DNA from: Curvibacter lanceolatus ATCC 14669
GTDB lineage: Bacteria; Pseudomonadota; Gammaproteobacteria; Burkholderiales; Burkholderiaceae_C
NCBI RefSeq assembly: GCF_000381265.1
Contig: NZ_KB906266.1
Coordinates: forward strand, 1-64,000
Direction of reading: 5' to 3'
DNA length: 64,000 nt
A program made the position numbers and the translations under genes. The notes below the pieces were generated by a model. The model was not told the origin of the DNA. It saw nothing but the letters and a program-made list of their open reading frames with translations, and searched no databases. Positions 1 to 64,000 of this stretch are shown one piece after another. The stretch's first letter is position 1; each line of letters opens with the position of its first letter.

Positions 1-77
1 AATCCAATTCAAAGTCTGGTTATGCCAAGACGCAATACAAAAAATAAAATCTGATTCCAAACTCTATGAATTCGCCA

Positions 78-98
78 GGCTGTTGCTAACCAACAGCC
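78..98 (+). other. stem-loop in the 23S-5S rRNA spacer
   Basis: An 8-bp inverted repeat (GGCTGTTG / CAACAGCC, 5-nt loop) lies in the spacer just before the 5S rRNA. It is probably an rRNA processing stem. The first ~110 bases carry no gene. No 23S 3' end is recognisable, so the 23S gene must lie outside the window. Confidence 0.45.
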
Positions 99-111
99 CA
101 GCACCAAGTTA

Positions 112-227
112 TGCCTGATGACCATAGCGAGTTGGTCCCACTCCTTCCCATCCCGAACAGGACAGTGAAACAACTCCGCGCCGATGATAGTGCGGGTTCC
201 CGTGTGAAAGTAGGTCATCGTCAGGCT
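112..227 (+). rRNA. rrf: 5S ribosomal RNA
   Basis: The terminal helix pairs GCCTGATGAC at the 5' end with GTCATCGTCAGGC at the 3' end. The conserved internal segments CCCATCCCGAACAG and CCGATGATAGTG are present, and the length (~116 nt) is normal. It is the last gene of an rRNA operon whose 16S and 23S genes lie upstream, and it is followed directly by a terminator. The ends are set from the terminal helix and may be off by one or two bases. Confidence 0.96.
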
Positions 228-239
228 CTTACAGCCCTC

Positions 240-277
240 AAAACCCCCTCCAGGCAACTGGCGGGGGTTTTGTCTTT
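240..277 (+). terminator. Rho-independent terminator of the rRNA operon
   Basis: An AAAACCCCC / GGGGGTTTT stem is followed by a T-rich tail, 13 nt after the 5S gene. This ends the rRNA operon. The following ~185 bp up to coaX hold no gene that I can support. Confidence 0.85.
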
Positions 278-466
278 GGCGCGCTGAAAAATCATGCTCC
301 TCTCGATCCAAGCACAGTCAACATCGCTTCAAGGCATCAAGCGCCACACGCGGTGGGAAATTTTGCCCCTAATTCCGCCCATTGGATGAGCGTGCGTCTA
401 TGTGGCTCTTGCCCTTAAGTAAATTGCACGACAGGCAAATTCCTGAAAGTGGCCATAATTAGGTCC

Positions 467-1246
467 ATGAGCTTCCTTGCTATAGATGTCGGAAACACAC
501 GCCTGAAATGGGCGCTGTATGAGGCCCCTTACCGGGGGGCGACCGTGTTGGCGCAAGGCGCTGAGTTCTTGGAGAACGTCGACAAGTTGGCCGACCATGC
601 ATGGGCGTCATTGACGCCCCCGGATCGCATGCTGGGGTGCATTGTTGCGGGCGAGGCCGTGAAACGGCGGGTCGAAGAGCAGATGGAAATATGGGATGTG
701 CCTCCCAAGTGGGTGGTTTCGACTCAGGCCGAGGCAGGACTGCAGAACGGGTATGACCACCCGACCCGCCTGGGATCTGATCGCTGGGTCGCCATGATTG
801 GCGCACGGCACCGGATGTTGAGCCGTGGAGAGCGATCGCCCCTGATTGTTGTCATGGTCGGAACGGCGGTGACCGTGGAGGCGATTGATCCTGATGGCGT
901 TTTTTTGGGAGGTCTGATCCTCCCAGGGCATGGGATCATGCTCAGAGCGCTTGAATCGGGTACGGCTGGCCTTCATGTCCCAACCGGTGAGGTCAAGCTC
1001 TTTCCAACCAATACCAGTGATGCCTTGACCAGTGGGGGGACCTATGCCATCGCGGGAGCCGTGGCACGCATGGTCGATCACCTAAGAACCCATTGTGGAC
1101 AGGAGCCGCAGTGTGTCATGACTGGGGGGGCGGGTTGGAAGATGGCGCCCAGCATGTCCGTTCAGTGCGAGTTGGTTGACAACCTCATTTTCGATGGACT
1201 GCTGGAGATTGCTGCGCGGCGCTTTCCGCCAACAGAACAGGCTTGA
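467..1246 (+). CDS. coaX: type III pantothenate kinase
   Basis: Phosphorylates pantothenate with ATP, the first step of coenzyme A synthesis, in the cytoplasm. About 259 residues, the usual size for CoaX. It opens with the acetate-kinase-fold phosphate loop DVGNTRLKW (residues 7-15). GSDRW near residue 102 and [10 protein letters not shown] near 132 match the pantothenate- and metal-binding motifs of type III enzymes, and a TGGAG motif lies near the C-terminus. I chose ATG 467; a GTG at 449 would add six residues that the family does not have. No good ribosome-binding site precedes 467, and a CATAAT -10-like element at 454-459 would place the transcript start almost on the ATG, so a leaderless message is possible. 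It stands alone between the rRNA operon and a convergent gene. Confidence 0.9.
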
Positions 1247-1264
1247 TTGGTGCAGATGCGCTGT

Positions 1265-2053
1265 TCAGTGCGCCGTCAATTCGGTTTTGGCCAATTCGCA
1301 ATAGAGCTGTTCAGAGGCATCGGCCGGAACACAGCTGGCGGCACGTTCGTAGAGCTGGTTTGCTTGATCATGGCTTGCATCTCCGTTTAGCATGACGAGG
1401 GCATTTGCATACTCAACCAAGCCGGCAGCAGAGTCCGGATTGTGATGAAGCGCTTCCGACAGAAGCTGCAAGCCCACATCTTTGCGCGCACCGTAGGTCA
1501 TGCCGCCGATCAATGCCCCAACCTTGTCAATCACTTCGGCGTGAAATGCGCCTAGTGCAATGCGCGCTTCTACATGCTGTGGGCAGATTTGCAGGGTCCT
1601 CTCCAGAGAGTCCTTGACCTTGCTGCCCAGGCCCTGAGCCAAGGCTTTGGCCACACTGATGGCTTGGCTGTACCGGCCAAGCGCATAGGCCTGCAGAAAC
1701 CACCCATTTTGATTGTGAGGTGTATGAACAGTTTGTGCGCCAGCACGCTGGGCGACATCCATGAACAGGTCCAGCCGGGCCTGTTCACTTTTTTCCAGGT
1801 AGCAGGCATATATGCAGGTCGCTTTGTTCGCAACGGTCATGCCACTTGATTCGCCTGCCGCTGCCGCTTCAAGGCCCAAAGTCCTGGCTTCAGCAAAATC
1901 GCCGTTGTGGAAGTGCACCCATGCCTGCTCCAGTAGCGGATGTTGGGGGTAGGGCTCTGCATCACCCGCATGCAGGCGAACCCAGGACTTCTTGAGTGAC
2001 TCGACAGTGAAATTGAAGAGGCCCGGATGCGGAAAGGGTGACCAAGTTGCCAT
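1265..2053 (-). CDS. TPR-repeat protein of unknown function
   Basis: A 262-residue helical protein with tetratricopeptide-like repeats, for example the stretch around HPLLEQAWVHFHNGDFAEA and a later ALHHNPDSAAGLVEYANAL unit. No catalytic motif and no signal peptide are seen. I chose ATG 2053, which has a clear GGAGA site nine bases upstream; the longer frame to 2143 would run into the TetR gene. It starts 10 bp after the TetR gene ends on the same strand, so the two are probably co-transcribed. This pairing suggests the TPR protein acts in the process the regulator controls. I do not recognise the specific family. Confidence 0.72.
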   Translation of the reverse strand: MATWSPFPHPGLFNFTVESLKKSWVRLHAGDAEPYPQHPLLEQAWVHFHNGDFAEARTLGLEAAAAGESSGMTVANKATCIYACYLEKSEQARLDLFMDVAQRAGAQTVHTPHNQNGWFLQAYALGRYSQAISVAKALAQGLGSKVKDSLERTLQICPQHVEARIALGAFHAEVIDKVGALIGGMTYGARKDVGLQLLSEALHHNPDSAAGLVEYANALVMLNGDASHDQANQLYERAASCVPADASEQLYCELAKTELTAH

Positions 2054-2063
2054 CGCTGTCTCC

Positions 2064-2741
2064 TCAGGAGGTCGTTGCTTGAAGTGGGCCGCAGTGCTCG
2101 CCCAATGAAAGTTCTTGCAGGAGCAGACGATCGTCAGCCTCAAGCCAAGGGGCGAGCAAGCTCAGCGCTTGGTGTGTTCCTCGCGCTGAATCGAGCTTTC
2201 CCTGCTCCGTGCTCGCCGCCAGACGCGGTGCTTGCACATACACATAACTGAACCAGTAGCAGAGCAGCACCATGAGATTCGATGCAGTCGTTGACACTTG
2301 GCTGGCGTCCATGTGAAGAACATTTCCAGCCCTGAGTCGCTGTAGAAGACTCGTCAGCGCGCCTGTTAAATCGATCTGGATCTGTTGGAAGTGGGTCTCA
2401 AGATGCCGGTTCTTACTCAGCAAATCGTTGAGGTCGCGGAAAAGAAAGCGATGCGACCAGTTCATTTCAAAAAGCCTTTGAAGCAGTTGCCACGAACCTT
2501 CCAGGTCATTGACCGTGATTGCATCCAGCAACAGTGGCCGGAGTTCGGCCTCGTAGCGGTCGAACAGGGCGTTCACCAATTCGTCTTTGGCCGGGTAGTG
2601 GTAGTACAAGTTGCCGGGGCTGATGCCCAAAGCTCCGGAAATCAGCGTCGTCGAGACATTGGGTTCACCGAACTTGTTGAACAGATCGAGCGAGACTTCG
2701 AGGATTCGCTCGGCAGTCCTGCGAGGCGCCTTTTTCACCAT
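2064..2741 (-). CDS. TetR family transcriptional regulator
   Basis: A 225-residue repressor-type protein. The N-terminal helix-turn-helix spans roughly residues 10-55 and includes STTLISGALGISPGNLYYHY, followed by KDELV as in TetR proteins. The rest is an all-helical ligand-binding domain with no recognisable ligand class. ATG 2741 is preceded by GGGAG at a good distance; the 13 extra residues of the longer frame are not family-like. It is followed at 10 bp by the TPR gene and faces the rfb operon across a 212-bp divergent region, so it could autoregulate there. The target is not known from sequence. Confidence 0.85.
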   Translation of the reverse strand: MVKKAPRRTAERILEVSLDLFNKFGEPNVSTTLISGALGISPGNLYYHYPAKDELVNALFDRYEAELRPLLLDAITVNDLEGSWQLLQRLFEMNWSHRFLFRDLNDLLSKNRHLETHFQQIQIDLTGALTSLLQRLRAGNVLHMDASQVSTTASNLMVLLCYWFSYVYVQAPRLAASTEQGKLDSARGTHQALSLLAPWLEADDRLLLQELSLGEHCGPLQATTS

Positions 2742-2953
2742 GAAGTCGTCTCCCAGTATTTTTTTTGAACCTGAATCCACTCTAGCCTAGCGACCCGAGC
2801 CCAGCTACTAGGGATCTTGCTAGCCTGTACAAGTGTGAACACCGCCGGGAAATCGAATGGTTCGCATTGATGGGGGCGAATGAAGCTCTGTAGTCGAATG
2901 AGATAATCCACGACTTTGGCTCCGGCTGAGCCGACTCCATCCAGGGCAGACAG

Positions 2954-4024
2954 ATGATTCTCGTAACCGGCGGCGCTGGCTTCATTGGCGCCAATTTCGT
3001 GCTCGATTGGCTGGCTCAGAACGATGAGCCCGTGATCAACCTCGACAAGCTGACCTATGCGGGCAACCGCGAGAACCTTGCATCACTCGAAGGCGACGCT
3101 CGTCACCACTTCGTGCACGGTGACATCGGCGACAGCGCCCTGGTGGATGAACTGCTGCGGGTGCATCAGCCCCGGGCCGTGATCAACTTTGCCGCCGAGT
3201 CGCATGTGGACCGTTCCATTCACGGCCCCGAGGATTTCATCCAGACCAATGTGGTCGGCACCCTGCGCCTGCTCGAATCGGTGCGCGGCCACTGGAACGG
3301 TCTGGGTGCCGAGCAAAAGTCCAGCTTCCGATTCCTGCACGTGTCGACCGACGAAGTCTACGGATCCCTGTCCCCCACCGACCCGGCCTTCACCGAAGAC
3401 CACCCCTTCGAGCCCAACAGCCCCTATTCGGCCAGCAAGGCCGCCAGCGACCACCTGGTGCGGGCCTGGCACCACACCTACGGCTTGCCGGTGCTGACCA
3501 CCAATTGCTCCAACAACTACGGGCCGTACCACTTTCCAGAAAAGCTCATCCCCCTGATGATCGTCAACGCCCTGGCCGGCAAGGCCTTGCCCATCTACGG
3601 CGATGGTCAGCAGGTGCGTGACTGGCTCTATGTGAAAGACCACTGCAGCGCGATCCGTCGCGTGCTCGAGGGCGGGCGTGTGGGGGAGACCTACAACGTG
3701 GGTGGCTGGAACGAAAAGCCCAACCTCGAGATCGTGCACACCGTGTGTGCGCTGCTCGATGAACTGCGCCCGCGCAGCGATGGCAAGCCTTACCGCGAGC
3801 AGATCACCTACGTCAAAGACCGGCCTGGCCACGACCGCCGCTATGCCATTGATGCCCGCAAGCTCGAACGCGAACTGGGTTGGAAGCCGGCCGAGACCTT
3901 CGAGTCCGGCATCCGCAAGACCGTGCAGTGGTACCTCAGCCATGAAGACTGGGTGAGCCACGTGCAAAGTGGCGCCTACCGCGACTGGGTGCAAAAGCAA
4001 TACGCCAGCGAAAGCGCCGCATGA
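2954..4024 (+). CDS. rfbB: dTDP-glucose 4,6-dehydratase
   Basis: Converts dTDP-glucose to dTDP-4-keto-6-deoxyglucose, the second step of dTDP-L-rhamnose synthesis, using bound NAD. 356 residues, the normal size. The Rossmann loop GGAGFIG is at residues 6-12. The catalytic STDEVYG motif is near 131 and YSASK (Tyr-Lys of the extended SDR family) near 157. It is the first gene of a four-gene operon and its stop overlaps the rfbD start in ATGA. Rhamnose made here would go to lipopolysaccharide or another surface glycan. No glycosyltransferase cluster adjoins it in this window. Confidence 0.97.
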
Positions 4025-4941
4025 GCCTGCACATCCTGCTGCTCGGCAAAAACGGCCAACTGGGCTGGGAGCTGCAGCGAGCCCTGAGCCCGCTGGGCCG
4101 GGTCACGGCGCTGGATCGCCACAGCACTGAACACTGTGGTGACCTCAGCCGGCTCGACGAGTTGGCTGCCACGGTGCGCACCTTGTGCCCTGATGTCATC
4201 GTCAACGCGGCCGCCCACACCGCAGTCGACCGCGCAGAAAGCGAGCCCGAACTCGCCCGAACCCTCAACGCCCTGGCCCCAGGCGTGCTGGCCCGTGAGG
4301 CGGCTCAACTGGGCGCCACCCTGGTCCACTACAGCACCGACTACGTGTTCGATGGCAGCGGCGAGGCCCCCTGGCAAGAGGGTGACGCCACCGGCCCGCT
4401 CAGCGTCTACGGCCGCACCAAGCTGGAGGGCGAGCAGTTGGTCCAGCAAAGCGGTGCACGGCACCTGATCTTTCGCACCAGCTGGGTGTATGCCGCGCGC
4501 GGTGGCAACTTTGCCAAGACCATGCTGCGCCTGGCCGCAGAGCGCGAACGCCTGACCGTGATCGACGACCAGTTTGGCGCGCCCACTGGGGCGGATTTGC
4601 TGGCCGACCTCAGTGCCCACGCCATCCGCGCCGTACAACAGCGCCCCGAGTTGTCGGGCCTGTACCACGCCGTGGCGGCAGGCCAGACCACCTGGCATGA
4701 CTACGCCCGCTATGTGATCGACCATGCGCGCCGTGCCGGGGTGCCCCTCAAAACGCCTGCTGACGGCATCGCCCCCGTGCCCACCAGCGCCTTCCCGACG
4801 CCGGCCCGGCGCCCGGGCAACTCGCGCCTGAGCACCGCCAAGCTGCAGGCGGCGTTTGAGCTGGTCTTGCCTGATTGGCAGCAGGGCGTGGCCCGCATGC
4901 TCGACGAAATCCTGCCTGCGACACAGGCCCCCAAGGGCTGA
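4021..4941 (+). CDS. rfbD: dTDP-4-dehydrorhamnose reductase
   Basis: Last enzyme of dTDP-L-rhamnose synthesis; it reduces dTDP-4-keto-L-rhamnose with NAD(P)H. 306 residues. The nucleotide-binding GKNGQLG is near residue 9 and STDYVFDG is in the middle. The catalytic Tyr-Lys pair lies in YGRTK (near 130), and the typical RTSWVY segment follows. It overlaps rfbB by 4 bp, so translation is probably coupled. rfbA follows after 36 bp. Confidence 0.97.
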
Positions 4942-4977
4942 TCAAGCTGCCAAGAACATCAGGGAGAAACACACATC

Positions 4978-5868
4978 ATGACCACGCAACGCAAAGGCAT
5001 CATCCTGGCCGGTGGCTCCGGCACCCGGCTGCACCCGGCCACGCTGGCCATCAGCAAACAACTGCTGCCGGTGTACGACAAGCCCATGGTGTACTACCCG
5101 CTCAGCACCCTGATGCTGGCGGGCATGCGCGACATCCTGCTCATCAGCACGCCGCAAGACACGCCTCGCTTCCAGCAGCTGCTGGGTGATGGCAGCCAGT
5201 GGGGCCTGAACCTGCAATACGCCGTGCAAGCCAGCCCCGACGGCCTGGCCCAGGCCTTCATCATCGGCGAGCCCTTTGTGGGCAACCACCCCAGTGCCCT
5301 GGTGCTGGGTGACAACATCTTCTACGGCCACGACTTCGTGCCCCTGCTGGCCAATGCCGATGCCCAGACCGCCGGCGCCACGGTGTTTGCCTACCACGTC
5401 ACCGACCCCGAGCGTTACGGCGTGGTGGCCTTCGACAAGAGCGGCAAGGCCAGCAGCATCGAAGAAAAGCCCCCCGTCCCCAAGAGCAACTACGCCGTCA
5501 CCGGCCTGTACTTCTACGACCAGCAGGTGGTGGAGATTGCCAAGAGCATCCGCCCCAGCGCGCGCGGTGAGCTGGAGATCACCACCGTCAACGAAACCTA
5601 CCTGCAGCGTGGCCAACTCAACGTGCAGATCATGAAGCGCGGCTACGCCTGGCTGGACACCGGCACCCACGACAGCCTGCTGGAGGCCGGCCAGTTCATC
5701 GCCACCCTCGAGCGCCGTCAGGGCCTGAAGGTGGCCTGCCCCGAAGAGATTGCCTGGCGCAATGGGTTCATCAACAGTGAACAGCTCGAGCGCCTGGCCC
5801 AACCCCTGGCCAAGAACGGCTACGGCCAATACCTGCTGCGCCTGCTCAAGGACGAAGCCCAATCATGA
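4978..5868 (+). CDS. rfbA: glucose-1-phosphate thymidylyltransferase
   Basis: Joins dTTP and glucose-1-phosphate to give dTDP-glucose, the entry step of the rhamnose pathway, and is normally feedback-inhibited by dTDP-rhamnose. 296 residues, with [11 protein letters not shown] (residues 12-22), the nucleotidyltransferase signature, and LGDNIFYG near 111. An AGGGAGA site precedes ATG 4978. Its stop overlaps the rfbC start in ATGA. Confidence 0.97.
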
Positions 5869-6413
5869 ACGTCATTCCAACCGCCATCCCTGAAGTCCTG
5901 ATCCTCGAGCCCAAAGTCTTTGGCGACGCCCGAGGCTTCTTCTTCGAAAGCTTCAACCAGAAGGTCTTCAACGAGGCCACCGGCCTGCAAGTCGAATTCG
6001 TGCAGGACAACCACAGCCGCTCCACCAAGGGCGTGCTGCGCGGGCTGCACTACCAGCTGCAGCAGGCCCAAGGCAAGCTGGTGCGCGTGGTGCGCGGCTC
6101 GGTGTTCGATGTGGCGGTGGACATCCGCAAAAGCTCAGCCACCTTCGGGCAATGGGTGGGGGTGGAACTCAGCGAGGACAACCATCGCCAACTGTGGGTG
6201 CCGCCCGGTTTTGCACATGGCTTTGTGGTGACCAGCGACAGCGCCGACTTTCTGTACAAGACCACCGACTACTACGCGCCGCAATACGAGCGCTGCATTG
6301 CCTGGAACGACCCCGCCCTGGCGGTTCAATGGCCCGATGTGGGTGAGCCGCCGCGGCTGTCGGCCAAGGATGCACTCGGTGTGCCCCTGGCTCAGGCTGA
6401 GGTATTTGCCTGA
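5865..6413 (+). CDS. rfbC: dTDP-4-dehydrorhamnose 3,5-epimerase
   Basis: Epimerises the keto sugar at C3 and C5 before RfbD acts. 182 residues of cupin fold. RGLHYQ carries the catalytic histidine (about residue 62), and YKTTDYY near 130 carries the tyrosine. It is the last gene of the rfbBDAC operon and ends 15 bp before a convergent gene, so there is little room for a dedicated terminator and none is obvious. Confidence 0.97.
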
Positions 6414-6428
6414 ACCCGCTCGCGCACT

Positions 6429-7490
6429 TCAGACTGGTACCGCGCTGAAGCGGTAGATGCCATCCGCGTCCAGCGTGCGCTGCAGCAGCCCCTGAAACCA
6501 CAGCGCGTGCAGGTGGGCCACGGCCTCACCCATGGCAAACGAGGTCTGATGCAGATCCAGCGGGCGTTTGAACATCACGGGCAGGATGTCCGCCCCGCAG
6601 CATGGCCGCTCTTGGCAGGCCTGCAAGACCTCGGCCAGGCGATCGCGGTGGTGCTCATGCAATTGCCGGATGCGTTGCTGCAGGCCGCGAAACGGCTTGC
6701 CGTGGGAGGGCAGCGTCAAGGTGTCCGCCGGTAGCGTGGCAAATCGATCGACCGAATCCAGAAACAGCTTCAGCGGGTTCGACTCGGGCTCGATGTCGAA
6801 CACGCTCACATTGGTCGAGATGCGCGGCAGCATCATGTCGCCCCCCAGCAGCAGGCCCAGCGTGGGGCAGTGCAGGGCAATGTGTTCCGGGGCATGGCCA
6901 TAGCCGCTGATGCACTGCCAGTCGTGGGCCCCGATGCGCACGGTGGCACCGTCCATGAGGCGGTGAAAGCGGGCCGGCATGGCCGGCACCATGCTGGGGT
7001 AGTAACGCGTGCGGCCCCGGATCTTGTCCACCGCCTCGGGGTCGCTCAGTCCGTGGGCGGCAAAAAAGCCGGCGGCGTCCGGCCCGCCGAAGCCGGTCGT
7101 GCTCTGCGACCCCAGTCGGGCCGCGTAATAGTCGGTGGCACTCATCCACAAAGGCGCGTTCCAGCGTTCACACAGCCAATGGGCCAGCCCGACATGGTCG
7201 GGGTGCATGTGGGTGACCAGCACCCGCAGGATGGGCAGTCCCTGCAGTTGTGTGGCAAAGATCTGCTCCCAAAGGGCCTTGGCGTCGTCACTGGCGATGC
7301 AGCAGTCCACCACGGTCCAGCCTTTCACACCATCGAGCTCGTCGGCCAGCAGCCACAGGTTGATGTGGTTCAGCGCGAAAGGCAGCGCCATGCGGATCCA
7401 GCGCACCCCGGGAGCCACCTCCAGCGTGTGGCCGGGCTCCGGCAGGGCCTCGCCAAAAGGGTAGTCCAGTTCCAGTTCGAGTGCGTTCAT
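6429..7490 (-). CDS. metallo-beta-lactamase-fold hydrolase, probable LiuR regulon member
   Basis: A 353-residue cytoplasmic hydrolase of the glyoxalase II/MBL superfamily. The metal-binding motif HMHPDH is at residues 94-99, with further conserved histidines in ALHCPTLGLLLGGD and PSHGKPF. The C-terminal part looks like the winged-helix tail of LACTB2-like proteins. ATG 7490 was chosen because the upstream 31 residues of the open frame are not conserved-looking. It is transcribed away from liuR, and a LiuR-type operator lies between the two genes. This suggests a job in acyl-CoA or thioester hydrolysis during isovalerate breakdown. The substrate is unknown. Confidence 0.85.
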   Translation of the reverse strand: MNALELELDYPFGEALPEPGHTLEVAPGVRWIRMALPFALNHINLWLLADELDGVKGWTVVDCCIASDDAKALWEQIFATQLQGLPILRVLVTHMHPDHVGLAHWLCERWNAPLWMSATDYYAARLGSQSTTGFGGPDAAGFFAAHGLSDPEAVDKIRGRTRYYPSMVPAMPARFHRLMDGATVRIGAHDWQCISGYGHAPEHIALHCPTLGLLLGGDMMLPRISTNVSVFDIEPESNPLKLFLDSVDRFATLPADTLTLPSHGKPFRGLQQRIRQLHEHHRDRLAEVLQACQERPCCGADILPVMFKRPLDLHQTSFAMGEAVAHLHALWFQGLLQRTLDADGIYRFSAVPV

Positions 7491-7546
7491 GGTGTGGGGC
7501 CTTCGTCCGGGCTTGTGGGGTGGTGTTGCCGCTGTGTGCGCCAGGA

Positions 7547-7575
7547 TTGACGTTGACGTAAGCGTCAGATGTAAT
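7547..7575 (+). promoter_or_regulatory. liuR promoter with embedded LiuR-type operator
   Basis: A -35 element TTGACG (7547-7552) and a -10 element TGTAAT (7570-7575) are separated by 17 bp. An imperfect palindrome (TTGACGTTGAC / GTAAGCGTCAG, 7547-7568) fills the -35 and spacer, the usual place for MerR-family binding. The same motif recurs as a perfect palindrome at 8163-8190. It probably gives autoregulation of liuR and may also control the divergent hydrolase gene. Confidence 0.7.
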
Positions 7576-7645
7576 CGGCCCATTCTAGGCAGGCGTGCAC
7601 AGGGCAGATGTCACCGCCGTGCTACCGATTCCACCCGTTTTTTCC

Positions 7646-8122
7646 ATGGCCACCACCTACACTATCAGCGACCTCGCCCACGAATTCGACCTCACCACCC
7701 GCGCCATGCGCTTTTATGAGGACATGGGGCTGCTGCAACCGCTGCGCGAGGGGCCTGGCGGGCGCACCCGCATCTACACGGCCCGCGACCGCACCCGGCT
7801 CAAGCTCACCCTGCGCGCCAAGCGATTGGGGCTGTCCCTGTCGGAGGCGCGTGAAATCATCGACATGTACGACAGCCCGCGCGACACCGGGCCGCAGCTG
7901 CGCAAATTCCTCGATGTGCTGGCCGGCCACCGCCGTCAGCTCGAAGAACAGATGGCCGATCTCCAGGCCAACCTCGAAGAGGTCAAGGTGCATGAAAAGG
8001 AGGCCCGCGCCCTGCTTGCCAAGGCCAGCAAGGTGCAGGGCGCCGAGGCGGACACCTTGCCGCCGGCCCCGCCTCAACCCGCCGCCACAGCGGCACCGAC
8101 CCGCAAGCGCCGCGCCGCCTGA
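7646..8122 (+). CDS. liuR: MerR family regulator of leucine/isovalerate catabolism
   Basis: A 158-residue DNA-binding regulator. The N-terminal MerR winged helix-turn-helix spans residues 5-75, with TISDLAHEFDLTTRAMRFYE and the wing region RIYTARDR. It is followed by a long coiled-coil dimerisation helix (about 80-135) and a short, Ala/Pro-rich tail. No metal-binding cysteine cluster is present, as expected for LiuR rather than metal sensors. ATG 7646 starts the conserved part; the longer frame adds 17 unlike residues. Position directly before liuA and the two palindromic sites support the LiuR assignment known from proteobacterial liu operons. Confidence 0.88.
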   Translation: MATTYTISDLAHEFDLTTRAMRFYEDMGLLQPLREGPGGRTRIYTARDRTRLKLTLRAKRLGLSLSEAREIIDMYDSPRDTGPQLRKFLDVLAGHRRQLEEQMADLQANLEEVKVHEKEARALLAKASKVQGAEADTLPPAPPQPAATAAPTRKRRAA

Positions 8123-8162
8123 TCCAGTGGCGCCCTTCAGGGTGTCTGAGGTGGTCTTTCAC

Positions 8163-8190
8163 TAATTGACGTTTACGTAAACGTCAATTA
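8163..8190. promoter_or_regulatory. perfect 28-bp palindrome, LiuR operator of the liu operon
   Basis: TAATTGACGTTTAC is followed immediately by its exact reverse complement, with no spacer. The site ends 12 bp before the thioesterase start. TTGACG at 8166-8171 could serve as the -35 with a weak TAAGCT -10 at 8189-8194, the same geometry as the liuR promoter. It would place LiuR control over the operon that begins at 8203. Confidence 0.88.
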
Positions 8191-8202
8191 AGCTGCCGGC
8201 CC

Positions 8203-8670
8203 ATGAACCGATCCACTTCCGACCAGGCCGCAGGTGTCCACGCGCTGGAGGCCCTGCATGCCCGCATCGAGGCCAGTCTGGCCCGCCAGGGGCTGATGCA
8301 GCACCTGGGGGCGCGCCTGCTGCGGGTCGAGCCCGGCCTGTGCGAAATCGCCTTGCCCTATTCCGAGCGGGTGACCCAGCAGCAAGGCGGCTTTCATGGC
8401 GGTGCCATGGGCGCGCTGGCCGACATCGCTGGCGGCTACGCCGGCCTGTCGGTGCTCGACGAGGGGCTGGAGGTGGTCACGGTCGAATACAAGATCAACT
8501 TCCTGGCCAGCTTCCACGGGGGTGAACTCCACGCCCTGGGCCGGGTGGTCCGCCCCGGCAAGCGGGTCATCGTGACCACGGCCGAACTCTTTCACGTGGC
8601 GCCCGACGGGCGCCGTCAATCCTGCGCGGTGATGCAGCAGACGCTGGCACCGGTCCCTCAAAAATACTGA
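8203..8670 (+). CDS. PaaI-type hotdog-fold acyl-CoA thioesterase
   Basis: A 155-residue protein of the PaaI/YdiI hotdog family. The motif [13 protein letters not shown] (about residues 62-74) is the family's active-site loop and helix, with the conserved acidic residue. VEYKINFLA is the typical following strand. It likely releases free acid and CoA from stalled acyl-CoA intermediates. It is the first gene after the LiuR operator and is 17 bp from liuA, so it is part of the liu operon. Its ATG has no obvious ribosome-binding site, and the predicted transcript start is only a few bases away. Confidence 0.87.
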
Positions 8671-8687
8671 ATCTCAAGGAGACTCCC

Positions 8688-9866
8688 ATGAACCTGCCCG
8701 GCCTCAATTTCCAACTGGGTGACGACATCGATGCCCTGCGCGACGCCGTGCGCGACTTTGCCCAGGCTGAGATCGCTCCCCGCGCGGCCGAGATCGACCG
8801 CAACGACCAGTTCCCCATGGATCTGTGGCGCAAGATGGGCGAGCTGGGGGTTCTGGGCATCACCGTGCCTGAAACCTATGGCGGCGCCAACATGGGTTAC
8901 CTGGCCCACATGGTGGCCATGGAGGAAATCTCCCGGGCCAGCGCCTCGGTTGGCTTGTCCTATGGTGCGCACAGCAACCTGTGCGTGAACCAGATCAACC
9001 GCAACGGCACCGAGGCCCAGAAGGCCAAGTACCTGCCCAAGCTGATTTCGGGTGACCACGTGGGCGCACTGGCCATGAGCGAGCCCGGCGCCGGTTCCGA
9101 CGTCATCAGCATGAAGCTCAAGGCCGAAGACAAGGGCGGCTACTACCTGCTCAATGGCAACAAGATGTGGATCACCAACGGCCCCGATGCCGACACCCTG
9201 GTGGTCTACGCCAAGAGCGAGCCCGAGCTGGGCGCCCGTGGCGTCACCGCCTTTCTGATCGAAAAGGGCATGAAGGGCTTCAGCATCGCGCAAAAGCTCG
9301 ACAAGCTCGGCATGCGCGGCAGCCACACCGGCGAGCTGGTGTTCAACAACGTCGAAGTGCCGGCCGAGAACATCCTGGGCGGCCTCAACATGGGTGCCAA
9401 GGTGCTCATGAGCGGGCTCGACTACGAGCGTGCCGTGCTCACCGGTGGCCCGTTGGGCATCATGCAGTCGGTGATGGACAACGTCATCCCCTACATCCAC
9501 GACCGCAAGCAGTTCGGTCAGAGCATCGGCGAGTTCCAGCTCATCCAGGGCAAGGTGGCCGACATGTACACCGTGCTGCAGGCCGGCCGCTCGTTTGCCT
9601 ACACCGTGGCCAAGAACCTCGACCTGCTGGGCACCGAGCACGTGCGCCAGGTGCGCAAGGACTGCGCCAGCGTCATCCTGTGGTGCGCCGAGAAGGCCAC
9701 CTGGATGGCGGGCGAGGGCGTGCAGATCTTCGGTGGCAATGGCTACATCAATGAATACCCGCTGGGCCGCCTGTGGCGCGATGCCAAGCTCTACGAGATC
9801 GGCGCCGGCACCAGCGAAATCCGTCGCATGCTGATTGGCCGCGAGCTGTTTGCGGAGACTTGCTGA
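8688..9866 (+). CDS. liuA: isovaleryl-CoA dehydrogenase
   Basis: FAD enzyme that oxidises isovaleryl-CoA to 3-methylcrotonyl-CoA, the first committed step of leucine acyl-CoA degradation. 392 residues, the usual size. [11 protein letters not shown] is the flavin/substrate signature. The catalytic glutamate is at 247 within [14 protein letters not shown], the position specific to isovaleryl-CoA dehydrogenases, rather than in the C-terminal YEGTS position; here the C-terminal sequence reads [10 protein letters not shown]. An AAGGAGA site precedes ATG 8688. Confidence 0.95.
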
Positions 9867-9906
9867 GCCTCAAGCAACTGACATGCACAGCCGCTAACAT
9901 CGCCGC

Positions 9907-10572
9907 ATGACTTCTCCCTCCAGCCTTCAGCATCTGATCGACAACAACCGCGTTTGGGCGGCCCGAATGGAGCAGGCCCGCCCCGGCTTTTTCAGCCAGC
10001 TGGCCCAGCAGCAAAATCCCAAGTACCTCTGGATCGGCTGTTCCGACAGCCGTGTGCCGGCCAATGAGATCACGGGGCTGGATCCGGGCGAGGTGTTCGT
10101 GCACCGCAATGTGGCCAACGTGGTGGTGCACTCCGATCTGAACGCCCTGTCGGTGATCCAGTTCGCGGTCGATTACCTCAAGGTTGAGCACATCATGGTG
10201 GTGGGCCACTATGGTTGCGGTGGCGTGTTGGCCACCTTGCGTGGCATGCGTGTCGGCCTGGCCGACAACTGGCTGCGCCATGTGCACGATGTGAAGGTGC
10301 GCCATCGTCGCCGTCTGGATCACCTGAGCATGGCCGAGCAGGAAGATGTGCTGTGCGAGATGAACGTCATCGAGCAGGTCGGCAACGTCGCCCTGACCAA
10401 TGTCGTGCAAGACGCCTGGCACCGGGGCCAGAAGCTGGCCCTGCACGGCTGGTGCTATGGCCTCCAGGACGGGCTGGTCAACGACCTGCATGTCAGCATG
10501 CAAGGCCCCGACGATGTGATGCCCATGTTCCGCAACGGCCTCAAGCGCTACCCGCGCGGCGTGGCCATCTGA
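9907..10572 (+). CDS. can: beta-class carbonic anhydrase
   Basis: Interconverts CO2 and bicarbonate with an active-site zinc. 221 residues. Zinc ligands are Cys45 and Asp47 in CSDSRVP, and His101 and Cys104 in GHYGCGG; the Asp47-Arg49 dyad is present. It sits between liuA and aceK on the same strand. The biotin-dependent LiuB/LiuD carboxylase encoded further on uses bicarbonate, so co-location makes sense, although carbonic anhydrase is also a general housekeeping enzyme. Confidence 0.94.
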   Translation: MTSPSSLQHLIDNNRVWAARMEQARPGFFSQLAQQQNPKYLWIGCSDSRVPANEITGLDPGEVFVHRNVANVVVHSDLNALSVIQFAVDYLKVEHIMVVGHYGCGGVLATLRGMRVGLADNWLRHVHDVKVRHRRRLDHLSMAEQEDVLCEMNVIEQVGNVALTNVVQDAWHRGQKLALHGWCYGLQDGLVNDLHVSMQGPDDVMPMFRNGLKRYPRGVAI

Positions 10573-10597
10573 GTGTCTGAGCGGCGGGGCGTGAGCC

Positions 10598-12409
10598 ATG
10601 TTTCCATCCCGGCTTGACGCTCCCCAGGCCCATGGCATCGCCCGGGCCATGATGGACGGTTTTAACCGCCATTACCGTCTCTTCCGCACCGAGTCGGCCC
10701 GCGCCAAGCACCGCTTCGAGACCTGCGACTGGCATGGCCAGCAGCGTGCCCAGCGCGAGCGCATCGAGTTTTACGGCCTGCGCGTCAAGGAATGCGTGAT
10801 GCGCCTTGAGAAAGAGTTCAAGGCCGGGGCCCAACCCATGGACGTGTGGCAGCAGGTCAAGCTGCACTACATCGGCCTGCTGGTCGATCACCACCAGCCC
10901 GAGCTGGCCGAGACCTTCTTCAACTCGGTCACCACCAAGATCCTGCACCGCACCCATTTCCACAACGACTTCATCTTTGTGCGCCCGGCGGTCAGCACCG
11001 AATACATCGAAAACGACGAGCCCGGCGCCCAGCCCAGCTTCCGGGCCTACTACCCCTCGCGCGCCACGCTGCCCGAGGTCCTGACCCAGCTCATCGAGCA
11101 TTTCCGGCTGCAGCGTCAATTCGAAGACCTGCCCCGCGACGTGGCCAGCGTGCTGCAGGCCCTGCACCAGCGCCTGGGCGATGTGAAGCTGCGCACCAAC
11201 TTCCAGATCCAGGTGCTGTCCAGCCTGTTCTTCCGCAACAAGGGCGCGTATGTGGTGGGCAAGCTCATCAATGGCTTCAACGAACTGCCGTTTGCCCTGC
11301 CCATCCTGCACAACAGCCGGGGTCAGTTGCGCATCGACGCGGCCCTGTTCGGCGAAGACGATCTGCAGATGCTGTTCAGCTTTGCGCGTGCCTACTTCAT
11401 GGTCGACATGGAGATCCCCTCGGCCTACGTGCAGTTCCTGCGCTCGCTGATGCCGCGCAAGCCGCGCGCCGAGATCTACAACGCCCTGGGCCTGGCCAAG
11501 CAGGGCAAGACCCTGTTCTACCGCGATTTTCTGGCCCACCTGCGCCACTCCACCGACCGCTTCCGCATCGCACCCGGCATCAAGGGCATGGTCATGCTGG
11601 TGTTCGATCTGCCCTCGTTTCCCTTCGTCTTCAAGCTCATCAAAGACTACTTCCCGCCGCCCAAGGACACCACGCGCGAGCAGGTCAAGGGCAAGTACCT
11701 GCTGGTCAAGCAGCACGACCGGGTGGGGCGCATGGCCGACACGCTGGAGTACAGCGAAGTGGCCTTCCCGCGCGAGCGCTTCAGCGACGAACTGATCGCC
11801 GAAATCCAGAAGTTCGCCCCCAGCCAGCTCGAGATCAGCGACCGCGATGGCGACGGCCGCACCGAGGTCATCATCAAGCACCTCTACATCGAGCGCCGCA
11901 TGATCCCGCTCAACCTGTACCTGCAAGAGGCCTTCGACCAGGGGCTGGAGCACCCGGCGGCGCGGGCCCAGATCGAGCGCAGCGTGATCGAATACGGCAA
12001 CGCCATCAAAGACCTGGTGGCTGCCAACATCTTCCCGGGCGACATGCTGTGGAAGAACTTCGGCATCACGCGCCACGGCAAGGTCGTCTTCTACGACTAC
12101 GACGAGATCGAGTACATCACCGACTGCAACTTCCGCCGCGTGCCTGAGCCCCGCAACGAAGAGGACGAACTCTCGGGCGAGATCTGGTACAGCGTCGGCC
12201 CCCGCGATGTGTTCCCCGAAACCTTTGCGCCTTTTCTGCTGGGCCACCCCGCGGTGCGCGAGGTCTTCATGCAGCACCACGCCGACCTGTTGGAGGCGGG
12301 CTTCTGGCAGCAGCACCAGGAGCGCATCCAGGCCGGCCACGTGCACGACATCTTTCCGTACGAGCGCAGCCGGCGCTTCTCACCCTCGCAGGCCAGCCAG
12401 GCCTCATGA
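10598..12409 (+). CDS. aceK: isocitrate dehydrogenase kinase/phosphatase
   Basis: Bifunctional enzyme that phosphorylates and dephosphorylates isocitrate dehydrogenase, directing isocitrate to the glyoxylate shunt during growth on acetate or fatty acids. 603 residues, slightly longer than the E. coli protein. The N-terminal helical regulatory domain runs to about 310. The ATP-binding [12 protein letters not shown] begins near 326, and the kinase-like core has [12 protein letters not shown] and FYDYDEIEY. It lies 25 bp after can and 60 bp before a thiolase, rather than next to aceA/aceB as in enterics. Its presence here links leucine-derived acetyl-CoA to the shunt. Confidence 0.96.
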
Positions 12410-12469
12410 AGGGCCACCCCCATCCCAGTCAGCCATTCCAGTCAGTCATACCAACACCAGGAGATCACC

Positions 12470-13651
12470 ATGTCCGAATCCATCGTCATCGTCGGCGCCG
12501 CCCGCACTCCCATGGGCAGCTTCCAGGGCGACTTCAGCAGCCTCGCGGCCCACGACCTGGGCGGCGTGGCCATCCGTGCCGCCGTCGAGCGCGCAGGCGT
12601 CTCGCCCGATGCGGTGGGCGAGGTGCTGTTCGGCAACTGCCTGATGGCCGGTCAGGGCCAGGCCCCGGCGCGCCAGGCCGCGTTCAAGGGCGGTCTGCCC
12701 AAGGGGGCGGGGGCCGTCACCTTGTCCAAGATGTGTGGCTCGGGCATGAAGGCCGCCATGTTCGCGCACGACATGCTGCTCGCCGGCACCCACGAGGTGA
12801 TGGTGGCCGGCGGCATGGAAAGCATGACCAACGCCCCCTACCTGCTGCAGAAGGGCCGTGGCGGCTACCGCATGGGCCACGACCGCATCTTTGACCACAT
12901 GATGCTCGATGGCCTGGAAGACGCCTACGAGCCCGGCCGCTCCATGGGCACCTTCGGCGAAGACTGCGCCGCCAAATACAGCTTCACCCGCGAGCAGCAG
13001 GACAACTTTGCCGTCACCAGCGTGCAGCGTGCCAAGGCGGCCACCGAGTCAGGCGCCTTCGCAGCCGAGATCGCACCGGTCACCGTCAAGTCGCGCTCAG
13101 GCGAGACCGTCATCTCGGTGGACGAGGGCCCCGGCAAGGTCAAGCTCGACAAGATCCCCGGCCTCAAGCCCGCGTTCAAGAAAGACGGCACCATCACCGC
13201 CGCCTCCAGCTCGTCGATCAACGACGGCGCCGCCGCCCTGGTGATGATGCGCGAGGCGACCGCCCAGAAGCTGGGCTGCCAGCCCCTGGCCCGCATCGTC
13301 AGCCACGCCACCCACGCCCAGGAGCCCGAGTGGTTTGCCACCGCCCCGCTGGGCGCCACCCAGAAGGCCCTGGCCAAGGCCGGCTGGTCGGCCGCCGACG
13401 TCGACCTCTGGGAAATCAACGAGGCCTTTGCCGTGGTGCCCATGGCGCTGATGACCGAGCTGAAGCTGTCGCACGACATCGTCAACGTCAACGGTGGGGC
13501 CTGCGCCCTGGGCCACCCCATCGGCGCCAGCGGCGCCCGCATCATCGTCACGCTGCTGCACGCGCTCAAAGCCCGTGGCAAGAAGCGCGGCCTGGCCACC
13601 CTGTGCATCGGCGGCGGCGAGGCCACGGCGCTGGCGCTCGAGCTGCTTTGA
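12470..13651 (+). CDS. acetyl-CoA C-acyltransferase (thiolase)
   Basis: Thiolytic cleavage or condensation of acetoacetyl-CoA or 3-ketoacyl-CoA. 393 residues with the complete catalytic set: Cys89 in KMCGSGMKAA, His349 in CALGHPIGASGAR and Cys379 in TLCIGGGEA. An AGGAGA site precedes ATG 12470. In this operon it could cleave acetoacetyl-CoA formed from the acetoacetate released by LiuE. Sequence alone does not separate the biosynthetic from the degradative type with certainty. Confidence 0.93.
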   Translation: MSESIVIVGAARTPMGSFQGDFSSLAAHDLGGVAIRAAVERAGVSPDAVGEVLFGNCLMAGQGQAPARQAAFKGGLPKGAGAVTLSKMCGSGMKAAMFAHDMLLAGTHEVMVAGGMESMTNAPYLLQKGRGGYRMGHDRIFDHMMLDGLEDAYEPGRSMGTFGEDCAAKYSFTREQQDNFAVTSVQRAKAATESGAFAAEIAPVTVKSRSGETVISVDEGPGKVKLDKIPGLKPAFKKDGTITAASSSSINDGAAALVMMREATAQKLGCQPLARIVSHATHAQEPEWFATAPLGATQKALAKAGWSAADVDLWEINEAFAVVPMALMTELKLSHDIVNVNGGACALGHPIGASGARIIVTLLHALKARGKKRGLATLCIGGGEATALALELL

Positions 13652-13670
13652 TGAACCCCTGAGGCGGCCC

Positions 13671-14294
13671 ATGATCAGCACCCTGGAGCAACTGCGCGCC
13701 CTGTACCCACCGCCGGCCGAGCGCCCGCGCCTCAAGCAGATGGCGCAACTCGACCGGCACGCACGGCGCTTCATCAGCCTGTCGCCCTTTTGCGTGCTGG
13801 CCTCGGCAGGGGCTGCGGGTCAGTGGCTGGACGCCTCGCCGCGTGGCGGAGCCCCTGGCTTTGTGCACACCCCCGACGAGCACACCCTGCTGTTGCCGGA
13901 TTCCTCGGGCAACAACCGCCTCGACACCTTGCAGAACCTGGTGCAAGACCCGCGCATCGGCCTGCTGTTCATGATCCCGGGTGTGGACGAAACCCTGCGC
14001 GTCAACGGGCAGGCCCGGCTGCGCGACGAGGCCGAGTTCACCCAGCGCTTTGCCGAAGGGCGTCAGCCCCCGAAGCTGGTCATTGAGGTGCGGGTGCAAG
14101 AGGCCTACCTCCACTGTGCCAAGGCCTTCATGCGTTCGCGCCTGTGGCGGCCCGAGGCCCAGCAGCCGCGCAGCGTGCTGCCCACCCTGGGCGAGATGCT
14201 GCACGACCAGATCGGGCTGGCCACGGCGCCCGAGTCACAGGCCCAGATGGTGGCGCGCTACCAGGCCCAACTGCAACAGGAAGGCCTGGGCTGA
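13671..14294 (+). CDS. pyridoxamine 5'-phosphate oxidase-fold (FMN-binding) protein
   Basis: A 207-residue protein of the split-barrel flavin-binding family, close to the MSMEG_1061-type group. Supporting stretches are the N-terminal FCVLASAG, ASPRGGAPGFVH, LLLPDSSGNNRLDTLQNL and VNGQARLRD, all typical of these FMN/F420-type proteins. The substrate is unknown. The open frame extends upstream into the thiolase gene, but ATG 13671, 19 bp after the thiolase stop, gives the family-like N-terminus. It sits inside the acyl-CoA gene block and is probably co-transcribed. Confidence 0.82.
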   Translation: MISTLEQLRALYPPPAERPRLKQMAQLDRHARRFISLSPFCVLASAGAAGQWLDASPRGGAPGFVHTPDEHTLLLPDSSGNNRLDTLQNLVQDPRIGLLFMIPGVDETLRVNGQARLRDEAEFTQRFAEGRQPPKLVIEVRVQEAYLHCAKAFMRSRLWRPEAQQPRSVLPTLGEMLHDQIGLATAPESQAQMVARYQAQLQQEGLG

Positions 14295-14324
14295 AGCCCG
14301 AGGCCTGTTTCACGGAGCATCCCC

Positions 14325-14993
14325 ATGAGCACCACTTTGATCATCGGCGCCTCGCGCGGCCTCGGCCTGGAACTGGCGCGCCAGGCGCTGGCCGCCGGCG
14401 AGCGCGTCATCGCCACCGTGCGCAGTGATGACGCGCGCAGCCAATTGCAAGACCTGGGCGCCCAGGTGCTCAAGCTGGACGTGGCCGATCCGGCCAGCGT
14501 CAGCGGCCTGTCGTGGCAGCTTGATGGCGAAAAGATCGACCTGGCCCTCTATGTGGCCGGCGTCATGGACCGCGGCAACGCGCTCTCCCCACCCACGCGG
14601 GAGCACTTCGATGCCGTCATGCACCCCAATGTGCTGGGGGCCATGCAGGTGCTGCCCCAGATCATGCCCATGGTCGAAGAGGCGGGCGGTGTGTTTGCCG
14701 CCATCTCCAGTTCCATGAGCCAGATCGGCAGCGTGCCCAACAGCAGCGCCTGGCTGTACCGTGTCAGCAAGGCCGCACTCAACATGGCGGTGGCCGCGGC
14801 CCAGCACGATTACCCACGCGCCACCCTGGTCACCATCGACCCGGGCTGGGTGCGCACCGACATGGGGGGCGAGTCCGCTCCGCTGACGGTCGAGCAAAGC
14901 GTGCAGGGCCTGCGCCGCACCCTGGCCGGCCTCACCCCGGCCGACCGTGGGCGCCTGCTGCACCACGATGGCCGCCGCGCCAGCCACTGGTAA
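14325..14993 (+). CDS. short-chain dehydrogenase/reductase
   Basis: A 222-residue classical-like SDR. The N-terminal nucleotide loop is GASRGLG, the catalytic serine lies in the SSSMSQIG region, and YRVSK carries the Tyr-Lys pair. PGWVRTDMGG is the usual post-catalytic segment. It resembles the CsgA/C-factor-like SDR group. The substrate is not determined. It is co-directional with the acyl-CoA dehydrogenase 49 bp downstream. Confidence 0.87.
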   Translation: MSTTLIIGASRGLGLELARQALAAGERVIATVRSDDARSQLQDLGAQVLKLDVADPASVSGLSWQLDGEKIDLALYVAGVMDRGNALSPPTREHFDAVMHPNVLGAMQVLPQIMPMVEEAGGVFAAISSSMSQIGSVPNSSAWLYRVSKAALNMAVAAAQHDYPRATLVTIDPGWVRTDMGGESAPLTVEQSVQGLRRTLAGLTPADRGRLLHHDGRRASHW

Positions 14994-15042
14994 AGCCTGC
15001 GCAGGCCGAAGCCCCCTCAGAACAACGATCCAGGAGACCCGA

Positions 15043-16173
15043 ATGCTGTTGACCCAAGACCAGGAAATGATCCGCGACGCCGTGCGCGACTTCGCCCGCG
15101 AGCAACTCTGGCCCCATGCCGCCCGCTGGGACCGCGAGCACCACTTTCCCAAAGAAGCCCACCAGGGCCTGGCCGCACTGGGAGCCTATGGCATCTGCGT
15201 GCCCGAGGCCTATGGCGGCGCCGAGCTGGATTACGTGAGCCTGGCCCTGGTGCTTGAAGAGGTGGCCGCTGGCGACGGCGGCACCAGCACGGCCATCAGC
15301 GTCACCAACTGCCCGGTCAACGCCATCCTGATGCGCTATGGCAACGAGGCCCAGAAGCAGCAATGGCTGGTGCCCCTGGCCCAGGGCCGCATGTTGGGCG
15401 CCTTCTGCCTGACCGAGCCCCACGTGGGCAGCGATGCCTCGGCCTTGCGCACCACGGCGGTCAAACAGGGCGACGAGTACGTCATCAACGGCGTCAAGCA
15501 GTTCATCACCAGCGGTCAGAACGGTGACGTGGCCATCGTGATCGCCGTCACCGACAAGGCCGCCGGCAAGCGCGGCATGAGTGCCTTTCTGGTGCCCACC
15601 GCCAACCCGGGCTATGTGGTGGCTCGGCTGGAGGACAAGCTGGGCCAGCACAGCAGCGACACGGCCCAGATCAATTTCGACAACTGTCGCATCCCGGCCG
15701 AGAACTTGATCGGTGCCGAGGGCGAGGGCTACAAGATCGCCCTGTCGGCCCTGGAAGGCGGCCGCATCGGCATTGCCGCGCAAAGCCTGGGCATGGCGCG
15801 CAGCGCCTTTGAAGTGGCCTTGGACTACGCCCAGCAGCGCGAGAGTTTTGGCACCGCCATCTTCAACCACCAGGCGGTGGGCTTTCGCCTGGCCGACTGT
15901 GCCACCCAACTGGAGGCGGCGCGCCAACTGATCTGGCATGCCGCCGCCCTGCGCGACGCCGGCCGCCCCTGCCTCAAGGAAGCCGCCATGGCCAAGCTCT
16001 TTGCCAGCGAGATGGCAGAGAAGGTCTGCAGCGCCGCGATCCAGACCCTGGGCGGCTATGGCTACGTGAAAGACTTTCCGCTGGAGCGCATCTACCGCGA
16101 CGTGCGCGTGTGCCAGATCTACGAAGGCACCAGTGACGTGCAGAAGATCATCATCCAGCGCGCCCTGGCCTGA
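15043..16173 (+). CDS. acyl-CoA dehydrogenase
   Basis: FAD-dependent alpha,beta-dehydrogenation of an acyl-CoA. 376 residues. CLTEPHVGSDAS is the flavin signature, LEGGRIGIAAQSLG the central helix, and the catalytic glutamate is Glu361 in IYEGTSDVQ, the short/medium-chain position. This separates it from LiuA (247 position), so it probably acts on another branched or short-chain substrate. AGGAGA precedes ATG 15043; the upstream extension of the frame is not conserved. Confidence 0.92.
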   Translation: MLLTQDQEMIRDAVRDFAREQLWPHAARWDREHHFPKEAHQGLAALGAYGICVPEAYGGAELDYVSLALVLEEVAAGDGGTSTAISVTNCPVNAILMRYGNEAQKQQWLVPLAQGRMLGAFCLTEPHVGSDASALRTTAVKQGDEYVINGVKQFITSGQNGDVAIVIAVTDKAAGKRGMSAFLVPTANPGYVVARLEDKLGQHSSDTAQINFDNCRIPAENLIGAEGEGYKIALSALEGGRIGIAAQSLGMARSAFEVALDYAQQRESFGTAIFNHQAVGFRLADCATQLEAARQLIWHAAALRDAGRPCLKEAAMAKLFASEMAEKVCSAAIQTLGGYGYVKDFPLERIYRDVRVCQIYEGTSDVQKIIIQRALA

Positions 16174-16247
16174 TTGGGCGGGCCGCCCCGGCCGCCGTCT
16201 CGTAGAATCCGGGCCTTTGCCCCGGCCGGCAACGGCCTGTCTGCGTG

Positions 16248-16691
16248 ATGGCTCCTTCTGACCCCTGCCCCTGCGGCCGCCTGGACGCTCGCCGCCGCCC
16301 CTTGGCCTGGGCGGATTGCTGCGGGCGCTTTGTCGACCACTTTGATCACACGCCCGCACCGGACGCCGAAAGCCTGATGCGCTCGCGCTACAGCGCCTTC
16401 GTGCTGCAGCGGCGCGACTACCTGCTGGCCACCTGGCACCCCGACACCCGCCCCAGCGAGCTGAGCTTCGAGCCCGCACCGCGCTGGCTGGGCCTGGAAC
16501 TGCGCGGTCACTGGCCCGATGGCGAGCGCGCCCAGGTCGAGTTCGTGGCCCGTTACCGGGAGCAGGGCCGCGCCGTGCGCCTGCATGAACGCAGCCGCTT
16601 CGTGCGCCAGACCCGGCCCGAGGCCGACGGCCAGGGCCTGCCGCGCTGGTACTACGTGGACGGCGAGTTCCCTGCCGCCCGCCCTTCTTGA
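16248..16691 (+). CDS. YchJ family (UPF0225) SEC-C-like protein
   Basis: A 147-residue protein with the N-terminal cysteine cluster CPCG followed by CC 20 residues later, resembling the zinc-binding SEC-C motif. It continues with the family signature AESLMRSRYSAFVLQRRDYLLATWHP and ends with a YYVDGEF strand. The function of the family is unknown. A GTG three bases upstream (16245) is an alternative start. A TAGAAT -10-like element (16203-16208) lies about 40 bp upstream, so it may have its own promoter. Confidence 0.85.
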   Translation: MAPSDPCPCGRLDARRRPLAWADCCGRFVDHFDHTPAPDAESLMRSRYSAFVLQRRDYLLATWHPDTRPSELSFEPAPRWLGLELRGHWPDGERAQVEFVARYREQGRAVRLHERSRFVRQTRPEADGQGLPRWYYVDGEFPAARPS

Positions 16692-16719
16692 AGCCAATCT
16701 TGAATTCTGGAGTTCAACC

Positions 16720-17388
16720 ATGATGCGATTCGATGCGGTGCTGTTCGACTGTGATGGCGTGCTGGTGGACAGCGAACCCATCACCAACGGCCTGCTGCGC
16801 GACATGCTCGAAGAGTCGGGCTGGGTGATGAGCGCCGAGGAGTGCTTTCGCGTCTTTGTCGGCAAGGCGGTGCGTGACGAGCGGGCCAACATCGAGGCCC
16901 GCACCGGCAAACCCTTGACCGATGCCTGGATGGCCGAGTTCTACGCCCGTCGCAATGCGGCCCTGAACGAGCGCCTCACCGCCGTCGAGCATGTGCACGG
17001 CGCGGTCGAGCGGGTGCATGCCCACCACCAGGGGCGCATTGCCTGCGCCTCGGGGGCCGACCGGTTCAAGGTCAATCTGCAACTCGACAAGGTGGGCCTG
17101 AGCCCCTACTTCGAGGGGCGCATCTTCAGCGGGCACGAAATGCCGCGCAGCAAACCCGCCCCCGACGTGTACCTGGCCGCGGCCGACTTTCTGCAGGCCG
17201 ACCCGCGCCGCTGTGCCGTGGTCGAAGACACCGTCACCGGGGTCACGGCGGGCGTGGCGGCCGGGGCCACCGTGTTCGCCTACTTGCCGTCTCAGACCCT
17301 GCACGACAGCCGTGGCGCCCTGCTGGCCGCGGGCGCCGTGCAGGTGTTCCGCAGCATGGCGGAGCTGCCCGCCTTGCTGGGCTGCTGA
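16720..17388 (+). CDS. HAD superfamily phosphatase (beta-phosphoglucomutase-like)
   Basis: A 222-residue haloacid dehalogenase-type hydrolase. Motif I is FDCDGVLVDSE (Asp10, Asp12), motif II is CASGAD, the motif III lysine is in SKPAPDVYLAAA near 145, and motif IV is VVEDTVTGV near 167. The helical cap between motifs I and II places it with the beta-phosphoglucomutase/phosphoglycolate group. Substrate uncertain. I chose ATG 16720, with CTGGAG upstream; the longer frame overlaps the YchJ gene. Confidence 0.87.
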   Translation: MMRFDAVLFDCDGVLVDSEPITNGLLRDMLEESGWVMSAEECFRVFVGKAVRDERANIEARTGKPLTDAWMAEFYARRNAALNERLTAVEHVHGAVERVHAHHQGRIACASGADRFKVNLQLDKVGLSPYFEGRIFSGHEMPRSKPAPDVYLAAADFLQADPRRCAVVEDTVTGVTAGVAAGATVFAYLPSQTLHDSRGALLAAGAVQVFRSMAELPALLGC

Positions 17389-17424
17389 ACCAGGGGCGTG
17401 GCTGGGTCTTGAAGCGGCCTGGCT

Positions 17425-18102
17425 TCAGGCCGGTGGCCCGGTGTCCGGCGCCGGGGTGGTCGGCACGCCCTGGTCCAGGGCGGCCTGGTGCTGCGCGGCC
17501 AGCGCGCGCATGAAGGCCGGCCGCTGCTGCAGGCGCTGCCAATAGGCCTGGATGGCCGGGCTCATGCGTTCCAGCAGGCCCAGGTGACCGGCCACCATCA
17601 AGGCGTAGCCCACCGACACATCGGCGGCCGTGAAACGCCCGCCGCACAGCCAGGGCGCGCCCGTGGCCAGTGCCGCGTCCACCGCTTTGAGCCGGGCCAG
17701 AAACCAGCGGCTGTAATCCTCCGCCACCTGGGGTTGGCGCCGCTCGGGCGGCTCGAAGCGGCCATAGCGCAGCACCAGCGTCTGCGGAAAGGTCAGGGTG
17801 GCCTCGCCCTGGTGCAGCCAGTTCAGCCAGGCGGCGTAATCCGGCTCGTCGGGGGCCACGGCCAGCGGGGTGCCGGGTACCCGGCTGCTCAGGTACTGGC
17901 AGATGGCGGCCGACTCGGTCATGCGCACGGCGCCGTCCTCCAGCAAGGGCACGGTGCCCAGCGGGTTGTCGGCCAGAAAGTCACGTTGCCAGACCCGGGG
18001 CGGAAAGGGCAGCATGCGCAAACGGTAGGGCAGGGCCAGCTCCTCCAGCATCCACAGGGGGCGGAATGAACGGGCACTGACGCAGTGATGCAGCGTGATC
18101 AT
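17425..18102 (-). CDS. glutathione S-transferase family protein
   Basis: A 225-residue cytosolic GST. The N-terminal thioredoxin-like domain (about 1-80) contains NPLGTVPLLEDG and the glutathione-gamma-glutamyl site TESAAICQYL. The C-terminal half is all-helical. ATG 18102 begins the canonical first strand (MITLHHCVSARSF). It lies downstream of the AraC-type regulator on the same strand, with a 9-bp-arm inverted repeat between them. Substrate unknown. Confidence 0.88.
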   Translation of the reverse strand: MITLHHCVSARSFRPLWMLEELALPYRLRMLPFPPRVWQRDFLADNPLGTVPLLEDGAVRMTESAAICQYLSSRVPGTPLAVAPDEPDYAAWLNWLHQGEATLTFPQTLVLRYGRFEPPERRQPQVAEDYSRWFLARLKAVDAALATGAPWLCGGRFTAADVSVGYALMVAGHLGLLERMSPAIQAYWQRLQQRPAFMRALAAQHQAALDQGVPTTPAPDTGPPA

Positions 18103-18150
18103 GGGGGCTTGTCTCCAGGGGGTGATGCGGTCGCTGCCCACAGCGTAGCG

Positions 18151-18184
18151 GCACCGGCCCGCCGGGCTGTGCCACGGCCGGTGC
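18151..18184. repeat. inverted repeat between AraC-type regulator and GST genes
   Basis: Arms GCACCGGCC and GGCCGGTGC are 9 bp each with a 16-nt loop. It lies in the 123-bp gap downstream of the regulator gene. No T-run follows on either strand, so it is not a clear intrinsic terminator. Confidence 0.4.
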
Positions 18185-18225
18185 AAATTCGGCCACGGTG
18201 ATCCGGCCAGGCTGGCGTTGAGGCT

Positions 18226-19269
18226 TCAGCCGGCGCCGGCCTGGCGCCGGAACTCCGCGGGCGACTGCCCCGTCCAGTCGCGAAAGGCCCGCATGAAGCT
18301 CTTCTCGTTGCGAAAGCCTGCCGCCTCGGCCACCTGCTTGATCGGCCGGCCCGTGCGCAGCAGCAGTTCGGTGGCGCGCTCGCGGCGCACCTCGTCCTTC
18401 AGGGCCTGCAAGGTGGCGCCTTCGTCCTTGAGCTGCCGGTGCAGGGTGCGCGGCGAGATGTGCAACCAATGCGCCAGGGCCTCGGCGCTTTGCGTGTCCT
18501 GCGGCTGGCGGGCCAGCAGCTGGCGCACCCGCTGCACCAGCAACCGGTCGCGCCGGTACTGCAGCACGGTCAAGGGCAGGGCGCGTTGCAACATCTGCTT
18601 GAGTGCGGTCTCGTCGCGCCGCAGCGGCATCTCCAGGTAGCGTGCGTCAAAGTGGATGCCCGCCTGCGCCGCCCCGAACACCACCGGCCCCGGAAACAAC
18701 AGCGGATAGACCTCCGCATGGGCCGGTGCCGGCAGGGGAAAGGCCGCCTGCTGCAGCGGCAGGCGCGAGTCGATCAGCCAGCAGGCCAGGCCATGGATGT
18801 TGCGCAGCACCGACACCAGGCAGAACTCGCGCAGCTCACCCAGGTCGCGGTGCTCGGTGATGGTGATGCTGCTGTGCCGGCCCTGCACATTCAGGCTCAG
18901 TGTGATGTCGTCGGCAATCAGGCCATGGTGCCGGCACCAGCGCTTCAGGGCCACGCCCAGCGACGGGGCGCTGATCGAGGCCCGGGCCAGCATGCCGTAG
19001 CTGCCCCAGGGCAGGCGCCGCCCGAACCAGCCCAGGGCCTCGTCGTCCAGCTCCTGCATGGCGGCGCCCGACAGCAACTCGAACTGCAGGGCCGTGACTT
19101 TTTTTTGCGCATCCAGAGTGTCTTCTGGCGTGATTTGTGCCGTCCTCAGGGCCTGGTCCGGCGCCAGTCCCCGTCGTTCGTAGGCCTGCAGGATGGCCTT
19201 GACAAAAGCCATCGGCGTGGCGGCTGGCTGGGGCGTTGGAAGAGGGGGGCGGCGGGGCTCGGGCGACAT
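18226..19269 (-). CDS. AraC family transcriptional regulator
   Basis: A 347-residue regulator. The N-terminal part resembles the OruR/ArgR-like arabinose-binding-type domain, with GSYGMLARASISAPSLGVAL and a LFPGPVVFGA segment. The C-terminal AraC DNA-binding domain (about 245-340) has two helix-turn-helix units, including HISPRTLHRQLKDEGA and QVAEAAGFRNEKSFMRAFR. ATG 19269 was chosen over the longer frame. It is divergent from the acyl-CoA synthetase gene with a 124-bp gap, so it probably controls that gene in response to an acyl compound. Confidence 0.89.
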   Translation of the reverse strand: MSPEPRRPPLPTPQPAATPMAFVKAILQAYERRGLAPDQALRTAQITPEDTLDAQKKVTALQFELLSGAAMQELDDEALGWFGRRLPWGSYGMLARASISAPSLGVALKRWCRHHGLIADDITLSLNVQGRHSSITITEHRDLGELREFCLVSVLRNIHGLACWLIDSRLPLQQAAFPLPAPAHAEVYPLLFPGPVVFGAAQAGIHFDARYLEMPLRRDETALKQMLQRALPLTVLQYRRDRLLVQRVRQLLARQPQDTQSAEALAHWLHISPRTLHRQLKDEGATLQALKDEVRRERATELLLRTGRPIKQVAEAAGFRNEKSFMRAFRDWTGQSPAEFRRQAGAG

Positions 19270-19393
19270 GCGGCAAGTGTGCCGGCCTGTGGCGTGATTT
19301 GCAACCTTCTTGGCCTCGGCAATTTCGGGCCGCCGACGTATCCTGCGGAGCAACGCCCCCCGAGGGCGACGCCCCGTCAGAGGAGACAAACAC

Positions 19394-21118
<1,725 letters not shown>

Positions 21119-21125
21119 GGCCCCC

Positions 21126-22730
21126 ATGATTCTTGAAAGCAAACTCAACCCCCGTTCGGCCGAGTTCCAGGCCAATGCCAGCGCCATGCGCGCCGTGGTC
21201 GACGACCTGGCCGTGCAGGTCGCCAAGGCGGCGGCCGGTGGCGGCGAGGCCGCCCGGGCCAAGCACACGGCGCGCGGCAAGCTGCTGCCGCGCGAGCGGG
21301 TTCAGATGCTGCTGGACCCCGGCACGCCTTTTCTCGAACTCAGCCCGCTGGCGGCCCACGCCATGTATGGCGATGCGGCCCCTTGCGCCGGCGTGATCAC
21401 CGGCATCGGCCGCGTCAACGGGGTGGACTGCCTGATCGTCTGCAACGACGCCACCGTCAAGGGCGGCACCTACTACCCCATGACGGTGAAAAAACACCTG
21501 CGGGCTCAAGAGATCGCGGCACAGAACCACCTCACCTGCCTCTACCTGGTCGATTCGGGCGGCGCCAACCTGCCCAACCAGGACGAGGTGTTCCCCGACC
21601 GCGACCACTTCGGCCGCATCTTCTTCAACCAGGCCAACATGAGCGCCCAGGGCATCTCGCAGATCGCGGTGGTGATGGGCAGCTGCACGGCCGGCGGTGC
21701 CTACGTGCCCGCCATGAGCGACGAGACCATCATCGTCAAGAACCAGGGCACCATCTTCCTGGGCGGCCCGCCCCTGGTGAAGGCCGCCACCGGCGAGGTG
21801 GTCACGGCCGAAGACCTGGGCGGTGGCGATGTGCACACCCGCCTGTCGGGCGTGGCCGATCACCTGGCACAGAACGACCTGCACGCGCTGGCGCTGGCGC
21901 GCCAGGTCGTGAAGAACCTGAACGCCCGCAAGGCCGACCCGGTGCCCGCTGACGTGGCCAAGCCGCCGCGTTTCGAGGCCAGCGAGCTGTACGGCGTGAT
22001 CCCCACCGACACCCGCAAGCCTTTCGATGTGCGCGAAATCATCGCCCGCATCGTGGACGACAGCGAGTTCGACGAGTTCAAGGCCCGCTTCGGCACCACC
22101 CTGGTCACCGGCTTTGCCCGCATCGAGGGCATGCCCGTGGGCATCATTGCCAACAACGGCATCCTGTTCTCCGAATCGGCCCTCAAGGGCGCCCACTTCA
22201 TCGAACTGTGCTGCCAGCGCAAGATCCCGCTGGTGTTTTTGCAGAACATCACCGGCTTCATGGTGGGGCGCAAGTACGAGAACGAAGGCATTGCCCGCAA
22301 CGGCGCCAAGATGGTCACGGCCGTGGCCACGGCCAGCGTGCCCAAGTTCACCATCATCATCGGCGGCAGCTTCGGCGCCGGCAACTACGGCATGTGCGGC
22401 CGCGCCTACAGCCCGCGCTTTTTGTGGATGTGGCCCAACGCCCGCATCAGCGTCATGGGGGGTGAGCAGGCGGCCAGCGTGCTGGCCACGGTCAAGCGCG
22501 ACGGCATCGAGGCCAAGGGTGGCCAATGGAGCGCCGACGAAGAAGAAGCCTTCAAGGCCCCGATCCGCCAACAGTACGAAGACCAGGGCCACCCCTACTA
22601 CGCCACCGCCCGCCTGTGGGACGACGGCGTGATCGACCCCGCCGACACCCGCCGCGTGTTGGCCCTGGGCCTGTCGGCCGCCCGCAATGCGCCGATCGAA
22701 GACACTCGATTTGGCGTCTTCCGCATGTGA
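21126..22730 (+). CDS. liuB: methylcrotonyl-CoA carboxylase carboxyltransferase (beta) subunit
   Basis: Transfers carboxyl from biotin to 3-methylcrotonyl-CoA, giving 3-methylglutaconyl-CoA, as a complex with LiuD. 534 residues of two crotonase-like carboxyltransferase domains. Features include [23 protein letters not shown] in the acyl-CoA half and [23 protein letters not shown] in the biotin half, both typical of MCC beta rather than propionyl-CoA carboxylase. It begins 7 bp after the ligase gene. Its stop codon overlaps the left arm of the vapB operator repeat. Confidence 0.95.
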
Positions 22731-22760
22731 TGTGTATATTTTTCTAAATCTATACACATC
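22711..22760 (+). promoter_or_regulatory. vapBC promoter and operator (inverted repeat)
   Basis: Inverted repeat arms GATGTGTATA (22729-22738) and TATACACATC (22751-22760) are separated by 12 nt. A -35-like TTGGCG (22711-22716) and a -10-like TATATT (22735-22740) are 18 bp apart, with the -10 inside the left arm. This is the expected layout for autorepression by a VapBC complex. It is an AT-rich island in very GC-rich surroundings. Confidence 0.7.
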
Positions 22761-22771
22761 CGAGGTCTGCT

Positions 22772-23074
22772 GTGCGCACCAATATCGACATCAACGACGA
22801 GCTGCTGGCCCTTGCCATGGAGGCCGGGCAGTTCAAAACCAAAAAAGAAGCCGTCGAAGCTGGTTTGCGACTGCTGGCGCGTAAAAAAATCTACGACGGC
22901 TTGCTGGCTCTGCGAGGCCAGTTGAACTGGGATGATTCCGACGAGGGCTGGGCCGAGGTTCAAGCCCAGACGGCAAGCCAGCAAGACGCCGCCATGGCGC
23001 TGGCGCAAGAGCCTGCCCCTGGCTACAAGGCGGAATCTGCAGTGGCTCGTCCAGCCAAAAGGCGGCGCCCGTGA
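22772..23074 (+). CDS. vapB: VapB-type antitoxin
   Basis: A 100-residue antitoxin. The N-terminal TNIDINDELLALAMEAGQ with KTKKEAVEAGLRLLARK is the ribbon-helix-helix-like DUF2191/VapB DNA-binding motif. The C-terminal half is unstructured-looking and would bind and block the toxin. Start codon GTG 22772 with GAGG a few bases upstream. Its stop overlaps the vapC GTG start by 4 bp. It is preceded by its own inverted-repeat operator and interrupts the liu operon between liuB and liuC. Confidence 0.88.
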   Translation: MRTNIDINDELLALAMEAGQFKTKKEAVEAGLRLLARKKIYDGLLALRGQLNWDDSDEGWAEVQAQTASQQDAAMALAQEPAPGYKAESAVARPAKRRRP

Positions 23075-23472
23075 TTCTGGTGGATTCCAGTGTCTGGATC
23101 GACTTCTTTGCGGGGCGCAGCAACCGGGCTGTCACGGCATTGGGGGCATTGCTGCAAGGCAATCGCGGTGACATCGCGGTGGCCGATCTGGTGATGTTCG
23201 AGGTACTGCGTGGTTTCCGCTCCGGCCGCGCGCTGGACCTGGCCGAGCACTACCTGGGCAGTCTGCCGCAGGTCCAGTTGGGTGGTTCATCAGCCGCTCT
23301 GCTGGCGGCCCGCGAGTACCGCGAGCTGCGTGCACAAGGCGTCACCATCCGCAGCCCCATCGACATTCTGCTGGCCAGCTTCTGCATCCACCAGGGCCAT
23401 CAGCTGCTGCACCGCGACGCAGATTTTGACCTGATCGAAACCTTGAGAGGACTTCAAACATGGCCGAGTTGA
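23071..23472 (+). CDS. vapC: VapC-type PIN-domain toxin ribonuclease
   Basis: A 133-residue PIN-domain endoribonuclease, normally held inactive by VapB. Acidic active-site residues are visible: Asp5 in VDSSVWIDFF, Glu44 in FEVLRGF, Asp98 in SPIDILLA, and Asp116/Asp118 in HRDADFD. The set looks complete, so the toxin is probably active. Start GTG 23071 overlaps vapB. Its last 13 bp overlap the liuC start, and the liuC ribosome-binding site lies inside vapC, so liuC translation may depend on vapC translation. Confidence 0.9.
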   Translation: MILVDSSVWIDFFAGRSNRAVTALGALLQGNRGDIAVADLVMFEVLRGFRSGRALDLAEHYLGSLPQVQLGGSSAALLAAREYRELRAQGVTIRSPIDILLASFCIHQGHQLLHRDADFDLIETLRGLQTWPS

Positions 23473-24248
23473 GCACCATCACCGTCGACACCGGCCCCGT
23501 GGCCCGTGTCACCCTGAACCGCCCTGAAGTGCGCAACGCCTTCAACGAAACCGTGATCGCCGAACTCACCCAGGCCTTCCGCGATCTGGGGCAACACCCC
23601 GAGGTGCGGGCCATCGTGCTGGCCGGCCTGGGCCCGGCCTTCTGTGCGGGCGCCGATCTCCACTGGATGCGCAGCATGGCCGATTACAGCCGCGAGCAGA
23701 ACCTGGCCGATGCCGGGCAACTGGCCGAGATGCTGCGCGTGGTCTACGCCTGCCCCAAACCCACCGTGGCCCGCGTGCAGGGCGATGTCTATGCCGGTGG
23801 CACCGGCCTGGTGGCCGCCTGTGATGTGGCCATCAGCGTCGACACGGCCCATTACTGCCTCAGCGAGGTCAAGCTGGGCCTGATCCCCGCCACCATCAGC
23901 CCCTATGTGATCCGGGCCATGGGCGCGCGTGCGGCGCACCGTTACTTTCTGACCGCCGAGCGCTTCAACGCGGCCGAAGCCCTGCGCATCGGCTTCATCC
24001 ACGAGGTGGTGGCCGCCGAGGCATTGGACGCCCGGGTGGATGCCGTCACGGCGGCCCTGCTGGCGGCCGGCCCCGAGGCCGTGCGCCTGAGCAAGCGCCT
24101 GGTGCAGGACGTGGCCGGGCACGACATCGATGCGGCCCTGATCGCGGCCACCGTCGAGCGCATCGCCGATGTGCGCGTCAGCCCCGAAGGGCGTGAGGGC
24201 ATCCAGTCCTTTCTGCAAAAGCGCAAGCCGAACTGGTTGCAGGGTTGA
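23460..24248 (+). CDS. liuC: methylglutaconyl-CoA hydratase (enoyl-CoA hydratase family)
   Basis: Hydrates 3-methylglutaconyl-CoA to 3-hydroxy-3-methylglutaryl-CoA. 262 residues of crotonase fold. LAGLGPAFCAGADL forms the first oxyanion-hole strand, GGTGLVAACDVAIS the second, and SEVKLGLIPATISPYV is typical of LiuC-type hydratases. ATG 23460 lies inside the vapC 3' end with a GAGAGGA site upstream. Operon position between the carboxylase subunits supports the specific function. Confidence 0.93.
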   Translation: MAELSTITVDTGPVARVTLNRPEVRNAFNETVIAELTQAFRDLGQHPEVRAIVLAGLGPAFCAGADLHWMRSMADYSREQNLADAGQLAEMLRVVYACPKPTVARVQGDVYAGGTGLVAACDVAISVDTAHYCLSEVKLGLIPATISPYVIRAMGARAAHRYFLTAERFNAAEALRIGFIHEVVAAEALDARVDAVTAALLAAGPEAVRLSKRLVQDVAGHDIDAALIAATVERIADVRVSPEGREGIQSFLQKRKPNWLQG

Positions 24249-24251
24249 GCC

Positions 24252-25448
24252 ATGCGCAGCCTGTCGACACGTTCGCGTCTCCTGGGCCTGGCCGGCTTGC
24301 TCATGCTCGCCCTGGGCCCGCTGGGCCAGGCGGGGGCGCAGAACCCCGCCGCAACACCGCCCGCCGAGCCTGTGCTCGCGGCCGATCTGCGCGAGGAGAT
24401 TCAGCACATCCCTGTCACGGTGAGCGATCTGTATGCACGCCAGGAGACGCGTCAGATCCCCATCACGGTGTTCCGTCCCGCCGGGGCCGGCCCGCACCCA
24501 CTGGTGATCCTCAACCACGGCCGGCCCACCCGGGACAAGCGCGCCCAGCAGGGGCGCCAGCGCTATGAGCACATGGCGCGCTACCTGGTCGCCAAAGGCT
24601 TTGCCGTGATGCTGCCCACACGCCTGGGTTACTGGGAAACCTACGGCGACTTCGACCCCGAAGACAGCGGCGCCTGCAATGCCATGCGCATCGAGCCCAT
24701 GGCCAAGGCCGCTTCGGACCAGGTGCTGGCCACCCTGGCCTATGCCCAGAGCCAGCCTGACATCGACACCTCGCGCTGGCTGGTCATGGGGCAGTCCGTC
24801 GGCGGTTTGACGGCCGTCGCCACGGTCGCGCGCCACCCCGCCGGGCTGGTGGGGGGCATCAACTTCTCGGGGGGGACTGGCGGCGATCCTGAGCGCCGGG
24901 CCGGCAACCCCTGCGGCCCGGCTGTGGTCGCCAAGGCCTGGGAGGCCCAGGCCAAAGAGGCCCGGGTGCCCATGCTGTGGCTGTATTGGGCCAACGACCA
25001 GTACTGGGGCGAGGACAACCCCCGCCGCTGGCAACAGGCCTGGACGGCGGGTGGCGGCCTGGCTGAATTCCACACCTTGCCCGCGTCGGGCAAGGACGGC
25101 CACAACGGCATGAATGCCGACATGGACCATTGGGTGCCCCTGGTGGAGGCCTACCTGGCCCGGCTGGGTTTCACCCGGCCCGGTGTGCCCACCGTGCCGC
25201 CGGCCCAGGGCCAGCGTCGCATCGATGCCGTCAACGAGGTGCCCATCAGCGAGAGCGCCCGCGAAGGCTTCTACCGCAAATTTCTCGCCGCCCCTGCACC
25301 CCGCGCTTTCGCCATCGGCCCCTCGGGCAACGTGGGCTGGGCCACCGGCGACTGGGCCGTGGGCCGCGCCCTGGGCTTCTGCCAGGCCCGAAAAGGCCAA
25401 GCCTGCAAGCTGTACGCCGTGGACGACCAGGTCGTCTGGGCACCGTGA
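24252..25448 (+). CDS. exported alpha/beta hydrolase (dienelactone hydrolase-like)
   Basis: A 398-residue protein with a classical signal peptide (about residues 1-29, hydrophobic core LLGLAGLLMLALGPLG, cleavage near GAQN), so likely periplasmic. The alpha/beta-hydrolase nucleophile elbow GQSVGG places the catalytic Ser at 182; HGRPTRDK near the N-terminal side is an oxyanion-type strand. The acid and histidine probably lie near ANDQYW and GKDGHNGMN. A C-terminal extension of about 100 residues is unlike the core fold. It is 3 bp from liuC. The substrate is unknown; an ester hydrolase supplying isovalerate or another branched acid is possible. Confidence 0.8.
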   Translation: MRSLSTRSRLLGLAGLLMLALGPLGQAGAQNPAATPPAEPVLAADLREEIQHIPVTVSDLYARQETRQIPITVFRPAGAGPHPLVILNHGRPTRDKRAQQGRQRYEHMARYLVAKGFAVMLPTRLGYWETYGDFDPEDSGACNAMRIEPMAKAASDQVLATLAYAQSQPDIDTSRWLVMGQSVGGLTAVATVARHPAGLVGGINFSGGTGGDPERRAGNPCGPAVVAKAWEAQAKEARVPMLWLYWANDQYWGEDNPRRWQQAWTAGGGLAEFHTLPASGKDGHNGMNADMDHWVPLVEAYLARLGFTRPGVPTVPPAQGQRRIDAVNEVPISESAREGFYRKFLAAPAPRAFAIGPSGNVGWATGDWAVGRALGFCQARKGQACKLYAVDDQVVWAP

Positions 25449-25464
25449 TTTTGGAGACCACCGT

Positions 25465-25566
25465 ATGTTCAAGAAAATTCTGATTGCCAACCGTGGGGAC
25501 AAGCCGCAACGCGGCGCAGCGGCGAAGCCAAATTGCCTGACACGCGCAGCGTGTGCAGGGTATTGA
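25465..25566 (+). pseudogene. duplicated 5' end of liuD, 33-codon leader reading frame
   Basis: An open frame with its own TTGGAGA site. It begins MFKKILIANRGD, almost identical to the LiuD N-terminus, then diverges to KPQRGAAAKPNC and stops 14 bp before the real liuD start. The 36-bp repeats at 25465-25500 and 25581-25616 differ at 7 positions, all third codon positions, and only the last changes an amino acid (Asp/Glu). The part after the repeat contains small hairpins, for example ACACGC / GCGTGT (25540-25554). It may be a remnant of recombination with a paralogous biotin carboxylase gene or a translated leader. Confidence 0.7.
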
Positions 25567-25580
25567 GACGCGAGGACACC
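25501..25580. repeat. hairpin-rich insert between duplicated liuD starts
   Basis: About 80 bp unrelated to biotin carboxylase. It contains GCCGC (25503-25507) with GCGGC copies at 25511 and 25519, and a 6-bp stem ACACGC / GCGTGT (25540-25554) extended by CTG / CAG across a one-base bulge. The composition resembles short REP-like palindromic elements, but no second copy is seen in this window. Confidence 0.45.
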
Positions 25581-27578
25581 ATGTTTAAAAAAATCCTGAT
25601 TGCCAATCGCGGCGAAATAGCCTGCCGGGTCGCCTCGACGGCCCGCCGCATGGGCATCAAGACAGTGGCGGTCTACTCGGATGCCGATGCCCAGGCCAAG
25701 CATGTGGCCGCCTGTGACGAGGCGGTGCATGTGGGCGGCAGCGCCCCCAAGGACAGCTACCTGCGCTGGGAGCGCATCCTGGAAGCCGCCAAGTCCACCG
25801 GGGCCGAGGCCATCCACCCGGGCTATGGCTTTCTCAGCGAGAACGAAGACTTTGCCCAGGCCTGCGCGGCCGCCGGCCTGGTCTTCATCGGCCCGCCGGC
25901 CTCGGCCATCAAGGCCATGGGCCTCAAGGCCGAATCCAAGCAACTGATGGAGAAGGCGGGCGTGCCTCTGGTGCCCGGCTACCACGGTGCCGACCAGAAC
26001 CCTGAGCTGCTGCAGCGCGAGGCCGACCGCATCGGCTACCCGGTGCTGATCAAGGCCAGTGCCGGCGGCGGCGGCAAGGGCATGCGGGCGGTCGACCGGG
26101 CCGAAGACTTTGCGGCGGCCCTGGCCTCGTGCCAGCGCGAGGCCATCAACAGCTTTGGTGACGACGCCGTGCTGATCGAGAAATACGTGCAGCGCCCGCG
26201 CCACATCGAGATCCAGGTCTTTGGTGACACCCACGGCCAGTGCGTCTACCTGTTCGAGCGTGATTGCTCGGTGCAGCGCCGCCACCAGAAGGTGCTCGAA
26301 GAAGCCCCGGCCCCGGGCCTGAGCGAGATCATGCGTCAGCAGATGGGCGCTGCCGCCGTGGCCGCGGCCAAGGCGGTCCAGTATGTGGGCGCCGGCACGG
26401 TCGAATTCATCGTCGAGCAGCGCGCCGACGGCAGCATGAACTTCTTCTTCATGGAGATGAACACCCGCCTGCAGGTGGAGCACCCGGTCACCGAGGCCAT
26501 CACCGGCCTCGATCTGGTCGAGTGGCAGCTGCGCGTGGCCAGCGGCGAGCCGCTGCCCCTGCAGCAGGCCGACCTGCGCATCCAGGGGCATGCGATCGAG
26601 GCCCGCATCTGTGCCGAGACCCCCGACAAGCAGTTCCTGCCCGCCACCGGCCGCCTGGACATCTACCGCAAGCCCGCCAGCACCAGCTTCGAGCGCGGCA
26701 CGGTGCGCATCGACGACGGCGTGCGCCAGGGCGATGCCATCAGCCCGTTCTACGACTCCATGGTGGCCAAGCTCATCGTGCACGGCGCCACCCGCGAAGA
26801 GGCGCTGGCGCGGCTCGACGCCGCACTGGCCCAGACCCACATCGTGGGCCTGGCCACGAATGTGCAGTTCTTGCGCCATGTGGTGCGCAGCCCCTCGTTT
26901 GCCGGGGCCCAGCTCGACACGGCGCTGATCCAGCGCGAGCAGGCCGTGTTGTTCCAGCAAGAGGTGCTGGGCCTGCCCCTGGTGGCGGCCGCCGTGGTGG
27001 CCCAGACCCTGGCGGCCGAACAGGCCCTGGCCGGTGCCGACCCCTTCAGCCGCCGCGACGGTTGGCGCTCGCACGGCGAGACCGTGCGCCGCTTTGCCTT
27101 CGAGTTCCATGGCGAGCGCTGTGAGGCCCGCCTCACCTACGGGCACGATGGCCAGCTGCAACTGGCCATTGGCGAGGCCGCCGGCCCCTTGAACTGGCGC
27201 CACGCTGATTCGGGCCTGCTGCTTGAGTTTCAGGGCCAGCGCCTGGGCGTTCAGGTCGATGTGCTGGGCGAGGTGGCCCATGTGTTTGCGGCGGCCGGCG
27301 CCTCGCAGATCACCGTGATCGACCTGCTGGCCCACGCGGGCGATAGCCAGGGCGAAGGCGGGCGCCTCACGGCGCCCATGCCGGGCAAGGTGGTGTCCTT
27401 TGCCGTCAAGGCCGGCGATGGGGTGCGCAAGGGCCAGCCCCTGGCCGTGATGGAAGCCATGAAGATGGAACACACCATCGCCGCGCCCGCCGATGGCACG
27501 GTGCTGGAGCTGCTCTACGCCCCGGGCGATCAGGTCAGCGATGGCGCCGAGTTGCTGCGCCTGGAGGTCGCGGCCTGA
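25581..27578 (+). CDS. liuD: methylcrotonyl-CoA carboxylase biotin-containing (alpha) subunit
   Basis: ATP-dependent carboxylation of its own biotin, supplying carboxyl to LiuB. 665 residues. Order: biotin carboxylase N-domain (IANRGEIACRV, residues 7-17), ATP-grasp with the glycine loop ASAGGGGKGM, carboxylase C-domain (EMNTRLQVEHPVTE), a linker, and a C-terminal biotinyl domain with the biotin lysine Lys628 in EAMKMEHT. ATG 25581 has GAGGA upstream. The upstream copy of the first 12 codons cannot be the start because that frame stops at 25566. Confidence 0.95.
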   Translation: MFKKILIANRGEIACRVASTARRMGIKTVAVYSDADAQAKHVAACDEAVHVGGSAPKDSYLRWERILEAAKSTGAEAIHPGYGFLSENEDFAQACAAAGLVFIGPPASAIKAMGLKAESKQLMEKAGVPLVPGYHGADQNPELLQREADRIGYPVLIKASAGGGGKGMRAVDRAEDFAAALASCQREAINSFGDDAVLIEKYVQRPRHIEIQVFGDTHGQCVYLFERDCSVQRRHQKVLEEAPAPGLSEIMRQQMGAAAVAAAKAVQYVGAGTVEFIVEQRADGSMNFFFMEMNTRLQVEHPVTEAITGLDLVEWQLRVASGEPLPLQQADLRIQGHAIEARICAETPDKQFLPATGRLDIYRKPASTSFERGTVRIDDGVRQGDAISPFYDSMVAKLIVHGATREEALARLDAALAQTHIVGLATNVQFLRHVVRSPSFAGAQLDTALIQREQAVLFQQEVLGLPLVAAAVVAQTLAAEQALAGADPFSRRDGWRSHGETVRRFAFEFHGERCEARLTYGHDGQLQLAIGEAAGPLNWRHADSGLLLEFQGQRLGVQVDVLGEVAHVFAAAGASQITVIDLLAHAGDSQGEGGRLTAPMPGKVVSFAVKAGDGVRKGQPLAVMEAMKMEHTIAAPADGTVLELLYAPGDQVSDGAELLRLEVAA

Positions 27579-27626
27579 CCGGCCTGCGACTGCAGAAACG
27601 GGCACTTGATGGCAGACTGCGGCGCC

Positions 27627-28565
27627 ATGAACATCACACTCTGCCTTACCGACACCAAGCCTGAGCCCTGGAAAGCCGGCCTTCAGGCCGCTTTCCCCGA
27701 CGCCCGCATCACGAACTGGCAGCCCGGCGACCCCCAGGCCGACTACGCCGTGGTCTGGGCACCCCCCCAGGCCTTTCTGGATCAGCAGGCCGGCCTGCGC
27801 GCGATCTTCAACATCGGCGCGGGCGTCGATGCCCTGATGAAAAGCCGCCTGCCCGCTGGGGTGCCGGTGGTGCGCCTGGACGATGCCGGCATGTCGGTGC
27901 AGATGGCCGAGTTCGTGGCCCATGCCGTGATCCGGCATTTCCGCGAGCTCGATGGCTATGAGGCCGACGTGGCCCTGGGCAAGTGGTCCTACCGCAAGCC
28001 CCGCCTGCGCAGCGACTTCACTGTGGGCGTGATGGGTCTGGGCGTGCTGGGCCAGCGGGTGGCCCAGGCCTTGCGCCTGTTCGAGTTTCCGGTGCGTGGC
28101 TACAGCCGCAGCGCCAAACAGGTCGAGGGCATCGAGTGCTTCTCGGGGCCGGTGGGCGGCGAGGGCTTCCAGGCCTTTTTGCGCGGCACCCGGGTACTGG
28201 TCTGCCTGCTGCCCCTCACCCCCGAGACCGAAAACATCATCGACCGCAACACCCTGGCGGCCCTGGCTCCCGGCGCTTATGTGATCAACGTGGCGCGGGG
28301 CGCCCACCTGGTCGAGGCCGATCTGCTGGACGCCCTGGCCCGTGGCCAGGTGGCCGGCGCCACCCTGGACGTGTTCCGCACCGAGCCGCTGCCCGCCGGC
28401 CATGCCTTCTGGCAGCACCCGCAGATCACGGTCACACCGCACACCTCGGCCCGCACCCTGCGTGAAGAAAGCATGGCCCAGATCGCCGGCAAGATCCGGG
28501 CGCTGCAGGCCGGCGCCCCGCTGGACGCCATCGCCGGCGTGGTCAACCCCGAGCGCGGCTACTGA
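27627..28565 (+). CDS. glyoxylate/hydroxypyruvate reductase A-like 2-hydroxyacid dehydrogenase
   Basis: Probably reduces glyoxylate or hydroxypyruvate with NAD(P)H. 312 residues, like GhrA. The Rossmann loop is GLGVLGQRVA, the substrate arginine is in NVARGAHLVE, and the catalytic histidine lies in TPHTSARTL. The N-terminal half is the short catalytic-domain type of the GhrA group. ATG 27627 begins the conserved region. It sits between liuD and liuE, which is unusual for a leucine pathway; with aceK nearby, a link to glyoxylate handling is a reasonable inference. Confidence 0.88.
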   Translation: MNITLCLTDTKPEPWKAGLQAAFPDARITNWQPGDPQADYAVVWAPPQAFLDQQAGLRAIFNIGAGVDALMKSRLPAGVPVVRLDDAGMSVQMAEFVAHAVIRHFRELDGYEADVALGKWSYRKPRLRSDFTVGVMGLGVLGQRVAQALRLFEFPVRGYSRSAKQVEGIECFSGPVGGEGFQAFLRGTRVLVCLLPLTPETENIIDRNTLAALAPGAYVINVARGAHLVEADLLDALARGQVAGATLDVFRTEPLPAGHAFWQHPQITVTPHTSARTLREESMAQIAGKIRALQAGAPLDAIAGVVNPERGY

Positions 28566-28598
28566 AGCCGGCGCGCACTTATCCCCGGAGACACCCCC

Positions 28599-29507
28599 AT
28601 GACACTGCCCACCCGCGTCAAACTGGTCGAGGTCGGCCCCCGTGACGGCCTGCAGAACGAAAAACAGCCCGTGCCTGCCGAGGTCAAGATCGGCCTGGTG
28701 CACCGCCTGCAGGACGCCGGCCTCACGCACATCGAGGTCACCAGCTTCGTCAGCCCCAAGTGGGTGCCGCAGATGGGCGACAACGCCGAGGTCATGGCGG
28801 GCCTGCAGCGCCGCGCCGGGGTGCAGTACTCGGTGCTCACGCCCAACCTCAAGGGCTATGAGGCGGCGGTGCTGTCGCGGCCCGACGAGATCGTGGTGTT
28901 CGGCGCCGCCAGCGAGGCCTTCAGCCAGCGCAACATCAACTGCTCGATCGCCGAGAGCATCGAGCGCTTCGCGCCCGTGGTGGCCGCGGCGCTGGCCGCC
29001 GGCATCCGCGTGCGGGGCGCCATCTCGTGCACCGTGGGCTGCCCCTATGAGGGCGACATCGCCCCTGAGCGCGTGACCCAGGTGGCCCGGCTCATGAAAG
29101 ACATCGGCGTGCAGCACGTGGGCGTGGCCGACACCATCGGCGTGGGCACGCCGCTCAAGGTGCAGCGCGCCATGGAGGCCGCCCTGCAGGTGTACGCGCT
29201 CGATGACGTGTCGGGCCACTTCCATGACACCTACGGCCAGGCCCTGGCCAACACCCTGGCCACACTGCAGATGGGGGTGTGGCAGTACGACACCTCGGTG
29301 GCCGGCCTGGGCGGCTGCCCCTATGCCAAGGGCGCCACCGGCAATGTGGCCACCGAAGACGTGGTCTACATGCTGCACGGCATGGGCATCGACACCGGCA
29401 TCGACCTCGATGCCCTCATCGACGCGGGCGACTTCATCAGCCGCCACCTGGGCCGACCCACCGGTTCGCGCGCCGGCAAGGCCATCCTCAACAAACGCTC
29501 GGCTTGA
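28599..29507 (+). CDS. liuE: hydroxymethylglutaryl-CoA lyase
   Basis: Cleaves HMG-CoA to acetyl-CoA and acetoacetate, the last step of leucine degradation. 302 residues of TIM barrel. VGPRDGLQNE at the N-terminus holds the catalytic Arg-Asp and metal site. GHFHDTYGQALAN supplies the metal histidines, and GGCPYAKGATGN is the flexible glycine loop with the active-site cysteine. GGAGA precedes ATG 28599. It is the last pathway-specific gene of the liu operon. Confidence 0.96.
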   Translation: MTLPTRVKLVEVGPRDGLQNEKQPVPAEVKIGLVHRLQDAGLTHIEVTSFVSPKWVPQMGDNAEVMAGLQRRAGVQYSVLTPNLKGYEAAVLSRPDEIVVFGAASEAFSQRNINCSIAESIERFAPVVAAALAAGIRVRGAISCTVGCPYEGDIAPERVTQVARLMKDIGVQHVGVADTIGVGTPLKVQRAMEAALQVYALDDVSGHFHDTYGQALANTLATLQMGVWQYDTSVAGLGGCPYAKGATGNVATEDVVYMLHGMGIDTGIDLDALIDAGDFISRHLGRPTGSRAGKAILNKRSA

Positions 29508-29579
29508 ACCCTGCGGGTGCCTGGACATCGCTACAGCGGCACAATGCTGGCCGTGATGAACCCTGAGGAAGCCAGAACC

Positions 29580-30086
29580 ATGTGTGGTGCCGAATTGAAA
29601 CCCCTGCCTGATGGCGTGCAGCGCGTGGCCGCTGCGCTGCAGGCCAAGGGCCATCCCCATGCCCCGCAAATGCTGGGCGAATCCTGTCGAACGGCCCAGG
29701 AGGCCGCCGACACCCTGGGCGTGGCCGTGGGCCAGATCGCCAAGAGCATCATCTTCAAGCGCAAGAGCGACAACCTCGCCGTGCTGGTGATCGCCTCGGG
29801 CGACCGCCGGGTGGACGAGAAAAAGGTCGACGCCCTGGTGGGCAAGACCGGCCGGGCCGACGCCGATTTCGTGCGCGCCAGCACCGGCTTTGCCATCGGC
29901 GGCGTGTCGCCCGTGGGCCACCTCAACCCCCCCGTGACCCTGATCGACCGCGATCTGTTCCGCTTCGAAGAGGTCTGGGCCGCGGCCGGGCACCCCAATG
30001 GCGTGTTCCGTCTGCGCCCACAGGATCTCGAATCGCTGACGGGTGGCGCCCCGGTGGCCGATGTGGCCCAGGCCCCGGCGCCATGA
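29580..30086 (+). CDS. YbaK/EbsC family aminoacyl-tRNA deacylase-like protein
   Basis: A 168-residue editing-domain protein of the YbaK/ProX type, which hydrolyses mischarged aminoacyl-tRNA. The conserved lysine region is QIAKSIIFKRK, and the ASTGFAIGGVSPVGH glycine-rich loop is typical. The specific amino acid is not clear. Starts at 29556 or further upstream are possible, but only 29580 has a GAGGAA site. CACAAT (29540-29545) could be a -10 element. Its stop overlaps the next gene by 4 bp. Confidence 0.86.
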   Translation: MCGAELKPLPDGVQRVAAALQAKGHPHAPQMLGESCRTAQEAADTLGVAVGQIAKSIIFKRKSDNLAVLVIASGDRRVDEKKVDALVGKTGRADADFVRASTGFAIGGVSPVGHLNPPVTLIDRDLFRFEEVWAAAGHPNGVFRLRPQDLESLTGGAPVADVAQAPAP

Positions 30087-30322
30087 GCTCCACGCTCGAG
30101 CTGCTGGCCGCCAAGGCCGAGGCCGCCATGGCGGCCGAGGACAACGTGCCCTCGCCCTGTGTCTCGGTGTGCCGCATGACGGCCGACCGCAGCCTGTGCC
30201 AGGGCTGCTACCGCACGCTGGACGAGCTGCGCGCCTGGAGCGGCGCCTCCGACGGCTACAAGCGCAGCGTCTGGCGCCAGGTCTTGCTGCGCAGCGGCCT
30301 GGTGCGCGAGCCCCAGGCCTGA
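30083..30322 (+). CDS. DUF1289 domain protein
   Basis: A 79-residue protein with the DUF1289 cysteine pattern: SPCVSVCRMTADRSLCQGC, followed by RTLDELRAWS. Four cysteines probably bind a metal or iron-sulfur cluster. Function unknown. It overlaps the YbaK-like gene by 4 bp and precedes the isomerase by 27 bp. Confidence 0.88.
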   Translation: MSSTLELLAAKAEAAMAAEDNVPSPCVSVCRMTADRSLCQGCYRTLDELRAWSGASDGYKRSVWRQVLLRSGLVREPQA

Positions 30323-30349
30323 GTCCTCACCCCGTGGCCCCAGCACCGC

Positions 30350-30994
30350 ATGAAACACATCGATTTCTACCTCGACTTCGTGTCGCCCTATGCCTGGCTG
30401 GCGCTGGAGCAACTGCCCCAGGCCTTGCAGGGCCTGAGCTACCACGTGAGCTACAAGCCCGTGCTGCTGGGGGCCCTGGTCAAGCAATACGGCCACGGTG
30501 GGCCGGCAGGCATCGCGCCCAAGCGTGACTGGACCTACCGCCACGTGGCCTGGTTGGGGCACAGCCTGGGCGTGGGCCTGCAGATGCCGGCGCAGCACCC
30601 GTTTTCGCCCGTGCCCTTGCTGAGCCTGGCCCTGGCCACCAGCGTGGACGGCTGCATCAGCCGCCATGTGGCGCGTGAAGTGATGCGCCATGTCTGGCAC
30701 GGCGGCCAGGATGCGCTGGACCCCGAACGCCTGCAGGCCTTGCAGCAGCGCCTGACCTTGCGCCACGAGCCGGGCGCCGATGCGCTGCGGGCCCGGTTGC
30801 GCCAGAACACCCAGGAGGCGCTGGCGGCAGGCGCCTTCGGTGTGCCGACCTGGGTGGTCGATGGGCGCGTGTTCTGGGGCCTGGACGCCTTGCCCCTGCT
30901 GCGGGCCTGTCTGGCCGGTGACCCCTGGCTGCAGGACCACTGGGACACGGTGCCCCAGGTGACGAACGGTCTCAAGCAGGACCTCCAAAGCTGA
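30350..30994 (+). CDS. 2-hydroxychromene-2-carboxylate isomerase family (DsbA-like)
   Basis: A 214-residue kappa-GST/DsbA-fold protein. FYLDFVSPYAWLALEQL at the N-terminus carries the serine that replaces the thioredoxin cysteine, and AGAFGVPTWVVDGRVFWGLD is the family's cis-proline region. True HCCA isomerase acts in naphthalene breakdown, but no other gene of that pathway is here, so a general glutathione-dependent role is as likely. Confidence 0.87.
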   Translation: MKHIDFYLDFVSPYAWLALEQLPQALQGLSYHVSYKPVLLGALVKQYGHGGPAGIAPKRDWTYRHVAWLGHSLGVGLQMPAQHPFSPVPLLSLALATSVDGCISRHVAREVMRHVWHGGQDALDPERLQALQQRLTLRHEPGADALRARLRQNTQEALAAGAFGVPTWVVDGRVFWGLDALPLLRACLAGDPWLQDHWDTVPQVTNGLKQDLQS

Positions 30995-31089
30995 ACCTGG
31001 GTCAAGTCGCGGCGCCCTGGGCGGCGCGACAATCTCTCGACAACACCGCAGCCCGCCTCGGCGCCGCGGCCCCTGATCGGAGACAAGCG

Positions 31090-32919
31090 ATGCCCAACGC
31101 CTTCAATTTCTCGGCCTCGCCATTCGACTGCCTGAACCCCGACGAGCAGCGTCTGGTGCGCAACAGTGTCGATGTGGCCTACTTTCGCGCCGGCACCCCC
31201 ATCCTCGAGGTGGGCTCGGCGCCCACCCACCTGTTCGTCATCATCAAGGGCTATGTGACCCAGCTCGATGGCGAGGAGGTCATCGGCAGTTATGGCCCCG
31301 ACGACTGCTTTGATGGCCGGGGCCTGGTGGCGGGCCGTGTCAGCCACCGTTTCGTGGCCTCGGAAGAGGTGGTGGCCTACCAGCTGGCGCACCAGGCCGT
31401 CAACGAGCTGATCGCCTCGAACGCCACCTTTGGCGCGCTGCTGTTCTCCGACCTCAGCAACAAGCTCAGCACCCTGGCCCAGCGCCAGGGCAGCCACGAG
31501 CTGCACTCGCTCACCATGGCGCGGGTCGACGAGGCCTTTGTGCGCCCGGCCCCCACGGTGGAGGCCGACACCGACATCGTCACGGTGGTGCGCCGCTTCC
31601 AGGCCGAAAAGACCTCCAACGTGCTGGTGCGCGACAGCCGCAGCGACCCGCCCCGGCTGGGCATCTTCACCGCCACCGCCTTGCAGCGCGCGGTGCTCGA
31701 CGGCCGCCCGCTCGACCAGTTGGCCGTGGGCGAGCTGGCCAGCTACCAGCTGGTCACTGTGCGCCCGGGCGATCTGCTGGGCGACGCCATGGCCCTGATG
31801 CTGCGCAGCCGGGTGCACCGTGTGGTGGTGGCCGAAGGCGGCGAGGTGCGGGGCATCCTGGAGGCCCTGGACCTGTTCAGCTTCCTGGGCAACCACTCGC
31901 ACCTCATCACGGTGCAGATCGAGCAGGCCCGCGATCTGGCCGGCCTGGAGCAAGCGGCCGCCCAGATCAACCGCATGATCGGCCTGTTGTCGCGCGGCGG
32001 CACCCGGGTGGGGCTGATTGCGCGCCTGGTGCAGCAGCTCAACCTGCGCCTGTTCGAACGCGCCTGGGACATGCTGGCGCCGCCCGAACTGGTGGCCAAC
32101 AGCTGCCTGTTCGTGATGGGCAGCGAGGGCCGCGGCGAGCAGCTGCTCAAGACCGATCAGGACAACGCCCTGGTGCTGCGCGACGGCTATGTGCCGCCGG
32201 CCGATCTGCAGGCCCTTTGCGAGCGCTTCTCGGCGGCCCTGAGCCGATTCGGCTACCCCGAATGCCCGGGCCACATCATGCTGAGCAACCCCGACTGGCG
32301 CGGCAGCGTCAGCGAGTTCAGCCAGCGCGCCCGCGACTGGCTGCTGGTGCCCGATGGCGACAAGCTCATGAAGCTCGCCATCTTCATGGACGCCCATGCG
32401 GTCTGCGGCGACGCCCATTTGCTGACCCGGGTGCAGGAGCAGGTGCAGGCCCTGTCGCTGGACAATGAGGCCATGCTGAGCCGCTTTGCCTCGGCGCTTG
32501 ATGCCTTCGGCGAATCTTCCAATGGCTGGCTGCACCGGCTGTTCTCGCTGGGCGAGGATGATCGTCAGCTCAACCTCAAGAAAGAAGGCATCTTTCCGCT
32601 GGTGCACGGGGTGCGCAGCCTGGCACTGGCCCACCGCATCACCGAGACCAGCACCAGCGGCCGCATCACGGCCCTGGTGGCCACCGGGGCCCTGAGTGCC
32701 GACACGGCCACCGAGCTGACCGACAGCCTGCAGGTGTTCATGGGCCTCAAGCTCAAGGCCGGCCTGGCCGAGATCGACCTGAAGCGGCCGGTCACCGGCG
32801 CGGTCGACTTTGCCCAGCTCAGCGCCCTGGACCGCGACCTGCTCAAGGATTCGCTCAGCGTGGTCAAGCGCTTCAAGGTGCAGCTGCGCCACCGTTTCCG
32901 CCTGGACGCCCTGTCATGA
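31090..32919 (+). CDS. cyclic-nucleotide-binding/CBS/DUF294 putative nucleotidyltransferase
   Basis: A 609-residue cytoplasmic signalling protein. Domain order: cNMP-binding-like beta barrel (about 15-130), paired CBS domains (about 155-285), DUF294 nucleotidyltransferase-like domain with MGSEGRGEQLLKTDQDNALV (about 345-364; the glycine-serine and Asp pair of the pol-beta fold), and the DUF294 C-terminal helical domain. It overlaps the exonuclease gene by 4 bp. The same pair is commonly found near acetate permease genes, as here with actP on the opposite strand. Role probably in sensing nucleotide or acetate status; the reaction is unproven. Confidence 0.9.
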   Translation: MPNAFNFSASPFDCLNPDEQRLVRNSVDVAYFRAGTPILEVGSAPTHLFVIIKGYVTQLDGEEVIGSYGPDDCFDGRGLVAGRVSHRFVASEEVVAYQLAHQAVNELIASNATFGALLFSDLSNKLSTLAQRQGSHELHSLTMARVDEAFVRPAPTVEADTDIVTVVRRFQAEKTSNVLVRDSRSDPPRLGIFTATALQRAVLDGRPLDQLAVGELASYQLVTVRPGDLLGDAMALMLRSRVHRVVVAEGGEVRGILEALDLFSFLGNHSHLITVQIEQARDLAGLEQAAAQINRMIGLLSRGGTRVGLIARLVQQLNLRLFERAWDMLAPPELVANSCLFVMGSEGRGEQLLKTDQDNALVLRDGYVPPADLQALCERFSAALSRFGYPECPGHIMLSNPDWRGSVSEFSQRARDWLLVPDGDKLMKLAIFMDAHAVCGDAHLLTRVQEQVQALSLDNEAMLSRFASALDAFGESSNGWLHRLFSLGEDDRQLNLKKEGIFPLVHGVRSLALAHRITETSTSGRITALVATGALSADTATELTDSLQVFMGLKLKAGLAEIDLKRPVTGAVDFAQLSALDRDLLKDSLSVVKRFKVQLRHRFRLDALS

Positions 32920-33581
32920 GCACCCTGCCCTTGCCCTCGGTGGCCAACCGCTGGTTGCAACGCCTGCGCCGTGACTGGGCCTTGCGCCGCCTGGCCGACC
33001 CCTCGTTTGCCTTTCTGTTCGACGACCCGCCGCCCGATGAGTGGGTGTCGCTCGACTGCGAGACCACCGGCCTCAATGTGCGCAGCGACGAGATCGTCTC
33101 CATCGGGGCCGTGCGCATCGTGGGCGACCGCCTCATGACCAGCGAGCGGCTGGAACTGCTGGTGCGCCCCGAGCGCGGCGTATCGGCCGAGAGCGTGCGC
33201 ATCCACCGCCTGCGTGAGCGCGACGTGGCCGAAGGCCTGCCCGCCGACGAGGCGGTGCGCCGCCTGCTGCACTTCATCGGGCCGCGCCCGCTGGTGGGTT
33301 ACTTTCTGGAGTTCGATGTGGCCATGCTCAACCGCGTGGTGCGGCCCCTGCTGGGCCAGCCTTTGCCGCAGCCCAAGATCGAGGTGTCGGCGCTGTACTA
33401 CGACCACAAGTTTCGCCAGCTGCCGCCCTACCAGCAGCACGACAACGCCGACATCGACCTGCGCTTTGCCACCCTGATGGCCGATCTGCAGCTGCCGCTG
33501 CGCGATGCCCACGACGCCATCAATGACGCGGTGATGGCGGGCCTGGCCTTCATCAAGCTGCGGGCGCTGAAGAGCGGCTAG
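32916..33581 (+). CDS. DEDDh 3'-5' exonuclease (DnaQ-like)
   Basis: A 221-residue exonuclease of the DNA polymerase III epsilon type. The full DEDDh set is present: Asp47 and Glu49 in SLDCETTGL, Asp134 in FLEFDVAML, and His199 and Asp204 in HDAINDAV. No polymerase-binding tail is apparent, so it is not the replicative proofreader. Translational coupling to the DUF294 protein implies joint function. Confidence 0.93.
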   Translation: MSTLPLPSVANRWLQRLRRDWALRRLADPSFAFLFDDPPPDEWVSLDCETTGLNVRSDEIVSIGAVRIVGDRLMTSERLELLVRPERGVSAESVRIHRLRERDVAEGLPADEAVRRLLHFIGPRPLVGYFLEFDVAMLNRVVRPLLGQPLPQPKIEVSALYYDHKFRQLPPYQQHDNADIDLRFATLMADLQLPLRDAHDAINDAVMAGLAFIKLRALKSG

Positions 33582-33602
33582 CGCTCGCGGCGCAGAAAAA
33601 GA

Positions 33603-33626
33603 AAAACCGGGCCTAGGCCCGGTTTT
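33603..33626. terminator. bidirectional intrinsic terminator
   Basis: A perfect 24-bp palindrome (AAAACCGGGCCT and its complement), flanked by an A-run on the left and a T-run on the right. It lies between the convergent exonuclease and actP genes, so it can stop transcription from both sides. Confidence 0.93.
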
Positions 33627-33671
33627 TTCATGGGGGGGAGACGGGGCGCGTCAGGGCGACCCGATTCCGCT

Positions 33672-35402
33672 TCAGTGACCCGAGGCGCCGGAGGCACCCA
33701 GGCCGGTTTCCGAGCGCACCTGCTGCGAAGCGAAGGCGGCACGTTCCTTGGTGGCCTGGGCGCTGCGGTCCAGCACCGAGAACAGCCACACACCGAAGAA
33801 GCCGATGGCCATCGAGAACAGGGCCGGCGACGAGTACGGGAACCAGGCCGAGCCCTTGGGGTAGCCCAGCGTGGCTTCCCACACCGAGGGCGACACGATG
33901 GTCAGGCCCACCGAGGAGATCAGGCCCAGGAAGCCACCGATCACGGCCCCCTTGGTGGTGCAGTCCTTCCAGAGCACCGACAGGAACAGCACCGGGAAGT
34001 TGGCCGAGGCGGCAATCGCGAAGGCCAGCGACACCATGAAGGCGATGTTCTGCTTCTCGAAGGCAATGCCCAGCACCACGGCGACGATGCCCAGGGCGAT
34101 GGTGGTCAGGCGCGACACCTTCAGTTCGGAGGCGCTGTCGGCCTTGCCGTTCTTGAACACGGTGGCGTACAGGTCATGCGACACGGCCGAGGCACCCGAC
34201 AGCGTCAGACCGGCCACCACGGCCAGGATGGTGGCGAAGGCCACGGCCGAGATGAAGCCGTAGAACACGTCACCGCCGACCGACTTGGCCACCAGCACGG
34301 CCGCCATGTTGGCGGTACCGGCACCGCCCTTGATCACGCCCTTGGCCACGTCGGCCATTTCGGGGTTGGTCAGCACCAGGGTGATGGCGCCGAAGCCGAT
34401 GATGAAGATCAGCACGTAGAAGTAGCCGATCCAGGTGGTGGCCCACAGCACCGACTTGCGGGCTTCCTTGGCGTCGGGCACCGTGAAGAAGCGCATCAGG
34501 ATGTGGGGCAGACCGGCGGTACCGAACATCAGCGCCATGCCGAAGGAGATGGCCGAGATCGGGTCCTTGATGAAGCCCCCTGGGCCCATGACCGACAGGC
34601 CGATCTTGGCCGCCTCTTCAGGCGATTTGCCAGCGTTGGCGGCGATGGCGGCTTTCACCTTCACGCCTTCAGCAAACAGCGCTTCGGGGCTGAAACCGTA
34701 CTTGGCCAGCACCATGAAGGCCATGAAGCTCACGCCGGCCAGCAGCATGCAGGCCTTGATGATCTGCACCCAGGTGGTGGCGGTCATGCCGCCGAACAGC
34801 ACGTAGACCATCATCAGCGCGCCCACGATCACCACCGCCAGCCAGTAGTCCAGGCCGAACAGCAGCTTGATCAGCTGGCCGGCACCCACCATCTGGGCAA
34901 TCAGGTAGAAGGCCACCACCACCAGGGTGCCCGAGGCCGCGAAGGCGCGGATCGGGGTCTGCTGGAAGCGGTACCCGGCCACGTCGGCAAAGGTGAACTT
35001 GCCCAGGTTGCGCAGGCGCTCGGCCATCAGGAAGGTGATGATGGGCCAGCCCACCAGGAAGCCGATCGAGTAGATGATGCCGTCATAGCCAGCGCCCATC
35101 ACCATGGCCGAAATGCCCAGGAAGGAAGCGGCCGACATGTAGTCGCCCGCAATCGCCAGGCCGTTCTGGAAGCCGGTGATGCCGCCGCCCGCGGTGTAGA
35201 AGTCAGAGGCCGACTTGGTCTTGGCTGCGGCCCACTTGGTGATCCACAGCGTGCCCGCCACAAAGGCGCCGAACATGAGGATGGCGGTCCAGTTGGTGGC
35301 CTGCTTGGCGGCTTCGCCCAGGTCCCCGCCAGCCGCGAGGGCCGAGCCGCTGGCCGCCAGTGCCAGGGCGCCCGCCAGTGCGAATTGGAGTTGCTTTGTC
35401 AT
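33672..35402 (-). CDS. actP: cation/acetate symporter
   Basis: Sodium:solute symporter family permease that brings acetate and short carboxylates into the cell. 576 residues. A cleavable-looking N-terminal hydrophobic segment ([23 protein letters not shown]) is followed by about 13 membrane segments. [29 protein letters not shown] is the ActP signature region and [22 protein letters not shown] is the family motif. It overlaps yjcH by 4 bp. Acetate uptake here fits with AceK and the DUF294 signalling pair. Confidence 0.96.
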
Positions 35403-35707
35403 TTTGTGGCGTCCTTCAGGATGTCCTTGGTCAGCTGGTCGAATTCACCGTTGGCGCGCTTCACGTAGATGGCCGTGATGATGATGGTGAAAATGATCAC
35501 GCCCATGCCGATCGGCACGCCCACAGTGGTCACGCCGGTGCCGATGGGCTGCGCCAGAAAGGCCTTGTCAAAGGCGATCAGGGCGATGTAGCCGTAGTAG
35601 ACGACCAGCATCAGGATGGTCAGCAGAACGCCCAGGCCATTGCGCTTGCGGCGCAGTTCCAGGTACTTCGGGTGGGTTTTTATCTTGTCGACAACGGGGT
35701 CGCTCAT
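35399..35707 (-). CDS. yjcH: DUF485 inner-membrane protein
   Basis: A 102-residue protein with two membrane helices (about 24-45 and 60-82) and the N-terminal [16 protein letters not shown] typical of DUF485. It is encoded directly before actP in many proteobacteria and is thought to assist the symporter. ATG 35707 is preceded by GGAGAGAG. It is the first gene of the yjcH-actP operon. Confidence 0.93.
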
Positions 35708-36082
35708 GTCTCTCTCCAGTTGGTGGAATGGATGCAGGGCGTGGCCCGAAAGCCACCGGCCACGAAACAATTCTGGGTAGCCTCCCTGACCAACTGCTTA
35801 CGTAAGCCAGCGATAAGCCAGCCCCGTCGGCCAAGACCCGAAAATCCGCAAACCCAAGCCCCATGCGGGTTCCAGCGGTTTTCTGGCGCGCTGAACGGTA
35901 TGAGATCGACCGTTCAGCCGGCGACAGGCGGCATGGGGATCGGGTAAACCCCTGACCCGTGTTTACCCTTGCATCAGGGCATGTCCCGAGCCTGTTTGTC
36001 AGGGTTCGGTCAGAGAAGCTTCTGATAGTGGCTGCAAGTGCCCAAGCAGGGCACGCTGCACCCACACGACTGGAGACAAAAC
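35708..36082. promoter_or_regulatory. 375-bp divergent regulatory region with three dyads
   Basis: No gene is visible. It holds a 12-bp palindrome GCTTACGTAAGC (35796-35807). An inverted repeat with 10-bp arms GCTGAACGGT (35890-35899) and ACCGTTCAGC (35909-35918) has 9-nt spacing. A second inverted repeat, GGGTAAAC (35942-35949) and GTTTACCC (35961-35968), has 11-nt spacing. These are candidate operators for yjcH-actP and/or the transporter gene at 36083. Confidence 0.6.
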
Positions 36083-37747
36083 ATGGCAGCCTCTGCACGC
36101 CCCATGACGCCCGAGGAGCGCCGTGTCATCGTTGCATCCTCACTCGGAACCGTCTTCGAGTGGTACGACTTCTACCTGTACGGATCGCTGGCCGGCATCA
36201 TCGCGCAGCAGTTCTTCTCGGGGCTGGACCCGAGTTCGGCCTTCATTTTCGCCCTGCTGGCCTTTGCGGCCGGCTTCATCGTGCGGCCTTTCGGGGCCCT
36301 GGTGTTCGGGCGCCTGGGCGACATGATCGGGCGCAAGTACACCTTCCTGGTCACCATCCTGATCATGGGCATGTCCACCTTCATCGTGGGCATCCTGCCG
36401 TCGTACGCCACGGTGGGGCTGGCGGCGCCGGTGATCCTGGTGGCCTTGCGCATGTTGCAGGGCCTGGCCCTGGGCGGTGAGTATGGCGGGGCGGCCACCT
36501 ATGTGGCCGAGCATTCGCCGCCCGGGCGGCGGGGCGCCTACACGGCCTGGATCCAGACCACCGCCACGCTGGGGCTGTTCCTGTCGCTGGTGGTCATCCT
36601 GGGGGTGCGCAGCCTGGTGGGCGAGGCCGCCTTTGCCGACTGGGGCTGGCGCATTCCCTTTCTGGTCTCCATCCTGCTGCTGGGGGTGTCGGTGTTCATC
36701 CGCCTGTCGATGAACGAGTCGCCCGCCTTCAAGCAGATGAAGGCCGAGGGCAAGACCTCCAAGGCGCCGCTGACCGAATCCTTCGGCCGCTGGAAGAACC
36801 TGCGCGTGGTGCTGCTGGCCCTGTTCGGCCTGGTGGCCGGGCAGGCCGTGGTCTGGTACACGGGGCAGTTCTATGCACCTTTCTTCCTGACCAATGTGCT
36901 GCGGGTGGACGGCTCGACCGCCAACATCCTGACCGCCGTGGCCCTGCTGCTGGGCACGCCCTTCTTCATCGTGTTCGGCACGCTGTCCGACCGCATCGGG
37001 CGCAAGCCCATCATCCTGGCCGGCCTGCTGTTGGCCACCGTGAGTTACTTCCCCCTGTTCAAGGCGCTGACCCAGGCGGCCAACCCCGATTTGGCGGCGG
37101 CCCAGGCGCGCAACCAGATCGTGGTGATCGCCGCCGCGGGGGATTGCTCCTTCCAGGGCAACCCGGTGGCGCGCGAGATCGACTTCTACCGCTCCTGCGA
37201 CATCGCCAAGCGCTTTCTGGCCCAGAACGCGGTGAGCTACTCCAACCAGGTGTCGGCGGCTGGCGGCCCGGCCCGGGTGCGCATCGGCGAGCAGGACATC
37301 CCGGCCCCGGTGGGCCGGGTGGTCAACCACAAGTTCGACGACGAGAGCTTTCGCGCCATCGCCGCCTTCAAGAAGCAGGTGGGCGAGGCCCTGAAGGCCG
37401 CGGGCTACCCGACCCAGGCCGACCCTGCCAAGGTGGACCACGTGACCATCGTGCTCATCCTGACCTTGCTGGTGATCTACGTGACCATGGTCTACGCGCC
37501 CATTGCGGCCATGCTGGTCGAGCTGTTCCCCACCCGCATCCGCTACACCTCGATGAGCCTGCCCTACCACGTGGGCAACGGCTGGTTCGGCGGCCTGCTG
37601 CCCACCATCAGCTTTGCCATGGTGGCGCAGAACGGCAACATGTTCCACGGGCTGTGGTACCCGGTGGTGATCGCTGCGGCGACCCTGGCCATCGGCCTGG
37701 TGTTTGTGCCGGAGACCCGGCAGGTGGATATCTACAGCGCTGATTGA
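36083..37747 (+). CDS. MFS (metabolite:H+ symporter type) transporter with large central loop
   Basis: A 554-residue member of the ProP/ShiA-like MHS family. The N-terminal [17 protein letters not shown] and [14 protein letters not shown] are the family signatures. [16 protein letters not shown] is the second copy after the middle helix. Unlike typical 430-residue members, it carries an insertion of about 115 residues (roughly 332-447) between late membrane helices, with two cysteines ([15 protein letters not shown]). The substrate is unknown; carboxylates are common. GGAGA precedes ATG 36083. Confidence 0.88.
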
Positions 37748-37753
37748 GCTGCT

Positions 37754-37785
37754 GTCGGTGCGCCCGGCCAGGGCGCACCGACTTT
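37754..37785 (+). terminator. intrinsic terminator after the MHS transporter
   Basis: A perfect 12-bp stem GTCGGTGCGCCC / GGGCGCACCGAC with a 5-nt loop, followed by TTT, begins 7 bp after the stop codon. The T-tract is short, but the stem is very strong. Confidence 0.75.
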
Positions 37786-37863
37786 GAAGGGCTTTGGCTG
37801 GCGTCATGCTGGCTTCGCGGCGGGCTGCCTAGAATGTTTGGCCTCCACAGGAACCAGCCGACC

Positions 37864-40800
37864 ATGACCCAGGGAATCATCAAAATCCGCGGTGCCCGCC
37901 AGCACAACCTCAAGAACCTCGATCTGGACATCCGCACGGGTGAGCTGACCGTGGTCACGGGGCCCAGTGGGTCGGGCAAGTCGAGCCTGGTGTTCGACAC
38001 CCTGTATGCCGAGGGGCAGCGCCGTTACGTCGAGACCTTCTCGGCCTATGCGCGCCAGTTCCTGGACCGCATGGACAAGCCTGCGGTGGACCGGGTGGAG
38101 GGGGTGCCGCCGGCGATTGCCATCGACCAGACCAACCCGGTGCGCAGTTCGCGCTCCACCGTGGGCACGATGACCGAGCTGAACGACCACCTCAAGCTCT
38201 TGTTTGCCCGTGCCGGCGCCCTGTTCGATCGCCAGACCGCGCAGCCCGTGCGCCACGATTCGCCCGAGACCATCTACGCCCAGTTGCTGGCGCGGGCCCA
38301 GGCCGCCAGCGTGGACGGGGTGGAGCCGCGCCTGATCCTGACCTTCCCGGTCGAGCTGCCGGCCAGCGCCACGGCCGACGAGGTGGGCCAGTGGCTGGCG
38401 GCCAGCGGTTTCACCCGCGTGCAGGCCGAGCGCGAGGTGGCCACACCCACCGGCCCGCGCAAGGTACTGGACGTGGTGGCCGATCGCCTGCGCGTGGGCA
38501 ACGCCGAGAAGGTGCGGGTGGTCGAGGCCATCGAGACCGCGCTCAAGCGCGGCAGCGGGCGTCTGAACGTCTATGCCCTGGCGGGTGACGATGCCGAGCC
38601 CGAGCTGTGGCGCTTTTCCACCGGGCTGCACTGCCCCGACAGCGACCAGCGCTACAGCGAGCCGATCCCGTCGGCCTTTTCCTTCAATTCGGCCGTGGGC
38701 GCCTGCGAGGTGTGCCGTGGCTTCGGGCGCGTGATCGGGGTGGACTACGGCCTGGTGATCCCGAACGACAAGCTCACGCTGCGCGCCGGTGCCATCAAGA
38801 CCCTGCAGACCCCGGCCTGGGCCGAGTGCCAGGACGACCTGATGCGCCACGCCGAGGCGGCCGGCATCCCGCGCGACACGCCCTGGTACAAGCTCACCCC
38901 CGAGCAGCAGAAGTGGGTGATCCAGGGCTCGCCCAACTGGAACGGCAAGTGGAACCAGCACTGGTACGGCGTCAAACGCTTCTTCGAGTACCTGGAGACC
39001 AAGAGCTACAAGATGCACATCCGGGTGCTGCTGTCCAAGTACCGCAGCTACACGCCCTGTGAGACCTGCGCCGGCGCCCGCCTGAAGACCGAAAGCCTGC
39101 TGTGGCGCATCGGCAGCCGCGAAGCCGCCGACGCCGTGCTGGCGCCTGCCAAACGCTTCATGCCGGCCGGCGTGGCCTGGTCGCGTGAGCAGCTCGAGGC
39201 CTTGCCCGGCCTGTGCCTGCACGACCTGATGCTGCTGCCGCTGGAGCGCCTGCGCCGCTTCTTCGATGCCCTGCACCTGCCGGGCCATGGCTCGGACGGT
39301 GAGGCCCAGGCCCTCAAGCTGCTGTACGAAGAGATCACCACCCGCCTCAAATACCTGTGCGACGTGGGCATCGGCTACCTCACGCTGGACCGGCAAAGCC
39401 GCACCCTGTCGGGCGGCGAGGTGCAGCGCATCAACCTGACCACGGCGCTGGGCACCTCTCTGGTGAACACGCTGTTCGTGCTTGATGAGCCCAGCATCGG
39501 CCTGCACCCGCGCGACATGAACCGCATCACCGAGGCCATGCACCGGCTGCGCGACGCCGGCAACACCCTGGTGGTGGTCGAGCACGACCCGGCCGTGATG
39601 CTGGCGGCCGACCGCATGATCGACATGGGCCCGGGCCCGGGCGAGCGTGGCGGCCAGATCGTGTTCGACGGAACCACCGACGACCTGCGCCGTGCCGATA
39701 CCCTGACCGGCCAGTACCTGGGCGCGCGCAAGCAGGTGGGCATGGGCTTCAAGCGCCTGGTCAGTGACAACACGCCGCGCCTCATCCTGGAAGGGGCGCG
39801 CGAGCACAACCTGCAGAATGTGTCGGTCGAGATCCCGCTGCAGCGCCTGGTCTGCGTGACCGGCGTGTCGGGGTCGGGCAAGTCCTCGCTGATCCAGGAC
39901 GTGCTGGCGCCCGCGCTGCTGCGCCATTTCGGCCGCGCCACCGAAACCCCGGGCCTGCACGACCGCCTGCTGGGCGCCGACCACCTGGGCGATGTGGTGT
40001 TTGTCGACCAGTCGCCCATCGGCAAGACGGCGCGCTCCAACCCCGTCAGCTATGTGGGCGCCTGGGACACGCTGCGCGAGATCTTCGCCACCGCGCCGAT
40101 GGCCCGCCAGCGCAGCTACACCGCCAGCAAATTCAGCTTCAACAGCGGCGATGGCCGTTGCCCCACCTGTGGCGGCTCGGGCTTCGAACACGTCGAGATG
40201 CAGTTCCTGTCGGACGTGTACCTGCGTTGCCAGGATTGCGATGGCCAGCGCTACCGCCCCGAGATCCTGGAGGTCAAGATCGAGCGCGGGGGCCGCCACC
40301 TGAGCGTGGCCGATGTGCTGGACCTGACCGTCAGCGAGGCGGCGAGCCTGTTTGCCGGCGACCGCGAGGTGCTGCGCGCCCTGCAGCCCATCGTGGATGT
40401 GGGCCTGGAGTACGTGAAGCTGGGCCAGCCCGTGCCCACTTTGTCGGGCGGCGAGGCGCAACGCCTGAAGCTGGCCGGCTTTCTGGCCGAGGCCGCCAAG
40501 GCCGGCAGCTCCAGCCGCCAGCCGGTGGCGCGCAAGGGCACGCTGTTCCTGTTCGACGAGCCCACCACCGGCCTGCATTTCGACGACATCGCCAAGCTCA
40601 TGCGCGCCCTGCGCAAGCTGCTGGAGGCCGGGCACTCACTGCTGGTGATCGAGCACAACCTGGACGTGATCCGCGCCAGCGACTGGCTGATCGACCTGGG
40701 CCCTGAAGGGGGCGATGGCGGCGGCCTGGTGGTGGCCGTGGGCACGCCCGAAGACGTGCGGGCCCACGCCACCTCGCACACCGGCCAGGCGCTGCGCGAG

Positions 40801-43620
40801 TACGACCGCGCCATGGGCCTGGGCGCCCATGCCGTCGAAGAGGGCACGCCGCTGCAGGCCCTGGTGCGCCCGCGCCGCCAGGTGCCGGCCCACGGGGCCG
40901 ATGCGATCCAGATCGTCAACGCCCGCGAGCACAACCTGAAGGGCCTGTCGGTCGACATCCCGCGCGGCAAGTTCAGCGTGGTCACGGGGGTCAGCGGCTC
41001 GGGCAAATCGACCCTGGCCTTCGACATCCTGTTCAACGAAGGGCAGCGCCGCTACCTTGAAAGCCTCAACGCCTATGCGCGCAGCATCGTGCAGCCGGCC
41101 GGGCGGCCCGAGGTGGATGCGGTGTATGGCATCCCGCCCACGGTGGCGATCGAGCAGCGCCTGTCGCGCGGCGGGCGCAAGTCCACCGTGGGCACCACCA
41201 CCGAGCTGTGGCACTTTTTGCGCCTGCTCTATGTGAAGCTGGGCGTGCAGCACTGCGTGCACGACGGCGCCGCCGTGCAGCCGCAGACGCCCGACAGCAT
41301 CGCCTCGCAGTTGCTGCGCCAGTTCCGCGGTCAGCACATCGGCCTGCTGGCGCCGCTGGTGATCAACCGCAAGGGGGTCTACACCGAGCTGGCCGACTGG
41401 GCCCGCCCGCGCGGCTACACCCACCTGCGGGTGGATGGACAGTTCCTGCCCACCACGGGCTTCCCGCGGATCGACCGTTTCAAGGAACACACCATCGAGC
41501 TGCCGGTGTGGAGCTTGATGGTGCGGCCCGACAACGAGGCCGAGTTGCGCCAGGCCCTGGCCACCGCGCTGGAGCATGGCAAGGGCGTGGTCCATGTGCT
41601 GAGCGACCTGGCCGGCCTGAAAGAGGCCATGGCCGAGGGCCGCGACACCTCGGCCATCGGCCGCCTGACGCAGTACAGCACCAAGCGCGCCTGCCCCGTG
41701 TGCAGCACCAGCTACGCCGAACTCGACCCGCGCCTGTTCTCGTACAACAGCAAGCACGGTTGGTGCCCCGATTGCGTGGGCACCGGCGTGCGCCTGAGCA
41801 AGGAGCAGCGCAAGGCGCTCGACGATTCGGTGCGCGACGACGACAACAAGGGCCGCGAGCAGACCTTTGCCGAGCCCGAGGTGGAAGACCTGAGCGACGA
41901 GGCCTGCCCGAGTTGCGAAGGCACCCGGCTCAACAAGGTGGCGCGTGCGGTGCGTTTTGCCCAGGTGGGCATCACCGACATCGCCCAGCGCTCGGTGCTG
42001 CAGGTGCGCGACTGGGTGGCCTCGCTGGCCCTGCCCGACGAAATGAGCGCGCGTGAGCGCGACATCGCCCGCGATCTGATCCCCGAGATCGGCAGCCGCC
42101 TCGACTTTCTCGACGAGGTGGGCCTGGGCTACCTCACCCTGGACCGTGGCGCCCCCACCCTGAGCGGTGGCGAGGCCCAGCGCATCCGCCTGGCCGCCCA
42201 GCTGGGCAGCAACCTGCAGGGCGTGTGCTATGTGCTCGACGAGCCCACCATCGGTCTGCACCCGCGCGACAACCAGATCCTGCTGAAGGCGCTGCAGAAC
42301 CTCAGCGACAAGGGCAACACCCTGGTGGTGGTCGAGCACGACGAGGACACCATCCGCCACGCCGACCACATCATCGACATCGGCCCCAGCGCGGGCAAAC
42401 GCGGCGGCCGTCTGGTGGCCCAGGGCACGGCGGCCGAGATCGGGGCCTGTGCCGAATCGGTCACCGGACGCTACTTGCTGCACGCCATCCGGCACCCGTT
42501 GGCGCCGCGCCGTGAGGTGCTGAGTGCGCCCGAAGGTGGTCAATGGCTGAGCGTGGAAGGGGCGCGCCTGCACAACCTGGCCAACATCACCCTGCAGGTG
42601 CCGCTCAAGCGCCTGGTGGCGGTGACCGGTGTCTCGGGTTCGGGCAAGTCGACCCTGGCGCGTGACGTGCTGCTCACCAATGTGCAGGCCCTGGTGCAGC
42701 AGCGCAGCACCCAGGCCGGGCGGCTGGCCCAGGCCGAGGGGCGCCGTGTGGGCCTGGTCGGCTGCGCCGATGTCCAAGGCTATGAGGTGATCGACCGGGT
42801 GCTGGAGGTGGACCAGACCCCCATCGGCAAGACCCCGCGCAGCTGCCCGGCCACCTACATCGGCTTCTGGGACACCATCCGCAAGCTGTTCGCCGAGACG
42901 CTGGAGGCCAAGGCCCGGGGCTATGCCGCCGGCCGCTTCTCGTTCAACACCGGTGAAGGGCGCTGCCCGGCCTGCGAGGGGGCCGGTGTGCGCACCATCG
43001 AGATGAGCTTTCTGCCCGACGTGAAGGTGCCCTGCGAGACCTGCCACGGCGCGCGCTTCAACCCCGAGACCCTGGCCGTGACCTGGCGCGGCAAGAGCAT
43101 CGGCGATGTGCTGCAGATGGAGGTGGACGAGGCGGTGGATTTCTTCGCCTCCATGCCCAACATCAGCCACCCGCTGCAGTTGCTCAAGGACGTGGGTCTG
43201 GGCTACCTCACGCTGGGCCAGCCTTCGCCCACGCTGTCGGGTGGCGAGGCGCAACGCATCAAGCTGGTGACCGAGCTCAGCAAGGTGCGCGACGACGTGA
43301 CCCGGCGCGGCAACAAGGCGCCGCACACCCTCTACGTGCTGGACGAACCCACCGTGGGCCTGCACATGGCCGACGTGGAAAAGCTGATCCACGTGCTGCA
43401 CCGGCTGGTCAACGGTGGTCACAGCGTGGTGGTGATCGAGCACGATCTGGACGTGATGGCCGAGGCCGACTGGATCATCGACCTGGGCCCCGAAGGCGGG
43501 CAGGGCGGGGGGCGCATCGTGGCCGCCACCACCCCCGAAGGCCTGGTGCAGCGCGCCACCCACACCGGGGTGGCGCTGGCACCGGTGCTGGCACGCGGGG
43601 GACAGGCGGCAGAGGTCTGA
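37864..43620 (+). CDS. uvrA: double-length UvrA (excinuclease ABC subunit A), four ATPase domains
   Basis: DNA-damage recognition ATPase of nucleotide excision repair. 1918 residues, twice the normal ~940. Two complete UvrA units are joined head to tail, giving four Walker A loops (near 33, 667, 1042, 1589), four LSGGE signatures (near 515, 859, 1432, 1791), and DEP(S/T)xGLH Walker B motifs ([32 protein letters not shown]). Each unit has its zinc module (CPTC...CQDC near 765; CPAC...CETC near 1700). ATG 37864 starts the conserved [23 protein letters not shown] -10-like site lies at 37830-37835. Such fusions exist in Burkholderiales, and a normal uvrA probably exists elsewhere in the genome. 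Confidence 0.93.
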
Positions 43621-43640
43621 TCGTTTACGGTCATGGGACA

Positions 43641-43662
43641 AGGCTGCGCAAAAGCGCAGCCT
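43641..43662 (+). terminator. stem-loop after uvrA
   Basis: A perfect 9-bp stem AGGCTGCGC / GCGCAGCCT with an AAAA loop, 20 bp after the uvrA stop. No T-run follows, so termination may be partial or the hairpin may only stabilise the mRNA end. Confidence 0.5.
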
Positions 43663-43702
43663 GAGATTCGGCGCGCGGCGCCATTTCACTGGAGACACCC
43701 CC

Positions 43703-44665
43703 ATGCAAAGAAGATCCCTGCTGAAGCTGGCTGGCAGCACCCTGGCCCTGGGCCCGCTGGCGGCCCACGCCCAGGCCTTTCCGGCCCGACCGGTCAAGCT
43801 GATCATCGCCTTTCCGGCCGGTGGCCCCACCGACATCACCATGCGCCAGCTGGCCGACAACGCCGGCAAGATCCTGGGCCAGCCCGTCATCGTCGAGAAC
43901 AAACCTGGCGCTGGCGGCACCCTGCCGGCGCAGGCCCTGCAGAGCTCGGCGGCCGACGGCTACACCGTGGCGCAGATCCCCCTGGGCGTGTTCCGCATGC
44001 CCTACACCACCAAGATCAACTGGGACCCGGTGAAAGACATCAGCTACGTGATCAACGTCACCGGCTATGCCTTTGGCCTGGTGGTGCCCAGCAGCAGCCC
44101 GATCAAGACCTGGGCCGACTTTGTGGCCTATGCCAAGGCCAACCCGGGCAAGCTCACCTTTGGCTCCACCGGCACCCTGACCAGCCCGCACCTGACCATG
44201 GAGCAGGTGGCACAGAAGCTGGGCCTGGAGCTGACCCATGTGCCCTACAAGGGCAGCGCCGACCTGATGCAGGCCGTGCTGGGCGGGCACGTGATGGCGG
44301 CCGCCGATTCGACCGGCTTTGCCCCTCAGGTCGAAAGTGGCAAGCTGCGAGTGCTCAACACCTGGGGCGAGCAACGCCTGGCCAAGTTTCCCGATGCCCC
44401 CACGCTCAAGGAGCTGGGCCTGGACCTGGTGCAGAACTCGCCCTTTGGCATCGGTGCCCCCCGCGGCACGCCGCCCGAGGTGGTCAAGCGCCTGCACGAC
44501 GCGTTCAAGAAGGCCATGGAAGAGCCCAGCTACGTGCAGGCCCTGGGCCGTTACGACATGCTGCCCAACTACATGGACAGCACCCAGTACCAGAAGTTTG
44601 CCCAGGACACCTTCAGCCGCGAGAAGGCCTTGATCGAGAAGCTGGGCCTGAACAAGCCGTCCTGA
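43703..44665 (+). CDS. Bug/TctC family extracytoplasmic solute-binding protein
   Basis: A 320-residue periplasmic binding protein. The N-terminal signal MQRRSLLKLAGSTLALG has twin arginines, so Tat export is possible, with cleavage after AHAQA. The mature part has PVKLIIAFPAGGPTDITMR, VENKPGAGG and the later FGSTGTLTSPHLT, all standard for Bug proteins binding carboxylates. No TctA/TctB membrane genes are adjacent, as is common for orphan Bug proteins in Burkholderiales. GGAGA precedes ATG 43703. Confidence 0.93.
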   Translation: MQRRSLLKLAGSTLALGPLAAHAQAFPARPVKLIIAFPAGGPTDITMRQLADNAGKILGQPVIVENKPGAGGTLPAQALQSSAADGYTVAQIPLGVFRMPYTTKINWDPVKDISYVINVTGYAFGLVVPSSSPIKTWADFVAYAKANPGKLTFGSTGTLTSPHLTMEQVAQKLGLELTHVPYKGSADLMQAVLGGHVMAAADSTGFAPQVESGKLRVLNTWGEQRLAKFPDAPTLKELGLDLVQNSPFGIGAPRGTPPEVVKRLHDAFKKAMEEPSYVQALGRYDMLPNYMDSTQYQKFAQDTFSREKALIEKLGLNKPS

Positions 44666-44719
44666 TCGCATGGGCTTCTGGCCCGGGCTGGCATGATGGC
44701 GGGGCCCTCAGCGCTGCCC

Positions 44720-45055
44720 ATGTCCGAACACCGCGTCATCGAGATTCACCCCCAAGCCCCGGCCAAGCCGGCCTGGGGCCAGCCCTGCAATGGTTGCGGC
44801 GTGTGCTGCCTGGCCGAGCCCTGCCCCTTGGGCGTGCTGGTGTCGCGGCGCCGCCGCGGTGCCTGCCAGGCGCTGCAGTGGGCGCCTGAGCTGTCGATCT
44901 ACCGCTGTGGCATGCTCAGCGCCCCGGCGGCCTATCTGCCATCGCCCCTGCGTTGGGCTGCGCCGCTGCTGGCCCGCCTGGCCCGGCGCTGGATTGCGGC
45001 GGGCGTGGGCTGTGATGCCGCCATCGAGGTGCCCGGCTCAGCCCGGCGAGACTGA
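44720..45055 (+). CDS. cysteine-rich protein (YkgJ-like)
   Basis: A 111-residue protein with CNGCGVCCLAEPCPLG, then single cysteines in GACQAL, YRCGML and VGCDAA. The pattern resembles the CxxCxxCC metal-binding segment of YkgJ-type zinc/iron-chelating proteins. A weak helical hydrophobic stretch (SPLRWAAPLLARLARRW) follows. Function unknown. ATG 44720 is preferred over 44693. Its 3' end overlaps the convergent HAD gene by 18 bp. Confidence 0.72.
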   Translation: MSEHRVIEIHPQAPAKPAWGQPCNGCGVCCLAEPCPLGVLVSRRRRGACQALQWAPELSIYRCGMLSAPAAYLPSPLRWAAPLLARLARRWIAAGVGCDAAIEVPGSARRD

Positions 45056-45859
45056 ACGTGCCGCCAACAACACCTGGGCCAGTTCGGCAAAACCCGCGCC
45101 GCGCTCGCTGGGGGTGATGTAGCGCGGCAGGTGCTGCAATTGCGGCACGAAGCGGCGCACATTGGCCACTCCCACACTGAGCGGAAAGTGCTGGAACATC
45201 AACTGGTCGTTGGTCGAATCACCCACATACACCCAGCGGTCCAGCTCCTCGTCCAGCTTGCGACCCCAGAGCTCGCGCAGAATCCAGCGCGCTCCTTCGA
45301 GCTTGTTGTGCGGGCCGTACCAGCCGTTGATGTGGATGCTGCTCACCGTGGCGTTCATGCCCGCCGCCCGCATCCGGGCCACCACCTGCTCGATGGCCTG
45401 AGGCGGCAGTTCGGTGAACTCGCTGTGGTCGATCGCGATATCGGTTTCGCGCCCGGCCGAGTCGGTGGCCCGCCTGGCGCCCGGCACGGTGGCTTCAATC
45501 TCCTGCAACACGGCCTGCATGCGCTGGTACTGCTGTTGTCGCAGGGCCTCATCCTGCTGGTAGCAGCGCCGCAGGCGGCCGTCGGCTTCGGGGATCAAGG
45601 CCACGGCCCCGTTTTCAGCCACCAGGGCGTCGAGCGGCCAGACCGGGGCAAAGGGCTCGCTCCAGCCCACCGGCCGCCCGGTGATGGCGATCACCCGCAA
45701 GCCGGCCGCCTTCAGATCATGCAGGGCCTGCAGGGCTTCAGGCGCGATGGCACCCTCGGTGGTGAGGGTGTCGTCGATGTCGGTGAGGAGCCCGTGCACC
45801 CGGGGCTGAGCCGTGGCTGGGAACTGGTGCAGTGCTTGCAGAAATGATGGGCTGATCAT
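45038..45859 (-). CDS. HAD-IIB family phosphatase
   Basis: A 273-residue sugar-phosphatase-like HAD hydrolase. Motif I is LTDIDDTLTTEG, motif II is AITGRPVGW, the cap domain lies in the middle, and motif IV is GDSTNDQLMF. It resembles mannosyl-3-phosphoglycerate or sucrose-phosphate phosphatases. It is the last gene of a glycosylation operon and overlaps the membrane glycosyltransferase gene by 4 bp, so it may act on a sugar phosphate made or used there. Confidence 0.86.
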   Translation of the reverse strand: MISPSFLQALHQFPATAQPRVHGLLTDIDDTLTTEGAIAPEALQALHDLKAAGLRVIAITGRPVGWSEPFAPVWPLDALVAENGAVALIPEADGRLRRCYQQDEALRQQQYQRMQAVLQEIEATVPGARRATDSAGRETDIAIDHSEFTELPPQAIEQVVARMRAAGMNATVSSIHINGWYGPHNKLEGARWILRELWGRKLDEELDRWVYVGDSTNDQLMFQHFPLSVGVANVRRFVPQLQHLPRYITPSERGAGFAELAQVLLAARSVSPG

Positions 45860-47469
45860 GGGAGCTGGGCGCGCAGAACATAGAACGCGATGGGGCCATC
45901 AAGTTGTCGGAAGGTCTGAACCCCCAGTAGCTGCAGGTTCAGGTTCTGCAACTCGGCCTGGTACTTGGCGAGTTGCTGCTCGTTCCAGATGGGCAGACGC
46001 AGTTCGGTGTTGCGCCCTCGAAAGCGTTCCAGCCATTTTGTGTCCAGGCTGGTACGCATGGGCACCTGGTTTCCGGTCAGGAACATCAAGGGCATCATGA
46101 AACCCCATTCGGGCAGCACATAGACGGCCCTGTCCTTGTCGGTGAGGGCCTGCTTGGCCATCAGGTTGATGTTGTGGCTCATCATCCCGACACCACCGGT
46201 GCGTGCCAGGGCGTCGAAGACGTGCTGTTGTTGAATGATGTTGCCACCCAGCAGGGCCAGGCACAAGGCTCCGGCAACCCAGGTGCCGCTACGGCCGGGG
46301 CGTTCGCTGCTTGTCCAGGTGTTCAAGACCAGGTTCAGCGTGCAGGCCAGGCACAGGTAGAACAAGGGGACCAGCACGGTGAAATGGTGAGCCCAGAGCC
46401 GGTGCCCAAACACCATGCTGAAGGCCCCATAGCAGATGGGCAGCATCAGCACCAGCCAGGCAGGGGTCTGTTGCCGGGATCCGATAGGGGAGCGCCTCCA
46501 GGTCAGCAGGCCGGTGCCCAGCAGCAAACACAAGGCCAGTAGGTCCAGCTTGTGGTCGGCCCACGGGCCGCTCACCCCTTGCCGAAACATCATGTACTCG
46601 TTGCCGCCATTGCTCAAACCCAGGCGGGCGATGGTCAAAAGATAGCTCAGCGTGTCTGACCAGGTGTAGCCGGTAGCCATGGGAGCCAGGCCTCGCACCG
46701 TGTGATCGAGGTGCGTCACAAAGGCGTTGGGGCCACCCAGGGCGATCATCATCGAGGCGTAGCCGATGACATAAGGCATCAATCCCAGGCACACGCCCAG
46801 AGCCCAACGCATCAGACTGCGGCAGCGTTGCCCAGGCGAGGCCAGTGCCAGAACCCCCAGCATCAGCACCGGCATGAAGAATCCCAGCACAAAGTAGCCG
46901 TAGATGGCCAGGCCTGCGAACAGGCCGGACCGGAACCAGCGGGGGGCGGGCGCATCCACCTGTTGGCGATTCATCACTGGAAGCAGGCTGTCCACGGAAA
47001 GCAGCAACCAGGTCATGCCGCCCTGGATGATGTAGTTCTGCGTTCGAAACGACATCACGAATGCCGCGTCACAGGCCAGACCCAGGGCTGCGGCCGTGGC
47101 CAGCCAGCGGCGTTCACTCAGGCGCCAGGTGATGCGGTAGACCACCAGCACGCTGATGGCACCAAACAAGGCCTGTGCCAGCCGCAAACCGGCGACGGAG
47201 AAATCTGTCAGCCAGAAGAAGGGCAAGCCGACATAGGTGTTTTGCATGCCGTGATAGATGCCTCCCAGCAAGGGCAGGCCTGCGAAGGGTTGGAGCCAGA
47301 CCGGGTTGTCCAGCTCGGGGTGCAGCATGCGCGCCGCCACGTAGTCGGGGTTGACCCCGTCCATGTAGATGCCCGGCCATTCGATCATCCGCAGCACCCC
47401 CAGCAGGAAGACGCCGACGGCCAGGCAGCCTCCCCACGAGCGGTACCAAGGTTCGGATCGATGTGTCAT
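45856..47469 (-). CDS. ArnT/PMT-like integral membrane glycosyltransferase
   Basis: A 537-residue polytopic protein with about ten or eleven membrane helices (for example LAVGVFLLGVLRM, VLVVYRITW, LFAGLAIYGYFVLGFFMPVLMLGVLAL). An early acidic loop GIYMDGVNPDYVAARML matches the catalytic first periplasmic loop of the GT-C fold, which uses a polyprenyl-phosphate sugar donor. The C-terminal ~100 residues are soluble. It overlaps its neighbours by 4 bp on both sides (ATGA). With the GT2 and GtrA partners, it probably transfers a sugar to a surface molecule in the periplasm. Confidence 0.83.
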   Translation of the reverse strand: MTHRSEPWYRSWGGCLAVGVFLLGVLRMIEWPGIYMDGVNPDYVAARMLHPELDNPVWLQPFAGLPLLGGIYHGMQNTYVGLPFFWLTDFSVAGLRLAQALFGAISVLVVYRITWRLSERRWLATAAALGLACDAAFVMSFRTQNYIIQGGMTWLLLSVDSLLPVMNRQQVDAPAPRWFRSGLFAGLAIYGYFVLGFFMPVLMLGVLALASPGQRCRSLMRWALGVCLGLMPYVIGYASMMIALGGPNAFVTHLDHTVRGLAPMATGYTWSDTLSYLLTIARLGLSNGGNEYMMFRQGVSGPWADHKLDLLALCLLLGTGLLTWRRSPIGSRQQTPAWLVLMLPICYGAFSMVFGHRLWAHHFTVLVPLFYLCLACTLNLVLNTWTSSERPGRSGTWVAGALCLALLGGNIIQQQHVFDALARTGGVGMMSHNINLMAKQALTDKDRAVYVLPEWGFMMPLMFLTGNQVPMRTSLDTKWLERFRGRNTELRLPIWNEQQLAKYQAELQNLNLQLLGVQTFRQLDGPIAFYVLRAQLP

Positions 47470-48410
47470 GACAGACCTTGCCAGAAGGGAATGCCCAGGT
47501 AAACCAATTGCTTGGCTTCGCGGCGCCCGGTGGTCACGGTGTGCAGAATGGCTCCGCACACCAGCGACAGCCCGGCGCACATCATGATGCCGGTGGCCAG
47601 CACGCCAGTGGGCAGGCGTGGTACCAGTCCGGTCTCGGCGTAGGTCAGCAGCAGGGGGATCGCCAACCCCAGGCCCAACAAGACCAGCAGCAGTGCCAGC
47701 AAGCCGAAGAAGGCCAGCGGTCGCTCGCTGATGAACAGCTTCAGGATGGTGCCCAGAATGCGCCAGCCATCACGCAGGGTCGAGAGCTTGCTGGTCGAGC
47801 CCTCGGGGCGGGCGCGGTAGATGATGTCGGCCTCGGCATAGGGCATGCGCAGTTCGAGGGCATGCACTGTCAGCTCGGTCTCGGTCTCGAAGCCTTGCGA
47901 CATGGCCGGGAAGGATTTCACGTAGCGGCGCGAGAACACCCGGTAGCCCGACAGCATGTCGGTGAAACTGCCCCCGAAGATCCAGGCCACCGAGCCTGTC
48001 AGCATGAGGTTGCCCAGGCGATGGCCGGGCCGGTAGGTCTGCGGGTTGGATCCATCGTCGCGTCGGCAACCCACCAGCATGTCCAGGCGTTGCGCCAGCA
48101 ATTGGTCGATGTGGGCCCGGATGTCGCGCAGGTCATAGGTGGCATCGCCATCGACCATCACATACACGTCGGCCTCGACGTCGGCAAACATGCGCCGCAC
48201 CACATTGCCCTTGCCGCGCAGTTTGACCGGGATCACGGTGGCGCCGGCCCGGCGGGCGATGCCAGCCGTGTCATCGCTGGAGTTGTTGTCGAAGACAAAC
48301 AACTCGGCTTCGGGCAGGCAGGTCTTGAATTCGTCGATCACCAATTGGATCGACAAGGCTTCGTTGTAACAGGGGACGACGACGGCAATGCGGGGCTGGG
48401 TCATGACCAT
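47466..48410 (-). CDS. family 2 glycosyltransferase (dolichyl-phosphate mannose synthase-like)
   Basis: A 314-residue membrane-anchored GT2. VVVPCYNEALSIQ begins the nucleotide-binding fold, DGDATYD is the DxD metal site, and FTDMLSGYRVFSRR is the acceptor-side motif. Two membrane helices (about 228-250 and 265-290) end the protein. It likely charges undecaprenyl phosphate with a sugar for the downstream membrane transferase. ATG at 48404 is an alternative start; neither has a good ribosome-binding site. A 224-bp gap separates it from gtrA. Confidence 0.88.
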   Translation of the reverse strand: MVMTQPRIAVVVPCYNEALSIQLVIDEFKTCLPEAELFVFDNNSSDDTAGIARRAGATVIPVKLRGKGNVVRRMFADVEADVYVMVDGDATYDLRDIRAHIDQLLAQRLDMLVGCRRDDGSNPQTYRPGHRLGNLMLTGSVAWIFGGSFTDMLSGYRVFSRRYVKSFPAMSQGFETETELTVHALELRMPYAEADIIYRARPEGSTSKLSTLRDGWRILGTILKLFISERPLAFFGLLALLLVLLGLGLAIPLLLTYAETGLVPRLPTGVLATGIMMCAGLSLVCGAILHTVTTGRREAKQLVYLGIPFWQGLS

Positions 48411-48634
48411 GGGTGGCAGTTGTGGCAGGTAGCACCCAGTTCAGGGATAGCACTTCCCTTTTCCTCCCTGGGTATCCTATTGTTAACAAGGAGAGCAATC
48501 TTGCCACAGCCCATCGGGGCAATCCCGAGAAGCTTGTCTGAGGCGTTTAACAGCGGTTTTGGGGCCGCTGCCGTTCAGAAAAAGCGGCCGGAACCTTGTG
48601 ACAGAGGCTCGACTGCCAGCGCAACGGCGCGGGT
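48411..48634 (-). other. 224-bp intergenic region between gtrA and the GT2 gene
   Basis: No open frame resembling a gene. The segment near 48460-48490 is AT-richer (reads TTGTTAACAATAGGATAC on the minus strand) and may hold a promoter for the GT2 gene, but no convincing -35/-10 pair can be placed. Confidence 0.35.
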
Positions 48635-49084
48635 TCAGGATTTCGACTGCTTGGGTCGGGTCCGAAAAATCAGAAAACGGGCGCTTGCAAAGTTGAATCC
48701 AAGCCCGGCCAGACTCCCCACGGCAACGCCCCACATGGCAAAGCCGGGAAGTTCGGGGAAGTGGTGAACAAAGCCCACGTAGGCGCTGTAGTTGACTGCG
48801 CCGCCCACACTCATTGTGCCCAGGTAAGCCAGGTATTCGGCCACCAGCGTCCTGCCTTGCCGCCCCGTGGGGGCGAAGGTCTGGCGCCGGTTGAAGGCCC
48901 AGGTGCTGGTGGCGGCGCACAAAAAGGACAAGACCCGCCCGCCATACAGGCCCAGCCAGGGAACAGCCAACCACAGCACCCCCATGTCGACCAGCAAGCC
49001 CAGCACCCCCGAGACCCCGAACCAGAACAGTTGATGGATCACGGAACGTGGCGGGGCGGTCGATGCGCCGGTTTCGGCTGTCAT
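48635..49084 (-). CDS. GtrA family membrane protein
   Basis: A 149-residue protein with four membrane helices. The family signature is FWFGVSGVLGLLVDMGVLWL near the N-terminus, and NFASARFLIF closes the last helix. GtrA-type proteins are thought to flip polyprenyl-phosphate sugars across the inner membrane. ATG 49084 follows the prfC stop by 5 bp, so it may be co-transcribed with prfC. Combined with the GT2 and ArnT-like genes, it completes a typical three-gene sugar-modification set. Confidence 0.86.
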   Translation of the reverse strand: MTAETGASTAPPRSVIHQLFWFGVSGVLGLLVDMGVLWLAVPWLGLYGGRVLSFLCAATSTWAFNRRQTFAPTGRQGRTLVAEYLAYLGTMSVGGAVNYSAYVGFVHHFPELPGFAMWGVAVGSLAGLGFNFASARFLIFRTRPKQSKS

Positions 49085-49089
49085 GGTCC

Positions 49090-50718
49090 TCAACCCGCCG
49101 TCTGCAGCGCCAGGCCGGCGTGTTCGCGCAGCGGGTGGAAATGGATCTTCGGGAAGCGCTCCTGGGCCAGGCGCACGTCATAGGGCGAGGTGCACAGGTA
49201 GGCCAGGGTGTTGGCTGCGTCGTGGGCCAGGCGCAGCGGGTAGGCGTCGGTGAAGGCCTTCAGTTCGGCGGGTGTGTCGGCGGTGATCCAGCGGGCGCTG
49301 GTGTACTGGCTGCTTTCCAGTCGCACGTCGGCGTCGTACTCGGTCTTGAGGCGGTGCTGCACCACTTCAAACTGCAGCTGGCCCACGGCGCCCAGCAGCA
49401 TGGCCCCGCCCATGTCGGGCTTGAAGACCTGGATGGCGCCTTCTTCACCCAGCTGCGCCAGGCCTTGCTGCAACTGCTTGGTGCGCAGCGGGTTCTTGAG
49501 GATCACGTTCATGAACAGCTCGGGCGCAAAGAAGGGCAGGCCGGTGAACTGCAGGCTGGCGCCGTCGGTGATGGTGTCGCCCAGTTGCACGCCACCGTGG
49601 GTGGTGAAGCCGATGATGTCGCCGGCATAGGCCTCGTCCACCGCCTCTCGACGCTGCGACAGAAAGGTCACCACGCTGGTGGGCCGCAGTTCCTTGGCCG
49701 TGCGCTGCACGCGCAGCTTCATGCCCGGCGTGTACTTGCCCGAGGCCATGCGCACAAAGGCGATGCGGTCGCGGTGGTTGGCGTCCATGTTGGCCTGCAC
49801 CTTGAACACGACGCCCGAAAACGCCTCGTCCTCGGGCTGGATCACCTTTTCGACCGGCTGGCGGTTCACGATCACCGTGCTCTTGCGCGATTGCGGGGGC
49901 GGGGCCAGATCGACCAGGGCGTCGAGCACCTCCATCACGCCGAAGTTGTTCACCCCCGAGCCGAAGAACACCGGGGTCTGCTTGCCCGCCAGGAAGGCGT
50001 CGTGGTCGTAGCTGGGCGAGGCGCCAGTGGCCAGCTCCATGGCTTCCACCGCGGCCTCAAACTCGCTGCCGAAACGCTGGACCAGGGTGCCGCGCTCGGA
50101 CAGCGGGATGGATTCGAAGTCATGCGGCAGGCGTTCGCTGCCGGCCTCGAACACCGTCATGGCCTGGGTGCGCAGGTTGATGATGCCGGCAAAGCTCTTG
50201 CCCTGGCCCACCGGCCAGGTCATGGGCACGCAGGGCATGCCCAGCTCGCGCTCCACCTCGTCGAGGATGTCCAGCGGCTCGCGCACTTCGCGGTCCATCT
50301 TGTTGACGAAGGTGAGGATGGGGGTGTCACGCTGACGGCACACCTCGATCAGCCGGCGGGTTTGCGATTCCACGCCGTTGGCGGCATCGATCACCATCAA
50401 GGCCGAGTCGACGGCGGTCAGCACCCGGTAGGTGTCTTCCGAGAAGTCCTTGTGGCCGGGGGTGTCGAGCAGGTTGATCACATGATCGCGGTACAGCATC
50501 TGCATCACCGACGAGGCCACCGAGATGCCGCGCTGCTTTTCGATCTCCATCCAGTCCGAGGTGGCGTGGCGGCTGGCCTTGCGCGCCTTCACCGAGCCGG
50601 CGATCTGGATCGCGCCCGAGAACAGCAGCAGCTTTTCAGTCAGCGTGGTCTTGCCCGCGTCCGGGTGGGAAATGATCGCGAAAGTGCGACGGCGGCGGGT
50701 TTCTTCGAGAAAGCTCAA
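49090..50718 (-). CDS. prfC: peptide chain release factor 3
   Basis: GTPase that recycles RF1 and RF2 after peptide release. 542 residues. G1 is SHPDAGKTTLTEK (from about 17), G3 is DTPGHKDF and G4 is NKMD. The C-terminal domains II and III include VGQLQFEVVQHRLKTEY. The start codon appears to be TTG 50718, which gives the expected MSFLEETRRRRTFAI N-terminus. A TAAAAT -10-like element on the minus strand lies at 50854-50859. Confidence 0.95.
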   Translation of the reverse strand: MSFLEETRRRRTFAIISHPDAGKTTLTEKLLLFSGAIQIAGSVKARKASRHATSDWMEIEKQRGISVASSVMQMLYRDHVINLLDTPGHKDFSEDTYRVLTAVDSALMVIDAANGVESQTRRLIEVCRQRDTPILTFVNKMDREVREPLDILDEVERELGMPCVPMTWPVGQGKSFAGIINLRTQAMTVFEAGSERLPHDFESIPLSERGTLVQRFGSEFEAAVEAMELATGASPSYDHDAFLAGKQTPVFFGSGVNNFGVMEVLDALVDLAPPPQSRKSTVIVNRQPVEKVIQPEDEAFSGVVFKVQANMDANHRDRIAFVRMASGKYTPGMKLRVQRTAKELRPTSVVTFLSQRREAVDEAYAGDIIGFTTHGGVQLGDTITDGASLQFTGLPFFAPELFMNVILKNPLRTKQLQQGLAQLGEEGAIQVFKPDMGGAMLLGAVGQLQFEVVQHRLKTEYDADVRLESSQYTSARWITADTPAELKAFTDAYPLRLAHDAANTLAYLCTSPYDVRLAQERFPKIHFHPLREHAGLALQTAG

Positions 50719-50988
50719 GGTCTTTGTCCGAGTGAGGCAGAGGGTTGTCGTGGCCTGGCCGGCAAGCGCTCAGGGCTGGCCGACAGCCGCCAGGGGCGGC
50801 GGATCCAAGTTGGGAGCCAAGGGCGGTGGCCTGAGCCTGGCCCGTGGGTGCCGATTTTACCGGCTTGGCCCGGACAGTCGTCGAAAGAGGCACTCTTGTG
50901 TCCATGTGTTGCGAGCCACAAGTGTTTGAAAATCCCGCACGCGAAACGGCTGCCATCGCCAAGAATCCGAGCTAGACCAGGATTGACG
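50719..50988. promoter_or_regulatory. divergent region between prfC and the D-amino-acid operon
   Basis: 270 bp without a gene. A minus-strand TAAAAT (50854-50859) is a possible prfC -10. Near 50890-50930 an imperfect dyad (ACTCTTGTG / CACAAGTGT) precedes the deaminase gene and could be an operator. Neither is strong. Confidence 0.35.
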
Positions 50989-52266
50989 ATGACCACTGCA
51001 GCCCTCTTTTCCCAAAATCACCTGAACTTCGACACCAAGGGCCTGGGTGCCGCACCTGACGGATGCACGCTGGCCCAGCTCAAGGACCTGCAATGGCGCA
51101 TTCTTGACGACGAGGTGAGCCTGCCGGTGGCCGTGCTGCGCGAAAGCTGCATCGAGCACAACCTGCGCTGGATGAAGACCTTCATGGCCCGCTATGGGGT
51201 CAAGCTGGCACCGCACGGCAAGACCACCATGAGCCCGGCACTGTTCCATCGGCAACTGGAGCACGGCGCCTGGGGCATCACGCTGGCGACGGCCTCGCAG
51301 GTCAACGCCGCCTACCGCCATGGTGTGCACCGCATCCTGATGGCCAACCAACTGGTGGGGCGCGGCAACATGGCGCTGATCGCGCGCATCCAGGCGCAAG
51401 ACCCGGATTTCAGCTTTTGCTGCATTGTCGATTCGGCGGCCAACATCGATGCGCTGGGGCATTTCTTCACCGAGGTGGGGCAACGCCTGCGGGTGCTGAT
51501 CGAGTACGGCGTTCCGGGTGGCCGCACCGGGGTGCGCGATGCCGCCCAGGAGGCCGAATGCCTGGCCGCCCTGGCCCGCTGGCCCCGCGCCCTGGCCCTG
51601 GTCGGGGTGGAGGTCTACGAAGGGGTGTTGCAGCAGACGGACGCAATCCGGGGCTTTTTGCAGCAGGTGCTGGAGCGCACGCGGGCACTGGCGGCCGAGC
51701 AGCGCTTTGCCGAAGACACGGTGCTGCTGTCGGGTGCCGGCTCGGCCTGGTTTGACGTGGTGGCCGAGGTGTTTTCGGGGCAGGACCTGGGCTGCACGCT
51801 GGACGTGGTGCTGCGCCCGGGTTGCTACCTGACCCACGACGTGGGCATTTACCGCGCCGCCGAGCGCCGCATTCGGGCCGACAACCCGGTGGCGCGCGAG
51901 ATGGGGCAAAGCCTGTTGCCGGCCCTGCAGCTGTGTGCCCATGTGCAGTCCTTGCCGGAGCCCGGGCGCGCCATCATCGCGCTGGGCAAGCGCGACGCGG
52001 CCTTCGATGCCGGCCTGCCCACCGTGAGCCTGCAGGCCCGGCCGGGCGGCTTTGCCGGGGTGCGACCCGCCCCCGAGGATTGGGTGCTGACCGCGATGAT
52101 GGATCAGCACGCCTTCATGAGCGTGCCCGAGGGCGCCGACCTGCGGGTGGGCGACATCCTGATCTTCGACATCTCCCACCCCTGCCTGACCTTCGACAAA
52201 TGGCGTCAGCTGCTGCTGGTGGACGAGCACTACCAGGTGCTGAGCGCCGTCGAGACCCTGTTCTGA
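50989..52266 (+). CDS. PLP-dependent D-amino-acid deaminase (D-serine/D-threonine type)
   Basis: A 425-residue enzyme of the alanine-racemase-like fold III group that includes D-threonine aldolase and D-serine dehydratase. The PLP lysine is Lys78 in KLAPHGKTTMSP. Near the C-terminus, ISHPCLTFDKW supplies the metal-binding His and Cys residues of this group. The open frame extends upstream antisense to prfC, but ATG 50989 is the natural start. It begins an operon with a GntP permease, a D-aminoacylase, a RidA and a sugar kinase, consistent with D-amino-acid use. Confidence 0.88.
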   Translation: MTTAALFSQNHLNFDTKGLGAAPDGCTLAQLKDLQWRILDDEVSLPVAVLRESCIEHNLRWMKTFMARYGVKLAPHGKTTMSPALFHRQLEHGAWGITLATASQVNAAYRHGVHRILMANQLVGRGNMALIARIQAQDPDFSFCCIVDSAANIDALGHFFTEVGQRLRVLIEYGVPGGRTGVRDAAQEAECLAALARWPRALALVGVEVYEGVLQQTDAIRGFLQQVLERTRALAAEQRFAEDTVLLSGAGSAWFDVVAEVFSGQDLGCTLDVVLRPGCYLTHDVGIYRAAERRIRADNPVAREMGQSLLPALQLCAHVQSLPEPGRAIIALGKRDAAFDAGLPTVSLQARPGGFAGVRPAPEDWVLTAMMDQHAFMSVPEGADLRVGDILIFDISHPCLTFDKWRQLLLVDEHYQVLSAVETLF

Positions 52267-52421
52267 CGCCCAGGCCCTGACCCGCTGCCAACGTGCCTGA
52301 GCGCAACGCGGGACCTGCATGCCAGGCCGCGCTGGGTCGGCACGTCGACGCCGCCTTGCGGAGGGCGCCCATTGAACCGTTTGAAACGCTTGCCCCAAGA
52401 AACAACAACCAAGGAGACCCT

Positions 52422-53774
52422 GTGCCTGCTGTCGCCAACCCGTCTTTGCTGCTCTATGCGCTCATCGCCATCGTGGCGCTGGTGCTGCTGATTGCACGCT
52501 ACCGCATCAATCCCTTCATCGTGCTGACCCTGGTCTCCCTGGGGCTGGCCCTGGTGGCCGGCATGCCGGCCAAGGACATCATGGCGGCCTACGAGACCGG
52601 CGTCGGCAAAACCCTGGGGCACATTGCCCTGGTGGTGGCCCTGGGCACCATGCTGGGCAAGATGATGGCCGAGTCCGGCGGTGCCGACCGCATCGCGCTC
52701 ACGCTGATCGACCGCTTTGGTGAGCGCAATGCGCATTGGGCCATGGTCTGCATCGCGTTTGTCTGTGGGCTGCCCCTGTTCTTCGAGGTGGGCTTTGTGC
52801 TGCTGATCCCGATCGCCTTCACGGTGGCCCGGCGCACAGGGGTGTCCATGCTGATGGTGGGGCTGCCCATGGTGGCGGGCCTGTCGGTGGTGCACGGCCT
52901 GGTGCCGCCTCACCCGGCGGCCATGATGGCGGTGGGCGCCTATGGTGCCGAAGTGGGCAAGACGGTGGCCTACGCGATCCTGGTCGGTGTGCCCACCGCC
53001 ATCATCGCCGGCCCGCTGTTCGCCAAGTTCATCGCTCCGCGCATCGTGCTGCCCAGCCACAACCCGATGGCCGACCAGTTCACCGACCGCGACGCCGGGG
53101 CCCGCTCGCTGCCGGGTTTCGGCATCACCATGTTCACCGTGCTGCTGCCGGTGGCGCTGATGCTGCTGGGCGGTTGGGCCCCGGTGCTGGCGCCGGCCGG
53201 CACCCCACTGAGCGGCTTTCTGCTGTTCATCGGCAATTCGGTGATCGCCTTGCTGATTGCCACCGTGGTCAGTTTCTGGACCCTGGGTCTGGCGCGCGGC
53301 TTTTCACGCGAAGACGTGCTCAAGTTCTCGCAGGAATGCCTGGCGCCGACGGCGGGCATCACCTTGCTGGTGGGGGCGGGTGGGGGCCTCAACCGCATCC
53401 TGGTGGATTCGGGCGTGACCACGCAGATCGTGGCCCTGTCGGCGGCCTTCCAGCTGTCGCCCCTGCTGCTGGGCTGGCTGCTGGCCGCCTTGATGCGTGT
53501 GGCCACCGGTTCGGCCACCGTGGCCATGACCACCTCGGCCGGCATCGTGGCGCCGATCGCGCTGGCCATGCACTACCCCCACCCTGAATTGCTGGTGCTG
53601 GCCACCGGTGCCGGCTCGCTGATCCTGTCGCACGTCAACGACGGCGGCTTCTGGCTGATCAAGGAATACTTCAACATGAGTGTGGGGCAGACCCTGAAGA
53701 CCTGGACGGTGCTCGAGACCTTGATCTCGGTGGTGGCGTTTGGCCTGGTGTGGGCCCTGGCTGGGGTGCTGTGA
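52422..53774 (+). CDS. GntP family permease
   Basis: A 450-residue polytopic transporter with about 12-14 membrane segments. GLPLFFEVGFVLLIPI and VPPHPAAMMAVGAYGAEVGKT are GntP signatures, and LSHVNDGGFWLIKEYF is the conserved C-terminal motif. Members carry gluconate, D-serine or related acids; the operon suggests D-amino acids or N-acyl-D-amino acids. The start is GTG 52422 with a strong AAGGAGA upstream. Its stop overlaps the next ATG by one base. Confidence 0.93.
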   Translation: MPAVANPSLLLYALIAIVALVLLIARYRINPFIVLTLVSLGLALVAGMPAKDIMAAYETGVGKTLGHIALVVALGTMLGKMMAESGGADRIALTLIDRFGERNAHWAMVCIAFVCGLPLFFEVGFVLLIPIAFTVARRTGVSMLMVGLPMVAGLSVVHGLVPPHPAAMMAVGAYGAEVGKTVAYAILVGVPTAIIAGPLFAKFIAPRIVLPSHNPMADQFTDRDAGARSLPGFGITMFTVLLPVALMLLGGWAPVLAPAGTPLSGFLLFIGNSVIALLIATVVSFWTLGLARGFSREDVLKFSQECLAPTAGITLLVGAGGGLNRILVDSGVTTQIVALSAAFQLSPLLLGWLLAALMRVATGSATVAMTTSAGIVAPIALAMHYPHPELLVLATGAGSLILSHVNDGGFWLIKEYFNMSVGQTLKTWTVLETLISVVAFGLVWALAGVL

Positions 53775-55270
53775 TGGAGGCCCTCGACACGCTGATCCGC
53801 CACGCCACGGTTTACGACGGCACGGGCCGCCCGGGCGAGTTGGCCGATGTGGGGGTGGACTCCGCCGGCCGGCTGTGCCTGTTCCGAGGCGACGAGCCCC
53901 GTCCCGCCGCCCGGGTCGAGTTCGATGCCCAGGGCCTGGCGCTGGCGCCCGGCTTCATCGACGTGCACACCCACGATGACACCGTGGTGATCCGCCAGCC
54001 CGAGATGCTGCCCAAGATCAGCCAGGGCGTGACCACGGTGGTGGTGGGCAATTGCGGCATCAGCGCATCGCCGGTGCGCCTGCGCGGCAGCGCGCCCGAC
54101 CCCATGAACCTGCTGGGGCCGGATTCGGCCTTCCGCTACCCGCGCTTTGCCGATTACCGGCAGGCCATCGAGGCGGCGCAGCCGGCGGTCAATGTAGCCG
54201 CCCTGATTGGGCACACGGCCTTGCGCAGCAACCACCTGGATGACCTGGACCGGGCGGCCCGCCCGGCTGAAATCGAGGCCATGCGGCTGGAGCTGGCCGA
54301 CAGCCTGGCGGCCGGGGCCCTGGGCTTGAGCACAGGCCTGGCCTATGCCTCGGCCTTTGCCGCCAGCACCGACGAGCTCAAGCGTCTGGTGGCCGAGGTG
54401 GCGGCCCATGGCGCCCTCTACACCACCCATTTGCGCAGCGAGTTCGAGCCCATCCTGGCGGCGTTGGACGAGGCCTTTGACGTGGCCCGCCACGGGCCCA
54501 GCCCCCTGATCGTGTCGCACCTCAAGTGCGCGGGCGCCCGCAACTGGGGGCGCAGCACCGAAGTGCTGGCCGCCATGGACGGCGCCGCCCGCCTGCAGCC
54601 CGTGGGTTGCGACTGCTACCCCTATGCCGCCAGTTCGTCCACGCTTGACCTCAAGCAGGTGACCGACGAGTTCGACATCTTCATCACCTGGTCCACGCCC
54701 CACCCCGACATGGCCGGGCAGACCCTGGCCTCGATCGCTCGGACCTGGCAGGTCGGCCTGCTGGAGGCGGCGCGTCGGCTGCAGCCTGCGGGCGCGGTGT
54801 ACCACGGCATGAACGAGGGCGATGTGCGTCGCATCCTGTCGCACCCGATGTCCATGGTGGGTTCGGATGGACTGCCCGAAGACCCCCATCCGCATCCACG
54901 GCTGTGGGGGGCCTTTCCCCGGGTGCTGGGCCACTACGCCCGCGAGCAGGGCTTGTTTGCCTTGCCGGAAGCGCTGCGCAAAATGACCGGCCTGTCGGCG
55001 GCCCGCTATGGCCTGGATCAGCGCGGGCGCCTTTTGCCGGGGTATTGGGCCGACCTGGTGCTGTTCAACCCCCTCACGGTGCGAGACACCGCCACCTTCG
55101 ACGACCCCCAGCAGCGTGCCGCGGGCATCGAGGCGGTGTGGGTCAACGGCGTGCTGTCGTACCGCCAGGGGCAGGCGACCGGCGCCCGCGCCGGTCGCTT
55201 CCTGCCACGCTCGTCCGATCTGCCCGCCCGTTTTGCTGCCGCACCGCAGCGGCTTGAGGCCCAGGCCTGA
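53774..55270 (+). CDS. N-acyl-D-amino-acid deacylase (D-aminoacylase)
   Basis: Hydrolyses N-acyl-D-amino acids to the free D-amino acid. 498 residues of the amidohydrolase superfamily. The metal motif HTH is in GFIDVHTHDD (near 68), VGNCGIS carries the metal-bridging cysteine typical of D-aminoacylases, and THLRSE and SHLKCAG supply the next histidines. GSDGLPED holds the catalytic aspartate. Start ATG 53774 overlaps the GntP stop. The product would feed the deaminase at 50989. Confidence 0.93.
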   Translation: MEALDTLIRHATVYDGTGRPGELADVGVDSAGRLCLFRGDEPRPAARVEFDAQGLALAPGFIDVHTHDDTVVIRQPEMLPKISQGVTTVVVGNCGISASPVRLRGSAPDPMNLLGPDSAFRYPRFADYRQAIEAAQPAVNVAALIGHTALRSNHLDDLDRAARPAEIEAMRLELADSLAAGALGLSTGLAYASAFAASTDELKRLVAEVAAHGALYTTHLRSEFEPILAALDEAFDVARHGPSPLIVSHLKCAGARNWGRSTEVLAAMDGAARLQPVGCDCYPYAASSSTLDLKQVTDEFDIFITWSTPHPDMAGQTLASIARTWQVGLLEAARRLQPAGAVYHGMNEGDVRRILSHPMSMVGSDGLPEDPHPHPRLWGAFPRVLGHYAREQGLFALPEALRKMTGLSAARYGLDQRGRLLPGYWADLVLFNPLTVRDTATFDDPQQRAAGIEAVWVNGVLSYRQGQATGARAGRFLPRSSDLPARFAAAPQRLEAQA

Positions 55271-55351
55271 CAAGCCGCTCAGCAGCCCCCAACCAGAGCT
55301 TCACAGCGCTTGACAGCGCGTCATTGAATTCAAGAAAGAAGGAGTTTTCTC

Positions 55352-55744
55352 ATGTCCGATATCCAGCGTTATGGCGTCGCCGATGGCACAGGCGGCCAGA
55401 AGATGCCGTTTGCACGCGCTGCCCAAGCTGACGGGTGGTTGTTTGTGTCGGGCCAGACCCCGATGCGCGATGGCGAGGTGATCGACGGCGGCATCGTGGC
55501 CCAGTCGCACCAGGCCATCCGCAATGTGCTGGCGGTGCTGGCCGAGGCCGGCTATGGCCCTGAGCATGTGGTGCGCTGCGGTGTCTGGCTGGACGACCCA
55601 CGTGATTTCGCCTCGTTCAACCGGGTGTTCATGAGCTATTTTGGCGAGCACCCGCCGGCGCGCGCCTGCGTGGTGTCCCCCATGGTCATCGACTGCCGGG
55701 TTGAGGTGGACTGCGTGGCCTACCGCCGGCCCACAGCGGTCTGA
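55352..55744 (+). CDS. RidA family enamine/imine deaminase
   Basis: A 130-residue trimeric RidA/YjgF-type protein. LFVSGQTPMRDG, the helix HQAIRNVLAVLAEAGYG and the C-terminal ACVVSPMVIDCRVEVDCVAY (with the substrate arginine) match the family. It would hydrolyse reactive enamines released by the PLP-dependent deaminase of the same operon. AAGAAGGAG lies upstream of ATG 55352. Confidence 0.92.
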   Translation: MSDIQRYGVADGTGGQKMPFARAAQADGWLFVSGQTPMRDGEVIDGGIVAQSHQAIRNVLAVLAEAGYGPEHVVRCGVWLDDPRDFASFNRVFMSYFGEHPPARACVVSPMVIDCRVEVDCVAYRRPTAV

Positions 55745-55760
55745 GCAGGGGTCTGGCGCC

Positions 55761-56709
55761 ATGAGTTCCCATTTTCCGGCCGCTGCCAGCGCCGGGCCCG
55801 TGCATATCGTGTCGCTGGGCGAGTGCATGATCGAGTTCGGGGGGGCAGCCCCTGATGCGTCGCTACGGGGGGGACACCCTGAACACGGCGATCTACCTGG
55901 CGCGGCTGTTGCAGGGCTGGCCCGCCGAGGTGCATTACGCCACCGCGCTGGGCGACGACCCGCTGAGTGAGGGCTTGCTGAGCCAGTGGCAGGACGAGGG
56001 GCTGTTCACCGAGCGGGTGGCCCGCCTGCCCGGGCGCATGCCAGGCCTGTACCTGATCGAGACCGATGCCGGCGGGGAGCGCCGGTTCTTTTACTGGCGC
56101 AACGACAGCGCTGCCCGTCACTACTTCAGTGGCGAGCTCGATTTCGCCACCCTGCTGAATCCGGGCCAGATCGATGTGCTTTACCTGTCGGGCATCACGC
56201 TGGCGCTGTTTCCACCGGCGCGGCGCGAGGCCTTGTTCGAGGCCCTGGCCGCCTTCCGGCGCGCCGGCGGGCTGATCTGGTTTGACAACAACTTCAGGCC
56301 CACACTGTGGCGCGCAGACCAGGCCCGTGAGGCCCATGAGCGCGTGCTGGCCCTGGCCGATGTCGCTCTGCTGACGCTGGACGATGAAACTCTGCTGTAC
56401 GGGCCGCACCCTGCCCAGCAGACGGTACAGCGCAGTCTGGGCCTGGGATGCCGCGAAGTGGTGGTCAAGCAAGGGGCCCGCCCCTGTGTGGTGGCCACCG
56501 AAGCCGGCCAATGGCATGTGCCGACCCAGCCGGTGGCTCGGGTGGTCGACACCAGTGCCGCAGGCGACTCCTTTGCGGCGGGTTATCTGGCGGGGCGCTT
56601 GCGCGGGGCTTCGATCCCGGAGGCTGCGGCCCTGGCGCACCGGGTCTCGGGCGCGGTGATCGGCTGGCCCGGGGCCATCATCCCGCGAGAGGCCATGCCG
56701 GCGCTGTAG
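55761..56709 (+). pseudogene. kdgK: PfkB sugar kinase (2-keto-3-deoxygluconate kinase-like), apparent frameshift
   Basis: The N-terminus MSSHFPAAASAGPVHIVSLG and ECMIEF is read in one frame from ATG 55761. The rest (RRYGGDTLNTAIYLAR, then NNFRPTLW, VVKQGARP and the catalytic DTSAAGDSFAAGYLAG) is read in another frame to 56709. The shift falls at a run of seven G (55839-55845). Removing one G restores a continuous ~315-residue PfkB kinase reading ...EFGGQPLMRRYGGDT. ATG 55855 could restart translation but would lack the first substrate-binding strand. It may be a true mutation, a slippage site or a sequencing error. It follows ridA by 16 bp. Confidence 0.8.
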
Positions 56710-56780
56710 TCGGGACGGGGCGGGATGGCTCCGATGGGCATCCGATAGGCGTCTGGTTGAGGCCGATTCGGGGGCATTGG

Positions 56781-56808
56781 GTGACAAACGGCGTTTTGCA
56801 ACTAAAAT
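56781..56808 (+). promoter_or_regulatory. ahcY promoter
   Basis: -35 GTGACA (56781-56786) and -10 TAAAAT (56803-56808) are 16 bp apart. The predicted transcript start (about 56815) falls at the first base pair of the riboswitch P1 helix. Confidence 0.75.
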
Positions 56809-56815
56809 GCCGCCA

Positions 56816-56884
56816 TCCGAGGAGCGTTGCAGCGCCCCCAGCACAGCGGGGCGTGAGGCTCGGACCATCTACGCAACGACGCTC
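56816..56884 (+). promoter_or_regulatory. S-adenosylhomocysteine (SAH) riboswitch
   Basis: The conserved aptamer core CCGAGGAGCGTTGCAGCG and the closing GTGAGGCTCGG are present. P1 pairs TCCGAG (56816-56821) with CTCGGA (56859-56864), and P2 is in the GCGCCCC...GGGGCG arm. A downstream strand GCAACGACGCTC (56873-56884) can pair with GAGCGTTGC (56822-56830) as the P4/pseudoknot part. SAH riboswitches switch on ahcY when SAH accumulates. Confidence 0.92.
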
Positions 56885-56912
56885 ATCCACTTCCCGTGCG
56901 ATGAGTCTTTTT
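56881..56912 (+). terminator. riboswitch-controlled terminator before ahcY
   Basis: CTCATC (56882-56887) pairs with GATGAG (56900-56905), followed by TCTTTTT. The 5' arm overlaps the riboswitch strand ACGCTC, so ligand-bound aptamer and terminator exclude each other. This predicts transcriptional attenuation relieved by SAH. Confidence 0.7.
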
Positions 56913-56955
56913 CGCCCCGGCAAGTGGTTTTTTCAAACATGTTTTGGAGCAAACC

Positions 56956-58389
<1,434 letters not shown>

Positions 58390-58418
58390 TCGGTCCGTGA
58401 TCGATCTGTGATCGGAGG

Positions 58419-58450
58419 ATGCCGCCAGCCCCGGCTCGGGGCCGTGGCAT
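58419..58450 (+). terminator. hairpin after ahcY
   Basis: ATGCC / GGCAT outer stem and GCCCCG / CGGGGC inner stem, followed by TCTT. It is a possible weak terminator separating ahcY from tlyA. Confidence 0.45.
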
Positions 58451-58463
58451 TCTTGCGATGGGG

Positions 58464-58489
58464 CCTGCCCGGCTTTTTGGGCGGGCAGG
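58464..58489 (+). repeat. second hairpin between ahcY and tlyA
   Basis: An 8-bp stem CCTGCCCG / CGGGCAGG encloses a 10-nt loop with five T. Together with the preceding hairpin it fills the 142-bp gap, which may reduce read-through or act as a leader structure. Confidence 0.4.
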
Positions 58490-58531
58490 GCGGGCGGCCC
58501 TGGCCCACGGTGTTTCATTTTTAAGGATTTC

Positions 58532-59320
58532 ATGCGAGCTGATCAGTTGTTGGTGGAGCGCGGCCTGGCCGTTTCCCGGTCGCAGGCCTCGCGCCTCATC
58601 GCGGCGGGCGTCCAATGGCGCCCCAGCGAGGCCTCGCCCTGGGTGGCGGTGCTGAAGAACGGCCAGGAGCTGCCCGACAGCGCCCTGATCGAGCTGGTCG
58701 ACACCGCCGAGGCGCGTTACGTGTCGCGCGGCGGTCTGAAGCTGGAAGGCGCCCTGCAAGCCACCGGCCTGTCGGTGGCTGGCAAGCTGTGCCTGGACGT
58801 GGGCCAATCCACCGGTGGCTTCACCGACTGCCTGCTGCAGGCCGGCGCCGCCCATGTGGTGGGCGTCGATGTGGGCCAAGGGCAGTTGTACGAGCGCCTG
58901 CGCTTCGACGAGCGCGTCACCTGCATCGAGCAGGTCAATGCCCGCCACCTGACCACGCTGGAGCTGATGGAGCACTGCGAGGGGCTGGAAAGCCCGCGCG
59001 GCCCGTTTGATGGCCAGTTCGACTTCATCACGGGTGACCTGTCCTTCATCTCGCTGACCCTGGTGCTGCCGGCGCTGATGCCCATGCTGGGCGTGGGTGG
59101 CGAGCTGCTCATGCTGGTCAAGCCGCAGTTTGAACTGCAACCCGGCCAGGTGGGCAAAGGCGGCATCGTGCGCGACCCGGCGCTGTTCGCCGTGGTCGAG
59201 AAGCGCCTGCGCGACGCGTGTCAGGAACTGGGGCTGCAGGTGCTGGCCTGGTTGGACAGCCCGATCAGCGGCGGCGATGGCAACCGCGAATTCTTCATTC
59301 ACTCAAGGAGGGCGGCATGA
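58532..59320 (+). CDS. tlyA: TlyA family rRNA (cytidine-2'-O)-methyltransferase
   Basis: 262 residues. The N-terminal S4 RNA-binding domain (MRADQLLVERGLAVSRSQAS, about 1-60) is followed by an FtsJ-type methyltransferase domain with the SAM loop LDVGQSTGGFTDCLLQAGA and KPQFE near the C-terminus. Homologues 2'-O-methylate 16S/23S rRNA; older annotations call it hemolysin A. It uses SAM and releases SAH, in keeping with its place between ahcY and metF. AAGGAT precedes ATG 58532. It overlaps metF by 4 bp. Confidence 0.92.
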   Translation: MRADQLLVERGLAVSRSQASRLIAAGVQWRPSEASPWVAVLKNGQELPDSALIELVDTAEARYVSRGGLKLEGALQATGLSVAGKLCLDVGQSTGGFTDCLLQAGAAHVVGVDVGQGQLYERLRFDERVTCIEQVNARHLTTLELMEHCEGLESPRGPFDGQFDFITGDLSFISLTLVLPALMPMLGVGGELLMLVKPQFELQPGQVGKGGIVRDPALFAVVEKRLRDACQELGLQVLAWLDSPISGGDGNREFFIHSRRAA

Positions 59321-60204
59321 GCGCGTCCACATCCAGTGCAGCGGGCTCGGCCCTGCTGCCGGTCAGTTTCGAGTTCTTTCCCCCCAAGACGCCCGAAGGG
59401 GCGGCCAAGCTGCGCACCGTGCGTCAGGCGCTCTACAGCCGCCGGCCTGAGTTCTGCTCGGTCACCTACGGGGCGGGTGGTTCCACGCAAGAAGGCACTT
59501 TTGCCACCGTGCGCGAGATCCTGTCTGAGGGCTGCAGCGCGGCCTCCCATTTCTCGTGCATCGGCGCCACACGGGCCTCGGTGCGCGAACAACTGGCCAC
59601 TCTGAAGGCCATGGGCGTGAAGCGCCTGGTGGCGCTGCGGGGCGACCTGCCCAGCGGCTACGGTGCGGGTGGCGAATTCCAATATGCCAGCGATCTGGTG
59701 GCCTTCATCCGCGCCGAGACGGGACACGACTTCCACATCGAAGTGGCGGCCTACCCCGAGGTGCACCCCCAGGCCCGTTCGCCCGAGGCCGACCTGCAGG
59801 CCTATGCGGCCAAGGTGCGTGCCGGTGCGGATGCGGCCATCACCCAGTACTTCTACAACGCCGATGCCTACTTCCGCTTTGTCGACGAAAGCCGCAAGCT
59901 GGGCCTGCAGGTGCCGGTGGTGCCGGGCATCATGCCCATCACCAGTTCGACCCAGCTGATGCGTTTCTCGGACGCCTGTGGCGCCGAGATCCCGCGCTGG
60001 ATCCGCCTGCGTCTGCAAGGGTTTGGCGACGATGTGGAGTCGATCAAGGCTTTCGGTCTGGATGTCGTGACCCGACTGTGCGAGCAACTGCGCCAGGGCG
60101 GAGCCCCGGCGCTGCACTTCTACACCATGAACCAGAGCGTCAGCACCCTGGCCTTGCTGGATCGGCTGGGCCTGGTGGCCGATGCGGCGCCTGCAGCGCG
60201 CTGA
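59317..60204 (+). CDS. metF: 5,10-methylenetetrahydrofolate reductase
   Basis: FAD enzyme that makes 5-methyltetrahydrofolate, the methyl donor for methionine synthesis. 295 residues of TIM barrel. SFEFFPPKTPEG carries the catalytic glutamate, followed by VTYGAGGST, ALRGDLPSGYGAGGEF and the C-terminal HFYTMNQS. A strong AAGGAGG precedes ATG 59317. With ahcY it supplies the methionine/SAM cycle. Confidence 0.97.
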   Translation: MSASTSSAAGSALLPVSFEFFPPKTPEGAAKLRTVRQALYSRRPEFCSVTYGAGGSTQEGTFATVREILSEGCSAASHFSCIGATRASVREQLATLKAMGVKRLVALRGDLPSGYGAGGEFQYASDLVAFIRAETGHDFHIEVAAYPEVHPQARSPEADLQAYAAKVRAGADAAITQYFYNADAYFRFVDESRKLGLQVPVVPGIMPITSSTQLMRFSDACGAEIPRWIRLRLQGFGDDVESIKAFGLDVVTRLCEQLRQGGAPALHFYTMNQSVSTLALLDRLGLVADAAPAAR

Positions 60205-60208
60205 ACCC

Positions 60209-60730
60209 ATGGGGGTGCCGGGCTGGCTGCGCGGGCTGACGTTGGTGGTGGCGCTGGTCGCTCACCCGTTGTCGGCCTGGGCGGCCCAGCCTGGTTTTGC
60301 CGGGGTGGAGCTGCCGCTGGCCACTCGGCTGGAGGCTGCAGGCAGCTCATCGGAGGAGGAGCCGGACGAGCCGCCCGGCGACCCTTTGAGCACCTTGATG
60401 GCACCCGATGAGGTGTATTTCGAGCGCGGTGGCGCATCGTGGTACGGCATCGAGCTGCACCGCCGTCGCACCGCCAGCGGTGAGCGTTTCAACATGAACG
60501 CCATGACCGCCGCGCACCGCACCCTGCCCTTTGGCAGCCGGGTGTGCGTGCGCAACCTCAACAACGGCAAAGAGGTGCTGGTGCGCATCAACGACCGCGG
60601 GCCCCACACCATGGGGCGCATCATCGACGTGAGCCGTGCGGCGGCCATCGCCCTCGATCTGATGGGCGTGGGCATCAAGGAAGTGGCGCTGTCGCTGCCG
60701 GTGGTGACCGGTCTGCCCTGCGGCAACTGA
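60209..60730 (+). CDS. RlpA-like double-psi beta-barrel protein
   Basis: A 173-residue exported protein. The signal peptide is LTLVVALVAHPLSAWA, with cleavage near AAQP. An acidic linker (SSSEEEPDEPP) leads to the RlpA DPBB domain (about 80-165) with GGASWYGIELHRRRTASGERF, the catalytic-type NDRGPHTMGRIIDVS, and AAAIALDLM. No lipobox cysteine and no SPOR domain are seen. It may cleave peptidoglycan or act in septum maturation. ATG 60182 is an alternative start that would overlap metF. Confidence 0.85.
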   Translation: MGVPGWLRGLTLVVALVAHPLSAWAAQPGFAGVELPLATRLEAAGSSSEEEPDEPPGDPLSTLMAPDEVYFERGGASWYGIELHRRRTASGERFNMNAMTAAHRTLPFGSRVCVRNLNNGKEVLVRINDRGPHTMGRIIDVSRAAAIALDLMGVGIKEVALSLPVVTGLPCGN

Positions 60731-60764
60731 GGCCCCGCAGGGCCTTCGGTGGGGCGAGGAGGGC

Positions 60765-61691
60765 TCAGCCCCCGCTGTCCAGCGTGAAGCCCGCACCCCG
60801 GTCCTGGCCCATCAGCTCCACCATCTGCGGCAGGGAATCCTTGAGAATGGCCTTGAGCGTGAAGGGCGGGTTGATCAGGAACATGCCGCTGGCCGGCAGC
60901 CCGGAGCCGGCCTTGCCCGATTTCACCGTCAGCGTGGCGTGCAGCCAGGCCTTGCCGGCCTTGTTGGCCATGGTCTTCAGGCGCTTGGGCAGGTCGTGCG
61001 CCTCGGGGCGCGGGATGATCGGGTACCAGACCGCATAGGTGCCGGTGGCAAAGCGCTTCAGGCAATCGGCGATCAGGTCCTGCACCCGCAGGTAGTCGGT
61101 CTTGATCTCGTAGCTGGGGTCGCACAGCAGCAGGGCGCGCCGTGCCGGCGGCGGCAGAAACTTCTTCACGCCCTCAAACCCGTCTTCACGCAGCACCGCC
61201 ACCTGGCGGCCGGCTTCCAACTGGGCGATGTTGCCGTCCAGCGAACGGGCATCGGTGGGGTGCAACTCGAACACCTTCAGGCGGTCGTGGCTGCGCAGCA
61301 GGCGCTGGATGATGAAGGGCGAGCCCGGGTACACCTTGAGCGAGTTGCCGCTGTTGAAGGAGCGGATCTGGTCCAGGTAGCTTTGCAGCGCCGGGGTGAG
61401 GGGTTTGGCGGCGGCTTCGGGCGCTGGTTTGGCTGCAGCCTGCTTGACGGCCAGGGCCGTGTTCTGGGCCGAGAAGGGGCCGTCGACGAGGCAGCGGATG
61501 CCGGTGTCGGCTTCACCGCTGGTGCTGGCGTAATCACCGTCCAGTCTGTAAAGACCCGCGCCCCCATGGGTGTCGATCACGGTCAGGGCCGCGTCTTTCT
61601 CGGTCATGTATTGGAGCGCGGACACCAGCACGGTGTGCTTGAGCACATCGGCGTGGTTGCCCGCATGGAAGGCGTGGCGGTAACTGAACAT
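60765..61691 (-). CDS. rlmJ: 23S rRNA (adenine-N6)-methyltransferase
   Basis: Methylates A2030 of 23S rRNA in E. coli. 308 residues. The N-terminal MFSYRHAFHAGNHADVLKH is the RlmJ signature. The catalytic loop reads DPSYE where enterics have DPPYE. FLINPPFTL is near the C-terminus. ATG 61691 starts the family-like sequence; the longer frame is not conserved. An insertion (KQAAAKPAPEAAAKP) in the first third is Ala/Pro/Lys-rich. It is convergent with the RlpA-like gene. Confidence 0.93.
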   Translation of the reverse strand: MFSYRHAFHAGNHADVLKHTVLVSALQYMTEKDAALTVIDTHGGAGLYRLDGDYASTSGEADTGIRCLVDGPFSAQNTALAVKQAAAKPAPEAAAKPLTPALQSYLDQIRSFNSGNSLKVYPGSPFIIQRLLRSHDRLKVFELHPTDARSLDGNIAQLEAGRQVAVLREDGFEGVKKFLPPPARRALLLCDPSYEIKTDYLRVQDLIADCLKRFATGTYAVWYPIIPRPEAHDLPKRLKTMANKAGKAWLHATLTVKSGKAGSGLPASGMFLINPPFTLKAILKDSLPQMVELMGQDRGAGFTLDSGG

Positions 61692-61933
61692 GGCGCCAAT
61701 GGTAACGGCCCAGGCCCGGAACCGGGGCTTGAACGGCGGCCTCGCACCGGGTATCTGAAGAAATCCCACCCCAAAATTTCGACGATCGGCGCGAAATTTG
61801 CCCGTTTTGGCCGTTCGTCGGACAAATTAAGGACAATTGGCGGTGCGAGCATGTCCATGCCTGCCGCAGACCGCGCAGGGGAGTCCTTCCCCACCGTCGC
61901 GGCAGCGCAGCCCCGCCCAGACCCATTTCCGCC
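61692..61933. promoter_or_regulatory. divergent promoter region of rlmJ and the Ser/Thr kinase
   Basis: 242 bp without a gene. On the plus strand TTGGCC (61807-61812) and GACAAT (61832-61837), 19 bp apart, are a possible promoter for the kinase. The AT-rich stretch 61780-61840 is distinct from its surroundings. Confidence 0.4.
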
Positions 61934-63736
61934 ATGTCTTCACCCGTTCCGCCCGAACGCTCCGCTCAGGGGCCCAGCCATGCCGACGCCCTGCCGGCGG
62001 GCACGCGGCTGGCCGAGTTCGACATCGAGGGCCTGCTCGGCGTCGGCGGATTCGGGCTGGTCTACAAGGCTTTTGATCGCTCTCTCCAGCGCTCGGTGGC
62101 GATCAAGGAGTACCTGCCGGGTGCCCTGGTCGGTCGGGGGCAGGGGCTGTCGGTGGCGCTGCGCTCGCCCCATGAGGCGCCGGCTTTCCAGCGCGGGCTG
62201 CAAGGCTTTCTGAACGAGGCGCGCTTGCTGGCCTCGTTCGACCACCCCTCCCTGGTCAAGGTGTTCCGTTTCTGGGAGACCCATGGCACCGCCTACATGG
62301 TGATGCCGCTCTACCAGGGCATGACCTTGCAACAGGCGCGCTCCCAGATGCGTGGGCCGCCGCCCGAGGCCTGGTTGCGCAAGGTGATCGGGGGGCTGCT
62401 GGGGGCTTTGCAGTGCCTGCACGAGCACCAGACCTTGCACCGGGATGTGTCGCCCGACAACATCTTTTTGCAGGACATCGGCCCACCGGTGCTGCTCGAC
62501 CTGGGCGCGGCACGCCGGGCCCTGGCCGGCCAGGGGCACCAGCACACGGCCATCCTCAAGGTGCATTACGCGCCGATCGAGCAGTATGCCGACACCGAAG
62601 ACATGCAGCCCGGGCCCTGGTCCGACCTGTACTCGCTGGCCGCCGTGGTGTACGACTGCCTGTGCGGCCAGGCGCCGACCCCGGCCACCTTCCGCATCAT
62701 CAAGGACCGCATGCAGCCCTTCCACGAGGTGGCCCGCGTGTTGACGACCGAGTTCGGCCTGCGCTATTCGGCTCCTTTTCTGGACGGTTTGAGTCAGGCG
62801 CTGGAGATCCGGCCCGAAATGCGGCCCGCCAGCACACGGGCCCTGGCTGAGTGCATGCAACTGAACCCCGATGACGAGAACCTGGGCCGCTTCGACTGGC
62901 GCAAGGAGCTCGGGGACCTCTGGTTGCCAGCGGCCCGTGCCGACGGTGTGTTGGCGCGGACCGAGCCCGAGGCCGTCACTCAGCGCTTGCCGGAACGGGG
63001 GCTGCCGGGCGAGGTGACCGTGGACATGGCCAACGAGGCGCCTGCCCATGGGGCCGCCTCCGTGCCCGCCGTCCCTGATGCAGGCGGGCCTGCGCCGACG
63101 CTGGATCTGTCGATCGACCCGGTGCGCCAGGCCCCCGTTCGCCAACCCGTGGTCTGGTCACGGCGGCTTGGATGGGGCGGGGCGGCCCTGGCCCTGGTGT
63201 TGACCGGCGGTGTTGGCTGGTGGGGCTGGCGGTCGCACGAGGCGGAGCCTGTGGCCCCTGTGGTGGAGAGGGCCCCGGGCCAGGGGTTTGAAGAGGTCTT
63301 GCCGTCGCCGCCAGCGGCCCCCATGGCCCCTGTCGTGTCTGGTGCACAGGGGCGCCCGGCCGGCTCAGCCACTTCCGCCACATCTGCCAGTACCGCTGGT
63401 TCGACCTCGCCGCCTGCCGCGCAGGCTCCGGCCAGCCACCCGGGGAGGGCTGCCGCGGCACCAACACCTTCAGCAACGGCGCGCCTGAAGCGCAACGAGC
63501 CCGTCCCCAAAACCGCTGAAACGGGCTCTGCGACAGAGGCCGCCCCCCGTGGCGCCGCCCCCTTGGCAGATAAAAATCACCAAAACGGTGCGCTTTTGTG
63601 TGGCGATGTTGGCATCCTGCTGCGCACACTGTGCATGCACCGCGAATGTGCCAAGCCCAACAACACCGATACCCAGGCCTGCGTGGACTACCGGCGCGGC
63701 ATGCAGGAGCGCGCGCGGCGCCCGGACACCCTGTGA
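61934..63736 (+). CDS. membrane-anchored serine/threonine protein kinase
   Basis: A 600-residue Hanks-type kinase. The glycine loop is LLGVGGFGLVYKA, the ATP lysine is Lys58 in VAIKEYLP, and the catalytic loop HRDVSPDNI carries Asp171. The metal site is DLG (Asp189) instead of DFG. The kinase domain ends near 320. A Pro/Ala-rich region precedes one membrane helix (about 413-432). The periplasmic part is low-complexity Ala/Pro/Ser/Thr, ending in a short domain with four cysteines (LLCGDVGILLRTLCMHRECA, then TQACVDYR). Partners and substrates are not visible here. Confidence 0.9.
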   Translation: MSSPVPPERSAQGPSHADALPAGTRLAEFDIEGLLGVGGFGLVYKAFDRSLQRSVAIKEYLPGALVGRGQGLSVALRSPHEAPAFQRGLQGFLNEARLLASFDHPSLVKVFRFWETHGTAYMVMPLYQGMTLQQARSQMRGPPPEAWLRKVIGGLLGALQCLHEHQTLHRDVSPDNIFLQDIGPPVLLDLGAARRALAGQGHQHTAILKVHYAPIEQYADTEDMQPGPWSDLYSLAAVVYDCLCGQAPTPATFRIIKDRMQPFHEVARVLTTEFGLRYSAPFLDGLSQALEIRPEMRPASTRALAECMQLNPDDENLGRFDWRKELGDLWLPAARADGVLARTEPEAVTQRLPERGLPGEVTVDMANEAPAHGAASVPAVPDAGGPAPTLDLSIDPVRQAPVRQPVVWSRRLGWGGAALALVLTGGVGWWGWRSHEAEPVAPVVERAPGQGFEEVLPSPPAAPMAPVVSGAQGRPAGSATSATSASTAGSTSPPAAQAPASHPGRAAAAPTPSATARLKRNEPVPKTAETGSATEAAPRGAAPLADKNHQNGALLCGDVGILLRTLCMHRECAKPNNTDTQACVDYRRGMQERARRPDTL

Positions 63737-63919
63737 TGTCGCCTGCCGGCTGTCGCCCAGGGCTGGGCGGCGGCCTGAGCTTGGATACATTTCCTAGCTG
63801 AAAGCCGTTCAAGTGGGTGTAACGGTTTTCATATGGTCACTATTTGACCTTCAGGATGGCCCGCCAATTGCTTGTCACTAAATTGAAACGGTCTGTTTCA
63901 TTCGTGTGCTGACAACAGA
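63737..63919. promoter_or_regulatory. intergenic region with two inverted repeats
   Basis: Contains GGTCA / TGACC (63835-63849, 5-nt spacer) and TGAAAC / GTTTCA (63884-63900, 5-nt spacer) in an AT-richer stretch. These look like operator sites before a gene that continues beyond the window. Confidence 0.45.
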
Positions 63920-64000
63920 ATGTCAACAGACCCCACCCCTGAGTTTGCGATCGTCAGGTGGCCCATGCAGGCCACCGAGCGGGGGAGCATGGAGCCGCTG
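63920..64000 (+). CDS. possible start of a gene cut by the window end
   Basis: ATG 63920 opens a frame of 27 codons (MSTDPTPEFAIVRWPMQATE and on) without a stop up to the last base. No ribosome-binding site is clear and the family is not recognisable. It could be a gene linked to the upstream kinase, or not a gene at all. Confidence 0.25.
   Translation, partial: MSTDPTPEFAIVRWPMQATERGSMEPL

Follow-up and report, generated by a model that had tools for sequence, protein, structure and literature searches.

Gene content of the liuR-liuA locus

The window analysed here, that is, the whole 64,000-nucleotide (64-kb) stretch of Curvibacter lanceolatus ATCC 14669 DNA, includes the gene of a MerR-family regulator, liuR, with an MBL-fold hydrolase gene divergent from it on one side and a thioesterase gene followed by liuA on the other (Table 1). 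Genes found farther along encode a methylcrotonyl/propionyl-CoA carboxylase beta-type protein, an enoyl-CoA hydratase, a biotin carboxylase with a methylcrotonyl-CoA carboxylase domain, and an HMGL-like lyase. The regulator was assigned as LiuR because it is a MerR-family DNA-binding protein, adjoins leucine-catabolic genes, and is accompanied by palindromes before branched-chain catabolic genes genome-wide; its synteny with leucine-catabolic genes is also seen in relatives. The protein contains no cysteine, and its best profile matches, all under the cut-off, are to ZntR/CueR types. Of the named relatives, Curvibacter gracilis is the closest, being 99% identical across the LiuR, LiuA, and hydrolase columns. 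The LiuR regulon of Proteobacteria is said to have been described by Kazakov et al. in 2009.

Table 1. Genes, predicted operators, and candidate promoter elements around liuR, in window coordinates
Feature	Position	Strand	Remarks
MBL-fold hydrolase, 353 aa	6429..7490	-	divergent from liuR; predicted LiuR target
LiuR operator 1 (predicted)	7547..7568	strand-neutral	common to liuR and hydrolase; 1 mismatch
Candidate -10 of liuR, TGTAAT	7570..7575	+	17 bp after TTGACG 7547-7552
Candidate -10 of hydrolase, TAGAAT	7582..7587	-	13 bp from operator 1
liuR, MerR-family regulator, 158 aa	7646..8122	+	Pfam MerR_1 3.5e-14, MerR-DNA-bind 3.7e-14
LiuR operator 2 (predicted)	8163..8190	strand-neutral	perfect 28-bp palindrome, core 8166-8187
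Candidate weak -10 of thioesterase-liuA, TAAGCT	8189..8194	+	17 bp after TTGACG 8166-8171
PaaI-type hotdog thioesterase	8203..8670	+	TIGR00369 above cut-off; Pfam 4HBT
liuA, isovaleryl-CoA dehydrogenase	8688..9866	+	PDB matches are isovaleryl-CoA dehydrogenases, best 1.2e-179

The hydrolase matches Pfam Lactamase_B (7.6e-19) and B_lactamase-like_C (6.7e-25), and HxHxDH was present in 54/54 orthologous hydrolase matches (43/54 and 26/54 in two cruder motif searches). The first-pass annotation had called this enzyme unstudied, which is nearly right: close, full-length homologues with deposited structures exist (PDB 6ao1, 5i0p, and 5u8o), yet these carry only generic titles, "Beta-lactamase domain protein" or "Zn-dependent hydrolase", and the listing states no function for them.

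Two neighbouring regions of the window also drew attention. Downstream of liuA, at 9907-12409, come genes for a carbonic anhydrase and for the isocitrate dehydrogenase kinase/phosphatase (aceK). Of the 61 loci whose sequence extends at least 4.5 kb past liuA, 52 have the anhydrase gene within 300 bp and 43 have aceK within 1.3 kb, a synteny which suggests co-expression of the glyoxylate-shunt switch and of bicarbonate supply with leucine breakdown. Ahead of the liuB cluster, at 18226-21118, an AraC-family regulator gene and an AMP-binding acyl-CoA synthetase gene are arranged divergently. A weight-matrix scan of the 64-kb window returned no good LiuR box near the liuB cluster or the AraC gene, and this AraC-family regulator, rather than LiuR, may control the liuB cluster.

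Two predicted operators within the window

Site 1, TTGACGTTGACGTAAGCGTCAG at 7547-7568, departs from the core TTGACGTNNACGTNNNCGTCAA (plus strand) at its last base, and site 2, TTGACGTTTACGTAAACGTCAA at 8166-8187, matches the core exactly on both strands. Matches at up to three mismatches numbered four in the window when counted strand-wise, all of them at these two sites, compared to a chance expectation of 0.02 matches per window (mean of 100 dinucleotide shuffles), and the perfect 28-bp palindrome around the second core occurs as a single copy in the 64 kb. A chance origin of the motifs was rejected on these grounds, and the earlier description of the region (a motif occurring twice within 650 bp, once as a perfect 28-bp palindrome, before liuR and before the thioesterase-liuA unit) was borne out, gene layout included. 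A weight matrix built from relatives scored site 1 at 39.7 and site 2 at 54.8, with the next best position in 64 kb at -7.6; the first two scores are not independent of the matrix, since window site 2, along with a row from Curvibacter gracilis that has the sequence of site 1, was among the rows used for training.

The motif tracks LiuR and branched-chain genes

A motif scan of the Curvibacter lanceolatus genome, which the first-pass annotation had proposed, yielded three good sites: the liuR/hydrolase and thioesterase-liuA sites described above, and one at C27:35067. This last site precedes, by 27 bp, an HSD10-like short-chain dehydrogenase gene; the PDB relatives of its product are 3-hydroxyacyl-CoA dehydrogenases and include type II enzymes. 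At up to three mismatches, the same genome gave 20 forward and 22 reverse matches versus 60 and 66 for a reversed control, so that the weak matches are best seen as noise. No match to IcmF, often a target in other genomes, was found in this genome, which is weak evidence: an empty result from this kind of search is uninformative, and the query was truncated at 820 aa.

Beyond the host, we considered 70 genomes, one per genus, in 58 of which LiuR was detected. The motif (at most one mismatch) was present in 50 of these 58 and in only 1 of the 12 genomes without LiuR (p = 3.7e-7, kinship ignored). Altogether, 51 of the 70 genomes carried it at this threshold; forward matches totalled 146, whereas the reversed control gave 4. 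Among the 75 sites listed of these 146, covering 25 genomes, 26 are next to liuR, and of the other 49, 46 precede acyl-CoA/branched-chain genes. Targets of the 49 were an HSD10-like dehydrogenase (14), IcmF (13), liuB (11), liuA (3), etfB (3), polyphosphate kinase 2 (PPK2; 2), and an acyl-CoA dehydrogenase, an acyl-CoA synthetase, and an FAA hydrolase (1 each), in a tally whose target-gene queries came from the same loci, with some names given by homology to window genes, and in which one target (L252) was counted as acyl-CoA dehydrogenase from a 100% match although it would be liuA by distance. A single site in L261 serves IcmF and FAA hydrolase divergently. The two PPK2 cases, from two genomes (L257 and L263, each at ~2490), have LiuR boxes directly before the kinase gene, an unexpected target.

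The liuR locus itself was examined in the best 80 of 361 confirmed named loci plus the window (81 in total). When up to three mismatches were allowed, 75 of the 80 assessable loci, counting the window, had a site upstream of liuR (L083, cut at liuR and with its match falling downstream, was left out); it is missing in L032, L065, L077, L093, and L094. In the gap separating liuR from the thioesterase or liuA, a site was found in at least 58/81 loci, a lower bound since some scanned gaps were very short. There were exceptions: 8 of the 58 LiuR genomes lack the motif at one mismatch or fewer, and in two genomes with LiuR (G046 and G030) it was not found even at two or fewer, where it may have drifted. 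Conversely, G056 has the motif and no LiuR was found there. Three species (G070, G071, and G072) belonging to the genus of G012, a genome discussed below, have neither a detected LiuR nor a motif at up to two mismatches, and have apparently lost the whole regulon. The designation of the two window palindromes as LiuR-type operators is thus supported, both by co-occurrence with LiuR and by the branched-chain genes targeted.

The divergent hydrolase as a predicted member of the regulon

The hydrolase gene is divergent from liuR and within 200 bp of it in 64/81 loci, and 1.5 kb off in 3; it was not found in the other 14/81, six of which have less than 1.3 kb of upstream sequence. Across the 72 distinct liuR-side sites (excluding the window, which is identical to L016, one duplicate, and one truncated locus), a -10 of at least 5/6 on the hydrolase strand just past the operator was found in 61 (shuffle mean 1.1), with 0/58 for the liuA-side control. 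These 61 comprise 61/61 of the loci where the hydrolase adjoins liuR, versus 0/11 of the rest (8 lacking the hydrolase and 3 in which it is separated from liuR), a comparison between related loci and not between 72 independent events. The same -10 was seen in 26/44 members of the genus-spread set (shuffle mean 2.2, maximum 6; far-window control 0). No good -35 for this promoter was seen by eye in the window.

Among 54 genus-spread orthologs, 45 adjoin liuR; of these, 38 have a box scoring at least 20 (a cut-off close to the training minimum of 20.6), 6 score between 0.8 and 14.4, and one, in G046, has none. No box precedes the hydrolase in 7/7 genomes without detected LiuR, nor the hydrolase paralogue of the host genome (43% identity), nor the hydrolase of G030, which lies away from liuR; in G058, only ~145 bp upstream of the hydrolase was available. 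Three boxless hydrolases (L214, L218, and L222) were rejected as counter-evidence, since LiuR was not detected in these species and the motif was absent at up to two mismatches. Hydrolase presence was not significantly associated with LiuR presence (46/58 vs. 7/12, p = 0.15, kinship again ignored).

In a Curvibacter delicatus-type clade (L034, where the insert spans 6614-7867, L045, and L060; G012 is the corresponding case in the genus-spread set), the hydrolase and liuR are separated by an inserted MFS transporter gene. In 3/3 of these species, TAGAAT is found 10 bp beyond the position of the hydrolase's own box, and none on the liuR side. The box itself scores 22.3 in L045 and 21.9 in L060 and has decayed in L034 (-3.3; same sequence as L109 of G012). 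Loci L109, L215, and L219 score like L034, L045, and L060, and are probably the same species. The MFS gene may also be under LiuR, as judged from the box between it and the hydrolase in 2/3.

With a -10 that is present at all 61 named loci where the hydrolase adjoins liuR and that moved with the hydrolase in the three MFS-insert species (two of them with a recognisable box), the earlier prediction that the divergent hydrolase belongs to the LiuR regulon is well supported by these sequence comparisons. Literature searches turned up no hydrolase in LiuR regulons among the papers listed; the link may nonetheless have been published elsewhere.

Promoter geometry at the two sites

At both window sites, the operator centre lies 5 bp from the -35 box, TTGACG, and a 17-bp spacer separates this box from a -10-like hexamer, so that the two do share one -35/spacer geometry in the window, as had been stated, though both -10s are weak. 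The liuR candidate, TGTAAT, matches TATAAT at 5/6 positions and lacks the A at position 2, which makes its use as a -10 uncertain; the thioesterase-liuA candidate, TAAGCT, matches at 3/6, keeping T1, A2, and T6. A stricter promoter scan of the window reported neither of these plus-strand candidates. The window shares the TAnnCT form at 17-bp spacing with the five rows nearest to it (L016-L019 and L021), of which L018 also has a left-side -10. If TAAGCT were used, the thioesterase mRNA would be nearly leaderless, with a start within a few bases of the ATG (8189-8203).

Promoter placement varies among relatives. On the liuR side, TTGACG-17-TGTAAT (a -10 of at least 5/6 at this spacing) is kept in 27/72 sites (shuffle mean 0.12), and spacers of 15, 16, or 18-21 bp yielded none. 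Classified by position, 3 of the 72 sites have promoters on both sides, 41 on the left, 24 on the right, and 4 on neither, the left class being loose (4/6 over a range). On the liuA side, 10/58 sites retain TTGACG-18-TAGAAT to the right and 40/58 have a CATAAT-type -10 that overlaps the left end of the operator, with none having both and 8 neither. A LiuR, LiuA, and hydrolase protein tree requires 2 changes of promoter side at liuA, 1 of them forced by starred branches, and 4 at liuR, 2 of them so forced, so that few independent promoter moves are represented.

Alternative explanations

The first-pass annotation had read the geometry as that of MerR-family control, in which case LiuR would stay bound and, with inducer, distort an over-long spacer, activating both promoters. 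The MerR DNA-binding fold of LiuR, its below-cut-off matches to ZntR/CueR types, and the fact that the operator covers -35 and spacer at each of the window sites are all consistent with such a scheme. However, MerR-type activation involves a 19-20-bp spacer (PMC9909328), and in the heavy-metal MerR subfamilies the centre of the site and the -35 box are 7-8 bp apart (PMC5045206), against 17 bp and 5 bp here, and a -10 of at least 5/6 occurs at 19 or 20 bp in 0/72 liuR-side and 0/58 liuA-side sites. The absence of cysteine from LiuR, the promoters found on either side of the operator in relatives (at liuA, 10 right, 40 left, 0 both, and 8 neither), and the 2 and 4 side changes on the tree, 1 and 2 of them forced, also argue against it. 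The likeness to MerR-family control therefore fails; MerR-type activation geometry was rejected given the 17-bp spacer, the off-centre operator, and the varying promoter side, and we regard activation of both promoters by a permanently bound LiuR as very unlikely. Repression by occupancy is the simplest reading that fits these same features.

Two further possibilities concern which regulator and which genes the operators serve. Ownership of the palindromes by another regulator would be compatible with the motif in G056, where LiuR was not detected, and with a LiuR assignment that is predicted from sequence in Curvibacter lanceolatus, but it would leave the co-occurrence of motif and LiuR (50/58 vs. 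1/12) and the upstream site in 75/80 assessable liuR loci unaccounted for, and we hold it to be extremely improbable. Operator 1 might instead serve liuR autoregulation only, with the hydrolase a bystander in a common intergenic region, as the non-significant co-occurrence of hydrolase and LiuR (p = 0.15) and the lack of a good hydrolase box in one MFS-insert species, G046, and G030 would allow. Against this, the hydrolase-strand -10 is found exactly where the hydrolase adjoins (61/61 vs. 0/11) with the box at the predicted transcript start, 2/3 of the separated species keep both -10 and box with the hydrolase, and adjacency is kept in 44 genomes of different genera; a bystander role thus appears unlikely.

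Proposed mode of LiuR regulation

The two conserved sites, the association of the motif with LiuR, and the hydrolase-linked -10 together lead us to favour with good confidence a model in which a LiuR dimer at both palindromes would repress by promoter occupancy until released by a branched-chain product. At operator 1, bound LiuR would shut two overlapping divergent promoters at once: that of liuR, where the operator would lie over -35 and spacer, and that of the hydrolase, where it would lie just downstream of the -10, at about +8 to +29, the hydrolase transcript being predicted to start near 7575 and to read through the operator. At operator 2, LiuR would lie over the thioesterase-liuA promoter, covering its -35 and spacer. 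The putative inducer is a leucine/isovalerate breakdown product, which would release LiuR. Binding, repression by occupancy, the inducer, and the transcription starts are all inferred.

A broader, two-part reading seems to us somewhat better than an even bet: that the hydrolase would be a conserved, directly LiuR-repressed branched-chain acyl-CoA enzyme across the host's bacterial family, and that LiuR would be a MerR-fold protein free of fixed spacer geometry, acting purely by occupancy, with the operator kept while the promoter switches sides between lineages. A widely conserved, uncharacterised metallo-hydrolase would thereby gain a setting, the breakdown of leucine, isoleucine, and valine, which is easily tested by induction. 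Likewise, the 72 and 58 aligned sites constitute a natural data set on a MerR-family repressor that appears to tolerate promoters on either side of its operator.

Comparison with known systems

LiuR, a known repressor of branched-chain amino-acid breakdown, is described as a MerR-family repressor (PMC3223726), and its regulon has been tabulated for 103 genomes and 1411 sites (PMC5343134). The operators reported here are of a standard, widely conserved kind, and the role of LiuR was known before; the addition is the comparative evidence for the hydrolase. Compared with the LiuR regulon of Proteobacteria in these two sources, the present case is alike in having a regulator beside liu genes, branched-chain targets, and a site at the regulator's own gene, and differs in that a divergent MBL-fold hydrolase is predicted to use the regulator's operator and in that only three good sites are found, with no good box near the liuB cluster. 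The hydrolase is itself a full-length sequence relative of the proteins in 6ao1, 5i0p, and 5u8o. With the MerR/CueR/ZntR activators, as portrayed in PMC9909328 and PMC5045206, LiuR shares the DNA-binding fold and, in the window, an operator over -35 and spacer, whereas its 17-bp spacer, off-centre operator, lack of cysteine, and an operator placement relative to the promoter that varies among relatives set it apart.
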